A stretch of 64,000 nt of DNA, taken from Stereum hirsutum FP-91666 SS1. Taxonomy: Eukaryota; Basidiomycota; Agaricomycetes; Russulales; Stereaceae. The position numbers and the translations under genes are program-made. Position 1 is the first letter of the stretch, and the number at the start of each line of letters is the position of its first letter. The notes under the pieces are model-generated. The model saw only the letters and a list, made by a program, of their open reading frames with translations, did not search any database and was not told the origin of the DNA. The DNA is taken from the NCBI RefSeq assembly GCF_000264905.1, contig NW_006763141.1:1263310-1327309 (forward strand), given 5' to 3'. Positions 1 to 64,000 of this stretch are shown piece after piece.

Positions 1-900
1 GTACCGTCTAAGTATCGTTTGATCTGCATGTGAGCTTGATGGGGTGGGGGTTTTCTGTTTTCAGGCAGTCGTCGATACAATGCATCATTTGCTGAGTGCA
101 CTTCCCGTGTGAATCAACGCACCTGGGATATATCAGATAGGTCCGAGATTCCTTCAGGATCCTGTCTTCTTCGCTTGCGACTCGAGCCTTCAGCACATTA
201 AATAGTCAACAAGCGCGACGTTGAGATGAATCGGCATCGACATACCTTGACTCGACACGGACGGAGTGGGTTCAGGCTTCCCTCCCTGAGATAATGCACC
301 AGAAGAGTGCACTTCAGCCGACGCTCCAGGAGATCGAGGTGCGAAAGCATCAGTAGTGTGCTCTGAACCATCGCGTAGCCAACAGTCAGCAGCTGGAAGA
401 TAGATTGTGCATATGTACATCGAGTCAAACGTCCATCTGACCTTGAGAAGGCGCCTGAGCGGGCCCTGCTAAAAACGATGGGCCACGCCCTCGACTCTCA
501 GTAGAAGATCTTTCGAGCGCGACTCATGCAGGTTACTTACAATGAGACGGAGATAAGGTAGATGGGGCTTCGTTGAAAAATGATCAGCCATGGAGTAGTC
601 AGAATAGATACGCAACAGCAATATGAGACTCACTATGAGACATCGTTCTAGATAAGCTCGATCCCTGCCGTGCAAAGAAGGCCGAAGAGGAGTCTTGTAA
701 TAGCTCTATGTGATTGTAAGCTGCTTGAGTAGGACTTCAAATACGCGACAACGCTGGAACTTAGGGTTCGTTACCTGGGCTTTGGGACTGTCTTTGAGCT
801 GAACCTTCTCGGGAGCCTAGCGCTGCTCGATGTGCTGGTGTTTGCACATCAGCGATCGACTTGACCCGAGAGCGCCTCTTTCTGGTATACATGGGGGGTA
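1..900 (-). CDS. Partial multi-exon gene leaving the left edge, product unknown
   Basis: Reading leftwards there are short protein-like exons bounded by plausible splice sites. One near 785-830 ends at a GTAACG donor. Another, about 240-375, is rich in Ser, Gly and Pro and ends at a GTATGT donor. The next, about 126-187, joins in phase and encodes a basic Arg/Lys cluster (SRKRRR) followed by an acidic stretch, then a GTGCGT donor. A further exon seems to run off the window. The basic patch suggests a nuclear protein, but no domain is visible. The start codon, the exon count and the product are unknown. The assignment rests only on splice phase and composition. Confidence 0.3.
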
Positions 901-1483
901 TCGAGATGACAAGAAGGAATCACGAGCCGCCTTTTATAAAGGAGCACAAGGAGCACAGCTGACTAGGACGTGAGTGTCGTACCCTGACAATAGCCGTGAC
1001 AGCTCATTCTCGGAGTTGTGACATCATTGCCTGAGTTACAACATGTAGAGATGCAATGTAAGGTGCGGGATGCACCGAACAGACTTTGCAGATGCCCCTT
1101 TTCTAGAGATGATCTCCATCGGATGTAGACTGTGGGCGCCGCGGTTCTGTCCAGATAGTTGGCAGGCTCGGAAGTCGGGAAGACATCGTGAGATCGGTAT
1201 TGTGGGTGCATATGGGCGCTGGGCCCGTCTACTCATTTTAGGTCTAGTAACAATCATCATGTCCGAGGGCGTACCAATTGCAAAGTGCAGCGACACCGGG
1301 AACATGGAGGAACTGGGTATTGCCGAAGGACAACGAGCCGTCAATGGGTTGAGATGACGTCGCTTCTCAGTTACGTATGGAGCCATCGAGCTCAGTGTCT
1401 CACCGCATCCCGATGAGGCTCCCTCATATAGTCCTCCTTCTTAACGATCTATACGCATCACAACTTCCTGCTTGTTGTACACG
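901..1483. other. No gene supported
   Basis: ORFs of about 95-116 codons lie on both strands between 1036 and 1386. They overlap each other, have no splice continuation and no recognisable domain. The 3' part is the likely promoter region of the WD40 gene, but no clear TATA box is seen. Confidence 0.4.
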
Positions 1484-3335
1484 ATGGCGCTGAACAATCC
1501 AGCATTGTACCGCCTTACTTCTATACTCACCGATCACACCCATAGTTTAAACGCTATGGCTTTCTCTACCGATGGTCTCATGCTTGCGACGGGAGGAGAC
1601 GACGGCCTCCTCCTCATCTACTGCCTGTCCGTGACAATGAATACTTGGACCTTGAGATTTCGTTTCCAAGCAATAGGCGCCATAACTTGTATTGTCTGGA
1701 ATCCTCGTTTTGAAGCGGTTCTCCTAGTCGGTAATCGCAATGGCGATGTTCACGTTATCCGGTTGAGCCGCGTTTGGAACCCTTGGTCTGCCGTAAGAAA
1801 ATAACTATGCGCTACATTTTGCTTTCTGACTTTCTCAGACAGACATATCGACGCAGCAGCATTATATGGAAGCTTTCTAGGCGTAGCTCAGTCCAATGCC
1901 TTGCAATCAACCGTAGGGGTAACATGATCGCGATCGGTCACGGAACTAGTGTATCGCTAATGAAACAAGGAACACCATGTAGGTTCCAGTAGTTATTGTA
2001 TTTGTATTTTGATGTTAATACTTTCACAGCTGCGTTTGACGACATATCCATCATACCCGATCCTCCGACATTTCCAGAGGTAGAGGGTACGCTTCCCCGC
2101 CCTGTCGCCCGATCCCTCCATTTTGTGGACGATGAAGACGTCATCATCGTCACCTATCTACAGCATGGGATCGCGTGAGTCGTATGATATGCAGTTATAT
2201 ACTTGACTTTTATTAAATGCTCTCTCATCCAGAGCCTGGAATGTCCGTACGCTTGGGCTGCGCTGGCAGATAAGGCCTCGTACTTGTCGCATGTGAGTCT
2301 CATTAAGCTTTATCACAAAACATGACTGATTTTGCCAAGTGGGGCATCCTCCCTGTCTCCTGATGGGGCAACGCTTGTCGTCTCAAATCTCTATGATGGT
2401 CTTGACCATTACTCTATCCCGACTCGTCGGTGGGTTAATACGACCATGCACCCCGTTGGCGATAACGTCTGCATTCCATTGGAACACATACATGACGGTT
2501 CAGATATCCTCTTCGGAGGTAGTATAGGATGTGCACGAATCCTACACAAGGCAAACTCAGAGATCGTTGCAGTCCTTGAACATGACGGTAAGACGCTTTT
2601 ATATGTTTTATTCAAGCTATTACGAAATTAACTTCTCCATCAGATGACCTGGTGCAAGCGATTGTGAGTAAAAAGACTGCTTTCTTCAGAGTCGTCGCTT
2701 ACGGTCAATTCATTTATTTATTATCAGGCTTACTGTAGGCGAAGGCCGAAGGTGCGTTCCACGTCCATCGTTGATTGGTTCTCCCTCACAATATTTCACA
2801 GGGCTGGTGGGGTAGAGGCTTCGCAGATCAGATAGCGACAGGAGTCTCCGAGTGCGGCTCGCGTACGGAAGTGAGAATTTGGTCTGGGTCCGAAGACCCT
2901 CGCGATACATTTGCGAAGGCTCTGACGGGGACTTTTTCAACATTCAAATCCTTAATTCCATCTCGAGTAAGAATGTGTCATTGTGTAGTGTTTGTCTGGT
3001 ACTGACCTGTTTCTTAGCGCGACTTCACCGTTGTGGCATTCACTATTGTCGCAATCGCCGTGATCGCAGTTTTATCACCGGAAGCTCGTGTCAGGAAACT
3101 ACTCCGCTGGCTTCTTCAGCATATGAGGGAGTTTGTCATTCAGCCGCTGGTAGATGTCTGGCGCGTTATCAACGCATCGGATGGGGAACTGACATATGTT
3201 GACAATCTTGCCGATGATGATGATGACGCACTTCTGGACTCCGTGCACTCCAAGTGGGCCTCTCATCATCAGTTCGAGACAATCACTGTGGGCTCTCCGA
3301 CGCAGACACTGCGGTGGACCGCAATGCCCAATTAA
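1484..3335 (+). CDS. WD40-repeat protein with C-terminal membrane anchor
   Basis: Nine exons fit in phase: 1484-1792, 1843-1978, 2030-2174, 2233-2292, 2340-2587, 2644-2663, 2728-2751, 2802-2966 and 3018-3335. They total 475 codons including the stop. The N-terminal part carries WD40-type blades: HTHSLNAMAFSTDG near residue 25, GDDG soon after, and a second blade with IVWNP. Further blade-like segments follow (DVNVRT-like strands, SLSPDG). The last exon has a hydrophobic helix, FTVVAFTIVAIAVIAVL, followed by a basic stretch, so the C-terminus is probably membrane-anchored with the propeller in the cytosol. Single-copy-looking WD40 proteins with such an anchor are common in Agaricomycetes. The function is unknown. 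The start is the only ATG in frame before the first blade. It is convergent with the dynamin-like gene. Confidence 0.82.
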
Positions 3336-3725
3336 CTACCTATTTTTATCTCATAGTGATTTTGACCCTAGCTACCTCCTGCATTGCTTCCATTTGTACG
3401 TAGCTGGAGATGACTTTGGAAGAAAAAGACGGGGGTAACACTATGTCATCTGTGGACTCGTTTATGAATCTTCTGCTTCGCAATTTACAATTTCAGGATT
3501 TATCTGCTTCCAGCTATTCTTTTTGTCCGGACGTTAGTCGGGCCATCGAAATTGTCGTGCGTTTGACCATGGTGTACATATGTCAAGTGTACTACTGCCA
3601 CTGCATGTTTCACGATAGTATTCGGGTTGCTACGTTACACACAATGCGAAAAGAGAAACATTTGTAGGAAACCGAGCCCTCACACTTCGATTGACCCTGC
3701 GTCTATCCCCCTTCACTCTCAATAG
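3336..3725. other. Convergent intergenic region
   Basis: This is the 3' space between the WD40 gene and the dynamin-like gene. An 85-codon ORF at 3410-3667 has no family resemblance and no splice partner, and is probably noncoding 3' sequence. Confidence 0.4.
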
Positions 3726-4930
3726 TCAGAAAGTTGTATAGTCCCCTATGGTCGCACTCAAATTCATGCGCTGCAAAATTTCCAATGCCTGTATGTCGTG
3801 CATCACACTGGATAAAGTTATATATTAGGCACTGGTTCTCGCACAATATAATTCTTACCGTTGAATCAGCTTCAACTCAATCGTCATGGGTACAACGTCA
3901 ATAACTCGCTAGAAAGACGGGGCAGGAGGTTAACAGCTGTGTATACTTAGAGGCCTGATCCAAAGATACATACCGAGCAAGAGGCTTCGAAATATGCGGA
4001 TACTTCCGCCATAACAGTCGACTCCCTCATGTACGGACTGTCGAGGCTCGCCTCCGACCAACTAGTCCATCCAGGGGTAAGTAAAGGCAGCCAAATATTT
4101 GTGTACTGTTTCTGTATGGAGTCCTCCTCAGATTGTGGTGTTGTGGATGCGTAATCGACTCTACATTCCGCGCGATCTACGTGACTTAACAACCATTCGT
4201 CCTTGGCAGCGTGAAGTTCGTCGATGTTTTGAGTATACGGCATGCGTTCGGCTTCCAGGTAGAGCTCGACAGAATATTGGCAGGCAGTTATATACTCCTC
4301 CACAAAATCGAAGAAAGCAGATCTACGGGCACTTCAATTATCAGCCGGATGTGACGCACTGTGTTACGACTAACCTCACGAGAGCGTGTAGATTTTCCCA
4401 CCGCCCAAAATGCATCTGAACAAGGTTGAGGATAGTGGAAAGAATGTTCATCTTGACCTTCGAGATACAGACTTCGGCAAGAGATTGCCACGTCTTCTGT
4501 GAGTCCTGAATGAGCTTCAACCTGTATGAAGAGAACTTGTTTTGCGTGCTAGAAAGGACAAAATGCCTTCACAAAGATTGAACCAGGTACAATCATCGCC
4601 TGAATCGAAACAAAGCTGACGAACCTGTCCATGTTCAACTTCATATCGTCAAGGTAAATTGGGCTGTCTTCAACTCCTTCCGCAAGCTGATGCGCACTTC
4701 GGACTCGACGTATAAAAGACGGGCATGTTCTATATACTTCATCTTTGAAGGTGCTGTATGCCGAACGATATGTCAAGTTGCCGCCTTCGATGCTATGAAG
4801 TTGGTGTTGCATCTCGCTGCATACACTTGTAAGCAATCTAGGAGTCCTGATTAGAGCACTGTATCAAATATTAACTGAGGTCCAACCTTTGTACATCGAA
4901 AATGTGTAGTGAAGATATCGGAACGATCTC
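3726..4930 (-). CDS. Dynamin-family protein, C-terminal stalk and GED (partial)
   Basis: Five exons fit in phase: 4846-4625, 4521-4375, 4322-3974, 3908-3859 and 3807-3726. A further exon ending at 4887 also joins in phase through a short 40-bp intron. The first part has the stalk pattern FKDEVYRTCPSF followed by IYLDD. The next exon has LIQDSQKTWQSLAEV and HFGRWENLHALVR. The third has FVEEYITACQYS and an HAAKDEWLLSH segment. The end, RVIDVVPMTIELKLIQR then VMHDIQALEIL, matches a dynamin GTPase-effector domain. Dynamins self-assemble and use GTP to remodel membranes. No P-loop GTPase domain was found upstream to 6.8 kb, so this looks like a 3' half: a truncated copy or a gene with an unresolved 5' part. 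Confidence 0.62.
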
Positions 4931-6869
4931 CTTCCACAGAACGTCAGATTCTGTCCTTTTTCATGCGGAACCGTTTGAGTAAAACCCAGCATAAAGTCAG
5001 TAAGGGGTCATAGCAAGTAGCAGTGCCCATTAACCTCCGAGATTGCCTTGAAAAGGAGTCACGATCAGTCAGCATGTATTGGTGATTTCGAATGATGTAT
5101 TCACTCGACCTTTCTATGTTCTTAATCGCATTGACCTCCTGCCTCTGCATAATATCCGCTTGTCTCAGTACAGGACGTGTCACCGTCGCGAAGCGTAGAG
5201 TATAAGATGACGCAAAAAGATACTGCGAGGTGGGCCTAATGAAGTAGGGGCGGAGTGCGGGGAGTACACGCAGATCCTACCCTTGCCCTGGACCACATCA
5301 ACAGTTTCGAGGATACTAAACCACTTGGTATTTTGATTGCGCTTTTCCATAATATCTCATCGCCCTCAAAAACACACGAATCGATTTTTTTGCGGCCAAC
5401 TGGACAAATCCTGATCATCTCATCCTAATAAGCCGCGGAAGAATATCGCGCCACCCCCTTCTTTTCCTCATGATCTGTCTTCTACTGCGACACAAGATTC
5501 TGATGAGAACGTCGCGTAGCTCACCAAAGTTTACGCTGTTGCACGACAGTTGATCTCAACACATGCGCTTATGTAAATAGTAAGCATCACGGAGACGTTG
5601 GAGACTAACGGATGGGGAAGATGCTTAGGTGGAGTTCAGGCCATTTATCGTCAGGCGGGCACTCGCGAGAACTTCCCCGAGTCAGACGGTGCGGAGGTGC
5701 GTGAAGGCAAAGATCCCCAATCGTCTGTGTGTCCTCAACGAGTTAGACGGTGCCTGCTTTGATGAAAGTGATCATGGTTCATTTCATGTCGCCAATGTAA
5801 AATCACACTCCTATCTCGAGTTGCGATGGACCAGCTGCCGTGCCCCTGAATCACAGAAAAGTATAGTATATAGCCTGATATATCTAAGCTCGGGAAATGT
5901 TGGCTGTTTCGAAACAGTACACCGGTTGGTCTGGCTACTGCGGAACGTTGTTTCTTATGGGATCGTTTTGCGCTTTGACTTATTTTACATTACCTCCTTG
6001 CGTATTTCTCAGATGCTTCTCCTTGCGCCCACCATTATCACCGTATACCGACTGCAGTTATCATGAGATGGGCTTCGAATTCTGGTGGTAGACCTTCGTG
6101 TCTCTTCGGTTCGTATACTATGGAGATGAGATCTCCGCGGTGATACCTTCCTACGGTGCAGATATGACCGGTGGTGTTGACGAAAACGGGAGTTTGATTT
6201 GGTCCTGTTTTGTTTCTTACCTTTTGATGTATGATCTGTGGTTTGTCAAGGCTCTGCAGGTGACAGAGACGGGTATAATATCCCGTCCAGGAGTGCACCT
6301 CCCAGCCCTGAAAAGAGGGCTCAGATGCAGGTCGAGTTCGACACGGTAACCCTGCCTGCTACCTCGTTTGGTGCTTACATTGGACTACGGCAAGACCAGC
6401 TAGACACGTAAGAGCCCCTAAACATATGTCCTTGTTCGCTGGTAGGGCTTCCATACACCCAGAATGCAGGTTATGAATTTTAGAAGCAAATAGAAATTGA
6501 TGTGCTTCATCCGAGGACGAGATTACCTTCTCCTGAGGTCTAGAACACCCAGCGGAGGTTACAAAACAATAATATCGAATACTGTGACAGCACATCGAGT
6601 TCAGGAGATAAATGAACCATTTCCCCTCTGGGGGTAGTACAAGAAAACCAATGATATGGAACATTTCCTACATGAAAATTTTCAAGGGAGGGAAAGAGTA
6701 AATTCTTCAGAGACTGGACGACAAACGTAAACTATTTTGCATAGCACTGTTAGTTCGGGGGACGCATCTTTCACCTAAGAGTATCATTTCATCCGGAGAG
6801 ACATAGTTAGCAAGACGTATACGATATCGAGGGATAGACAAAGAAACCAGTTACGCGAACCTGACCCAT
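4931..6869. other. Region upstream of the dynamin-like exons, no gene resolved
   Basis: Minus-strand ORFs at 4944-5183 and 5236-5418 could be further 5' exons of the dynamin-like gene, but none shows a GxxxxGKS P-loop or the DxxG switch. A 145-codon plus-strand ORF at 5629-6066 has no domain, and a second ORF overlaps it. 6067-6869 holds only short ORFs on both strands. Confidence 0.35.
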
Positions 6870-8661
6870 TTACTCACTGACTCCGTGGATCCGCTCATAC
6901 TCGTCCATATCGAGAGGTATGACGCGAGTGCAGAGGAATAAATACTTCCATCGTCTACCGTACGTGTAGAGGTCGTATGGATGATGAGGTTGACCAATAA
7001 ACGTGAAACCATCCAATATATCCCGCTCCCTATCATAGTAGGTCGACCAGATTTTAGTTGTGGCGGGGAGTATATGATAAAAAAATACGACCAGCCGTCT
7101 CCAGCTCTCGCAGTCCTGTATATTCCCATCGAGTATACTCGAATGTCCCATTCTAAGATGCTTGAGAGACTCGAAGTGTGACGCTGGAAGAGTCTGAGGG
7201 ATGACTGCCTGGGCATCGATATAGATGGCGAGGGTCTGCAACCTTGGGCAGAAGCGTGCAAATGCCTCTATAGCGGCAAACGTCAAGTTACTCGATTGAA
7301 CGAAAACGGGCTGTGGATTCAGTGCGATCGAGATGGCCTGTGGTTGGGTCTCAGCAAGCTCGCCGATATCCGCATCGGTGATGAGGAATGGGAACGTGTG
7401 GGAGATATCAACGACTTCTAGGCGCATTCTCGTCAGCGGCTGGAGATGACGCCATTCAACAGCCCCGATCTCGTCGGCGGTGTTATGGTCCCACGTATGT
7501 GAAGCAGAGAGGTGTAGTGTTAACCGACGAAGGTTTGGGGAGTGATCGGATAAGAGCTCGAGTAGGTCGTATAGTTGGGAGGGTTGGCATTGGTGAGGAT
7601 AGGGAGCTCGCACCCATAACTTCTCCAGTCGGGAAAGGAGGAGATGGAGGGGCGATATAAAAGATATTAGGGTAGGGAGGCCAGTCGTTCCGAGCTCAAG
7701 AAAACGGAGTTGTCTGAATGCGAGAGAGTTTAGGTAGACTCGATCATGGGTACGGATGCGATCTTCGCTCATCCAGAATCCCCTCCGGGCGCCGTCTATG
7801 TCTACGGTGACGCGTGACAGACAAGGGTATCGGCCTAAAATCCGGAGCTCTTGGTCCCTCAAAAAATATAAGGGACAGCAAAATTCGATGAGGCTATCCC
7901 ACTGCATCAGACAATCCTCAAGCGCGCTAGCGAACGATGGATGTTCGAGAACAGTAGTCGACCGAATGTCGAGAGTGGTGAGATTTTGGAAGCGATGACC
8001 GGCAAATGATAGGGATCGGGAAGCACGATGGAGGATGTAATCGTCGACGGGAAGAAAGCCAAAGTTGAGAGAAAGCTTTGTGAGGCTGCGAGGATATAAT
8101 GATATGACGAAGGATTTGATTCCTGTTCTGAGAGAATTGAGTTTGGGGAAAATGGGCTGGTCGTCACGAAAATATGCCAGTTCGTCGAGGAAAGATATGT
8201 CCAGGTCGCAGAGCCTTCCCTTCCACGAGAAATCGAGGGACGTCGTCTCCTTCGCGAACTTGGAGAAGAGGTCCCAGTTACCAGGCGTAGGATCACCAAT
8301 GGTGCTCTACCGTCCATGATAAGCGAGAGGGTACTACAACGTCGTCCGCAAAGTAGTCCATGCTCACCAAAGTTGACTCATAAATACCATCGGCAGTGCG
8401 CTCGAACCTCACAAGTGATCGGAACCAGTCAAGATTGATATGAGCCCATAAGACGGTGATAGCGATCGTGTGCCAAGACTTGGATACGCGTGAGCACTGT
8501 GCAAGAGCAGCTCTCGCATTTCCGAGCAAAAGAAATTTAAAGACCATCACTGTCATCTCCTTTGATAGGATGAATCGATTCTGCCGAACGACGTGTTATA
8601 GCCTTTGCGGCATAATTAAGATTGACAAACATACCTGATTGTGGATCGCAGACGAAGACAT
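6870..8661 (-). CDS. F-box / leucine-rich-repeat-like protein
   Basis: Three exons fit exactly: 8661-8635 (MSSSAIHNQ, donor GTATGT), 8580-8368 (acceptor CAG, donor GTGAGC) and 8306-6870. They give 558 residues. The F-box spans roughly residues 10-55 (FILSKEMTVMVFKFLLLG, then CSRVSKSWH). The rest is a long run of irregular leucine-rich segments, for example NLRRLTLHLSAS and LQTLAIYIDAQ, ending MDEYERIHGVSE. F-box proteins bind Skp1 and bring substrates to SCF ubiquitin ligases, and the leucine-rich part would be the substrate-binding side. Large families of such F-box proteins are usual in Agaricomycetes. The nearest neighbour is the dynamin-like gene on the same strand. All three exons are phase-consistent and no defect is seen. 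The substrate is unknown. Confidence 0.85.
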
Positions 8662-9969
8662 GTTGATATAAGTTCAGCAACTGGATGTACGACAAACGGG
8701 TTCGTGTAGGAATCCAGTAACGCCGCGTGATATTTATACGCTGAAAGCCATTGCGAGTATCGGAGCAGCGGTGATATGCGGCCCGTCAAACTTGCCATCC
8801 AGTGTTATGTTAAATAGGAGGCATGTCGAGAAACAATGTACATAAATAGTCCTTACTACGGAGGAAGGGTACCTCTCACAGCAAAAAAAGGTAAAGTTTT
8901 TACCTGGCATTCATTCGGAAGAATCATATCACTCGACCAACATCCGTGATATATCCCGGTATGGGGTTGCCGCATCATAATTTAAGTGAACGAAAATTAA
9001 AGGCTGATACTTGCTACCACATGGAGGTACTGAAGAGCTTGCGCCACCCAGATCTGGGAGATTTTTCTGCACTTGGCGAACGTGGTATCTGCTTTCGCTC
9101 GGTGGGAGAGACCTCTAATCAGCATATGAGTCAAAATGGGTCTTCCGAGTTCTGCATGAAGTGTGAGCATCATGATCAGTCCCGACGCTTATCGGCCTAT
9201 TCCGGGTTCTACAAACTCGTTACGAATATCCGGCTCTCATTCTCACGATGACTCTTCCATGCTATCTTCAATCGTAAGGCTCAGATGTGTCCTACTCACA
9301 AAATGTTCTTGCCTGCGGCTGATCCTTTCGTTGGCGCAGAAGTCTCCATTCCTTCGTGCTAACTGTATCCAGTTTTATGATAGCTTCTGCATCAATTGAT
9401 CTGCGATATACCCGCGGACTTCGTGATATCTACTTTTTTTCCACGCCATTATTACCTGAAGTTAACGAGGAAAGATAGTGTTGGGGCTCGTGTTCTCCCA
9501 ATAACCAAGAAGGATGTCCTCACAAGTTTTAAACCTGCGGAGCGCAAAGAGTCGCTAGTGATGCTCATGATCATCGTACTCAGCGGTGATAGTATCTCTA
9601 CTCGTCTCGGAGCATGCTAGTACACTTAGTAAACGCTCCAGTATTGTCATTGTCACCGGAGTGAGCCAGATGAAGATATCAGCATAGATCCGGTACCGTA
9701 GCCTACTCATGCTAGGCAGTGTTGAACCGCCAACGAACCTTGGTTTCGCCACGAAACCATTCAAGTGTAGAACTCGGTACGTGAGGCATATCATGCTCAA
9801 GGTTCTGGAGAGACGACTATATTTCTGAGAGTAGGACAAATATATGTACAAAGCGCGATATATATGAGCACAAGAGTCATATTGAAAGTGGAATGGAGGT
9901 CAATTAGTACAGTAGAACCTCGTAGAGTCGGCCGTAAGAGAAAAGTTATCTCGGTGCTGCGCCATTGTA
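8662..9969. other. Intergenic, no gene supported
   Basis: Short ORFs on both strands (for example 8946-9251 + and 9555-9851 -) lack domains and splice partners. The left end probably holds the promoter of the F-box gene. Nothing else is seen. Confidence 0.4.
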
Positions 9970-11388
9970 TCACATCAGAGGACCAGGAGTTGCCCGTTTC
10001 TCATTCCTAGCCCTTGTAGTCATCATCGTAGCCCTCGTGTTCCAGCTGGGCTCGCCGCTATGGCCGGGCCTGAAGTGTAGAATACGATCAGGGATGAATG
10101 GGTGCTCTGCGCCCTCAGTTACCACCTCCCAATTTCCGCTTTTCCCGTACATCCAACAGGTCTGCATTTTTGTTTCTGGATTGCGATGTATGAACAGATG
10201 GCCCGTGCTGCACTTCAGGTTCGTGGGAGGATGCGGTATGGATTCCTCTTGGACGGCGATCTGCCATGTTGTGAACCCATTTCCAGAGCTCGAACTAAAA
10301 GGTCGACTATTCACGGGTAAGGCACGCAGCGCAGATCCGTCACTAGCTGCCTCCATGACAGTAGGCGATGCATTGGTCCTTTCGAAAACCATCAGCAGAA
10401 CTCCCAGTAAACCAGTACGGAAGTAAACGTACAGGTTTGCGACGCGTGCAAGGCTTCGAATAGCTTCCAGCAGTAGCGACCGGACAGCGGGAGAGGGCAT
10501 CTCAATTGTTTCGAGCTGTGCCTCCGCAGCTCTGTCGAAAGTCGTCAAGTCCCCAGACAGCGCTGCTAAAGTTCTAGCCATTGGCTCAACTGCAGCTGAG
10601 GGCAAAGAAGTGGTTCGCAGTGATGTCGCAATAGCCTCCGTTAAATACTCTCGTGTGGAGACATTGGTGGTCACAGAACTTCTTGGTAGATCAGTACTAT
10701 AAATTCGCTCCTTTTCAGCGCACCGTACTTCGAGACTAGTCACGAACATACCCTTCAGAGCCTTCAGGAGTGCTTTGTTCCTGTGCGTGATCGGTGTTGG
10801 CTGGGGCCATTGGTTCAGTTCGTCTGACAATCAATTGAGCCACCGTGTACAAAGATCATGGTATGTAGTATAGATATACCGTTGTTTATGTTGTCTTATG
10901 ACAAGATTTCCGTCACCGTCAAAACTATAGCGACGAGCGGGAAATCTCACTCTTACGATTGGCGTCTGAAAATCATAAACCATGATCAGCATTGGAGAGC
11001 GCTCATGATGCTAAATTCAACATACCATGTCGACAGCCGCTGGAAAATCACTCGTGGTGAGCTCGAAGGTCTTTACCATCGTGCAGATGCAAAGTAGAGT
11101 TGCAGAGCAGCCAGTGTGGATGGGCTTGTAGCGTTGGAATGAGAATGGAAGTATATTACCTACAGAAGTATGTGTTGAGCCGTTCATGCGCGTATTCCGA
11201 TAGAAACCGTTCCGCATATTCTGATCCGCAGCAAGGATGAGAGTCTCACACGCTGTAACATAGTACTGTGTGGCCCGAAGGACCCGAACGCTGTTGAAGA
11301 GCTTAGAAGAAAATAAGAGTGATTCGTTGATGGAAACGGAGCACCGACAGAGAGGTGTACCGGTATGACATTTTGCCACTCTCAACAA
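9970..11388 (-). CDS. Unrecognised protein, large 3' exon plus probable 5' exons
   Basis: The main exon, about 10820-9970, encodes about 283 residues with a Ser/Thr/Pro-rich N-terminal half, a hydrophobic stretch near the middle (LYVYFRTGLLGVLLMVF) and a C-terminal part with an HLFIHRNPETK segment. Upstream minus-strand exons are likely. One near 11370-11175 (ATQYYVTACETLILAAD) ends at a GTAGGT donor. Another, about 11120-11036, ends at a GTATGT donor. The exact joining of these to the main exon is not resolved. The central hydrophobic run could be one membrane helix. No family is recognised. The long open frame and the splice-like boundaries support a real gene, but its function is unknown. 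Confidence 0.5.
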
Positions 11389-12253
11389 GACCGCATGAGG
11401 ACCATGACGACCGTGAAATTAGGTTTGTGTCCTTACCAAGATCCTTCACACACGGCAGCGGAGCAGAACATTCATCATGTGGTATCCGTGAGTATATTTT
11501 GGGCTTGCTCTGCTACGCAAGGGCTTTTTCAGACAGCAACTACGAGCAACGGTGACATTGAGGCGCAATCCCGCTTTAAATTATCGCCCACGCGGTGGTC
11601 CGAGTTGCTTTGCAGAAGTAACATAGATTGACTTTTAGTCACATCGCCATCACATGTTGTCCGCTCCGTTTCGAGATTTGGCGATCCCATGGTTTTTAAT
11701 AAGTTCATATGGGGCATAGTGTACCGAGAGTATGAAAAAGCCGAGTGAGCCGCAATACAGACCGGTAGTTTAGTCCGAGATACCGGTTACTCTTTCATAC
11801 CCATAGAAGAACTAGAGTACTACGAATGCAGAGACACTAGTTGCCCAGAAACATTCTGTGCATAAATCAATCTGATGTCTGCCCCCCAACAAAGAACACA
11901 GTATACTAGTTGTGAGCCTGTGATATAATACAGAGGAAAAAGAGGTTTCAACCGCTGATAAGTAAGCGGGAATGTGGTAAATGACCTGCGCTATAGACGA
12001 AGATGATAGTCTGATGAAGCAACATTCACTCTGTTTGACGTTTAAAACTACTCAGCAATATCTAGAAGAGTGATTCACAAGAAAGTATCATCAAATCACG
12101 ACAGTAGAAATAGGTATACGATGTTACAACGAACCTTTCATGCCTCTATCCTCAGCGGTATACCGTATCCAAAATGTTGGTCATATATCCATCGCTGAAT
12201 AAATCTTACAAACCATAACTTCAGCACCAGATAATATGGAGAGCCTCACCGAC
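11389..12253. other. Intergenic, no gene supported
   Basis: The ORFs at 11365-11631 (+) and 11529-11717 (-) are short, overlap one another and show no domain. 11720-12250 is AT-richer and has no ORF worth keeping. Confidence 0.4.
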
Positions 12254-12641
12254 TTACGCGCCGACCGCTTTCTCAGCGGATATTAGTGATGCAGCCTTCC
12301 TGAACACCCGTCTACTCCCTAAATAAATCACTCCGATCTCCCCTCTCCAATCTGGGAAGCGCTGAAAGTCACGCTTCACAGCATGATTCACTGGGTAGCC
12401 ATCATCATAATAAGCAGAGACAAGGAATGGAATGCCATCAACTTCGACTCTGCAATCGTGGACATGATGGAAAGTCTGCCGGTACTGGGTGAAGGCATCT
12501 TCGACTCTGATATACGGCAGAATATCGAAGGGATTGGCAGTCACGCAGCGCGTGGAGTCGAAGCTTTTTCGAAGTCTTCCTCGTTCAGCGCTGTAGCACC
12601 AGAAGAGTCCATGCGCGTCGTTGGGCGTTACGATCTGTATA
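12254..12641 (-). CDS. Unrecognised protein, 3' exon
   Basis: This 129-residue exon starts right after a polypyrimidine tract and a TATACAG acceptor (forward 12642-12658), so the apparent start codon just upstream is probably intronic. The product begins IVTPNDAHGLFWCYSAERG. It contains HHVHDCRVEVDGIPFLVSAY and ends ISAEKAVGA. Its composition is that of a folded soluble domain with no signal peptide or membrane helix. The 5' exon or exons should lie between 12.66 and 13.3 kb but could not be fixed. No family is recognised. Confidence 0.5.
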
Positions 12642-12659
12642 AACAAAAAAAATAGGATC

Positions 12660-13400
12660 AGAGACAGGACAGTAGGGCTTATAAACTCAGGAGATCATTG
12701 ACGGTTTGAACACCGCGAGGTTCCAGCCGCAAAACGCCCATGATTAGTTCGCGCCAAGTTGAAATATTCTCAGACGGCTGGTATTGAGTGATACGGGTCG
12801 GCGAGTTCAAAGGGTGTGTTGAGACCAAGTTTAAAGTACAGCCTGGTTAAGAGGAAACCGAGTACATGGGACTGTGCAGAGTAATTAGATGCCTCGGAGC
12901 TCCCCGAGAACGGCCTAACTAGATATCAAATAAGCCCGCCCGCGATCCTCTTCTGTATAGAGACAAAGGAACAATTGGATCTTTGGGTCTTCTCCGCGGT
13001 GTGTCGGATATTGCCGCTGTATCACATTGCGGCCTTCTAAATCATACAGCTACTCGGATGGGTCCTCAAGGACCGGTCCATAGATTTGTTATCCTATTGC
13101 GAAGAGGGGGTGGCGAGACTTCCTCATGGCCACGAATGCTCACACAGGACTGAGAGATGTTTCTAGCATAGATTACGAAGTTGGGATTTCTCTCACCTGG
13201 GGAGAGCTCCCCGAATCCAAATTTGGCCTCCTGGGTTACCTTGCCGCAGAACCAGGGGATCTACTATGATCGAACATCACACATCCTCCCGAGATAGTCG
13301 TAGCGATCAGACCGAGTTATTTCAGTCTGAGGAATCGAGACTGTGCCTTTAACGACTTACATACCGAGTAGATGGTGGAATAACCCCGTACTATCCGAAG
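12660..13400. other. No gene resolved
   Basis: This probably contains the missing 5' exon of the minus-strand gene ending at 12254 and, at its right end, the 5' part of the plus-strand membrane-protein gene. No ORF over 65 codons has a recognisable feature. Confidence 0.3.
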
Positions 13401-13401
13401 A

Positions 13402-15245
13402 GTGCTGCCAGGACTTCCCATCACCTATACTTCTCCGCCTTATATATTGCTCCGTCTATCATCTGAACCTGTTTTCTCAGATTCCTCCAGAATGTTTGCG
13501 GCACACCCAAACTTACACGTGTATGTGGTCGTAGGACCAACAGATTCATCGGAATTAGCACTTTATCCTGACTGGCTTCACCCCAAGGTAGGCATTTCTC
13601 ATATCATATCTGTGTCAATACATTACTTAATAACTCACTACTAATAGTGGGTCCGAGCATTCATATTCACTGGAGCTGCCTTTATCACAATTCTTCTGCC
13701 AATTCTGATCTTGCGTAATAAAGTCACCGTGGTTAGTCTTTTTTTTTTGTCTGTCTCGCATATATATCCTCTGAAGCTTATGAGCCCAGATACGGGCCAA
13801 TATCATAGCAACAAATATAGCCCTCCTATCCATGCTCGTATACGGTCTGTACGAGTATCGACCTGCCATCAGCTGGCGTGTGGAAATTGTCACAGCGAGA
13901 AAGTTGCAGGCTCCGAGTGTGCCCAGCATGGGCATACTAGCTACAGCTGTGCAGAATATGGCTATATCCATGATGAGAGTACTGGTTGACGTAGTAGCGC
14001 ACTCAGCCACTCTGATTCTGCAAGCGGAGGTATGTGGCAGCAAGCTACGCTGTATAATCTGGTTATGGATGTCTTCATCAGCTAGCAGAGATTATCAAGA
14101 TCCTTGCAGTCTATGTATTGGGATTGTTCTCCGGTTGTCTGTCGCTATGGAGCTTTTCATAGGTGTGTAATTTTGTCTATCCCATCAGGAATATCTTCTA
14201 ACTCCCACTATTGTCTATCAAATAGAAGGCGTTTGAAGTGGGCGAGGGCATAGCTGGAGATGACGTATATTTCTTCACTGANNNNNNNNNNNNNNNNNNN
14301 NNNNNNNNNNNNNNNNNNNNNNNNNNNNNNNNNNNNNNNNNNNNNNNNNNNNNNNNNNNNNNNNNNNNNNNNNNNNNNNNNNNNNNNNNNNNNNNNNNNN
14401 NNNNNNNNNNNNNNNNNNNNNNNNNNNNNNNNNNNNNNNNNNNNNNNNNNNNNNNNNNNNNNNNNNNNNNNNNNNNNNNNNNNNNNNNNNNNNNNNNNNN
14501 NNNNNNNNNNNNNNNNNNNNNTCATATCATATCTGTGTCAATACATTACTTAATAACTCACTACTAATAGTGGGTCCGAGCATTCATATTCACTGGAGCT
14601 GCCTTTATCACAATTCTTCTGCCAATTCTGATCTTGCGTAATAAAGTCACCGTGGTTAGTCTTTTTTTTTTTGTCTGTCTCGCATATATATCCTCTGAAG
14701 CTTATGAGCCCAGATACGGGCCAATATCATAGCAACAAATATAGCCCTCCTATCCATGCTCGTATACGGTCTGTACGAGTATCGACCTGCCATCAGCTGG
14801 CGTGTGGAAATTGTCACAGCGAGAAAGTTGCAGGCTCCGAGTGTGCCCAGCATGGGCATACTAGCTACAGCTGTGCAGAATATGGCTATATCCATGATGA
14901 GAGTACTGGTTGACGTAGTAGCGCACTCAGCCACTCTGATTCTGCAAGCGGAGGTATGTGGCAGCAAGCTACGCTGTATAATCTGGTTATGGATGTCTTC
15001 ATCAGCTAGCAGAGATTATCAAGATCCTTGCAGTCTATGTATTGGGATTGTTCTCCGGTTGTCTGTCGCTATGGAGCTTTTCATAGGTGTGTAATTTTGT
15101 CTATCCCATCAGGAATATCTTCTAACTCCCACTATTGTCTATCAAATAGAAGGCGTTTGAAGTGGGCGAGGGCATAGCTGGAGATGACGTATATTTCTTC
15201 ACTGATTTGACCTTCTCAGACCCGCGACTTTTCAGTACCTTTTAA
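13402..15245 (+). CDS. Multi-pass membrane protein, unknown function (middle assembled twice)
   Basis: An exon ending at 13587 (LHVYVVVGPTDSSELALY, then a GTAGGC donor) is followed after a TACTAATAG acceptor by exons that all recur in the second copy. The first has a membrane helix, FIFTGAAFITILLPILIL. The next, starting IRANIIATNIALLSMLVYGL, has a second helix and a conserved-looking ISWRVEIVTARK segment. A short exon gives a third helix, ILAVYVLGLFSGCLSLW. The last exon reads AFEVGEGIAGDDVYFFTD and stops at 15243-15245, only in the right copy because the left copy runs into the N gap. The real gene is almost certainly one copy: 5' exon, three helices, stop at 15245. The 5' end is not fixed. 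The family is not recognised. Confidence 0.55.
13599..14281 (+). repeat. Left copy of a 683-bp direct duplication flanking the N gap
   Basis: This segment matches 14522-15205 base for base over the stretches compared. The one difference is 10 versus 11 T in the poly-T tract near 13739-13748. It ends at the first N. The extreme identity and the position against an assembly gap point to an unmerged contig overlap, not a biological duplication. Confidence 0.9.
14282..14521. other. Assembly gap (240 N)
   Basis: An unbroken run of N. ORFs crossing it are meaningless. Confidence 0.99.
14522..15205 (+). repeat. Right copy of the duplication flanking the N gap
   Basis: This is the partner of 13599-14281, starting immediately after the last N. 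Only this copy continues past the shared segment into the final exon of the membrane-protein gene and its stop codon. Confidence 0.9.
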
Positions 15246-15349
15246 GCAATGTTTCGAGTGCACTATATTGTCCCAGAGCACATAGAGCGGTGTTTTAAAC
15301 ACCTTTTACGTGTTTGAATATTCATTTGGAATATTCATGAATTGATTGA

Positions 15350-15480
15350 CTAGTAGAACCCGTGCACCAAAACCCGCGGTTTAGCGGGTACGGGTCCAGC
15401 GGGTACGGGTACGGTAGTCAACTTTGTACCCGCGGTTGGACCCGTGGCGAACCCTATTCCGGCCATTCCGACGGGCCACT
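15350..15480. repeat. GGGTACGGGT-rich repeat, possible hAT-type MITE relic
   Basis: Repeats of GGGTACGGGT and CCCGCGGTT alternate on both strands, starting just after TAGTAGAACCCGTGCACC. Subterminal repeats of this kind are seen in hAT-type nonautonomous elements. No matching right end or target duplication was found, so the assignment is tentative. Confidence 0.3.
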
Positions 15481-17012
15481 CTACACGGGGCAACAGTGCT
15501 TGTCCTCGAGCCAGTCTCGATGCTACCATTTAAATATTGGGTTTTAGGACTGTGATTGTGTCAACAACACACTAGAATCACTTGTACAATCTTTGAGATG
15601 GAGATATCTCGAAACATTGCTTTACAGTGGAGGGTGGCCCGCCGCCAGAGGACGGTGGTCGTGGCGCTCACAACTTGTTATGGGAGTCGGTTGCGTCAGA
15701 AGAAGCCACAAGCCCCATGGCAGAAAAAAGCGACTGCGACTACGATTCTGCAAATTGCTGTAAAACCTCTAATGTGGGCGTGTGGCACGATTGTGGCGTT
15801 TCAAATTTCAATCGTGACTGTGACTGGTGTGACGAAGTTCGGGCAGAAGCGCTGAAGCTTTGCTGTCGTCCTGTCACTCTCCTTCGTCATCCTTCGCCCT
15901 TCATTTTTCGTCGTCGTCTTCCTCTTCTTCGTTGCTGAGACTTGTAGAGGCAACCTCTCGAGTCTCGGTAGATTCAGTATTTATCTATCTGGTATACGCT
16001 CTTTCAAGTCGACTACGAGGCCCACGACCGTTCTTGTTTGCGACCGACGAGCAAACCCGGATATCTCTCATTGTGCGCAGAGAAAGAGCGGATGCCTAGC
16101 TCGGACTGCGTATGCGGTCCTTGCTGGCTGCTTTACTCGGCCAAGTGAGATATTTCGGTGCTCGTAACCATCCCGAACAACGCGGCTAGATTGTGACCGA
16201 AGTAGTCGATACGGAGAGTCGAGGAGATCCCACATTCGCGGTGTGTATGTCGTATCTTCTTACTCGAACGGCAAGCCATTTGTAAGCTCATCTCAGCAGT
16301 TCGTACATCTGCCAACTTCCTATTCCACGGTGCGTGCGTGTCCTGCATATGCAGTCTTCCTTACTTAGCTCATCGCTGACCGTTTACATCCGATGCGCGC
16401 GACACAATCACAGACTGATACTGGACAATCGCCCCTGGTCCAACGTAAATACCCAACCCATTCACCTCTGCCCAAATGTTGCCGGCCGATTAGTATTCGC
16501 GTTGACGTTCACCCCTGGATGAATCGTCCTCCGTGCCGCCTCCGACCTTGTCGCCTTGGTCTGTCGGCTAACACCTGAGAGTAGAGCCAAGCATGACGTT
16601 GGACACTCGCCTTCCGGGTATCTAGCCTGACATGGTGAGTATTTCATATTGTTCATTCGACGACCCTTCTCCTTCTGAGACAACCAAGGCATTCCCAGCT
16701 CTGTCGCCTCCTTGCTCCGTGGTGAGTATCTTGGAGCTAGCGTGGCCAACGCACCTATCGGCATTGATCGCTCAAGCCTTCGCTGTATATCGTACCTTGT
16801 CAACGAAACTCGCACATGATGTACGTACTTGTGGCTCGACTATCGTTCATATTTTCCTGCGTTTGCGTCATCCATCGTCGCTGTTGAGCGATCTCCGCCT
16901 TCTGCTCTTACTGCCAGTCTTTGCATCAATGCGCCTTTATAGGCGATTTCGCCAGCACCTGCCATCACATAAAATGCACATTCAGGAGACATAATATGTA
17001 CAGAACTCGAGA
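15481..17012. other. No gene resolved; low-scoring exon-like pieces
   Basis: A Cys-rich ORF at 15627-15938 (+) and short plus-strand pieces around 16625-16840 bounded by GTGAGT and GTACGT donors could be exons. None has a recognisable domain, and the frames change every 50-100 bp. 16133-16348 and 16462-16815 (-) are probably chance ORFs. Confidence 0.3.
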
Positions 17013-17897
17013 TCATTTTGGAGGCCAGTAACGCAAGGCAAAGTTTTCCCGATCCCAACCTTGCCTGTTATAATATTTAGCGCCACCGCCAACGTTTGTT
17101 CTGGCATACTCGTGCTGACTTATGCCCCTAAGAACACCGCACAATATTACCAAACAACAGCAATATGAACCAATCCTCACTATACGAAGTATCCTGCTCC
17201 ACGAGTTCGTACGACCGGAACGGGCTGACGTGCTGACAATGTGATCAATAACAGCACAGCCAACTGCGAGATCCTGCTTCAAGGCTTTCCATCTCTCCGC
17301 AGTCTCGACCTCCGCCACGGCATCTGGCTTCATGGGCCACTGCATCGGCGCATGATAGTGCACTATCGCATCGGCGGTCAGTTGCAGTTCGTGATGAGTG
17401 GAGGGCGGCTTCGCTTCGTCTGGGTGGCGGGCATAAGTTAAGATACCTTGAATCTCTAGCATCGATTGACTTGAGAGAACGTGGGGCGGTGCTGTCTGAA
17501 CGCCTTCATCCACCAAGCGCCGAACGTCGTGTGGGCGGATGGTGGCAGAAGAGGCGGTGGAGGTATCTTGTGTAGTCTCGGAAAAGGAGGACCGGGGAGA
17601 ATCGTTGAGCCCTTCCTCTGGTCTGGCTTCTACGTCGCTCAGGAGTATTGCCAGTGAGGAAGGCGTGGAGGATGATGCATCTTCTGGAATTTCAGAAATA
17701 CCAGATGACGGTGAAACGCTGGGTCCTTCCTGCATGACGACCCCTTCGCTGCGAAGAAATAAGGAGCTGGATGGGTTATTGTACTCTTCCTCCGGCTCTT
17801 CTGAGGTAGTGCTGGCGCTTTTCTCGATGGCAGCTGGTAATTCGATTTGGCGAGAGACAGGTGTTCGACCACCAATATTGCTCTCAGATGCAGACAA
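17013..17897 (-). CDS. Ser/Glu-rich protein with one C-terminal membrane helix
   Basis: A single open exon of 294 residues. The first 150 residues are low-complexity, rich in Ser, Glu, Pro and Thr, and probably disordered. A middle segment (HELQLTADAIVHYHAPMQWP, then ERWKALKQDLAVG) looks folded. Near residue 240 is a hydrophobic run, IGSYCCCLVILCGVL, preceded by basic residues, which suggests a tail-anchored protein with a short exposed C-terminus. The ATG at 17897 is the first in frame. It sits 5' to 3' behind the coiled-coil gene on the same strand. No family is recognised, and splicing at the 3' end is possible. Confidence 0.5.
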   Translation of the reverse strand: MSASESNIGGRTPVSRQIELPAAIEKSASTTSEEPEEEYNNPSSSLFLRSEGVVMQEGPSVSPSSGISEIPEDASSSTPSSLAILLSDVEARPEEGLNDSPRSSFSETTQDTSTASSATIRPHDVRRLVDEGVQTAPPHVLSSQSMLEIQGILTYARHPDEAKPPSTHHELQLTADAIVHYHAPMQWPMKPDAVAEVETAERWKALKQDLAVGCAVIDHIVSTSARSGRTNSWSRILRIVRIGSYCCCLVILCGVLRGISQHEYARTNVGGGAKYYNRQGWDRENFALRYWPPK

Positions 17898-18195
17898 CGG
17901 AGCGACGGCGGTTATTATGAGCGGTGATAGGATTGTGGCGTCTGACGATGAGGTGTAACTCGTTGCCTCGATTGACCACTCATTGTATTCGTGAGATCCT
18001 TCGGATTCCTTCCGTGCGGTGAAGAGTTAGCTCACAGGATTCAAAGTGCGCACGCGCGAGAGAACTCATACAGTAGGCGATGTAATCAATATTTCTTCTA
18101 AGTGAACCCGCAGTGCTCGCGGTGTCCTACCCAACCCAGATTCCGACGTATACTTGTGGTCGGGTATGAATGATCGCCGGATCTCGGAGGCCAGG

Positions 18196-18964
18196 TCATT
18201 CCCAATGGGTTCGTCCGCCACTGTCTTCGGCAGCTTCAGGCCCGTAGCTGTGATCCTCATGTAGACGAATCAGTAACCTCTGAACCCTGTCGAATTCTTG
18301 CTGCAATCGGGCCTCCTCCTGATGGACGAATCGAAGCTCGTCCTGGAGGGTGGAGACCTTGATATCATATTGCTGTCGGTCCCGATGCCACCGATTTCGT
18401 TCGTCGCTGTGCCGGCGTGAAGAGAGCTCGCATACTCGAAGTCGTTCCTGTTGACCCAGAACTTCTCTCTTGAGCCGCTCAACTTCGGCTGATTACATCG
18501 ATATTAGGAGAGGTCTATTAGCTTCGCACTATCCAAAATACTTACATTTCTCGTCTTTGTGAATTCGTCTCATGCGGAAAAAGTCACTCTCGATTTTAGA
18601 CAGAGATGTCTCAGACTTCGCCAATTTCTCCTCTAGAGCCGTGTTTTGGTTATCTTTCGCTCTCTTTCAATACTGTTATCTTGCATGGAAAGCTAAAGAA
18701 TTCGGTATCACGTACCCGTTCGGTTTCGAATCTCGTAGCCCTACGCTGAAGAGAGGCCAAAGTCTTCTCAAGCGTAGCGAGCTGTGCTTCCTGGGTAGCG
18801 CTCTCTGTGGTGCGGCTCGTTTCACTCTGATGAAGAGCACGTTCAGACTCGTCGAGCAGGTTCTGCAAAGCTCGGGGAGTGTAGGTCTCTGGCTAGAATA
18901 TCGCATCCGTTGTTAGTGCGTGTATCGTATCAGCATTTTTGAATCCACGAACATTGGCAGACAT
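18196..18964 (-). CDS. Coiled-coil protein, four or more exons
   Basis: The best model starts at the ATG 18964-18962 with a four-codon exon, then an intron with a CACTAAC branch site and TTCTAG acceptor. The next exon has the heptad-rich run LQNLLDESERALHQSETS and ends near a GTACGT donor around 18710. The next exon (KLAKSETSLSKIESDFF) ends at a GTAAGT donor near 18543. The last, starting EVERLKREVLGQQERLR, ends at a TGA at 18198-18196. Almost the whole product is predicted heptad repeat with many Glu, Arg, Gln and Leu residues, so it is a rod-like or dimerising protein. No named family is recognised. The internal splice near 18660 is the least certain. Confidence 0.55.
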
Positions 18965-19422
18965 TGTATGTGATCATAGGTGGCGATAGGACGGCTTCGT
19001 CCTGTAGGCCAAACAGCTTGAACTCTACTGGGTGCTCGATTGAAGGTGCCAAAACGTCGGACGGGGAGGTATCTGACAGCTCACAGTGGGTGATGAACTC
19101 AGAACGATGGACTAGGCCCCCAAACGACGAATCTAGTACGTCGAGTCACCAGCATGCTTGTGTCCTGGCCGAAACACTACGATGATGCCGAATCACCTTG
19201 CGATCTAGTCATAACTAGGTTCTATGACTGTGTTTCTGGAAGACACTGCCTGAAGAAGCAAGGACTGTCTGCACAGTACGTGCTCGCAAACCATAGTGAG
19301 CTGGGGTATATTTTACATTGCGATGGAGAGTTTTACGATAAAATATTGTGGCAGGTAGAAAAACATAGAGGGAAAAGATGGGTTCTACGGGACAATAACG
19401 AACCACAACGGGGAAACCACTA
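18965..19422. other. Intergenic, no gene supported
   Basis: Upstream region of the coiled-coil gene. A plus-strand ORF at 19154-19486 ends inside the CTTTAG dyad cluster and has no domain. Confidence 0.35.
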
Positions 19423-19664
19423 TTTAGAGCCCGCTAAAGTGGGATCTAAATGTTGGTCGAAATATTATATATGGATGCCAATTTAGCGCTCTCTAAAGCA
19501 AAGCTTTAGCGAGCTCTATAGTGAGTTCCATTGGGTATTCTCTGAATTACCTTTAGAGGGTGCTAAAGAGATTCGGGGTTGCCACTTAAGGCAAGCCCGA
19601 GGTGCTCGACAGCCTTTAGCGTCCTCCAAAGTCAATCTTTAGCGTTTGTACGGCATTTCTAAAG
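19423..19664. repeat. Cluster of CTTTAG...CTAAAG dyads
   Basis: Five 17-18-bp imperfect palindromes of the form TTTAGMG, 4-5 bases, CTAAAG lie at 19423-19439, 19482-19498, 19504-19521, 19551-19568 and 19614-19631. A sixth half-site CTTTAGCG lies at 19637 with a looser partner at about 19660. Spacings are irregular. Such arrays may be binding sites, or subterminal repeats of a nonautonomous transposon whose ends were not identified. Confidence 0.6.
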
Positions 19665-21740
19665 AAAATGCATAGAGGTCAACGGCCCCAAGCCGCAAAA
19701 AGGCCCGAAACGGGGTTGCCAAATCTCCCTAATGCTACACTACAATATCGAACCTACGCTATATTTGGTCTTGTGAATTACAAATATCCTCTCCGGACTG
19801 TTCCTCTGAGGCCAACATTCGTCCTCCAAAACCTCAGCACCGCCGTCGTGCCCAAGGCGCGCTCCGCCCTGAAGTCCTCAACGAAAATGAAGCTAGGCCG
19901 TGGTAAGGCAAAGAGTACGACATCAATAAGACTATTTCGTCGAATTCAGCTATCTGGTTGGACTAAATGGACAACCACTTACTCGATGAATATGCAATGC
20001 GGATCCGACCATTATCCTTCGGATGCCTCTATGATCTTTTGCCCGACCAAGATGCGGCTCAACAGAGAGAATAATTGGGCCGTGATTTGAACAGCATAAC
20101 GCAGAGAGATCCCCATGGTGGCTGCGCTGTATGGTCCGAGAACAGGCAAGGACGCGACAGCATGGGGTTTTCGTGGTATCCCATGCAGAGAAGAGGGAGG
20201 AAAGGGGGTTGGCTCGCAGCACTACAGGGGAGTGTCGCGAAGAACGAGGGGTCGATAGACAGCTCTTGAGACTATGTGGCATTCTCGTGAAGATCAGGAC
20301 GGTGGGCTTTTAAAGACAAGGTGTTCTTGGTGTTGCATGCAGCCGAGGTCCTTCAGGAAGACAGTAGATTGAAGAAGTTGAACAAAAGCGAGAGTGGGTT
20401 CGCATGAGAAGATGAGTCCGCATCTTAGCAAGTGATCTAGTCTAGGCATGTAGGTACAGTACCAAGCGCGAGGTAGCACGATAAAAGACAACGGGAAGGT
20501 GTTTGTGCGGCGAGGTATTCGTGCGACAAAGAAGAGAGCGGCAGGTGGCGGCGGGGTGAAGTCATTTATTTGGTCGAGCCAGCAGGAAACCTAGCAAGCA
20601 AGTAACGCTCGTCGCATCTCATGCATTTGTTGGCCTCGCAAAGCGTAGAGGATCACATAAACCATTAGAGAAGACTGCGGTGACACGACAGCTCACGAAC
20701 GCTCAAGGAACGTCACCTGCACGAATTCTGTCCTGGCCGTGAGACAGATCGCCTTGCATCAGATGACTTTGATGCCGGCCAGCAGAGGTGGGAGAATACA
20801 AACCGAATCAAAGAATTCGTTGAACGTACAATCCCCGACGCCAGCGCAACTAACAACCCAGAAGACAAAGATCAAAAAGTTCCCACAGATATCACGCTCA
20901 ATCCAGCCCCGGTCGAGGTGCCTCAAATGGTCATCGACGGCGAGTTCGTAGTCGGTGACTTGGATAGCGAGGACGAAATGGGCGACGATGGAATCGATGT
21001 TCTGGATCGTCCAGTTGTTGTGCGCGACGGGGGACGAGGGCGTGAGGCAGCGGAAGAAGCGGGTCATGGAGGGTTGTAGATTTTCTTTGTCTGTTTGGAT
21101 TGATGGATTTGGGCGTCGGTATGCGGTCAAGGTGAGAGAAGAGAGACAGGGGATGCCAGCTAGGCGGAGTGACAGGGCGAGACTTAGATAGTGGGACTTC
21201 GCCTGTGTAAGTAATGGATCTCCTCGAATGGCAGACTTTTGGATAGCAACGGCTCAGGAATTCAGCGAGTTCGTGCGTGAGTTCCTCCGCTAAAGTAAGT
21301 CCGAATGAGAACACAGCGAGATACACAAGAGACAAGAGAGGAGAGGGAAGAAAGAGAAGGATGAGAACGTACCGGCCTTGGTACCGCCCTTCACGACTCC
21401 AGGCCTATCAGGCAGAGATTGCAGAACTCGCTCCCCGCGCGAGGCGACGCGCTGTGTGCGGATGCGGTTCCGTACCCTACAGAGCAACGCCGATGGAGAA
21501 AAATAAGGATTAGTGAACGCGATCGCAAAACATACCACGGAGCTCTTTGTCTGCCTTGAGACACTATACGTACTACATCCCGTCCCGACCCACTCATACC
21601 CGTAGCCCCGCAGATCGAAGCAACGACCGGAAAACGAATTGTACGCACAAGTGGTGACCACGATTATGCCTTGGTACTGCACTTTAGACCCTGGGCGGTG
21701 GGCTATCAGCTGACCGTTTCCAGGCATAGAGAGAGAAGAC
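19665..21740. other. No gene resolved
   Basis: ORFs of 100-140 codons occur on both strands (19668-20090 +, 20759-21130 -, 20931-21335 -). The minus ORF at 20759-21130 has a folded-looking segment (NNWTIQNIDSIVAHFVLAI) but overlaps another minus ORF in a different frame. 21290-21740 may contain decayed downstream parts of the Snf4-like gene. Confidence 0.3.
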
Positions 21741-21769
21741 AAAAAAGATCACGCACGATGACGCCCACC

Positions 21770-21960
21770 GACTCGTACATGTTCACCACCACGCCGTTCT
21801 CGTCTACGATGGGCCCAGCCGGTATCTCGCGCTCGGAGAACATATGCACGACATCGAAGACGGCTGTGTTCATCATGGCGGTAGCGATAGGGTGCCACGG
21901 GTTCGAGCCGTCTGCGGGCGGTGGGTCGTCTTCTGAATGTTGGCCGACGTACGTGCCTAT
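21770..21960 (-). pseudogene. Snf4/AMPK-gamma-like CBS-domain remnant
   Basis: One open stretch reads IGTYVGQHSEDD, then NPWHPIATAMMNTAVFDVVH, then FSEREIPAGPIVDENGVVVN and MYESVGVI. This is the pattern of a CBS motif in the gamma subunit of the Snf1/AMPK kinase, where a GTWS/GTYVG-type start is followed by a helix, a strand with PIVDE-G and then NxYESxDV. Intact homologues continue directly into a TLVR-type segment. Here only out-of-frame pieces follow (around 21640), and no intact upstream CBS domains are seen. It is probably a decayed or fragmentary copy. An uncertain multi-intron structure is the alternative. Confidence 0.5.
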
Positions 21961-22690
21961 GCTAGAGGGAGGGGCGGGTGTTTTTGGGAGATTGGAGCGT
22001 CACTGGCTTGTATATGGGCGAGATGACGGCTGTGTCCGTGATGGACCATTTGAGGTTGCAATGGCGCGGGCGTGTGTGGCATTTTCATTGCGTGAGAGGA
22101 GGCAGAAGTTGAGGAGGAAGACGAGACAGGAAGTCGGAGAGAGGATTTAAAAGACGACGGGTTCAACCCATTCGTCTCGGTATGGACGTGGGGTATATCT
22201 TCTATATGTGGAGGGGGGCAATGCTCGAGCCGCCACTGGGACAGGTCACGTGCTGGGAATCCGCGCGAAAGCTGTATTGGCTACGCGACCGACGCGTAAA
22301 TGGAAAGTTCCGCGCAAGTCCTGTCCGAGCGCGTCGTGCTGGCATGCCTTCGAGGCATACAGACCTCCTAGAAAATGCCACAGACCTCTCGCGGTCCGGG
22401 AATGACCCACATGTAAGATAGATACTATGTAATGCTTCATGAGCACATCTGCTTATTTTATAGAACACAAATGGCTTTGGTAAAGTCAATGCATAATGTG
22501 GACTCAGTGCCACAGTCTACTACTTCTTGTCTTGAGCTTTGCCAGACGACGAAGACTGTCGGACTTTTTCGATTAACAATAGAGAGTGATCCCTACGGGT
22601 CTGATGGGTCTTGTGTATGGAACAGAAAACAAGCCCATAGTGAGCAGTGAGCCAGTCTGACCGGGTAGTACTATGAAGTAGTAATCCCTC
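21961..22690. other. No gene supported
   Basis: This contains possible upstream relics of the Snf4-like fragment (a segment encoding LKWSITDTAVISP near 22030) and otherwise only short ORFs on both strands up to the 3' end of the interrupted coiled-coil gene. Confidence 0.35.
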
Positions 22691-23579
22691 ATGTTATCCT
22701 CGGTACATCAACTCCCCCTCCTCTTCGTCCTTGTCATCCCCATCCTCTTCGCCATGTTCATCCTCTCCTTCCCCCTGATCATCACTCTCGTCCAATGACA
22801 GCAACTCTGAGCTGGAGGCTGTCCCTGATGCTGTTGGAAAGCGACTGTTCCACCCAAGATCAGACCTGTGTGGCACGGACTCGGGTGGAAAGAAGCATGC
22901 GGAAACGTACACTTTATAGCGCTGTAACGCCGCAATGACCTGCTCTAAACGCTCGGGCTTCCGTTTGAGTCGTGCCTTGATCGGCACCTCAGTGTCCTTC
23001 ACGATGGTCCTATAGACTTCGAGTTGAACCTGAAGCTGAGCGTCTAGCATCCTTCGGATAACGGATTCGTCGAGAACGAGTCCGACAGCAGCAAGACGAG
23101 CCATTTTCTCAGCAAGTAGTCGTGCCTTCTTCTCCGCAGCCGCACGCTTCGTAGCTACAGCTTGCGCCGATGCATCTAGGAACAGATCGCGAAATACTCC
23201 AGAGGCACCGCTAGCCTCCGCTACACGCTGAGTCGCCATAACGGAACGGTGATCGTCTGGACCAAAGAAGACCTTCATGAACTTTTCTGTACCGTTATGG
23301 TTGCGCTCTATCTTGGCAGAAGTCAGCTCAATCGTCTGTGTCGGGTGAGCTCCAGTTTCGAGGCGAGTTTCTCCTAGGGAACCCTCGTTTGCGTCATTCG
23401 TTGAAGGTGTGAAGCGCTCAAGAGGCGTAGACCGTGCTATGAGACCATCATCAGCGAACTCCGTAGTGAACCGTTCCCAGGTCTCGAGGCAGCGAACAAG
23501 TCCAGCGAGGAAGACAGGTTGAAAGAAGGGGAGCGTGGGCATGAGTTCGTGAAGGGCAGTGATAGATTTCGAATGCTCC

Positions 23580-23588
23580 CAGGGAAGG
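23580..23588. repeat. MULE target-site duplication, left
   Basis: CAGGGAAGG immediately outside the left terminal repeat. It matches 27505-27513. Confidence 0.93.
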
Positions 23589-23704
23589 GGCCAAGAGGCG
23601 CGAACAGTCGCTTGCCTTTTTCGGATGAACCGCCCCGTTGGCTCCCTCGCTCACCACGTGTCGCGCTCGACTTGGAGAGACGAGAGTCGTCGACGCGCCA
23701 CCTC
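23589..23704 (+). repeat. MULE left terminal inverted repeat (116 bp)
   Basis: Identical to the reverse complement of 27388-27504 except for one missing G in the run near 23675. Confidence 0.95.
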
Positions 23705-23773
23705 GGGACAGGCCAAGTATTTACTCTAGTTCAAGGCTTTTTGTATAGGTAGAAATTATGTAGAGCATATATA

Positions 23774-26700
23774 TCAAACAGCACCATGTGATACCTTCCT
23801 CTTTTGTGCGCGCTGAGGCGAAGCCGGAAGAATGTCGTCCTCTGAATTCGACGGAACACTGGTTTTACGTTTCGTTCGCTTCCACTTTGACACGCGTTGT
23901 TGTTGTGGCGTCGATGGCTTGTCCGGACCCTGGTCTCCCTTGGGCTGCTCGCCGTGTTCGGCCTCCAATCTAAGCCTCTGTAGTTCAATACAGAGTGCAT
24001 TGGCATGGGTCCATGCAGCATCTGCCTGTTCGAGCTCGGTTGTGTAAGTTGCATCCAGGTGGGTCCGACCTAATTGCTCCGCTATTGATCCTATGCGAGG
24101 CGCAAGCACGTCCAGTTCATGGAAGGCGCGTATGAGCGTCTGTGCGTTGATGCTAGCCTTCGCCTCACCCTCGCCGAGCTGCATGATGGACACCGTGTTT
24201 GGCTTGGGCGCTGCTGATGGTTCCTTTACCGTGAGATTCTTCTCAGGCTCTTGGTTCTTCACGGTCTGCGCCTGCCCCGTCCTCTCCTCATCCTTCTCCT
24301 CCACTGCTTCCACTACCATCTCTCTCTCCTCAACATGCCCAGGCTCTGACCAATCCATCTCACTGGCACTAGCGTAGACGGATGTCGCCTCCTCGGTAAG
24401 TTGAGCATGGAACTCTCTCCAGTCCGCATGCTCCGCCCTCACCCTGTCATCTTCACCGGTGTCCGTTGAATCACCACCTAACGCGTCTTCACCCTCTTTC
24501 TCCTCGTAGATATCCTGGCCCTCACGTAGCTCGTCCTCAATGCTCTCAACAGCCTTCTGTATCGGGCCGGTGCCATCGCGGGGAGCATCGAGTGACGTGA
24601 GGGTGCTCGCAAAGAGGCCTTCGAGCGCCCTGGCCTCTCCTTCGCTCGTGGGAATAGGTATAGATGGGATCTTTTTTCCCATCTGTCGTAAAGCGTCCAG
24701 CGATAAGATGGCGGCGCGGATATGCTTGCACGCGCCTCCTCGGTGTTGGAAATCTGGGCATGTACAAGTCGTTGCACCACCGATGTCCACGTTGATATCG
24801 TAGACGATGGGAGTCTTGTCGACGGATAAGGCACCGGCCGAATAGCATTGGAACGTAAGCCGTTTTGTATTGAGGTCAAACGATGGCGCGCCCACTTGCT
24901 TACGGTCAAGCAGGGCCTTTGCAGCATTGTCGCGGGCCTCGTTGGGCGCCAAATAAGCAAGGGTTGGGGGCGCTGGTATGGAAGGTTCCGAAGCGGTAAG
25001 CAGATGTTCAGCACCGGCAGCTCGTACGCGTGTCTCCCAGCCTTTCCTCTGCCGCATGCCTAACGCCCGCTGATGGAATATGGATGGTAGTACCTTGAGT
25101 GTCAAGATCCGAACAAGGACATCCAGCCGAAGTGGGCGGTTGTTTCTTCGCCAACGACGCAAGTGTTTGTTTTTGAGTACTTCATTGAAAGATTCGAGGT
25201 GGTTGGTAGTCGGTAGGACGCCTTCGAAGGTACAGCCCAGAAGTGCTGCAGCGATGTGGCGACCATGATCGGACCAGGACTTCCAAACCGACTCGTGCTT
25301 CACCCAAGTCCGCATAAGATAGTCAAGGTGCGCTATTCCTCCATCCGCTGCCGCCGCCGCCGACTGATCCACGGTCTTCAGCAACTCTAGGGTCTCCTTC
25401 TCCGATTCGATCAAACCGACCGCCTCTGAATGCTCGAGTGATTTGATGAGAGCTTCTTCGATGCGTAAGAGGCGAACGGCAATCTCAGCCGCTCCAACCA
25501 TCGGTGAGTCGCTTTTGAGGTGCCGCTTGCGGTGATTGGTCCAACACTGACGAAGATGGAACTTGCAAAGAAGTAACCAGATATTTGGAAACACCTCGAA
25601 GAGCGCATTACGCTCCTTCGAGTCCGAGTCCGTGATCGCGACCTTTGCGAAGAATGCTTGAGCGTCGCGCTGGCCCAGCGAAGTCTTCCACTTGCCTAGA
25701 AGGCGTGCGAGAACTTCGGTATTATAGCCGCCAGCAGTGAATTTGTTCCCGGAGGGGGCAGAGAACAAGAAAAACGCGATTGGTACACCTTTGCGCTCGT
25801 CGTCGAGAGCCATTAAGATGAATAGTAGAATTTTACTGTTGCAGACGCCGAAAGTACCGTCCATGATGATCTGTGAACCATGTCCGTACCTCCACGCAGC
25901 GTCGTTCATGTCTGGAGTCGCGATGCATACTTCGAAGCGGTCGTTGTTCTTTGTACGAGGAGCATAGTGGAATACGGCTTCGGCGAGAACGGGGTGATAC
26001 TCGGGAGAGGAACGGTCGAGCCAGGAATCGATGTTACGGTGAGGTGCATTGTTGACGTCGACTCCTCCTAATCGCTGATGCTGGCGGTATAGGGAGCGGG
26101 AGTCGCCTTGCTTGAGTACCCAGCGGTACTGAGACTCCTCCCAATTCTTCGGCTGTGAAATGTATCCGCGGGTACGTACCAGGCGGCTATTCTTCTCTCT
26201 GATATCTCCCCATGTTGAACCGTCACTGAGCTGATCCAGTGCAACCTTCCAGACATCCGGATGCAAAGGGAACGGAGGGAGTCTTGCGAGTTTTGCAGAG
26301 CGGCACATTTCATTGTGGTGAAAGTAACCTCGTATTCTGAGGACGACTTTGGTTCCGGTAACGTACACGATCTCGCAATGCCCTAAGCATGCAGTAAACG
26401 AATATGTGGTGTGTCGTATCTTTGACCCTCGAGCCTCGTCGCTTGAGCCGCATTTACTGATGAGTCCATGGTTAGTTAAAATTCTGACTGCTGTCAGTGT
26501 AGTCGAACGCACCACTGATATAGCACCCTTTCGGTGAGGACCTCACTCCCTGTCTTGCTTCCTTTATCCCTCCAACGTGTACTCCACCTTCCTCCAATCT
26601 GTGATCGTGCTCTATCATCTAACCCGTACCCCTCTAGAAGCCTCTGAGCCTCCTCTTGCTCCATGAGATCTCCCGGTGCGAAGACATGGTCCACGATATT

Positions 26701-27288
26701 CACCTTATCTTGGTGAAGAGAGTGGATCTCCTTTTTTTGGTCGCCCGAAAGCCAGAGCTGCTTCACAGGTATGTCCGAGGCCAGTGCTCGAGCCGTAAGA
26801 CCAGGGACGACCTCACGATTAGCCTCCTTCGAGGAGTACACGACAAATTTCGCGGTGGCAGGTTTTGACGCTTTCGTCGGGGTGAGGACCGGTGAGGGCT
26901 GAGTAGACACTGAAGAACCTCCAGGACAGCGGGGCGGATTAGGGTGGCCAGTGGGGAGCGAAGTAATAGAAGGTTTAGGCGTGGATTTCCCGCTACATTC
27001 AGCGGTACTAGAGGGAGTCTTGGGCGCAAATTTGCCAGGGGAGAGGTTTTCAAAGTGGAGGGTATCGGCAGTGTTGGCGGGTGTCTGAGCTCGAGGCTTC
27101 GCGTTCTTACGGGCCATTGGTCTGAGACAATGTGTGGGATATATAACGAGGGCCTGAGGATGAGGGTGGATGTCTCGAGATTGTAGGACATACATATCCA
27201 ATTGCATACGAGGCTTCACCTCCTTGCACTGTGGCACAAGTTCTGTCGAGTTCATCTTGAGGACTCTTTGTGTAGTAGTACTGGGCAT
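23774..27288 (-). CDS. MULE transposase (DDE + SWIM zinc finger)
   Basis: Two exons, 27288-26513 and 26456-23774, are joined by a 56-bp intron (donor GTGCGT, branch TTAACTAACC, acceptor ATCAG). They restore RVLYQCKCGSSDEA and give 1152 residues; the ATG at 27117 is an alternative start. The N-terminal 250 residues are Pro/Ser-rich. The catalytic core has D458 in IIMDGTFG, D535 in AITDSDSKE followed by CKFHLRQCW, and E680 in TTNHLESFNEVLK. A SWIM zinc finger follows (CTCPDF, nine residues later CKH). The C-terminal 250 residues are acidic and then Lys/Arg-rich. The enzyme would cut and rejoin DNA at the inverted repeats in the nucleus. No stop or frameshift is seen, so it may be active. Confidence 0.9.
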
Positions 27289-27387
27289 GCATGTGTTTAT
27301 TCATACGGTACAATTTAATATACATATCCTTCCCAATTCATAGACAGACGCCTCTACAGTGAGCCATGAGTTACTGCATTGTGGCCT

Positions 27388-27504
27388 GAGGTGGCGCGTC
27401 GACGACTCTCGTCTCTCCCAAGTCGAGCGCGACACGTGGTGAGCGAGGGAGCCAACGGGGCGGTTCATCCGAAAAAGGCAAGCGACTGTTCGCGCCTCTT
27501 GGCC
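27388..27504 (-). repeat. MULE right terminal inverted repeat (117 bp)
   Basis: Partner of 23589-23704. The inner boundary is where the two sequences diverge after CCACCTC. Confidence 0.95.
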
Positions 27505-27513
27505 CAGGGAAGG
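27505..27513. repeat. MULE target-site duplication, right
   Basis: CAGGGAAGG immediately outside the right terminal repeat. It is part of the interrupted exon (codons for SLPW on the minus strand). Confidence 0.93.
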
Positions 27514-30087
27514 CTGTCGAAGGAGGCAGTGAGGTAGGCTTCACCGGCACTGTAATTAATGAGCAGGTCAGGGTTACTGATAGCACGACGGATGAAGGAG
27601 AGGAGATCATCGTGCAGCTTCTTGAGATCGAGATGGTTGGTCCCTTCTCGGCGTGCCTGACGGGTGTATGGTGCGAATATACAGTTGTAGGCGAGGGCCA
27701 TGCAACAAAGTTCGGTTACAGTTGCGTCGTCTTCGAGGGAAAGGAAAAGGTTCGCCTCCATGTGGCTCCACCTTGGCTTCTCCTTCCGGTCACGAACCAT
27801 GTAGAGATATGTCTTGTGTTCCGAAAGGTAGGCAATGAGGTCGCAGGCGGCAACGAAGGTTGTTTGGAATCGATTGGCGCTGGTATCGGCGAAGTTGACG
27901 GAGGGTAAGCGTTTCGAGCCGGGGATTGTTTTGATAGGGAGCCAGTACATGCGAAACATATCCTGGTGGCCTTTGTCGGGGCCCTTGTTGTTGTATATTG
28001 CACCAGCGAGCATCGTAGACTTTGGTCCACCACGAGAGCTTTCCTTCACAGCTTTCCGAGCAGCGTCTGAGTCAGTAGCTGAGCGAGCGATAGCGTTTGC
28101 GTTCGCTTTGTTGGCAAGAAGAACGGGAGGCGTGGCGCCTTCGATCCGATCCCATGAGTCGGCCATGCCATCGCAGAACCCCTTCCCACAGTTCATCTCC
28201 TTGTGCATACAGCACCCGACGCGAACAGACCAGTCTAGGTCGTGCTGTACGTTCTCCGGCAGCTCCTCGAATGCAATGTCCCCCAGCTTCCTAACCATAC
28301 TAAGAAAGGCGTCCATAAGCGATGCGGTCTGCCCCTCTCCATCAAGCCCATCCCAAGAATCCGAACCTCCAGCGTTCGAGATAGCCAAGTCGAAAACAGC
28401 AGAGAGAAAGGTCGTGCAGTGCTCAGGAAAGGGTAGAATAGTGCTGAGTTTTTCGAAGCCGAGATCGCGACGAGTGACTGATTTTTTCCAGTCCTCCTGA
28501 AGAAGCCTAGCGTATTTTATAACGTCCTTAGCGTGATCTCCGTGGACTACGCGAAGTTTGCGAGCGAAGTCATCAGGGGAGAATGAAAGCTGGAGGCGCT
28601 TGGCTAGGGGACTGTTCGTGAAGCGAGAAGAGATACGGTCGAGTTGTTGACGGAGTCCGGTGAATTGAGCTTCGGCGGTGTGTGAGAGTGTCTTCTCGAT
28701 ACCGAGAAGTCGATTCTTATGTGTGAAGGGAAGTGATAGGTCGTCGTAATTGGGTGTGAGCATGGTTACACGGCGGGATTCATGGGTAACCCCGCCGATC
28801 GTCGTCCCATCCGCACTGTGACTCAAAGCTATATGAAACAACACGCATATAGTCAGTCAAATGAAGTGGAACAGTCGAAAAGAGGCATGGAAATGAAAAG
28901 GTACCGGGCGCGAGTGTCATTTCCATCCCTAGCTGGATATCGGACGCTATCCCCGCTTCCCTGACCGCTCGTGCAACAGTCTTGCGACTGATACTGTGCG
29001 AGACAGCTGCACCGAAAGCTTTCCCCGTAGCCAGCAGTAACCCTCCGACCCGACTCTGTGCGCAGCCCGCATCAACGTACTCTCGCACAAGAGATCTAAC
29101 CTCAGGCGTATATGCGCCCTTCTCCACCGTCTTCCACACTCGAGCCTCGTTCAACTCTACTCGCATCTCTCGGTTATCGCTTTTCAGGTCGTTCGTGTTC
29201 CTCTTTTGTCGAACGAGACTCTTCTTCAGCAGCCGATAGTCTTCCTGGAGAGTAGAGAACTTGGAGTGTACCGATGATAGCGTAGACTGGCAGGATTCAA
29301 GCGAGGACAAGAGTTGTTGGTTCAGGGTTGAAAGTTCTGTGATGCGATTCTGGTCTGAATGATACCGAGTTTCGTACGAGGTGTTGACTTGAACGGGTCG
29401 AAGAATCAGACTTTGAAGAATAGCGAGTTCCGAGCAAAGAGTTGTTTCACGAGAATGAGCAGTGGAGAGATCTTCATGTAGCAGAGCAATCTAGCGAGCA
29501 CCACGTCCGAAATGATCGGTAACAGTGGCACATCATGTTAGACAAGCACTAACCTTCCCTTGGAGATCTAGATTGGAGGACTGAGCAGCATCCCTTTGTA
29601 TTGAGTTAACCTCAAGCTCCTCTCCGAGCCTCCGACCGTACCGCTGCCAGCGCAAGCGCTCCTTAGTAACAGTACGAGAATGTGATCGGTTCCGCTCCAA
29701 TTTCTTTTCTGTAGCTAGCAAGGTCGCCGAGATCCGAGTGTAACGTTGATCTTGAATAGAGAGGGTATGTCGGAGCTGATCTCGCTCCTGTACATGTTCT
29801 GATGCAAGCTCTTGAGAGTCCTTTAGCTGCTTTCCAAGAGATATAAGCTGATTTTGAAGTTCCTGGATGCATGCTCGAGAGTTGTCTGATGCTGTTTTAC
29901 TGCGAGTGCTCATGTTTGATGATGCTGCTGAGGACAAAGAGGAAGGAAGGGGAGCAAATGATTGTATTGTATTGCAGTCTGTACTAAGGAAATGAGCCGA
30001 AGCCTGAGAGCCGTGTCGAAGCCGCTTTTTCCGAGCAGCAGCAAGGGCTTCTAGCTGAAGCTCAGTTTTTGCCGATTTGGGTCCCAT

Positions 30088-31464
30088 AGCGTGAGCACAA
30101 GCACCATAGATATAGCATAAGTTATTAGAGTCAGAGTATGACCAGCAGTGAGTTCACGGAAGCCCAAGAAAGCAGGAGGGCCGAGATGGAGGACGGAGGA
30201 GAAGACGACGCGCGTACATTTTGCACGGAGCGGTGCCGCACGGTCAACTTCGCGCGTACGACGAGGAACGCGACGCGTAGACGCGTCGTCTGCTCTGCGG
30301 TCAACTGCGTTCAGTACCAATTGTACGAGAACCCTAACGTGGACACCTGTGCTCTAATGTCAATAAGCAAATGCTATAGGCCGATGCATATCTGTAAAAT
30401 GGACAGAGCGATTGGGCCGGTGATTTTTTCTCACCTAGATCTAACTCATTTCCCGATACCGCGCGGCCGTTCTCGGTCAAATTTTGACCGTTTTTAAATC
30501 CCATTGTACAAGCTTTCATTTTGGATCCAAAGAACCAGTGTAAATATTTGTACGATTTTAGGGAGGCATATAAGCAAATGGTTAGAAAAAGAGGTTTGCG
30601 ACACAGGTTTCGAGGTGGCCCGGACCAAAAGTCATGTGATCGCGTCGTGGGAACGCATTGTGGCTGCTTAGACATTGCCCCCCTCCACTATATGTGTGTC
30701 GACGGGTGTGATGGAAGGACATTTGAGCGGGTCCGGCATCCATTCTGTCAGCACACATTGAACCAGCATAATATTATAATTAGAAGAAAGAGGCTCGTCT
30801 CGTCAGTCCAGATGAACCCGGACAGCAAAGACAGTGAAATAGACGAACCATCAAAAAAATGCTGTGCGGCTCCGCTCTTCGCCGTTGTCTCCCTCTCTCC
30901 CATCTGAGGTTTCATAGCGGACGACCCGCCGTGTGCTGGACGAGGAGTGAGAGTGGCCTGGGTTTGGAATTCGGGCGCGGCGAGAAGAGCGAGGTAGTTC
31001 TCGGCATTCTGTGCAGTAGTGGTCAGAGGCTGCAAGACATAGACTCGCATCCAAGAACATACAAAGTTTGTGTAGAGATACGAGCAGAAGATGTTCAAAG
31101 GTTAGCCTTGGAAAAGACGAGCTCGGAGAGTGCGCAGTCAAGCAGCAGGGCGTACCGTGAGGGGTGACGATGAGAGTCGAAAGAGGGTTGGATATTGGTG
31201 GGTGAGTGGGGAAAATATAAACGGAATAGACGACTGGCAGAAGGCATATTAGCTTAGGAGACAAAGGAGGAGAGAGAGGACGGACCGGCCATTGAAGGAG
31301 GACATCGTGGGTGTAGTGTCGACGATAATGAACCGAACCCACACTAACAGACACTAACTCTTGTCGTGCCCTATACGCATGAGAGAAAGATCAAGATTAT
31401 AGTGCGAAATAGATGAAAAGACAGCGTACCATGGTCGAGTTGCCGCAACTCGAGCTTGATGGAG
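30088..31464. other. No gene resolved
   Basis: Left end: promoter side of the interrupted gene. Two overlapping minus ORFs, 30748-31098 (with AQNAENYLALLAAPEF) and 30851-31354, compete in different frames. The first looks more protein-like and could be a small gene, but no family is recognised and no supporting splice site was found. Confidence 0.3.
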
Positions 31465-31472
31465 GTGTTAGC

Positions 31473-31859
31473 AGGGCCCGGGACACTCCTATGAGGGTTG
31501 CCCGGTTTGAGTTGCGTATTTTTACGCGATCTGAGGGCGAAGCCCTCCTATTGGCAAATTATTGGTGTGGACCCCCACATAACCTCAACTTTTACCTAAC
31601 CTAACCTCAACTTCCCCTAACCTATCCAACAGATGTGACAGAAGTTGGTTCTGATTAGGCTAGGTTAGGATAAGTTGAGGTTATGTGGGGTTATGAGGGT
31701 GAAATCGAGCCTGTCTCGCCACACAAAACCCGCCAATAGGCGCCCTACCCTTCCCGGAATTTGCATATCTTAAGCCCTCACCAGGCTGAAATTGCGTATT
31801 TTTACCTGTTTTCGAGGTCGCCCTTCGGGCAACCCCCATATAGGAGTGTCCCGGGCCCT
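31473..31859. mobile_element. 387-bp hAT-like MITE with internal foldback
   Basis: Imperfect inverted ends start AGGGCCCGGGACACTCCTAT, and the target duplication GTGTTAGC (8 bp) lies at 31465-31472 and 31860-31867. An 8-bp duplication fits the hAT superfamily. The interior has a second pair of inverted arms (CCCACATAACCTCAAC near 31572 against its complement near 31674) around CCTAACCTAACC runs. TTGCGTATTTTTAC occurs twice in direct orientation. There is no coding capacity. Confidence 0.8.
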
Positions 31860-32104
31860 GTGTTAGCCCTGAGCTACATACGCGTTCGGCTCATGGTAGG
31901 AGGAACGCGATTGCTGGTTCTCGGCTAGATATTCCGTCCTGCTGGCAGCATCGCGCGCTCTCACATCATCGATCATCCTCGACGACGTCTTCTCTTCTCC
32001 TTCTTCTGCTCGTTTCTCTCCATCAACTCTGTCCGCTTCCGCTTCCTCATCCAGATCTTTTCCATAATCTCCCAGAGAGCGGACCCAGAAGCTTCCCAGT
32101 ACCT

Positions 32105-34100
32105 CTATCCCACAAGTCGCCTCTTCAGTTCGTCCTTCGAGGTGAGTAAGTGAAAATTACTGGTGATTGCGTCGATATACACCTTGGAAAGAAACTGACT
32201 ACTCCGAATACAGAGCAAGTCGGCATGTCGTGCGCTTTGTAGACGGACTTTGCGTACCCGGGCAGTAATTTTCTGAACGACATCCTTGCGGTCCTTTCGG
32301 CTGAGTTGTAGATATTGGAAGGTATCGTCCGTGACCGTTACAACCACCATGGCTCCGAGTCCTAGTGCTGATGCAGAGCTGGTTTGGGCTTTCGCGGGTC
32401 GAGGCTCAGGAATAATGTCGCCTACACACACACTGCATCGACCGCAGTCTCGGTGAGTCCCCACAGCTCCAATCCCGTTGAACACGATGTTAATCTGACG
32501 TTGTATGCATATGTCTCGGGTCCACGCTGCGACGATCAGCAATAGCGCAATGCAGACCTTCTTCTTGCTGTCGCCGGTAGGATTTTTGCTCTTGCACGAT
32601 CGGCGTCGTTTCTTCGGTCTCAGCGTGCATTCGGGGTAGACTTCCTTGTCCGGTACGTCGTCTTCATCCATATCCTCCTCCTCCTCCTCCTCCTCCTCCC
32701 CCTCCTCCTCCTATTCCCTCTCTTCCTCTGCATCCTCGTTCTCGTCACCCTCACCATCACGTTTGCTAACGTTCTCATCCCCATCATCTTGTTCTTCCAT
32801 CGAATCCGCTTTAACGTCGCTACCATACCCTACACCTCCCACCTCTCCTACATCTTCGACGTCGACGTCCATCATGACTCCCTCAACAAGTGTCGTATTG
32901 CCCTCCCATATCAGGGTCTCTTCGCCCGGCCCTCCAACCGACTCCGACTCGATACCCGTATCGTTCGCCATCAAGATTCGTCCGTCGGATTCTCCTTGAC
33001 GTACGTCAAGGCTTGCCCACGCTGATGGTCGGTAAAATACACGAAGACCTCTCCCTGGGTATCTGGGACCACCCGAACGAGTCGACCAGCACTCTGAACG
33101 AGGGATGAGGCGGTGCTGGGCCCTGGGAATATGACAACTTGCCGGGCATCTGGTGGGTCAATTCTGAGTTCCATAACCGCGGTCGCCACGAACCCAGCGG
33201 CCTGACGGGTGTCTTCTGTTTCGTATGTACAAGGCCGTGACCCTATCTTTTTTACAATCGGGGCAGGTCATCGAGTGCATGTGACGGATTAGGGTATATT
33301 TATCGTTCTGGAGCCCTGGCGGAAGAAGTGAACGAAGATAGACGGCGATACGATGCCCGGCCTCTATGTTGGAGAACAGGAAGAAAGTCGGTACGTCAGA
33401 TGCCTTCGTCATATCCTCGGAAACTAACTAATCCAGATCGCGAAACTGATGAGTCGTGTGGGCGTAAGACAGCTCTCGGAAAATGTAGTTGACGTTGTGA
33501 CGTTCGCACTCGCGGCGGTCCAGGTGATATTTCCCTTCGCTGAAGCCGAGTTTGCTGAGTACGCGTTCCGTTTGTCGTCCAGGTTCGAGTGTAGCCGAAA
33601 GTGCGACGACTGTGAGGTCCTTTGGTGCGTGTGCATGAATCGTCCATATCTCTTCGTATGCGTTGTGAAAGTCGGGGCCACAGTGGGACACAAGGTGAGC
33701 TTCATCAACGTATAGTACCTTCCATCTCTTCCGAAAAGTTTCGTTGTTGATCAGTCTTGAACTCGGGCTTCCGTAGGGCCTCTGGTGCGAGCGCGATGAC
33801 TTGGAACTTCCCCGACAGCACCTCTGCCCAAAGATCACAACCTTCCTCTGCTTCACGCGCAAGGTGCTCCGCGTTGATCACCATAGACGTTATCCCTTTC
33901 GCAGTCATCGTTTTGGACTAGTACCAAAACAAGGTCAGTAGTGGCTCGCTTTCATATATGTTCGTTGCTTATATTTTCTTACCATATCATCTTCCAATAA
34001 ATTAGTTGGTTCCACCACGACGATAATCATCTCTTTCTTCAACGGGATCTTTTCGGCGCACACCACTGCGATGTGCATTCGGAGTCCTTGGTGAGCGTTC
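32105..34100 (-). pseudogene. RecQ-like DNA helicase, disrupted
   Basis: Helicase motifs occur in order on the minus strand: EMIIVVVEPTNLLEDDM (motif Ia-like, about 34030), VLYVDEAHLVS (motif II, about 33730), VVALSATLEPG (motif III, about 33610), PTFFLFSNIEAGHR (motif IV, about 33390) and STASSLVQSAGRLVR (motif VI, about 33080). An acidic stretch and a Cys-containing C-terminal region (HRDCGRCSVC, about 32450) follow. Defects: the frame changes between 33760 and 33740, an in-frame TAG lies at 33430-33428 where intact relatives appear to have Trp, and the frame shifts again near 33230. No Walker A motif was found upstream. RecQ helicases unwind DNA in repair, and diverged multicopy versions occur in fungal repeats and subtelomeres. 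This copy looks dead. Confidence 0.72.
32673..32711. repeat. TCC microsatellite
   Basis: A run of TCC triplets with one interruption, coding for Glu/Gly-rich acidic sequence in the helicase relic. Confidence 0.9.
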
Positions 34101-36964
34101 TCAGAGGTTCCGAGGTTTGTGCATGCCTTCGCAGGTGTTTCTCCATTATGAGTGATTGACGTACATCTGTCGTTGATTTCCCCCGGCACGAACAATATCT
34201 CAACCATCCACTGGCTTCCTTCAGATCCCTGGCCGTTGCATGGGCACATATGTCGCAAGTAGCATTCATGATTGTAATTATGTTCATTCGCTAAGCAGGT
34301 CATGTTGTGTTTGGAACGCCAATCACCACGACCATTCGGCAAGCACTTTCACGTCCTCAATATGGCGCATGGGTTGAGAAATGCAGGAAGACCGTGTTGG
34401 TTGGGGAAGTGTGATCCTTTTCTCTTCGTTTCTTCCTCCATAGGCTGAACGCCGGTAGTTATCGCCGTCAGGGTTGTAGACGACCTTGTAGCGTGAATTA
34501 TCTCCTAGTAAACTACCCGGTTGCGATACTTTCTTTCCGCCCTGTAGCTGTTGATTTGGCCTTGCACACCCTTCTCGAGGTCGTCGCGCTCTCTGCATTC
34601 CAGCCCTTGCAGAAAACGTTGGCCGGATATCTATCTAACTATTAGTCCCGTCGTAGATGCGCTGACAATCAATGACATCGTCACCATGGTTCAAACGTCT
34701 GCAGTCAGACCCGGCCTTGGCCGGCGTTAGCTGGTCAGTCTGCTCAACACATGAGAAGCCATCCCAGCATGTGGAACTCGTACGTTTGTCTACTACTTCT
34801 TTTCGCAACATAAAACTGTCTTGCCATCTCTTTCAAAATACAGGTGCAGTGCTTCAAGCTCTGCGCTCATGTGCTCAGCTGGTGTCTTCGAAGCTCTGCA
34901 GAACGTCTGGCCGTCCTGGTCCAAGCACTTGTGACCCTATTGATACTATTTACGAGTTAGTGAAGTATTATGCTAACAGAATTATTATCAACACCCGAGC
35001 ATTTGTCGGAGTCCTGCTTATCGCACTTAGCACTTGATTCGTGGCTTGAGTGAGCCGACGAGATTGGAGGTGTGGCGCGAGCTATTCGAAGATCCGGCCG
35101 AACTCGAAACCAGGTGAGTCTCGACTTTCGAACACATCGTGTCTGACTTCGGCACAATATCCATAAACAGTTTTGACTCTTTCTCCTTTTCGACCTGGTG
35201 TCTGCGCGCGCTTGTACTTATTCATTATTCAGCCCAAATATATTTTTGAATAGATAGCGAATTCCAATGCCCGACAAGAAGATGTAGAGTGTTGTTCATC
35301 ATGCTGTCCAGCCGCCATTGACACATTTCTGGTTGAAGTCACCGGTAGGTTCAATTCATTCAATTTCTCATTCAATTTCTAACCCCTTTCTTTAGCTGAT
35401 AGTAGGGTGATCAGTGGTGGACCGAAAAGTACGGGTCAGCAGCAGAGAGCTCTTGGCCACAGCTTAGCAGGTGCGCGTGCTTGTGCCCGTTTCCCTGTCA
35501 CTTTCCTCTGCCGCAGCATATAAATGAGAGCTCGCACATGAATCCAGAAACTGAAACATATTCCAGAGACCCCGAGATCCGTATTGAAGCCGGGATGACT
35601 GTCGGCGGGGACGATGACTTTGCGCTGAATGGTATTTGACGTTTGCCACTGCCTCAGTCGTGAAGCCGTTTGGGTCACCATTGTGTGCGCTCATCGTCTA
35701 TCTAACACTACTGATGTATCCACGAAAAACGGTGCTGACGCCGTGTTGAGCGTAGGGCAACTGCTCGTACGATACATGTCATACTACAACCCACATTCTG
35801 GGAGAAGGATTGCCTGCGTTGTCATTTAGTTTCTTCTCCTCGCTTTCGTATCTTCCGCTTACATGTGTGTGTTGCTTTCTTCCATAGCTTCCGCGGGAAT
35901 CATGGCCAACTCGATACACATGGCTGCTCTCAGTCTGTTCGCCGGAGATGAGTTCACCGCGAATGGCTTTGTCGCCGACGATCCTGATAGCGGCGAAGAG
36001 GAGGACACGCCCATGATTCTTACCTTACCTTACCTATGCCCACAAAAATGAGATTTCTCAGCACTTCGAGGACTTGCAGGAACCCGCAAAATTCGAATGT
36101 TGGGCCCAAGTCCCCTCATTGTTATCTTCGAGACTTTCGAGTGGATAGAATGAGACCATCCCTCCGACTCCCGCTGCGTATTTCTTACTTTTCAACGGCA
36201 CCTCGTCACACATACACATTCGTAATTCAGTCGGATGGCTAGTATGCTCTCCCCTTCCACGCACTATGTGTGGGGTGTACATTTGTGCGTATTACCGTAG
36301 TTTGTACATCCGCAGGATGTCGCGAGCAGATCCGCGAGGTCCCCGTCCCGTCGCAGCCCTGCGACATCCTAAAGTTTAGCCTTCTTGATAGGGGACTGGG
36401 CCGCCTGGGCCCTCCGTGACATGGCCGCCGGCTAAAGATAGCAAGGTGGACCCCGGTAGTCATCCGACATCGAAGGGGAAATGCGTGAAAGCGGATTCCG
36501 CCAGGTAGGATTGAAACTAGAACGTAGAAATATATCTGGTTTGTCTCCCGTCTCGCCAGCGATGCCAATCCATGTATGAGGGCTGAATGACAGCCGGGAT
36601 ATCAAAGACACAGCTGGGATGCAATCCTCACAGCGGATACATTCCGTATGGGGATTGAAACATCTCCTGACTGATTGCGCGAACGCCATGCCGCTGCCGC
36701 TGGGTTCTTAGTTACGCTGTTTACAGCCGCCGAAAACTGAAGAGGGAGTGAGTAAGAAGCTATCAAGATCAAGGAGGAACTGGAGCGCAGGTGACATGGC
36801 GTATTCAGAACTGCTCGGACGTGTTTCTTCGAGAGCACGATCATCGCGGCCTACCGTAACATTCGAGGAACTCTATTCGTGCACGGTAATCCCTAGGGAC
36901 TTGCAAGTACTAAAAGGAAGGCAATCAGAAATATTGCATCACGCACTCACCACATCGTAGCGCC
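34101..36964. other. Decayed or intergenic sequence, no gene resolved
   Basis: Minus-strand ORFs at 34323-34598 may be upstream relics of the helicase. Plus-strand exon-like pieces lie near 34672-34780, 34845-34965 and 35035-35110 (LSEPTRLEVWRELFEDPAE, followed by a GTGAGT donor), and a short ORF at 35863-36051 has an acidic tail. None is recognisable. 36240-36960 has only minus-strand ORFs without domains. Confidence 0.3.
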
Positions 36965-37522
36965 ATGTTCACTCATCTAAACCTCTCACATATCACTGCC
37001 ACACAAAATATTGACGAAGCCAATATCGGCTGTGAACGTACTCACACATCGCCACAGTCGGTTCAATCCGACCAGCCTCTTATCGCGGAACGTCCAACCG
37101 GCGGTCCGCATGTCCTCCTACCCTCCTGTTATCCCGTTTTCGTCGAGTCGTTCGAGCCTGAGGAGGGGGAGGTAGAATGGATGGTCGTAACGAAGCCGAT
37201 CCATAAGATCGGAATGGGGTCAAAGGTGATCGGGATGTCCCGTGGTGAAGGCTGTCTGGCCACAGCAGAGGTTGAAGGCGAAGTTACGGGTGTTGAGCGG
37301 TACGACAGGGACCACGTTGTGTTCAAAGTCAAGGGAGGGTCGGGGATGGAATGGAAGATGGCGGTCAGGTATTCGCATGCGATAATTGGGATATGTCAAC
37401 GACTTCGGGTGCTCTTTACTATCGACACCGACCACCACCCGCCGAAGAGTGACCGGAGCTGGATGGAGGATTGGATTTCGTGTTTCTGTGGGCCGCTGGG
37501 GAGCATGGATGGTGCGAAATAG
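36965..37522 (+). CDS. Single-exon unrecognised protein, 185 aa
   Basis: An open ATG-to-TAG frame with balanced composition. The middle encodes FEPEEGEVEWMVVTKPIHKI and a beta-rich run (VEGEVTGVERYDRDHVVFKV) that looks like a small folded domain. It ends WMEDWISCFCGPLGSMDG. There is no signal peptide or membrane helix. It lies just left of the large inverted-repeat structure and reads towards it. No family is recognised, and an unrecognised 5' exon is possible. Confidence 0.45.
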   Translation: MFTHLNLSHITATQNIDEANIGCERTHTSPQSVQSDQPLIAERPTGGPHVLLPSCYPVFVESFEPEEGEVEWMVVTKPIHKIGMGSKVIGMSRGEGCLATAEVEGEVTGVERYDRDHVVFKVKGGSGMEWKMAVRYSHAIIGICQRLRVLFTIDTDHHPPKSDRSWMEDWISCFCGPLGSMDGAK

Positions 37523-37764
37523 GGGCCACCATTGCTCTGACTAGGTTCATACATCGTCGAGTTGGGAATCTCATAATAGCATTTGTTGCGCTGTACGATT
37601 TCTAGCGTTGTGCGCTGGCTATGATCATTTTGGGTCGACCGGTTTGAAGTGGAGAGTGTGAGAAAGATATTCATGCAGTGCCGACGAATGTCTGCATAAG
37701 TTGTGACATGCCTGAGAAATCGAGCTGCAAATGAATGTTGGAGCTCAGCAGAACGAAGAAGTTA

Positions 37765-38630
37765 CATCAGCGAAATCACCCGTTCCTAAATTCCGCCTAA
37801 ATTGGAAGTCGCGTCGCGGCGGTGGCGCTGGCCTAAGGGCTGCCTAAACCTGCCTAAACCTGCCTATCGTTACGGGGACACCTCAAATGCGACTCCCGAG
37901 CTATGTGTGCGTACTTTTTGATCCCTGACTGTTTATTGATGAAACCACTAGCATATACAACTTCCTTGGGGTATGCATGTCTTCATGCGTGGAACAATGC
38001 TGTTCACGAAAACGACGTACCAGGCCTAGCGCCGAAGTATACATTGTGCAGCCAGCTGTCCTTCCAATTCCTTCGCCAAATGCCTCCTGTTCCTCCGCTT
38101 CCTCTGCACCACCCTCCACACGTCCCTCCGTCCCTTCGTCCTCTCGGGAAACCGCTCGCGTTCGAATGCTAGGACGTGAACTGCATGTCGAAACGGCCTA
38201 GTGCGTCTAGGGTATACCTGTTCGAACAGTGCTAGTCCTGTTACAAAGAAAGAAGATTCAGCAACAATGATATAAGTAGTAGGGAAAAGAGAACGGTGCG
38301 CACATCGCGGCACAGACGCGAGCCTCGACGGGCTCCGGAAGGACCAGGTGAGCGTGTTGGTGTTGGGTCTGGCGGAGGCGGAGCAGAGTCGACCTCGGCC
38401 ACAAATGTCTGTGGGGAGGGACGGCGGCGACGGACGGCGTCTTTCGTGAACTCTGCGGATGGCTTGAGGTCAGGCTTCTTGACTGGGGCAAGGTTGGAGG
38501 AGATTGGAGTGGGGCGTTCGAGGGTGAATTCGAAGGTGAGTTGCATTTGTTGGATGGTGTCGGGGTGCGCTCTTTCTCGGCGGCGCGTTGAGATGATGTC
38601 ACTCGACCGTTTGAAGCCGGGAGCCCGCCT
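37765..38630 (+). repeat. Left arm of the inverted repeat
   Basis: Matches the reverse complement of about 47230-48598 until TTTGAAGCCGGGAG at its inner edge. There the left side switches to the dehydrogenase-like fragment, while the right side continues into an upstream exon. Confidence 0.7.
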
Positions 38631-39690
38631 CAAACACATACGGCCTTACCAACGTTCCCCCGCTCTCCTCTAGCGCCCCAAGCACGACCTCACACACCCT
38701 CTTATCCTTAATCGCCGCGTCGATGGTGAGGTACAAGAGGAGGGACCCGAGGTAGGCGGTACACGCGTGGCCGGTGTTGCGCGTGAAGAGCTTGCGCTCG
38801 AGGTAGCCGGAGGGGTTAAAGGTGGATTTGAGGGCGGAGATGTGCATGGCGAGGGGGGTGGGTTTGAGCAAGCGTTGGTCGACGTTCGTGGTAGTCTTCG
38901 ATGTGGACCCCGAGGGACGTTTGGGTTTGCTGTTGGAGTCGTGCGCCAGAGGGAGGGTGGGTGGAGAGGGAGGTGGAGAGGCGACAGCTGGCGTGGCTGA
39001 AGAGAGGCGGACAAGGAGTCAGCGTCAAGGGTTTCGGGGAACAGAAGGCGGACACACAAAAGAGAAATTTAAAAAAGACAAGAAAGAGACAAGAGACAAG
39101 AAAGAGAAAACGACGACATACCGTTCATGTCTCGTCAGAGAGTCGGTGGCGCCGAGGTTGGAAAAGGCTATGGAGGACTTGCTACCCTGGCGATGTTGGG
39201 GCATGAGTAGAAAGAAGTTGAGGACGTCTAATATCCTCAAGTAGGAGGGGAGTTGTACAAGAATTGCACAAAGAAAATGGGCGTTCGCTGAGGGTCCACG
39301 AAGATGCTCAATGCAAGGAAATGAACGCACAATTCGTTGATATCCCGAACCCATGCAGTCCAGTCTTCGCAGCCAGAGCCTCAGCGCTCGGCTGCTTCCT
39401 CTTCCCTGGCTCACTTTCCGACTCCGAGTCCTGAGGTGACGGTTCGGTAGATACGACGGGCCCGCCAAATGCGATGTTGCAACCGGGCATGCCGTTGATA
39501 ACGCGGGCGGAGATGAAATTGGGCACGGGTGTGTTGGTGGGGATGACGAGTTTAAGGATGGTGGATGCTAGCCACCAGTCACGCAGCTGGCTATTGCATC
39601 TTATTTGGAGGAAAAGGAGATAGCGGAGGTCGATGAGGAGGTGCTGATGCAGAGGCGGTGGCGGATGAGGTCGAAAAGGACTCACCTGAA
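37900..39690 (-). pseudogene. Left-arm relic of a duplicated gene, unknown product
   Basis: Minus-strand blocks match the right-arm gene: 39685-39340 (FISARVINGMPGCNIAFGG, then a Ser/Glu stretch and SAEALAAKTGLHG) and 38630-38250 (QLTFEFTLERPTPIS, then KPDLKPSAEF and a hydrophobic VLFSLLLISLLLNLLSL end). Between them lies unrelated sequence, including the dehydrogenase-like piece. Frames change between blocks and no single reading frame links them. Family unknown. Confidence 0.5.
38599..38871 (-). pseudogene. Mannitol-1-phosphate 5-dehydrogenase-like C-terminal fragment
   Basis: An open stretch contains YLERKLFTRNTGHACTAYLG, then TIDAAIKDKRVCEVVLGALE and ESGGTLV. This is the pattern of the C-terminal domain of mannitol-1-phosphate 5-dehydrogenase and related polyol dehydrogenases, where ERKLF, then NTGHA and AYLG, form the substrate-site helix. 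The enzyme interconverts mannitol-1-phosphate and fructose-6-phosphate. Only about 80 residues are present. Upstream is unrelated Ser/Lys-rich sequence, and downstream the frame enters the repeat arm at its inner boundary. The right arm lacks it. It looks like a captured gene fragment. Confidence 0.6.
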
Positions 39691-40083
39691 CGATAATTCT
39701 CCTACTCCGCGGTCGCTTTACCTTTCGTCGGACCTTCCTCCATTCCCATACCTATTGAACTCGGCGTCCGTTGTTCAGAGGGAGACGAAGAGCGAGAGCT
39801 ACGAGACACGTCGTCGACTCGTCGCCACAAGTACGGGCCACATGGTTGTTTGTCCATGTTTGGCTTGTGTTGAGTTTCGCGTCGAGTCGCGACTTGTGCC
39901 CGTTCGTCCTTCTCACTGGAGGCAAAGTTCGATATGTCTGATGGAGATATTTTGAACATAGGCAGACCTTACTTGGAAAATGATCTGCATGAGCCCCTCT
40001 ACAAAAAACCTGATGATATACGGAATATGGTTCCCGATAAATCCAAACCAGGGTTGAGTAGGGAAAATGTAAATATCGCGAGG

Positions 40084-40269
40084 GGAGCCACGCAGAATTT
40101 ATAATTACTGTGGTTGGTGACTCAAAAATATTCTCCCTAAAGGCACGGCATCTATAGCGGAATATATTTCCCCGCCAACTTTGGCTGGGAAATATATTCC
40201 TCGGTGGATGCCGAGCTTTTCGGCTGGACATTTTCAGGATATCAGCCACAATAACCTCTGCGTGGCTCC
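40084..40269. repeat. 186-bp foldback repeat
   Basis: The ends GGAGCCACGCAGA (40084-40096) and TCTGCGTGGCTCC (40257-40269) are perfect inverses and continue with a gap into a TGTGG block. An inner hairpin is built on GGAATATATTCC-like sequence. No clear target duplication. Confidence 0.6.
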
Positions 40270-40299
40270 GATCACGACATTTTTATTTTGACTCTATAC

Positions 40300-40912
40300 T
40301 AGTGTTGCCACGGCTCGGCTCAGAAACCGCTAGTCGCTCGAGCCGAGCCGTTTGCAAGCCGAGCCGAGCCGCGTCAACGGCTTACAACGGTTTTGTGCGG
40401 CTAGCGGCTCAAGCCGTTATGCACTTGCAGAACAACATTATATGCAAATATTTGTCTTGCAAGTAGGGTCTATGTATCGAAGAACCTACAAAGCCGTAGT
40501 TTGTAGAGTGTTTGAGGCTTTCGCCTTCATGTTTGACAGCAAACAGTTGCAGACCACTCCAAATGTGGATATCTGTGTATTGGTGGCGGCTTTTTCCGAC
40601 GCGCGACCCTGCCACGCCACATTTACGCCACATTATTATGAGCAACAAACGACTCTTTGTTTGTGGGATCTGACTCGACAATCTCCTCAAAAAACACAGC
40701 AGTAGGACAGTATTTACCCATATAGTTATAATCCATGGCTTAAAAAATGTTCTATGAGGGCGAGTATGCATGTATGAATGCATAACCCACTTAGGCAACG
40801 AGCTGAATTGAGTCGCGGCTTAGACCGTCAGCCAAGCCGAGCCGAGTCGCCGCGTGGGAAAAGCCGTTGCAAGTCGAGCCAAGCTGAGCCGAGCCGAGCC
40901 GTGGCAACACTA
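40300..40912. mobile_element. hAT-type MITE, 613 bp
   Basis: The ends are TAGTGTTGCCACGGCTCGGC and its inverse, flanked by the 8-bp duplication CTCTATAC at 40292-40299 and 40913-40920. The duplication fits the hAT preference nTnnnnAn. Subterminal GAGCCGAGCC repeats lie inside both ends. No coding capacity. It is nested inside the CACTA-like element. Confidence 0.88.
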
Positions 40913-41154
40913 CTCTATACCTTTGTTTGGATTTATTGGTGCCTTTATCGGCAAAATTATCCGCACTTCGGCGGTGCATGAACGTGAAAGCTTTTGCAAG
41001 TTCATTCCGTGTATCTTCAAAATATATTCTCCGGATATTTCGAACTTTGCCTCCAGTGTCTCCTGCCTCGTCTACGGTCTAATTGCAAATAGTCACGCCG
41101 CGTCTGCAGTCCCCCGTTCCCACGCTAGTCCATCCGCGGCGCGTCTCGGCACGC

Positions 41155-42115
41155 TCCCCCTCGATGACGCGCCTCCTCCTCTCTCTTTGCATCTGCCTCA
41201 AGGACCCCTGCCTCTCTCTCCATCGTCGTCGTCGCCCTCGTCGACCTCACCTCTGCGCGTTTGCCTCCGCCCCCTCCGCGACTCCCGCTCTCCCGCCGTT
41301 TTGGTCCGCGACGACTTTCCTCTTTCGCCGCCTCCGTTCGTGGCGTTCGCGTCGTGCTTTCCGACCTCGCTCTCGTGCCCGTTGTAGGATATCTTTAGCA
41401 TGGCCGGGCTTTTTGGTGGATGTCTGTAATGTGAGGTGGGTGGGTATGCGGGTGGATGTACGCATGCGGGTGCGGTGAGGGGTCCGTTGTGGCAAAACGG
41501 TGCATGTTACTCGGTACGTTCTTCTTTGCGAGGGTTTTTTTTTATTACAACGCCTCCTTGTATGTTCCCAATTCTATTATTATTTTTATATCTTTTGTTT
41601 CGTCTGATCGCGTGACGTGAGAGAACGTACGACTTGTTGTACATATGGACTATGCAACGCCACACGATCTGCATTTGATGGATCAACGAGCACGCCTCTG
41701 CGTTGCTCGAGGTGTTTTGTTTTTCAGCGTAAACGGACAACCTACACATGTGAAGGGCTAAGCTCGCCTTTGTACGCTTGTGGTCAACGGGAACATGGTC
41801 CACAACCATCTCTTTCGGTGCCTTCATCTGTGGCGGCCTCACTCTCTGGTGTATGTCTCTGCATCTGTATCGAGGACTCCGGATCCAGCCTGTCTCGTTG
41901 TCGACGACGAGACTGGCAGCTGGTCTGGGTTTGCCTCTGCTCTCGTCAACGTTCAACGCTCCCCTTCGATGGTGCGTGACCCTCTCTCTGCATCCGTGTT
42001 GAGGACCGAGTCTCCCTCACCGTCGTCGACGGCGGTGGTGTCCTCTCTGGTTTGCCTCCGGCTCTCGGCAACATTTTGGTCTGCCAGGCCTTGCCATTCC
42101 CGGCGCCTCCGCTCT
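41155..42115 (+). repeat. Diverged pyrimidine-rich repeat units
   Basis: A unit built around CTCTCTGCATCTG, then GAGGAC, CTGTCTC, GTCGTCGACG and TTTGCCTCCG recurs three times, at about 41170-41345, 41850-41950 and 41963-42115, with many changes. The ORFs crossing it are low-complexity Ser/Pro/Leu and probably not genes. Confidence 0.5.
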
Positions 42116-42306
42116 TATCTCACTGCGTAACACTGTTCACTCATCACTTCGGCCTCAACAAGAACTCAGTCTCCGGCTCCAGACTTCAAAGTCTCGTGCA
42201 CGCCACACCTCACAGGACACGAATCTGCATTCCCTACAGATGTGGGGGAGGACACATATATGCAGTGACATTTGAATTAAAAATAAAGATAGCAAATAAG
42301 AATACA

Positions 42307-43196
42307 TTAAACTCTCGAGCCCTTGAATTCATCCCAACGGGCCTGCAGTCCCGCATCCACTGAACAGAGCTTGCGAAACCGTGAGACTATCTCCTTATTC
42401 TTTGAAACCGTCAGAACTTGGCCGTTCTTCTTGTAAGTGGATGTGCACCCTGCATCTGGATGTGTCAAGTCTCCCCCAAAGAACTCCTTCACACTCGACA
42501 CCATCGGACCCAGATCAAGGTCCTCCCCCTTCCGTTCCTCCAGAAGCTGGTCAAGAATTTCTTGATACTTCATTCGTGCACCGTTACTGGTCTTGAATTT
42601 GGCCCAGAACCGGGTTTCATCGGAGCCAAGTCGTTCGAATTCAGTAATCACGAACTGATGAAAAGTAAGATTTGTAGTTTCAACAGTGAGAAGGAAATTG
42701 GCCTACCCGCCAGTTACCCCATAGCGAGCGAAATGAGTCCCAGGCCTTCGTGAGTTCTGGTATCGCAATCGTCTTCTTGTAGAGCTTGTCCCATTGACTG
42801 ATGGGAATACCACGACCATCGAGCACAATGTGATCAGATTTGTACCATTCCCGGAAAAGCTTTGGGACGTCATGGGAGAATGCGACACAGGGAGGTGGCC
42901 GCAATTCAGATGAGTAGAAATGAACAGTCTCGTTGTCTGAGAGCGTCACCGTACGGCAATCGCTAGTACAGACATGAGTATGACGCCGTAGCGGTTTGGG
43001 CGTGGTTTGCGACAGAAGATAATGTTGGGGTGTGCTGGCTCGTGGTCGCTAAGATCGTGGATGTCGTTGTGGTCTGCTGTGAAGATACAAGTTCATCATC
43101 GCTCTCTATCTCCGAGATATGTCCGGAGGGCTCGAGGGCACGAATCACCTCAGGCGTTGCTGCGACACCGAGAGTGTGAGCATGCTGAATACCCAT
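42307..43196 (-). CDS. Unrecognised protein, two clear 3' exons
   Basis: The last two exons are solid: one ending at 42707 (contains FREWYKSDHIVLDGRG, IPISQWDKLYKK and WDSFRSLWGNWR), a 52-bp intron with a TCATCAG acceptor, and 42654-42307 (FVITEFERLGSDETRFWAKF, then KYQEILDQLLEERKGED), ending KGSRV. The upstream open stretch (43196 to about 42970) is Thr/Ser-rich and is in another frame from the exon that follows, so an intron or a frameshift lies near 42970-43010. The composition is that of a soluble, mixed helical protein. It sits in the core of the inverted-repeat structure and could be cargo or an element gene. Family not recognised. Confidence 0.5.
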
Positions 43197-46100
43197 CTTC
43201 GTCTTCTTGTGAATACGAAGGGACGTGGTGGAGGGACGATGAGCCGGATGAGCAGAGTGACGACGAACGTCAGGAGTGGATGGGTCGAGATCGACACGAG
43301 GGGCTTCGAAGACGAGTACGCATAAAGTTACTTTTCAGTCACTTATTTCCGCGCCAAGTGAGGCCCGCAATGTCCCGTTTACTTTTCCCACACTTGGAGG
43401 ATCTCGCTTGCGCCACTTGTAAATCCTCCTCTGTCGTCGACACCCGTATCTCGTTCACCTCCACGACACTCTACATTTACCTCACTCTGCTTGTATCTAT
43501 GTGCGTGTACAAGTCCATCATGCATCAATTTTGCTTTTCAGTTAGTCGTTTACACAGAGCATTTTTTGTGGCTGGCTAACGGTCTTGATTCTATGCTCCA
43601 CCTCTGCGACCAGTGTCATCGCATCCAGACGTCCTCTGTCTATCGACATGCGCTCTCAGGTCAGTCCACCACCCCGATACTGGGCTGCAATCTACTACTG
43701 CTTCTACTATGGTGCTCTTGACATCAGAGTATGGCTTGTGCACAAAATTGGGACACAAACATATCATCTAGTGAAGCCTCAGGCTGTGTTTCTGTCAACA
43801 TACGCATACCTCTCTCGTGACATCTTGATGGGGTCCTCTCACGCGAACTTACTACATGATTATGGCCTATGAAGACCGTAGCTCCCATCACCGCGAAGAC
43901 AGTAACCTCATCACTCGATGGCGTAAGTTTCACTCCGATGTTCGGTGTATAACAACCGAAAATGGAGGCTTTTGTTTCTGGTACATTCATGACAGACCAT
44001 GTTAAACGCTTGGATAACACAACTGACGTCAGCTATAAGCTGCCATTAGCGCTAATAACCAACTATAGGGCCATATAGTTACTTACTAGGCTGGAGAAAG
44101 TCTCAAATATCCACTGTGAGAATCCATATTGGGGCAAAAGCAGATGGCATTCAATCACATAGAGGTACATTCAACAGTATACTAGACAAGAATACAGACA
44201 AATCCCACAGGGGCAATAGGCTAAAGTATACAGACAAGAGAGGTTGTAGATAGAGGGAATGTGGAGGCAGATTCCCCCACACAAAGTCAATACATGAGAG
44301 CCTGAGAAGAACCAAGCACAAGTATAGAACAAAACGAGGCAGTCATCATACCACCGGCCAAGAGGGTGAGGGTTTGACGGAACAACGAAGCGAGGAAGCA
44401 AGACAACCCTACGATGAAGCAGGTCAGCGCAGTCATGCAGACAAAAGGAGCAGTGACTCACAGGACTCCCAGTTTCGAGAAGATCTACGTACAACCTCTG
44501 CCCAAGCGAACTTGTTAGTGCAAAATCAGCAAGCATTAGAGCGTAACAGCGGAGAGGTTGGTCTCAGGGAATGAAACATACATTTGTAGAGGCCACATGA
44601 ATCCCCCAATCACAAGGTCAACGTTGAGCTCTCGATAGAATGCCGGAGAATCATCAGTAGTGAGTAAGTAAGTCACGAGCGGTATGTAGAAAAGAGCGCG
44701 ACGAGTACTTTTCCTATTTCACAACCCGGAAATTCAACGACCGAGGTCCCTCCCGCCCGTGCAAGTGCAAGTATGCGTGCATGTGAGAGTTTAATCTGAG
44801 AGGGTGAGCGCCGAGTGGTGAAGGAACAGGGATGAAAATAGGAGAGTGAGCAGGGAAGAGAGGATATGGATGCGGTGAGCCTGAGGGAGAGCAACGGGGG
44901 AGAGCAGGGATGTGAGCATGAAAGAGAGCACGATAAAAGGTACGAGCAGGAGTGTGGGCATGGGTAAGAACACCGGTGTAAGTGAAGGTGAAGGTGGGTA
45001 GGTATGGAAGGGCGAACGTGTGCGATACTAGAAGGACGAGGATGAAAGGAAGAAGTGAGTCAGGAAAGGAGGGTACAAATGAGGAAGCGTGCGAATGAAA
45101 GAGAGGGAGGACGAGGGTAAGCGAGAATAGGGTAACGAGTGCGTATAAGATGTGGGAGAGGTCCGGAGAGAGGGTAGGAGAGATAAAGGAGGAAGAGTAG
45201 GAGGGACGGAAATGAGGCGGTTGCACTGAAAAGCTGAGCGTGCGCGAGGAAGTACTCCTCGCGCTGAGGGAACGCATGGCACTCTTCGCAACGCCGAGGT
45301 CGTACAAGGCAAAGACAAAGGTCTGTAGTGGCTCAGGTCACTCGCCCAGATACTGTCCGACTCTCAGAGGGGACAAACGGCAGACTTGACGGCGTTGCTG
45401 TGGATGGTTTCCGGAACATCGCAAACCTGTAACTAATCTAAATAAAAATTGAAACAAACATTGAAGAGACATATGTTGGGGATGTGACATGGTGAAGCAC
45501 TCGGATGGAGGCAGGTGTAAGCATATACGCATCCCATTGACGCACCTCCCCATGCTGCTCTGGATGCGCGCCTGCAGCGAGTCACCTAACCTTCACGAGA
45601 CTGCCCTTTCTTGTTCTGATATGCTGTCCCGTCCATCCAGCTATCGCCACCATATCCTGGACTGCATTATCGATAGGGTTGTTAGGATGGCCGTGCTGGC
45701 TGTGGTTATCGTTGAGTGAAGATGAGGGAGCGATGAAGGGAGGGCGAAGATGAACAAGCCGTTAGTAAAGGGAGAAAGAAGGGGGCGCGACGAGATTAGT
45801 GAGTGTGTTACAAGTGGTGTGTAGGGAGGACTGTATGCACACCTTAGCAACATCATCACCTGCGATTTCATCGATCAACATCCCTCCCATCCACTATCCA
45901 CTTCACCGAATGAGCGCGGGTGCGGGTGTGCGTACACGCGAGAGGTCGCGCGTGGGCGAGCGAGCGTCACATAGGCAAGAAATCGAGAACAAGGCGGAAG
46001 AGCGAATAAAGAAGAGAGAATACGGATGCAGTGAAGGAGCGATGGGGAGGAGGAAGAGCAGAAGATGAGAGGGTGGCGAGAGGACGGCGGTGAGTAGTTG

Positions 46101-46480
46101 CTCTAGAAGGCTGCCGAAGCACTAGCGACGAAGAGCGAGGCGAGCATGCAGAAGAAGAAGAGGCGAGAATGGTCGTGCGAGAGTGAGCGAGAAAGGGGGG
46201 GTGTGGATATGGTGAGGCTGCACGGTGCGAGCGAAGAAGGGGGAGATGGAGAGGGATGAAGAACGAAGGACGAACGAACATCGGCCAAACATGGCCAAAC
46301 AAACACGTGGCGAGAGGTTGTGGCGACGACACGCCTTGCAACTGTTGTTCTTCGTCTCCCACCCGACCTATGTCGTGCACACGGACTCCTTGGACAACAA
46401 ACGTGCGAGTTGAATGGATGTGGGAATGGAGGGCGGTAAGACGAAAGGTACAGCGGCCGCGCAGGAGAACAAGGGCTCAG
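43197..46480. other. Low-complexity core, no gene supported
   Basis: Long ORFs such as 44714-45307 (-) are Ser/Pro/Leu/His-rich products of purine/pyrimidine-biased DNA, with competing open frames on the same strand. 43500-44170 and 44170-44580 contain only short ORFs. 45640-46470 is purine-rich on the plus strand, with GAGCGAG-type runs. Confidence 0.4.
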
Positions 46481-48200
46481 GTGCGTCCCTTTCATTTTCC
46501 GAGGTCCCCCTTCTCTACCTCATCCGCCACCGCCTGAAACTCTCTCACCAGCACCTCCCATCGAGCTCTACCGCCTCCTTTTCCTTCCACGTGGACACAA
46601 TGGCCAGCCGCGTAACCGGTGGCCTGGCATCCGTCATCCCCTTCCTCGTCGTCGCCACCAACCCATCCGCGCCCATTCCGATCTCTCCGCCCGCATGATC
46701 AACGACATGCCCGGTTGCAGTAGCACATTTGGCGTGCCCGACGTATCCACGTAACCGTCACGTCAAGGCCCGGAGTTGGAGGGTGAAGCAGGGAGGAGGG
46801 AGCATGAGTCGTTGAGTGCTGAAGTCCTGGCTGCGAAGGCTGCGCTGCGTGGGTCCAGGACACCGGCGGATATGTAAACCCTTCGTACGTTCATTTCCTT
46901 TCATTCAATATATTCTTCAAGCCTCAGAGGACAGCTTATCATTCTGTAACATATTTGTGTCACGAAGGTTGTCTGCTCATTGAGTCAAGGCAACGGCTTG
47001 AGAACCTCATCATCGACACCGATAATGTCAAGTCCAAGCGCGAGTTCAAGAACCTCTCGAAACACATGAGCGACAAGCTCGACAGGGAGAAGGGCAGGTG
47101 AGTGCCTCTCCATATCAACCGTCCTCCTTTCCCTTTCCCCCGTCGACCCTGACTCTGACCTTGACCCCTTGTCCGCCACCCCCTCTCTACCCTCCCGCCA
47201 CTCATCGCTCTGCTTGTAGGAGCATCGAAGAGCTCGAGACTCCCGGATTCAAACGCAACCACTCGACCGACATCATCTGCCAGCGCTCCGCCAAGAAGGA
47301 GCGCACCCGGGAAGCGAACCAACACACCCGCCCAGAAACGAACGCAGCTCACCTTCTCCCTCAACCGACCCACTCCCATCTCCTACAACCTCGCCTCAGT
47401 CGAGAGACCTGACCTCGAGCCGCCCACAGAGTTCAAGAACAACTCCGCTCGTCGCGGCCGTCCCTTCGCACCGATATCCGCAACCGAGGTCGACTTCGCC
47501 CCGACTTTTCCAGACGCCAACGACAATGACCCTCCTATTACCCAGCGGGCCCGTAAGCCCTCCGCCACCACCGATGGCGGCCAGCCCGATAAAGATCACA
47601 CACCGTCCCATGCGATGGGGCAGGCTCCATCGTCATCACCGTCGTTAGCGGCAGCCAAACCATTCACATCCTCATCTGCCGTCTTCATCCGCCATCCTTG
47701 TCCGCCCTCCTCATCCGCTGGCATCTTCCGCCGTCCTCATCCGCCGTCCTCATCCGCCGTCCTCTTCCGCTGTCGGCGCTCGTCTCCGCCGCGTCTTCGC
47801 AGGCCGTCGCAAGATGACCGAAGACTCGTCGCAATCGCATACACAGACACAAACACACTCATCAGGCCCTTCCGGAGCTCGTCTAGTCTCGCGTCTTTGC
47901 CGCAATGTGCGTACCGTTCTCTTTTTCCCTACCATGTCAATGTTGCTGTATCTTCTTTCTTCGTGATAGGGCTAGTGCTGTTCGAGCAGATATGCCCCAG
48001 ACGCACTAGGCCGTTTCGCACGCAGTTCACGTCCCAGCATTCGAGCGCGAGTGGTTTCCCAAGAGGACGAGGGCACGGAGGAACGTGCGGAGGGTGGCGC
48101 AGAGGAAGCTGAGGAATAGGGGCCGAGAGGGATTTGGCGAAGGAATTGGAAAAACAGCTGGCTGCACGATGTACTTATACTTTGGCAGACTAGGCGAGGT
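46480..48200 (+). pseudogene. Right-arm copy of the duplicated gene, decayed
   Basis: Blocks in plus orientation: 46500-46830 (ARMINDMPGCSSTFGVPD, then an in-frame TAA) and 46980-47100 (QRLENLIIDTDNVKSKREF, ending at a GTGAGT donor). After a TTGTAG acceptor at 47219 an exon encodes SIEELETPGFKRNHSTDI. A frame change is then needed to reach QLTFSLNRPTPISYNLASVE and FKNNSARRGRPFAP. The same order, without the SIEELE exon, is seen in the left arm. At least one stop and one frame change make this copy inactive. The QRLEN segment is helical, but no named family is recognised. Confidence 0.45.
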
Positions 48201-48598
48201 ATGTCGTTTTCGTGGACAGCTTTGTTCCACGCATGCAAATGTCCTGCCGTCTGGTTCATGGTCTTTTCTGGGCACTATGGCGTGGCCGTTGCCGTCACGC
48301 GCTCACTTCAGGCACCAGCATATTTTGCTATGCTGTTGACTTTTCATTCACGGGCTTCTGTATCCTTCCCAATGTACTTAGTATGAGTATGTACAGTAGA
48401 TCAATGATTATGCATGTGGTTTTATCAATAAACAGTCAGGGATCTAAAAGTACGCACACAAAGCTCGGGAATCCCATCTGAAGTGACCCCGTAACTCTAG
48501 GCAGGTTTAGGCAGATTTAGGCAGCTCTTAGGCCAGCGCCACCGCCGCGACGCGACTTCCGGTTTAGGCAGAATTTAGGAACGGTGATTTTGCTGATG
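47230..48598 (-). repeat. Right arm of the inverted repeat
   Basis: Partner of 37765-38630. The conserved blocks include CCTAAA-rich sequence near the outer end and a block encoding TRPSASRVYLFEQ-like or GAYLLEQH-like sequence in the arms. Confidence 0.7.
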
Positions 48599-48930
48599 GA
48601 GGCGAAAAGGAAAAGAGGACGTGTAAGCTAGGGGTGACGCGTACCAGGAGTCTGGGAGTCTGTACAGGGATACGTAATCGTAAAGGTCATCAGGATATTG
48701 TAAGCATGTCATGAAGGTCGTGATATCATGGGGGTTCGTGAGAGGGAGATAAATGGATAGAGAAAGGAAAAGGAAAGGAAAAGGGGGAAAAAATGAGTGT
48801 GGTGAGTGTGGCGAGACATACGAAAAGAAAAAGAAAAAGTCCATAAGTGGCCGTTCCTAATATGAGTGCAACAAAAGTGCGGGGGGCCACAGAGAGTGGG
48901 GTTTCCTGATGCTCTTTTGCCATCTACTGG

Positions 48931-50244
48931 TCAACTATGCTGAAATTCACTCCGTTGGCAAACACCATTTGGGTCAACTATAGCAATCTCTCCTTCGACC
49001 CACTTCCACTCCCTCATCAGTGTACACTCTGCCGCCTCTGAATAACTCGTGCTGTTGTCCTGGCTCTCCAGCCATCTCACCGACTCAAAACAATGAAAGT
49101 TGTTCACCAGTTCCTCTAAGCCTAAGCCAGCAACCATAGTGTCTATCTTCTCAAATGGGCATGATATATCAACTGTGAAGCTTAGCTCAAGGGTTTTGAG
49201 GGCTCGAAAGTGTTTCAATCTTTTTTGGAATTCGTTTCCAAGCTTGGGACATGATCAGCTCAAGCCAATTGAGCGTGAAAGGTTAGATGCCACACTCACC
49301 CACTCATCGCCCAACTCCCATTTTCCTCCCAGACACAAGACTCGGAGATGAGTGTACATGTCATCTATCCCTGGATTGGTCGCAATAGCTGTGCCCAAGG
49401 AAGCGAAGGTGGTGGAACCGGCGACGATGCAGAGCTCAGAGGCTGTGGAAAAATTGTGGAGAGCCCGTTCAAGATGCCCATTGTTTCCCACGCCAATCAG
49501 GATGATGGCCTTGTTGGGCTCTGCGGCCGAGAAATCAGCAGAGACAGTGACGTCCGCTTGCCAGTATCGCATCTTGGGGAGGGCACAAGGTGGACTCGGT
49601 GGAATCGATGGAAGGTGATGGCGAGTAGCAGGCTGGGGTTCTCTCGTCACAACATGCTCGAGGGTAGATGCATTCTTTGTGATGATAGAGTGAAGAGCAA
49701 TAGAGTTGAGCCTCGCCCTCAACACCAGCCTCTCCAGATTACACGGGACAGCGATTCCCCGCTCGGATTCCGTTGGGTTCCAAAGAAACTGGAAGAGCTT
49801 GGATTCGTTGGATTCCCAATATCGCGCATACCAATCGGAGTTGTACGATAGAGTACACAAAGCCGGTAGTTGACCGAGGAGGCGATGGAATGGGGACCAA
49901 AGATTTCGATCGGTCAGGCGGGCCCTAGATGTGGATGCATTGAGGATTAGCTCAGAGATCCAGCATAGCGTAAGAGGCACCTACTCAGCTACCCGGTGCA
50001 AGTGTATTGACTTCACCACCCTGCGCAGAGAGTCTGACGCAAAGAGGGTGTGCATTAAGGACACCAGCTTGCGCTCGAGCTCATCTCCTTGTGGCCCCGC
50101 GATGTCGATTGATTCATACAGAAGTTCGACGCATATCGTGCGGCACTTTTTGTTGACGCTGATGAGATGAACGAGCTGGTTTTGAGGGAGCATACAACCG
50201 ATCTCTCTGACAAGCTCCGGGGGAAGCCCTATGAAAGACATCAC
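48931..50244 (-). CDS. F-box protein with an in-frame TAG
   Basis: The N-terminus (ATG 50244) has a clear F-box: FIGLPPELVREIGCMLP then LVHLISVNKKCRTI. The frame stays open through 49981, where a TAG occurs, and continues in the same frame with leucine-rich segments (LPALCTLSYNSDW, LERLVLRARLNSIALH). A 57-bp intron at 49299-49243 (donor GTGAGT) joins in phase to the last exon (LKHFRALKTLELSF), which stops at 48931. The TAG at 49983-49981 is either a nonsense mutation or lies within an unrecognised intron; one in-phase option has a weak GTCAAT donor and an ATCTAG acceptor. The presumed role is an SCF substrate receptor. It is not closely similar to the F-box gene at 6870-8661. Confidence 0.6.
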
Positions 50245-51525
50245 TGTGGAGAGGGAATGTCAAACGACGAGACGTTCTGGGACAACTTGAAGCCAAGACG
50301 GAGTAACCAGGAACTAGCACGCTTATGTAAAATGCTTCGGGCTTGTGACTGGCTGACGAGCTACTGTATAAGAGTGGCGAGATGTACGTAGGCAAGCAAC
50401 ATAAGTACTGTCAAAATACTTGTCAAAATGGGACCTTCCTACTAGGTAAACCAATATTGCCACTCGGACGAAATGCTGATCACGTTTTGTTTTTGTTTTG
50501 TGTAGCCTGATCAGCTTGTCAATGCTTGTATGTCTCCTGTTTTGAACCCTCTGCCCTTCAATCCTCTCGCCAGCATCCTTCCACATCTCCATCTATGTCC
50601 CCTCCCCTTGCCTTTTCACTTGAACTAATTCTGCAATCTCGTACTCATCCGTACGTGCCTCCTAGCTTCAGGGTTCTCTTTCTTACAACATCTACCGTTT
50701 TTATTCCTCCCATTCTGCCCGTTTCGCCGTCTGTATTTACCCTATTCGTTTCGCCCTCTATATCACAAAGGAACGAACTGAGAATGGGGAGGATTGGAAT
50801 GATCTTCAGTGCAGGAGAGTTCGAGTGCCATGGAGAGGCTTTATTACTATAGGTATGTTTTTATTTCATTTATACTAGTGTTTTTTGTTTTGTCCTAGTA
50901 CCACAGTCTCCCTTTGAAAGGGATCAGTCCACCTTTCCATGTACACCCATTACTGCGTACATGGCCCGAGCAAGGCGCTGACGGGCGCTTAATTCTATCG
51001 CAATTCGCGGACGCTAGTGACGCTCATGCACAACGCGTGTAACGAGGAGGTATTGCAATCATTTGATAGTTTGTGTGGGGCTGGATTCATGTACGCTAGT
51101 CATCCGTTTGATCACAAAACCGATGGATGAGTGACCAAGTGAGAAACCGGGACTGTTCACAGAGTACCGCCTCACGAGTCACGAATCTCGATCGATTACT
51201 TGTGACAGAGTCCATCCAAGAAACTATGGGTTAAATAGTGGTCGTGAATTCCATTGGAAGGAAAAAGATAAACAATGCAGACCGACTGAATCAGGCAGGT
51301 GCCTATATTGTAATGTGGGGTGGCGCTTGTTGAAGGCTCGATAAGTGAACGAGCTACGCGTCCTACATTACAATCTGACCTGACGGTATTGTCGTCCTAC
51401 ATTCCATTGGGGGTACAAGGACGCCTGCCTTCTTTCGCGCATTACCCCCCTTCTTCGTTCTGCGACTGGTAATTCGATGAGATATCATGTTGACAATGAC
51501 CTGTCCTCGTATATTGTCGGTAACA
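50245..51525. other. Intergenic, no gene supported
   Basis: The left end is the upstream region of the F-box gene. A 108-codon Ser/Pro-rich ORF at 50526-50852 has no domain. 50853-51470 has no ORF of note. Confidence 0.4.
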
Positions 51526-52015
51526 GAGTGCACGCTCACGCCGCAGCCGCCCTCATGAACTTCTGCGAAGGCGTCGAGCGCGACACACTCATTCCCTACC
51601 TCGATCCCATTGTCGAGCGGCTCCTCAAACTTCCTAACCCTGCTGGCCTCTCTTCCACGAACGCAGATGCGCATGGAGCTGGGAACGAGAATGGGACGGG
51701 CGTGAGGAGATATGTGCAGGAGCAGGTGCTCATGACGTTGGCGATGGTTGCGGATGCGAGTGAGGATACGTTCGCGAAGGTGAGTTTCTCTTTATCGCTT
51801 TGCGTCGGTGGTGGCAGTTGCGGGTTGGAGTCGTGGTGTTGGCGTTGTCCCCGGCTGAATTGGGCTGGTGTGGATGATGTGACGCCTTGGTGGATCGTGG
51901 TCGAAATAGCATTATTCGAGCATCATGCCTTTGTTCCTGAATGTCCTCAAGAACGCGAATGGACCGGAGTATAGGAAGTTGAGGGCCAGGGCGGTGGAGT
52001 GTGCCGGATTGATCG
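51526..52015 (+). pseudogene. Importin-5/Kap121-like fragment A (C-terminal-ward part)
   Basis: Exon 51526-51780 encodes RVHAHAAAALMNFCEGVERD, then TLIPYLDPIVERLLKL and RRYVQEQVLMTLAMVADASE, ending at a GTGAGT donor. After an intron of about 129 bp, the exon from 51910 encodes HYSSIMPLFLNVLKNANGPE then YRKLRARAVECAGLIG, ending at GTGCG. This is the HEAT-repeat solenoid of importin-5 (Kap121/Pse1), which carries cargo through nuclear pores. Upstream of 51526 and downstream of 52015 the expected neighbours are absent: P4-ATPase sequence follows at once, and the segment that should precede it lies at 53683-54660. Confidence 0.8.
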
Positions 52016-52055
52016 GTGCGTCGAGTCTCTCCGTCTTCCCCTCTCAATTCGTTCA

Positions 52056-53650
52056 ACATGCCTGAGGTCCGATGCACTAAATGCATTTTCTCAACTTACG
52101 AGCGGGAGACCAACTTCAAGGTCATCGTCAACTTCGTGGTCCTCATCATCATGTGCGCTGTCTGTGCTGTGGTTTACGGAATCTTGGATGCTAGGACGGG
52201 GACGAGCGCGGAGTTCTTCGAGGCTGGTTCAGACCCGAGCGCCTACCCCGTCGTCAATGCGATCGTCAACTTCGCGTATGTTTCCCTTTCGTGTCCCACA
52301 GTGTTCGAACCGTTGGGCTCATTTTTTAAATAACATAGTTCATGTCTCATCGCCTTCCAGAATATCTTGCCCATCTCGTTCCACATCTCCATCGAAATCG
52401 TGAAAACCATCCAGGCGATCTTCATCTCGCAGGACCTCGACATGTACTATAAGCCCTTCGACACGACTTGCGTCCCCAAGACCTGGAATATCTCCGACGG
52501 CCTCAGCCAAATCGAATACATATTCTCCGACAAAACCGGCACGCTCACGCAGAACGTCATGGAGTTCCATAAATGCTCGATCGTCGGCGTTGTGTACGGC
52601 GAATCCGTGACCGAAGCCCAGCGTGGCACCGCAAAACGAAAAGGCTCGTCAGACCTGCTCGACCCAGAGACGCACGAGCAAAAAATGGTGATGATGAAGC
52701 AGGACATGTTACAGACGATGGGCCGGATGTTCAAGAACCGGTACGGCCAACCCGACAAGCTTATCCTCATCTCGACGCAGCTGGCGGACGACATGGCAAA
52801 CAGGCAGTCCGACCAACGACAATACATCGCGGCGTTCTTTCGCGCCCTCACCGTCTGTCATACCGTCCTTTCGGATAAACCGGACGCTCCGAGGAACCCG
52901 TTCTTGCTCGATTATAAGGCTGAGAGTCTCGCATCGTTCTCTACTGCAAAGGTGCCAATAGCGTGATCTAAGAACGACTTGCGGCGGATCACGATCCGGT
53001 GCTGAAGGAGAAGATGTCGAAGGATATGGAAATGCTTGCGAATGGGGGCCTGAGGACGTTGTGCATTGCGTGGCGGTATGCGTTTCGTTTGGACGCTCGG
53101 GCCTGCGACCTGCTGGAACGGAAAGCCCATAGAGTCCTTGGCTGATCACGGTACCACTATCGCTGTGTCCGCGATCTATACAGCCAATCTCTACGTCGGC
53201 CTCAATACCCACTAGTAAGCTCCTAGCGACGAGCATTCTCCTTGATGCTGACTCATCATGACATGTTTGCCCCGTAGTTGGACTGTTATTGCATGGATAG
53301 TAGTCTTCGGCTCTACTCTTGTGATGCTGATCTAGATTGTCATCTACTCGTTCTTCTGGAGTATCGATTTTATCGATGGGGTGGTCGTCCCATTCGGCAA
53401 CGTGCTCTTCTGGACCACAGTGCTCCTCTCTATGGCCGTCTCTCTCAGTAAGCTTCCTCCATATTCGCTGTGGGAAGTATTTTTCACGACGATCATCGAA
53501 ATTCTTCTAGTCCCTCGTATCATCGTCAAGTTCGTAGCCTCAGCGTACATGTACGAGGACCTTGCGCACCAGGATGGATATGAGCCCGCCTTGATACACA
53601 GTCCAGGCGAACTCGCACTCTTGCCTCCGACGCGTTCTGCATTATCATTT
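52056..53650 (+). pseudogene. P4-type ATPase (DNF-like lipid flippase), internally deleted
   Basis: Segments in order: YERETNFKVIVNFVVLIIMC (about 52098), then after a CAG acceptor NILPISFHISIEIVKTIQAI and the phosphorylation motif FSDKTGTLTQN (about 52530), through to LLDYKAES (52925). It then jumps to RIVLYCKGANSVI with an in-frame TAA and AADHDPVLKEKMSKDMEML, ANGGLRTLCIAWR (about 53075). It jumps again to GTTIAVSAIYTANLYVGLNT (about 53200) and, after an intron, WTVIAWIVVFGSTLVMLI, TAG, IVIYSFFW. The N-terminal third and parts of the nucleotide-binding and membrane domains are missing. Flippases move phospholipids to the cytosolic leaflet. This copy cannot work. Confidence 0.85.
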
Positions 53651-53682
53651 CCTGCTCGCAGCCCTCACATTCACCGTCTCCT

Positions 53683-54660
53683 AGGAGGTGAGGAAGGCGA
53701 CGCTGGAGTTTATGATCAGCTTGAGTGAGGCGAAGCCGGGGATGATGATGAGGAGGGGTGGGTATAGCTTTTGGTAGGGGGTGTTTGATTGGGATGGAGG
53801 GGATCGATGTGAGGGAGGAGGAGTTGGGCGGGTGGTTGGAGGCTGATGTGAGTTTTTTGTTTTTCTTTTCGTTGGTGGATTTCCTTCTGGATGGAGTGGC
53901 TCGAAGTTTGGTCGGAGTGGCGAGACCGAGGTTTGGTGCGATGCGATGGAGGCTCTGTATGTCCGGGAGGACGTGCAACTTATTGTGGCGTTTGAAGCGT
54001 TCTGCATCGCCCATTCGTCTCACTTTTCGTTAGCCTATAACTCCCGTGCATTGATCGGAAGCTGACCATATTTCCTCCCCAATTCATGTCCCGCGGTACC
54101 TCCTTCCCTGCCCTCTGATAACCTACCCACTTCACTCCTCTCGGACGATACCTCCACTCACAACGTACAAACCGCTCAAATCAACTTATCCAGCCGCCTA
54201 AATCACTAACGAAATCAATAAACTCGCACGTACCGACCAAATACCGCAACCAATACAGCCCTCCGACGCCCCGACAGATGATACGTACCCACACATCTAC
54301 GAACAGTCGCTCGACAGGCTCACGTGCGCCGTTGGCGGGAAAGCGGTGCTGCCCGCTGCGCTTCAGTTGATTCCGGGCATGGCGGTACGTCGTTTCAAGC
54401 TCGGTTTCCCTCGTTCGCCATGTTCTTTTCCTTTTCCTTTTTCTCTTCATCGTTGTTATCGTCTCCGTTAGCGGATCTGTTTTGTCTTCTTATTCGTCTT
54501 GTCCAATTTCTGGGCTGGTGTTCGTGATGGCGTTGGTGTGTATCGGTATAACGGTGCGACGGTGCGTTGATGCCGGTATGGCGGGTTCGCATGGGGCGAT
54601 AGGCGAGTCACGATCGGAGGCTGAGATATGCGGGTTTGATGGCCATCGCTGCGGTAGGTG
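53683..54660 (+). pseudogene. Importin-5/Kap121-like fragment B (N-terminal-ward part)
   Basis: Starts at a TCCTAG acceptor with EVRKATLEFMISLSEAKPG. It continues near 53780-53850 with RGCLIGMEGIDVREEELGGW then LEAD (out of frame with the first piece unless spliced), near 54275-54383 with TDDTYPHIYEQSLDRLTCAV, GGKAVLPAALQLIPGM, and near 54610-54660 with RRLRYAGLMAIAAVGEG. In an intact importin-5 these come directly before the sequence found at 51526-52015. Here they lie downstream of it, beyond the ATPase fragment. Spacing between pieces is irregular and the reading frame is broken. Confidence 0.75.
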
Positions 54661-56300
54661 AGGGAATGTCGCGGCGATCCCACCTAATTCCCAACTATCA
54701 CACCCTTGACAAATCTATAATTATGTTTCGATGCTAGTTGTCTCTCACCGTCTTTACCCTCATACTCCCGACGGTCCCCTAACACGACATGCGGCTTTTG
54801 TTCTGAACTCGGACGAGTCCGAATTCTCATTGGACGCCCCCCTCCCTCGACGTCTCAACAACACTCTTGCGTTATTTTTTTTTTCAATTCTTTCTTCACT
54901 GGTCACAGGCGACGCTTCTGTGCCCTCATCATCAGATTGGATGGATAGTCTTCAAAGCTGCTTCCATCGAACACTGTTGCTCTCTTGTACAGGGTATGCA
55001 AAAAGTGCATCTCTTTGAGGGTCTGTCCCGGACCCGCCCTCGATCTTCTCTGGTATCCCTCATACAAACAGTGTCTAGATGTCTAGCTCTTCCATCAATT
55101 TCTACTGTCTCTCGTCGGTGTGGGCTATTGTCCTCTGACGTCCCGGCCACGAGCTCTATGCTCGCAGCTAAGGCCTGCCTCTGTATAACATGCCAGCTTC
55201 TCATTAGTTGGCAATGTGGCACCCTATGCCTCCCTCTCTCATTTCGCATCTCGAGAGAGGGCAAAAGATAAGTAGAACGGAAGAGAAAGAAGTGGAGGAG
55301 AGCAAAGAAAGTACGGCTTACCTTAGGCTGGCGACCGAGCAGGCAGGGCCTTCCTCGGAGTCCACCAATGTCATCGGTGGAAGCAAACCTTACGGACGAT
55401 TTGATTTGATCAGTCGACGTCTTCCAAAGCCGCCCTTGTCTTCTTTCCCTGCTGCTTGCCTCCCTCTAGTCCTCCCTTCCCCTCGTTGTCCCCTTCGTCC
55501 CTTTCGTCCCAGCCCCTATGCCCGCCGCCGCCACTATTCCCACCAGCGGCGCTCACGGATGTCCCCCCTCTCTGCATCTACAAAACCCTTACTTCGCTCA
55601 TCACAGAGACCGCGAAACAAAGCGACGTGCCCACGCCGCTGCCGAACCGAAATCAGTCGACGTTCCGAAACGGGACACGAGATGGAGCGCCTAGAAATGC
55701 TGGGGAAGAATCAGCTGAAGGAGAAAGGCAGCCGCAATGTTCATCATCACTTACCAGCAGCCTCATCAGACATCTCTGTTCTCCGCCCCATTTTCCCAGA
55801 GGCAGCATCTCGAACGCTACCGATCCGCCGCTTTCCTTCGCTGTCAACAGCGCGGACCAACACGACATTATAACAAATGACCGAAACAACGTAGATTCTT
55901 AATGCGACGATAGCTACAACGACAACGAAAGAGAGGAAGGGGATGACGGTGCGGAGCTTGGACACTGATACCGACACGAGCTTGACCGCGCACGGTTCGA
56001 GCGATCGCCACCCGCCGCCTCGGCGGGTGTGCCTCTCGTCCCTTCAAAAATGAGCAGCAGCAACAGCTCCAGCTCCGGTAGTGCCAGTTCCACCTCTGCT
56101 AGACTATGATACATTCCCTGCATTCCCATCCCCTCCCGTTTCTTCTTCTTCTTCTTCTTCTTCTTCTTCTTCCTCTCACCCTCTCATGTCCTCCTCCCCT
56201 CTCCGTCCTATAGCTTCCCCGCCCGCAACGATTTCTTCGCCGATTTATTCACAAGACATAGGCACGAACTCAGGCATGAGACCCATAGACGCAGACACGC
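54661..56300. other. No gene resolved
   Basis: Overlapping Ser/Pro-rich ORFs in two plus frames at 55208-55902 and a minus ORF at 54932-55264 show no domain. 55900-56300 leads into the Argonaute fragment and has a TTC microsatellite. Confidence 0.35.
56139..56173. repeat. TTC microsatellite
   Basis: About eleven TTC triplets. Confidence 0.9.
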
Positions 56301-56329
56301 CTCCTCTGAATGACGGCGGTGGGCTTTGC

Positions 56330-56830
56330 GGCAGCGGTGCACGAATACAAACTTCCTGCTGTTCCCGCTAGTAACGAACACGTCCGTGCCGGTACCAGCT
56401 CAGTATTTTGCGAATGTGGCGCTAACGGTGGATATGAATATGGGAGGCGTGAGCCATGGATTAGATCAGGGAAGTATTGGAAAGTTGAGGCAGCCGCCGT
56501 CGATGTTGGTCAGGATGGATGTGACGCATCCGGGACCGTCGACTGCGAGGGACGCCGCCTATTGTGGCTGTGGTGGCGAGCAGCAACCTCCACTTTGCAC
56601 AGTACCCTGCTAGCATAAGTATTTCAGAGTCGAAGAAAGAGGTAAGCCTGCCTTTTAAATGCATGTCACTCTTACAGATCAGCTAACGTATGTGTGCTCG
56701 TAGACGATTACTAGCTTGAAGCTTGAAGAACGTGATGATCGAGAGGCTTGAGTGTTCCAGGTGAGGAACAAGACTCTCGCCGCTGGTATACTCATCTACC
56801 GCGACGGCGTCTCCGAGGTAGCATCACAAA
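56330..56830 (+). pseudogene. Argonaute PIWI-domain fragment
   Basis: The plus strand encodes QYFANVALTVDMNMGGVSHG, LDQGSIGKLRQPPSMLVRMD and VTHPGPSTAR, then in a shifted frame TPPIVAVVASSNLHFAQYPA. After an interruption comes LKNVMIERLE and, in another frame, AAGILIYRDGVSEV. This is the order of an Argonaute PIWI domain: the QY-ANVAL-N-K-GG block, the first catalytic Asp in DVTHPG, the SxD/SxN block, and IYRDGVSEG. Argonautes cut RNA targets guided by small RNAs. The frames change at least twice, the N, PAZ and MID domains are not found, and the sequence stops soon after YRDGVSE, so it is a dead fragment. Confidence 0.8.
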
Positions 56831-57272
56831 GAAGTGGTTTATTACAGATGCTGATTTGGAGCTGTCGGTGTGCAGCGCAGCTCAAGGCTGCCACTGCGGC
56901 GCTGGAGCTGGAGCTGACATCGAAAATCGCCGAGAATGTAAAATGTTTTCCTCACTTCGGCATATGCCGAAATCGGCTGAAAATGAATCATGACTGCACG
57001 AATCTAGCCGCAACCCGGGCTAACGAAAGCCGAAATGGAAATTAACCTTACGGACCATCCGGGATCCTGCGAAAGGCGTCCGAAATATTGAATAACTGAG
57101 TTTATACCACTTCGCAGCTTGATATTGAGTAGTTTGTATTTCTGTACCCTTTCTTGTGCATTATTTGCAATCAGAGAGAAAGAATTATGGGCACACTTCT
57201 TCCGAAGCAGTATGAGGCTGTTTGTTAGAATATAGAACAGGTCTTTCTCCGATGTGAATTGGACATACATTA
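56831..57272. other. No gene supported
   Basis: A short stretch between the Argonaute fragment and the TA-flanked MITE, with ORFs under 100 codons and no domain. Confidence 0.4.
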
Positions 57273-57536
57273 GACGTTATCTGCAGCCTAAAAAGTAGAC
57301 TTTTGAGTTGCAAGGCGACGCAAGCGAACTGTAAAAGTGAGAATTTTAACTAAAATTTCAGTTCGAAGGGGAAAGTGCAGGCCAGCCGTGATTGGCTGAT
57401 CGACTCCATTTGGCCTGCGTCTGGCACTTACCGAGGGTTCGAAGCGAACTATGAAAAAAAATTGAAGTTTACGAGCTCTCAAGCAGCCAATTTGAAGCCC
57501 ATAGAACCTCTCGGTTTTCAGGCTGCAGATAACATC
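57273..57536. mobile_element. 264-bp TA-flanked MITE (Tc1/mariner-like)
   Basis: The ends GACGTTATCTGCAGCCTAAA and the inverse of GATGTTATCTGCAGCCTGAA are flanked by TA at 57271-57272 and 57537-57538. A TA duplication is typical of Tc1/mariner-type elements. No coding capacity. It lies just beyond the 3' end of the small four-exon gene. Confidence 0.75.
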
Positions 57537-57582
57537 TATTAAAAAAATGCAGCGCTCAATTCCCCCGAGGTATATCGCCAAA

Positions 57583-58182
57583 TCAGGCAATATAGCGGAT
57601 CATCATGTCTGCATGAAGATTATTTCTGATTACAGACCCATATTCGAGCACTCGATAAGGCTCCGTTATGTGGGATGGGGATATCCAGTCAGGACCGTTC
57701 CGGTTGAGTGAAAGTAGGACAATGCCTGGTGTGTAGAAGGGGTGCGTACCACCGAATGACAGCGCCGATGGGATTGCCGTGAAGAATTCTTGGAGACGTA
57801 GGCTAGTGGTGAAATGACGAAAAAGGATGAGACATTGCAAACACAACAAGTAAGATGGAAATCACCTGAGTTCGTCGTATCTTCCCGACAGGATTGCATA
57901 GTCGTGTTTGTACTGGGTGGCTTGAACTGAAAGCCCTTGCACTTGCTGCTGCAGCCGGTTGGTAGAGAGTAATAATATCAGGAAGCCAGACAAGGATACA
58001 GAGATAACTTAGTCACCAACCTGCATTTTGAATGGCCCGTTGGCTGATTCCCTGGACCAATCCATGTCCAGATCGAGTTGTTCGCAATCTGATATGTCGG
58101 GAGCCTATAGACATATTCAGATGTAAGAAAATTCCTCGAGATATGACTGAGGCATCACCTCGCTTAAATCGTGCTCATCCAT
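57583..58182 (-). CDS. Small four-exon protein, 136 aa, unknown
   Basis: Exons 58182-58159, 58104-58021, 57948-57866 and 57802-57583 fit in phase and total 137 codons including the stop. The product starts MDEHDLSEAPDISDCEQLDL, an acidic N-terminus. It then has a Gln-rich helical segment (QQVQGLSVQATQYKHDYAIL) and a C-terminal half with LRLQEFFTAIPSALSFGG and FYTPGIVLLSLNRNGPDWIS. There is no signal peptide or membrane helix. The third exon's acceptor lies in a repeated CAG, so a one-residue ambiguity remains. No stops or shifts are seen, which is unusual for this part of the window. Function unknown. Confidence 0.6.
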
Positions 58183-59765
58183 TGAAAAGAGTGGGGAGGA
58201 CGACGATAGCAGAGGGTGGGGCGTGATGCGTGACGACGAAGTGCTGGACAAGGCCGTAGGTATCCGGAGACCAGTATTGTCGGAATATTCGTGGCAGTCA
58301 TCTGGGAAAGCTGCCGCAAGATGATACTGAGACATGGACACCAGTGAGAGAGTTCTAGCCAGAAGCGGACGCGGAGGAGACGAGAGAACGTAAAGGTAGG
58401 AAAAAAAACCTCGGCGCGCTCCAATGTGGCCAGGGCTTACTGTGTTTGGGCATATATCACGTGCTGCGCCACCTCAAGCAAGCAGGGCCACAGCTATCCA
58501 TTGATCTAGCTTATGATGATATTCTCATTAGGCAAACACTTTGAAGTCAAGACTCGACAAGGTGCGACAGTAAGTGGTCCAGCAGACACAGAGTTGAAAC
58601 GTTGACCCAAGTATATGCATGCCAACAGTATCGGATCGAGTAGATCTGCCGACACCGGGTGGCTATTGGGTGGTTAGGTAGATCCGTATGCATCCAGCGG
58701 TCAGTTTTACTGGCGGTGGGTGCCATATGTGATTGAATATCAAAGTGTACACCGGAGTGTACCATTCAGATGCGAGTCCGAGCCAGTGTTACATGTACTG
58801 TGGCGGAATAGGAAGCTGGACGGACATAGAAGCTGGACAAACTTTTCTGGAATTTTAAGCAGGCATATTCGTACCTTGGTCTTTCTACATAAACTGTAGG
58901 TATATGCTCTCTCGTGAGATGTGCCAAAATACTTTGTCTGATTCTCGTGAGTATCTTGTAAAACATGGTGAAATGTTGTCGGAAATGCGGTTTGTGTGGC
59001 AATTTTGCCACATGCAGGGAGCTCAACCGACGTGGACGTCTCGACCAGCCTTTAATGTCAGCCTATATACTCATGAACGTTCATGTGGGGCATGAATACG
59101 GACATGTCATAAGTGATTCCAAGTTACTTTGGCAGACAATGGTTGCTTACTTTTGTGTGAGACATATTTTGTTGAGGGGATCCTCTGGCTAACGTGCCAC
59201 AAGAAGCTCCCACTTCGTGAGGCTCTAGCTCTAGCATCCGTCATCTTGCTCATACAAGAATATTATAGTCTTGTAGCCCCAATCAAATACTTCTGTTGCC
59301 GAGGTCTGCTTATTTTTACCAGACTATTTGACCTCCAGAGAGCACAGTTTTATAGAAGTGGCTGATTCTGCACCTCTCAAATACCCAAATGAATTTCGAG
59401 TGCAATATGTCGTGCAGCTCTCCACGAATATTTGAGCAGATATAATGATACATATTGAAACACTATGGGTACTTTTTGTTGCCGGTCTTCTAATGGTTAT
59501 GTATACGAAATCAACGGTCAAGGGGGTGTGGCGCCTTTTGACCTCTTTTTCGCCACTCATTCGGCAATAGCCGGGCCCTTTTGGCGCGCGTCCAGCTTCC
59601 CTGTTTTGCCACTTTCCCCAGTCGTCGTCGCAAAATATTCGTTGGTGATAATTTAGTACATCAGAGCCTCCAAATAGTTGTACGGGTATTGAATATATGC
59701 TGGACTACCCAGATGTGCCATCTTTTTTGCAGTTAATGAACAGGATATTGAACAAACGAGCGAGA
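58183..59765. other. No gene supported
   Basis: Minus ORFs at 58117-58341 and 58164-58424 overlap the first exon of the small gene and are probably its upstream region. The remainder has ORFs under 90 codons on both strands without domains. Confidence 0.35.
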
Positions 59766-59769
59766 AACA

Positions 59770-60620
59770 CCATCTGTCCAGGATCCTAGTCCGCCACAGT
59801 AGCAGAGCTTGGAAGGGGACTCGCAGATCGGCTCACCATAACACTGTTCACACCTTGTACCCATTCCTGGCGTTCGCAACGGCGGACACACCTGGCGCTG
59901 TGTATCTCAACGGACTAGCAGGTATGTACAACCTCGTAGTGCGTGTCTTGAACCTCTACGTCTGACTTGCCGCATTAGGCCATCACGCTGCGTATCCTTG
60001 CCGTTTAGGTTGTCCAATGCGAGGTCGCCGAAAGAAGGAAGGCACACATTACTATCCTGCTCATACCAAGCCCAAAGGAGATTACGATTCTCGTGTACCT
60101 GTATGCAACCACCCCGACGTGTCGCTCCGATGGTTCTCTCCCACATCATCTAAAGACTACGACACCCTCCTCAAGTACGTCAAAAACTCCACCGGCAAGA
60201 CAAACTACGAAGACCGCCGTCGAGACACGTGCATTTCCAAACCGTCAATAATTCAGTGGCCTCGATCCCAAGCGCGTTCTCGGCATACCTGGATGCTTCA
60301 CCGCAGATCTGATGCACCTTGCTGCTCTCAATCTTCCCGACCTTCTCATCTCTCTTTGGCGGGGCACCATTGGCTGCGACGAGACAGACAGCAAGCGTGA
60401 CTGGCCTTGGCTCGTTCTCGTCGAGGAAGCATGGAAGCGTCACGGTCAACTTGTCGGTGCTGCGACTCCATACTTTCCTGGTTCCTTTGGTAGTCCTCCC
60501 TGCAACATAGCCGAGAAACTCACGAGTGGATACAAGGCGTGAGAGTTCTTGGCATACGTATATGGCCTGGCACCCGCGTTTCTTAAAGGGCATAGAACTG
60601 AAACACGGCTGCACAGTCTC
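59770..60620 (+). pseudogene. Plavaka/Tnp2-like transposase, middle fragment
   Basis: The plus strand encodes FLAFATADTPGAVYLNGLAG, then a 57-bp intron (59922-59978) with GTATGT, then HHAAYPCRLGCPMRGRRKKE, GTHYYPAHTKP and RDTCISKPSI. After a 1-nt shift comes FSGLDPKRVLGIPGCFTADL, MHLAALNLPDLLISLWRGTI and NIAEKLTSGYKA. A TGA follows where the family appears to have Trp (GYKAWEF), then EFLAYVYGLAPAFLKG. These are the signature blocks of the large transposases of Plavaka-type CACTA elements of basidiomycetes. Both ends of the protein are missing, and one frameshift and one stop are visible. Confidence 0.78.
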
Positions 60621-60662
60621 AGCACACAGCACAAAAGGTGTCACAGCTTATGAACGTACCGT

Positions 60663-61449
60663 CTTGGTGTCCAGCCACCCGTTGGACCATATTGTGATTA
60701 CGCAGTGAGTAGGCGACAGCTGGATGCCGAACCTTCAGAAGGCCGGGGCCCTACAAACACGACACGATTGTCAGCACCTATCAGCCGATGAATTCACGGA
60801 GAGTTCACTCACCAGTCTCCCATTTCCATGCACAGAGCCCCAAGACACGAACGGGTACTTGCCCCGTCGGTGATCCTGCTCGCCGCCCAGCCACCTCACT
60901 TGCTCACCCTCGCGCAACTCCTCAATAAAATCTGCCAGATCTAACATGCCCCCATCCCATGAGACTTTCTCGGAGTCGCTGTCGCCAGGCCCTGGTACAA
61001 TACCCGAGAGCAGTACGCCGTTCTTGTCTAGGAGTACAATCGGCTGCCTATGTGGAAATTTGGGTCAGCGAGCCATCGAGCACCAGAGAGATCTATGGAA
61101 CGCACAGTTCCGGATTAGTGATCAGCGTGAAATCGGGATGATCTCTGCGTATTTCCTCGAGAGTTGGCACCGAGGGCCCCGCTGGTCGATTCTTGCCCAC
61201 ATCAGCATAGCGCGCCATGGTCAGCGCGGTCACTACAAAGTTGACATTGATGACCCTTGGGTTAGCGTAGTTGTTGGCTGTCCCTCGGCGAATCTTCCTC
61301 CCTTTCAAGATATCGGCAGGCCTGGTCGACGTCTTCTTCTTCTTCTCTTTGGCCCTCTTGTCGAGATTCTTCCTTGCTTTTCTGGTAAAGGTTCTCGGTA
61401 ACCGGATTGTTGTGTGTGGCGGGGGATGGTGGATGAACGGAGGATGCAA
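60663..61449 (-). pseudogene. Truncated member of an unnamed Agaricomycete family
   Basis: Exons in phase: one ending at 61106 (VINVNFVVTALTMARYADVG, DHPDFTLITNPEL), a 58-bp intron, 61047-60813 (QPIVLLDKNGVLLSGIVPGP, WDGGMLDLADFIEELREG and RRGKYPFVSWGSVHGNGRL), a 62-bp intron, and from 60750 GPGLLKVRHPAVAYSLRNHN, MVQRVAGHQD. I recognise the PIVLLD-NG-V-L block and AGHQD as features of a large basidiomycete family of unknown function. The family normally continues after AGHQD, but here similarity stops at about 60663, close to the end of the Plavaka fragment. A minus ORF upstream (61879-61262) is in another frame and may be a diverged 5' part. Confidence 0.6.
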
Positions 61450-62004
61450 GGCGCTTGGAAACCTCCGAGAGCGTAGAGGCGGTATCTTTTATAACAGTGA
61501 TACCGTTCGATGTTCGCGTAGGTGTGAGGGCTGGAGAAAACTCCGGGGACGCATCTTCGTCGTATTGGCGTGTGCGTTCAGACTCGACAGCCCTCTGAAG
61601 TAATGATGTGGCGTCGATGTCGACCTTGATGACCGTGGCGGTGTCCCATGCGGAGTAACCTCGACCGCTCCGTGTCTGCGATGGAATGAGCTTCCACAAA
61701 CGTAGAGATAGAGTGGAAACGTACCTTAGACTCTGCAAAGCACATGACCACACAGTCCGCTGATGACACGAAAGCCGATGGATTTGTTCTAGTGGTGTGG
61801 CGTTCGGCATGAAGGACAAAAGCCAATTGGGCGGGCTAAGAAAGAGGTCGTAATGCGTGTCAATACCATCAGAGACCAAGAAACAATCAGAGCACGTACA
61901 GTAGAGATGATATTAGACGCGTTGAAGGGATGTGCGGCGTGTCAAGCGCATCAGTGGGTGGGCGGTGTGCCGCATGCGTCGGTGGGGTGTCGGTATTTGA
62001 GGTT

Positions 62005-62500
62005 GAGCGTATATTGTCTGAGAATGTGGGCTGGAGAGCGTACCGGAGAAGGAAATACGCGTATTTGAACGCGTTGAACGCTTCGAACACGTCTTCAAGT
62101 TGATAGCCGTCGGCGTACGTGTGTCCATAGGTTGAAGTCAAGGTGAAGGGGCGGTTCGATGTGTGGAACAACTGAGCGTATATTTTCTGAGCATGTAGGC
62201 TAAAGAACGTACCTGAGAGGGAAATACACTTATCGGTACGCGTTGAACGCGTCGAACACGTCTTGATAGCCATTGGCGTACGTGTGTCCAGAGATTGGAG
62301 TCAAAGTAGAGGGGCAGTTCGATGTGTAGAACATGTTGAGCGTATATTGTCTAAGCATGTGGGCTGGAGAACGTACCTGAGAGGAAAATACACGTATTTG
62401 TACGCGTCTAACACGTCGAACACGTCTTCATAGCCGTCGAGGTACGTGTGTCCAGAGGTTGGAGTCAAGGTGGAGGGGCGGTTCAACGTGTGGAACATAA
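62005..62500 (-). repeat. Three tandem copies of an exon-intron unit of about 165 bp
   Basis: Units start at GAGCGTATATT at 62005, 62174 and 62338. On the minus strand each unit encodes about 45 residues with the pattern FHTLNRPSTLTPTSGHTYL, GYEDVF, DAYKYVYFPLR. Each is followed by a short intron-like stretch starting GTACGTTCT and ending in CAG or TAG. The middle copy has an in-frame TAA. Confidence 0.75.
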
Positions 62501-62847
62501 ATAAGAGATGAGGCCGGCCCAGTTAGTGATGCGGAAGAAAAGGTCCTCCAAAAGGTCCGTAGACATCGAGGAGGCTGCCTAGGAGAGGTCACCAGCTCGA
62601 CATTGCGGGGTCTTTTGGTGGAGTATTTGACGAGATGAAATATGTACTCACCAAATCCGTTCACTGAGACTGGGAAATAGTGAGCTTCGAGCGAGGACGT
62701 GCGCGGCAGAGAGAACGGAGAGGGGGGAGGGAGGGGAGATAGATAAAGAAAATAAGAGGGGGCCGTGCATCGGAGACGCGGGGAGACGGTGACGGTGACG
62801 GTGACGGTGAAGTCGCCGATCTTGAATTGAGTTGCCGGTGTTGTCAT
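62501..62847 (-). CDS. Possible 5' exons of the gene carrying the tandem units
   Basis: From the ATG at 62847 the frame encodes MTTPATQFKIGDFTVTVTVT and continues to a GTGAGT donor near 62653. A later exon near 62510-62480 would lead into the tandem units. The product is Ser/Pro-rich with no recognised domain. The copy may be nonfunctional given the stop in the middle unit. Confidence 0.3.
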
Positions 62848-63042
62848 TCCAGGGTCGCGATTGCATCAAGAATAATAAAATAAATGCAGTCCGAGAACCC
62901 GCTGAGCCCCGCATATATGCAGACGCGAACCCTCTATGCGAGCAGCCCATTTTGACGCAGTATAGCATACGAAGGTGTTGAGAACGGTGGAGATATTGTA
63001 CGTACATACCGCATTTAGTATATGGTAGACGCCGCATCGTAG

Positions 63043-64000
63043 TCAAGGCCACGTGCGGAACTCCACATGTTGCCAACGCTCTCCCTCGTTCCAAACCGAC
63101 AATCCTTGCTTCTGAAGGGCGGAGACATGTCGGATACCAGGAAAAAGATATGAGTCTACGTTTTCCGGCTTGTTTGGTCCTGGAATGACAGCGCCTACGA
63201 GGATATGTTTGCGTTTGTATCGAACGTCTGGGGAGTGATTCATGACAACCCATATATAGATCCAGCAGTCGGATTGCTTGTTCCTGTAGAGCTGAGCGCC
63301 ATCGAGGGAGATCATGAGAACAAAGTCGTGTGGACCGATAAGCTTCTCCTCGAAAGCGTCGGTGATTGCCTCTCCACAAACCCAATCGTTGAAGAGCTGG
63401 AGCTTCCCCCCATTCTGCCCAATCTCCTCCATAACCTCATCGATACGGCGCCCAAGATATCCAAGATCTTTAGCTCCATCTGGTGACCGAGCCAGAGCCT
63501 GAAGCTGAGGACCGAGTGGCATAGTATGAAACTGGCGTTGAGGCACCTTTCTCTGGCCGTTAGAGCGAGCGAGCTGGATAGGATCGTATCAAGGCTGGTT
63601 ACAGACTGGACACGCTTCCTTGTCGGTAAAGGGACCAGTGAATGCCACACAGGAGTTGATGCACATATCGTGGACTACAGAGGTCACGCCGGTAAGCTCG
63701 GTGACCTTGCGACGAACGACATGATAGGATAAAATCTGGTCCTTCGGGTGGCGGCGCATAATGGCGATGCGAGTGGCGTTGTAGGTTTCTTCTGAAGCAT
63801 TTCGAACGGCGAGGTATAGGTCTATAGACATGCGAAGGTTGGGGTCACTGAGATCGATAGGAACGGTAGGTGGGTTGTTGATGCGGTGCATGATGTCGTC
63901 GTCGAAGGGCTCCTCTGACAATTTGGCCCGTCGGACTGCACGAACAATGCGGAGATCCTCGACTCGGGGAAGCGCCTCGTCCGAATAATCTGGTTCGACG
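63043..64000 (-). pseudogene. Plavaka/Tnp2-like transposase, N-terminal part
   Basis: The frame is open from the right window edge leftwards. Blocks in order: LYLAVRNASEETYNATRIAI, HDMCINSCVAFTGPFTDKEA, CPVCNQP, an in-frame TGA at 63591-63589, then YDPIQLARSNGQRKVPQRQF, QLQALARSPDGAKDLGYLG, SLDGAQLYRNKQSDCWIYIW and VGAVIPGPNKPENVDSYLFP. It ends at a stop near 63043. The CPxCxxPRYD block and the SIDGAQLYR--SDCWIYIW block are diagnostic of Plavaka-type transposases. In relatives the codon after NQP is Arg, so CGA to TGA is the likely change. It is the N-terminal half of the same kind of protein as the fragment at 59770-60620, in the opposite orientation. Confidence 0.82.

What the first reader, a model, noticed from the sequence alone, without database searches (positions are those of the whole stretch)
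22694..30087. MULE disrupts an otherwise intact 1110-codon gene
Deleting the element and one CAGGGAAGG copy joins 27505 to 23579 and restores a stop-free three-exon frame of exactly 3330 bases. The host gene was therefore intact when hit, and this allele is a natural knockout.
Basis: seen in the sequence. Interest (0 to 1): 0.85.

Follow-up and report, generated by a model that had tools for sequence, protein, structure and literature searches.

The report
Jumping gene inside another jumping gene
In the wood-rotting fungus Stereum hirsutum a Mutator-like transposon sits inside what looked like an ordinary gene, but that gene is most likely the transposase of a second DNA transposon, so this is one mobile element broken by another rather than a lost host gene.

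Summary
A 3,916-bp MULE (23589-27504) with near-identical long inverted ends and a 9-bp duplication CAGGGAAGG splits a coding frame. Joined in a script, the flanks give one open three-exon frame of 3,330 nt (1,109 residues plus stop), and 40 of 43 relatives span that point without a break. The interpretation changes. The interrupted gene lies inside a second element with its own inverted ends (TGGAGGGGGGCAATG, from 22209 and 30687) and an exact 7-bp duplication CTATATG. The only related locus found in the genome (C10, 31% identity, uninterrupted 1,044-aa frame) has the same anatomy: TGG..CCA ends, 7-bp duplication CTCCTAA, 4.4 kb. The protein matches no Pfam family, but its model (pLDDT 92) resembles the Hermes hAT transposase best. 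So a MULE most likely inactivated a hAT-like transposon; it is not a knockout of a host gene. The less ordinary part: the broken element represents a transposase family found across mushrooms, which Pfam does not recognise, with hAT-like fold, 7-bp duplications and no detectable hAT dimerisation domain. Repbase could not be searched.

The parts
22202..22208 (.). 7-bp target duplication CTATATG, left copy, of the outer element
22209..22223 (+). left terminal inverted repeat of the outer hAT-like element (TGGAGGGGGGCAATG; weaker match to about 22236)
   Evidence: the 16-mer GTGGAGGGGGGCAATG has two exact matches in the 46-Mb genome, both here
22694..23579 (-). 3' part of exon 3 of the outer transposase gene (holds the candidate catalytic Glu)
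23580..23588 (.). 9-bp MULE target duplication CAGGGAAGG, copy 1
23589..27504 (-). inner element: MULE, 3,916 bp, inverted ends of about 122 bp
23774..26515 (-). MULE transposase frame, 913 aa, with MULE and SWIM domains
26494..27288 (-). upstream open frame inside the MULE, 264 aa, possible first exon
   Evidence: no Pfam match; exon status inferred
27505..27513 (.). 9-bp MULE target duplication, copy 2
27505..28828 (-). 5' part of exon 3 of the outer transposase gene (two candidate catalytic Asp)
28905..29490 (-). exon 2 of the outer transposase gene (coiled coil and helix-turn-helix-like region, judged by eye from sequence and model)
29554..30087 (-). exon 1 of the outer transposase gene (start codon, probable coiled coil)
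30673..30687 (-). right terminal inverted repeat of the outer element
30688..30694 (.). 7-bp target duplication CTATATG, right copy

Best explanation
Two nested DNA transposons in Stereum hirsutum. A 4.55-kb hAT-like cut-and-paste element (TGG..CCA inverted ends, 7-bp target duplication) inserted first; its one recognised gene encodes a transposase of about 1,109 residues with a coiled coil, a helix-turn-helix-like region and an RNase H-like core with a large helical insertion. Later a 3.9-kb MULE transposed into exon 3, duplicating 9 bp and separating the candidate catalytic Glu from the two candidate Asp. Shown: both sets of ends and duplications, the open joined frame, the continuity of relatives, the second locus with 7-bp duplications. 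Inferred: that the protein moves its own DNA, which residues are catalytic, and that function is lost.
Confidence: 0.9

Rival explanations
1. The interrupted gene is a host gene, perhaps a domesticated transposase, and this allele is a natural knockout.
For: Its non-coding ends are single copy; the frame was intact; relatives occur in many mushrooms.
Against: Exact 7-bp duplication and inverted ends flank it, and the only related locus found has the same anatomy; domestication usually loses such ends (general knowledge).
Confidence: 0.07
2. The MULE is spliced out as an intron, so the gene still makes a nearly whole protein, as the deposited model P0001 implies.
For: P0001 joins across the MULE at residues 496-507; read by hand, the donor GT is at 27544 and the acceptor AG ends at 23611, inside the MULE end.
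Against: The join drops a conserved stretch and adds MULE-encoded residues; it coincides with the only stretch of three or more residues under pLDDT 50 (500-505). The acceptor reads AAG rather than the usual YAG (recalled consensus). The model is probably ab initio (inference).
Confidence: 0.08
3. The outer inverted ends and 7-bp duplications are chance.
For: One of 500 shuffles of 1-kb flanks reached the C11 inverted match.
Against: Two loci share the TGG start, the register and exact 7-bp duplications; the end sequence is unique to this locus in the genome.
Confidence: 0.02

Closest known systems
hAT superfamily (Hermes; solved structures 4d1q, 6dwz, 8sjd)
   Same: Best structural match by two programs; RNase H-like core with a long helical insertion; inverted ends; one recognised gene
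   Different: 7-bp instead of the usual 8-bp duplication; no Pfam hAT dimerisation match; 10-12% identity in the structural alignments; N-terminal coiled coil
hAT7 of rust fungi (Kojima 2025, PMC12730594; parts 1-3 of 7 and passages read)
   Same: Fungal, assigned to hAT, 7-bp duplications
Kyakuja/Dileera/Zisupton (KDZ)
   Same: Two Kyakuja families of Laccaria also make 7-bp duplications (PMC12730594, part 3)
   Different: Those have CA..TG termini and no inverted repeats; PF18758 gives 36 matching stretches in this genome, none at either locus
Mutator-like elements (MULE)
   Same: Inner element: MULE and SWIM domains, long inverted ends, 9-bp duplication
   Different: Nothing unusual; a CAG target preference is hinted at

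Membership tests
MULE (inner element) | MULE transposase domain and SWIM zinc finger | tested here: met
   PF10551 E 1.8e-8, PF04434 E 3.5e-8, both over cut-off
MULE (inner element) | long terminal inverted repeats and 9-bp target duplication | tested here: met
   Of 9 relatives examined, 5 had recognisable ends and all 5 have 9-bp duplications; in the other 4 (L064, L066, L067, L069) no ends were recognised
hAT (outer element) | transposase fold like Hermes | tested here: met
   on a predicted model
hAT (outer element) | D-D-E catalytic triad | tested here: inconclusive
   D79, D170, E576 conserved and within the matched range; other acidic residues are as conserved, and residue-by-residue superposition on Hermes was not available
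hAT (outer element) | C-terminal hAT dimerisation domain (PF05699) | tested here: not met
   no match among the 44 members scanned at E 0.01; PF05699 gives 11 matches in the genome, none at this locus or at C10:264471-267602. Hence 'hAT-like', not filed as hAT
hAT (outer element) | 8-bp target duplication | tested here: not met
   7 bp at both loci; 5-, 6- and 7-bp hAT groups are reported in PMC12730594
hAT7 (outer element) | 7-bp target duplication | tested here: met
hAT7 (outer element) | transposase sequence groups with rust hAT7 | not testable with these tools
   sequences are in supplementary files
KDZ (outer element) | PF18758 domain | tested here: not met
   36 matching stretches in the genome, none at either locus; none among the 44 members scanned

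The most novel reading that the evidence does not exclude
The outer element founds a separate lineage of mushroom (Agaricomycete) cut-and-paste transposons, sister to hAT, defined by TGG..CCA inverted ends, 7-bp duplications, an N-terminal coiled coil plus helix-turn-helix-like region and a conserved GCCMHK..N motif, whose members sit in mushroom genomes under names such as hypothetical protein.
Probability: 0.35. Interest if true: 0.55.

Novelty: new variant of a known kind. Interest (0 to 1): 0.42.

Why it matters
It turns a gene-knockout reading into a nested-transposon reading, gives the order of two insertions at one locus, and supplies ends and target duplications for a widespread family of mushroom proteins that Pfam does not recognise. 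That makes the family findable by repeat annotation and its mobility testable. It also flags a deposited gene model that probably skips a transposon as if it were an intron.

Tried and rejected
Chance for the outer ends: tested by shuffles and genome-wide pattern search and rejected, although 1 of 500 shuffles reached the C11 score. A first reading of the outer duplication as 5 bp (TATAT, ends starting GTGG) was dropped because the C10 locus fixes the register at TGG and gives 7 bp at both. Sequence search of PDB with A1: 3 hits, E 0.077 to 0.098, keratin and a CAP repeat, taken as chance. Pfam scan of A1: 5 families with one member each, none a transposase; A1 holds 44 of the 46 proteins then in hand (P0017 and P0046 left out). 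A third protein search with A1 brought only three further proteins (P0047-P0049); searches scored only the candidates sharing most words. Relatives in viral and prokaryote contigs: none confirmed, so no other species' ends could be read. Flank ORFs of five MULE relatives were listed but not classified. Nine neighbouring ORFs gave one sub-threshold Pfam hit. No dating in years: no rate at hand. Searches for a prior description. I saw titles and abstract starts of what was listed (15 of 10,078, 12 of 14, 10 of 67; all of 2 and 3; the rest found none); none of these describes this family. Passages of PMC9674265 (Marasmius oreades) show hAT elements with a recognisable hAT dimerisation region, unlike this family. 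Passages of PMC10051438 were seen and not used further.

Full report
Where it is. The largest uninterrupted piece of the gene matches P0001, STEHIDRAFT_38785 of Stereum hirsutum FP-91666 SS1, at 99%. That record's contig length, 1,736,555, equals that of contig C11 on which the window lies, so it is the same locus and not a second allele.

The inner element. CAGGGAAGG flanks 23589-27504 on both sides. The ends are inverted copies: 85 identical bases, a one-base indel, 31 identical, then two mismatches near the inner edge. The main frame (913 aa) has MULE and SWIM domains over Pfam's cut-offs. The genome holds 19 stretches that match this transposase, the window's own included; some loci give several, and the count is a lower bound. 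Two relatives, on C6 and C22, share about 80% of the end sequence. Of nine relatives examined for ends, five gave them: CAGGATGTG and CAGTTTGCC, CCCCACACC, CAGAAAGTG and CGAATCCGG are their 9-bp duplications; in L064, L066, L067 and L069 no ends were recognised. With the window's CAGGGAAGG, 4 of 6 duplications begin with CAG in the strand shown.

The broken frame. In a script the two flanks were joined at 27505/23579. Of 392 pairs of GT..AG introns in the two ranges searched, 3 leave the frame open; one gives 3,330 nt, with exon blocks of 534, 586 and 1,324+886 nt. The protein has 1,109 residues; '1110 codons' counts the stop. The deposited model uses the same intron 2. At the junction the codon becomes Trp; leaving out P0001 itself, 40 of 43 aligned relatives span the place and 36 of 40 have Trp there. 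The closest, P0002 (61-63% identity, source unnamed), is continuous there. So the gene was intact when the MULE arrived.

What the gene is. An inverted repeat flanks the whole gene (pair I3). The 16-mer has two exact matches in 46 Mb, both here. Shifted by one base, the ends start TGG and CTATATG stands on both sides. The second locus of the family, on C10 (31% identity over the matched part, 1,044-aa uninterrupted frame), has ends TGGTGTTGGGCAACC / TGGTGATGGGCAACC and CTCCTAA on both sides; its strongest inverted match lies just inside these terminal 20 bp. The elements measure 4,554 bp (without the MULE and one duplication) and 4,402 bp. The non-coding ends 22208-22700 and 30088-30688 match nowhere else in the genome; by protein only these two loci were found. 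These searches give lower bounds.

Membership in hAT proper is not claimed: PF05699 does not match although it finds 11 other stretches in this genome, and the duplications are 7 bp. hAT elements with 7-bp duplications are described from rusts (PMC12730594, parts 1-3 of 7 and passages read), so the duplication alone is not new. KDZ is excluded by profile, and the Kyakuja families described there lack inverted repeats.

Verdict. Observation confirmed; 'natural knockout of a gene' is replaced by 'MULE nested in a hAT-like transposon that Pfam does not recognise'. Nested transposons are ordinary; the modest novelty is the outer family.

Noticed in passing
C10:263512-267913 (L039 2513-6914): Second hAT-like element with an uninterrupted 1,044-aa frame, inverted ends and 7-bp duplication CTCCTAA.
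   Followed up: yes
window 27544-23611: The deposited model STEHIDRAFT_38785 treats the MULE as a 3.9-kb intron with its acceptor inside the MULE end; probably a wrong gene model.
   Followed up: partly
window MULE and loci L040, L041, L063, L065, L068: MULE 9-bp duplications begin with CAG in 4 of 6 cases read, a possible target preference.
   Followed up: partly
L040 2355-7037 (C22:365854-370536): A 4.7-kb MULE relative that matches the transposase only in two short pieces (query residues 18-100 and 829-910), although the frames there are long (1,086 and 1,175 aa): its middle may be replaced or very diverged.
   Followed up: no
window 33428-33862: Sub-threshold DEAD-box helicase match (E 0.0013) in a 144-aa frame near the element.
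   Followed up: no
own genome: KDZ profile PF18758 gives 36 matching stretches and PF05699 11, so other transposon families are present.
   Followed up: no
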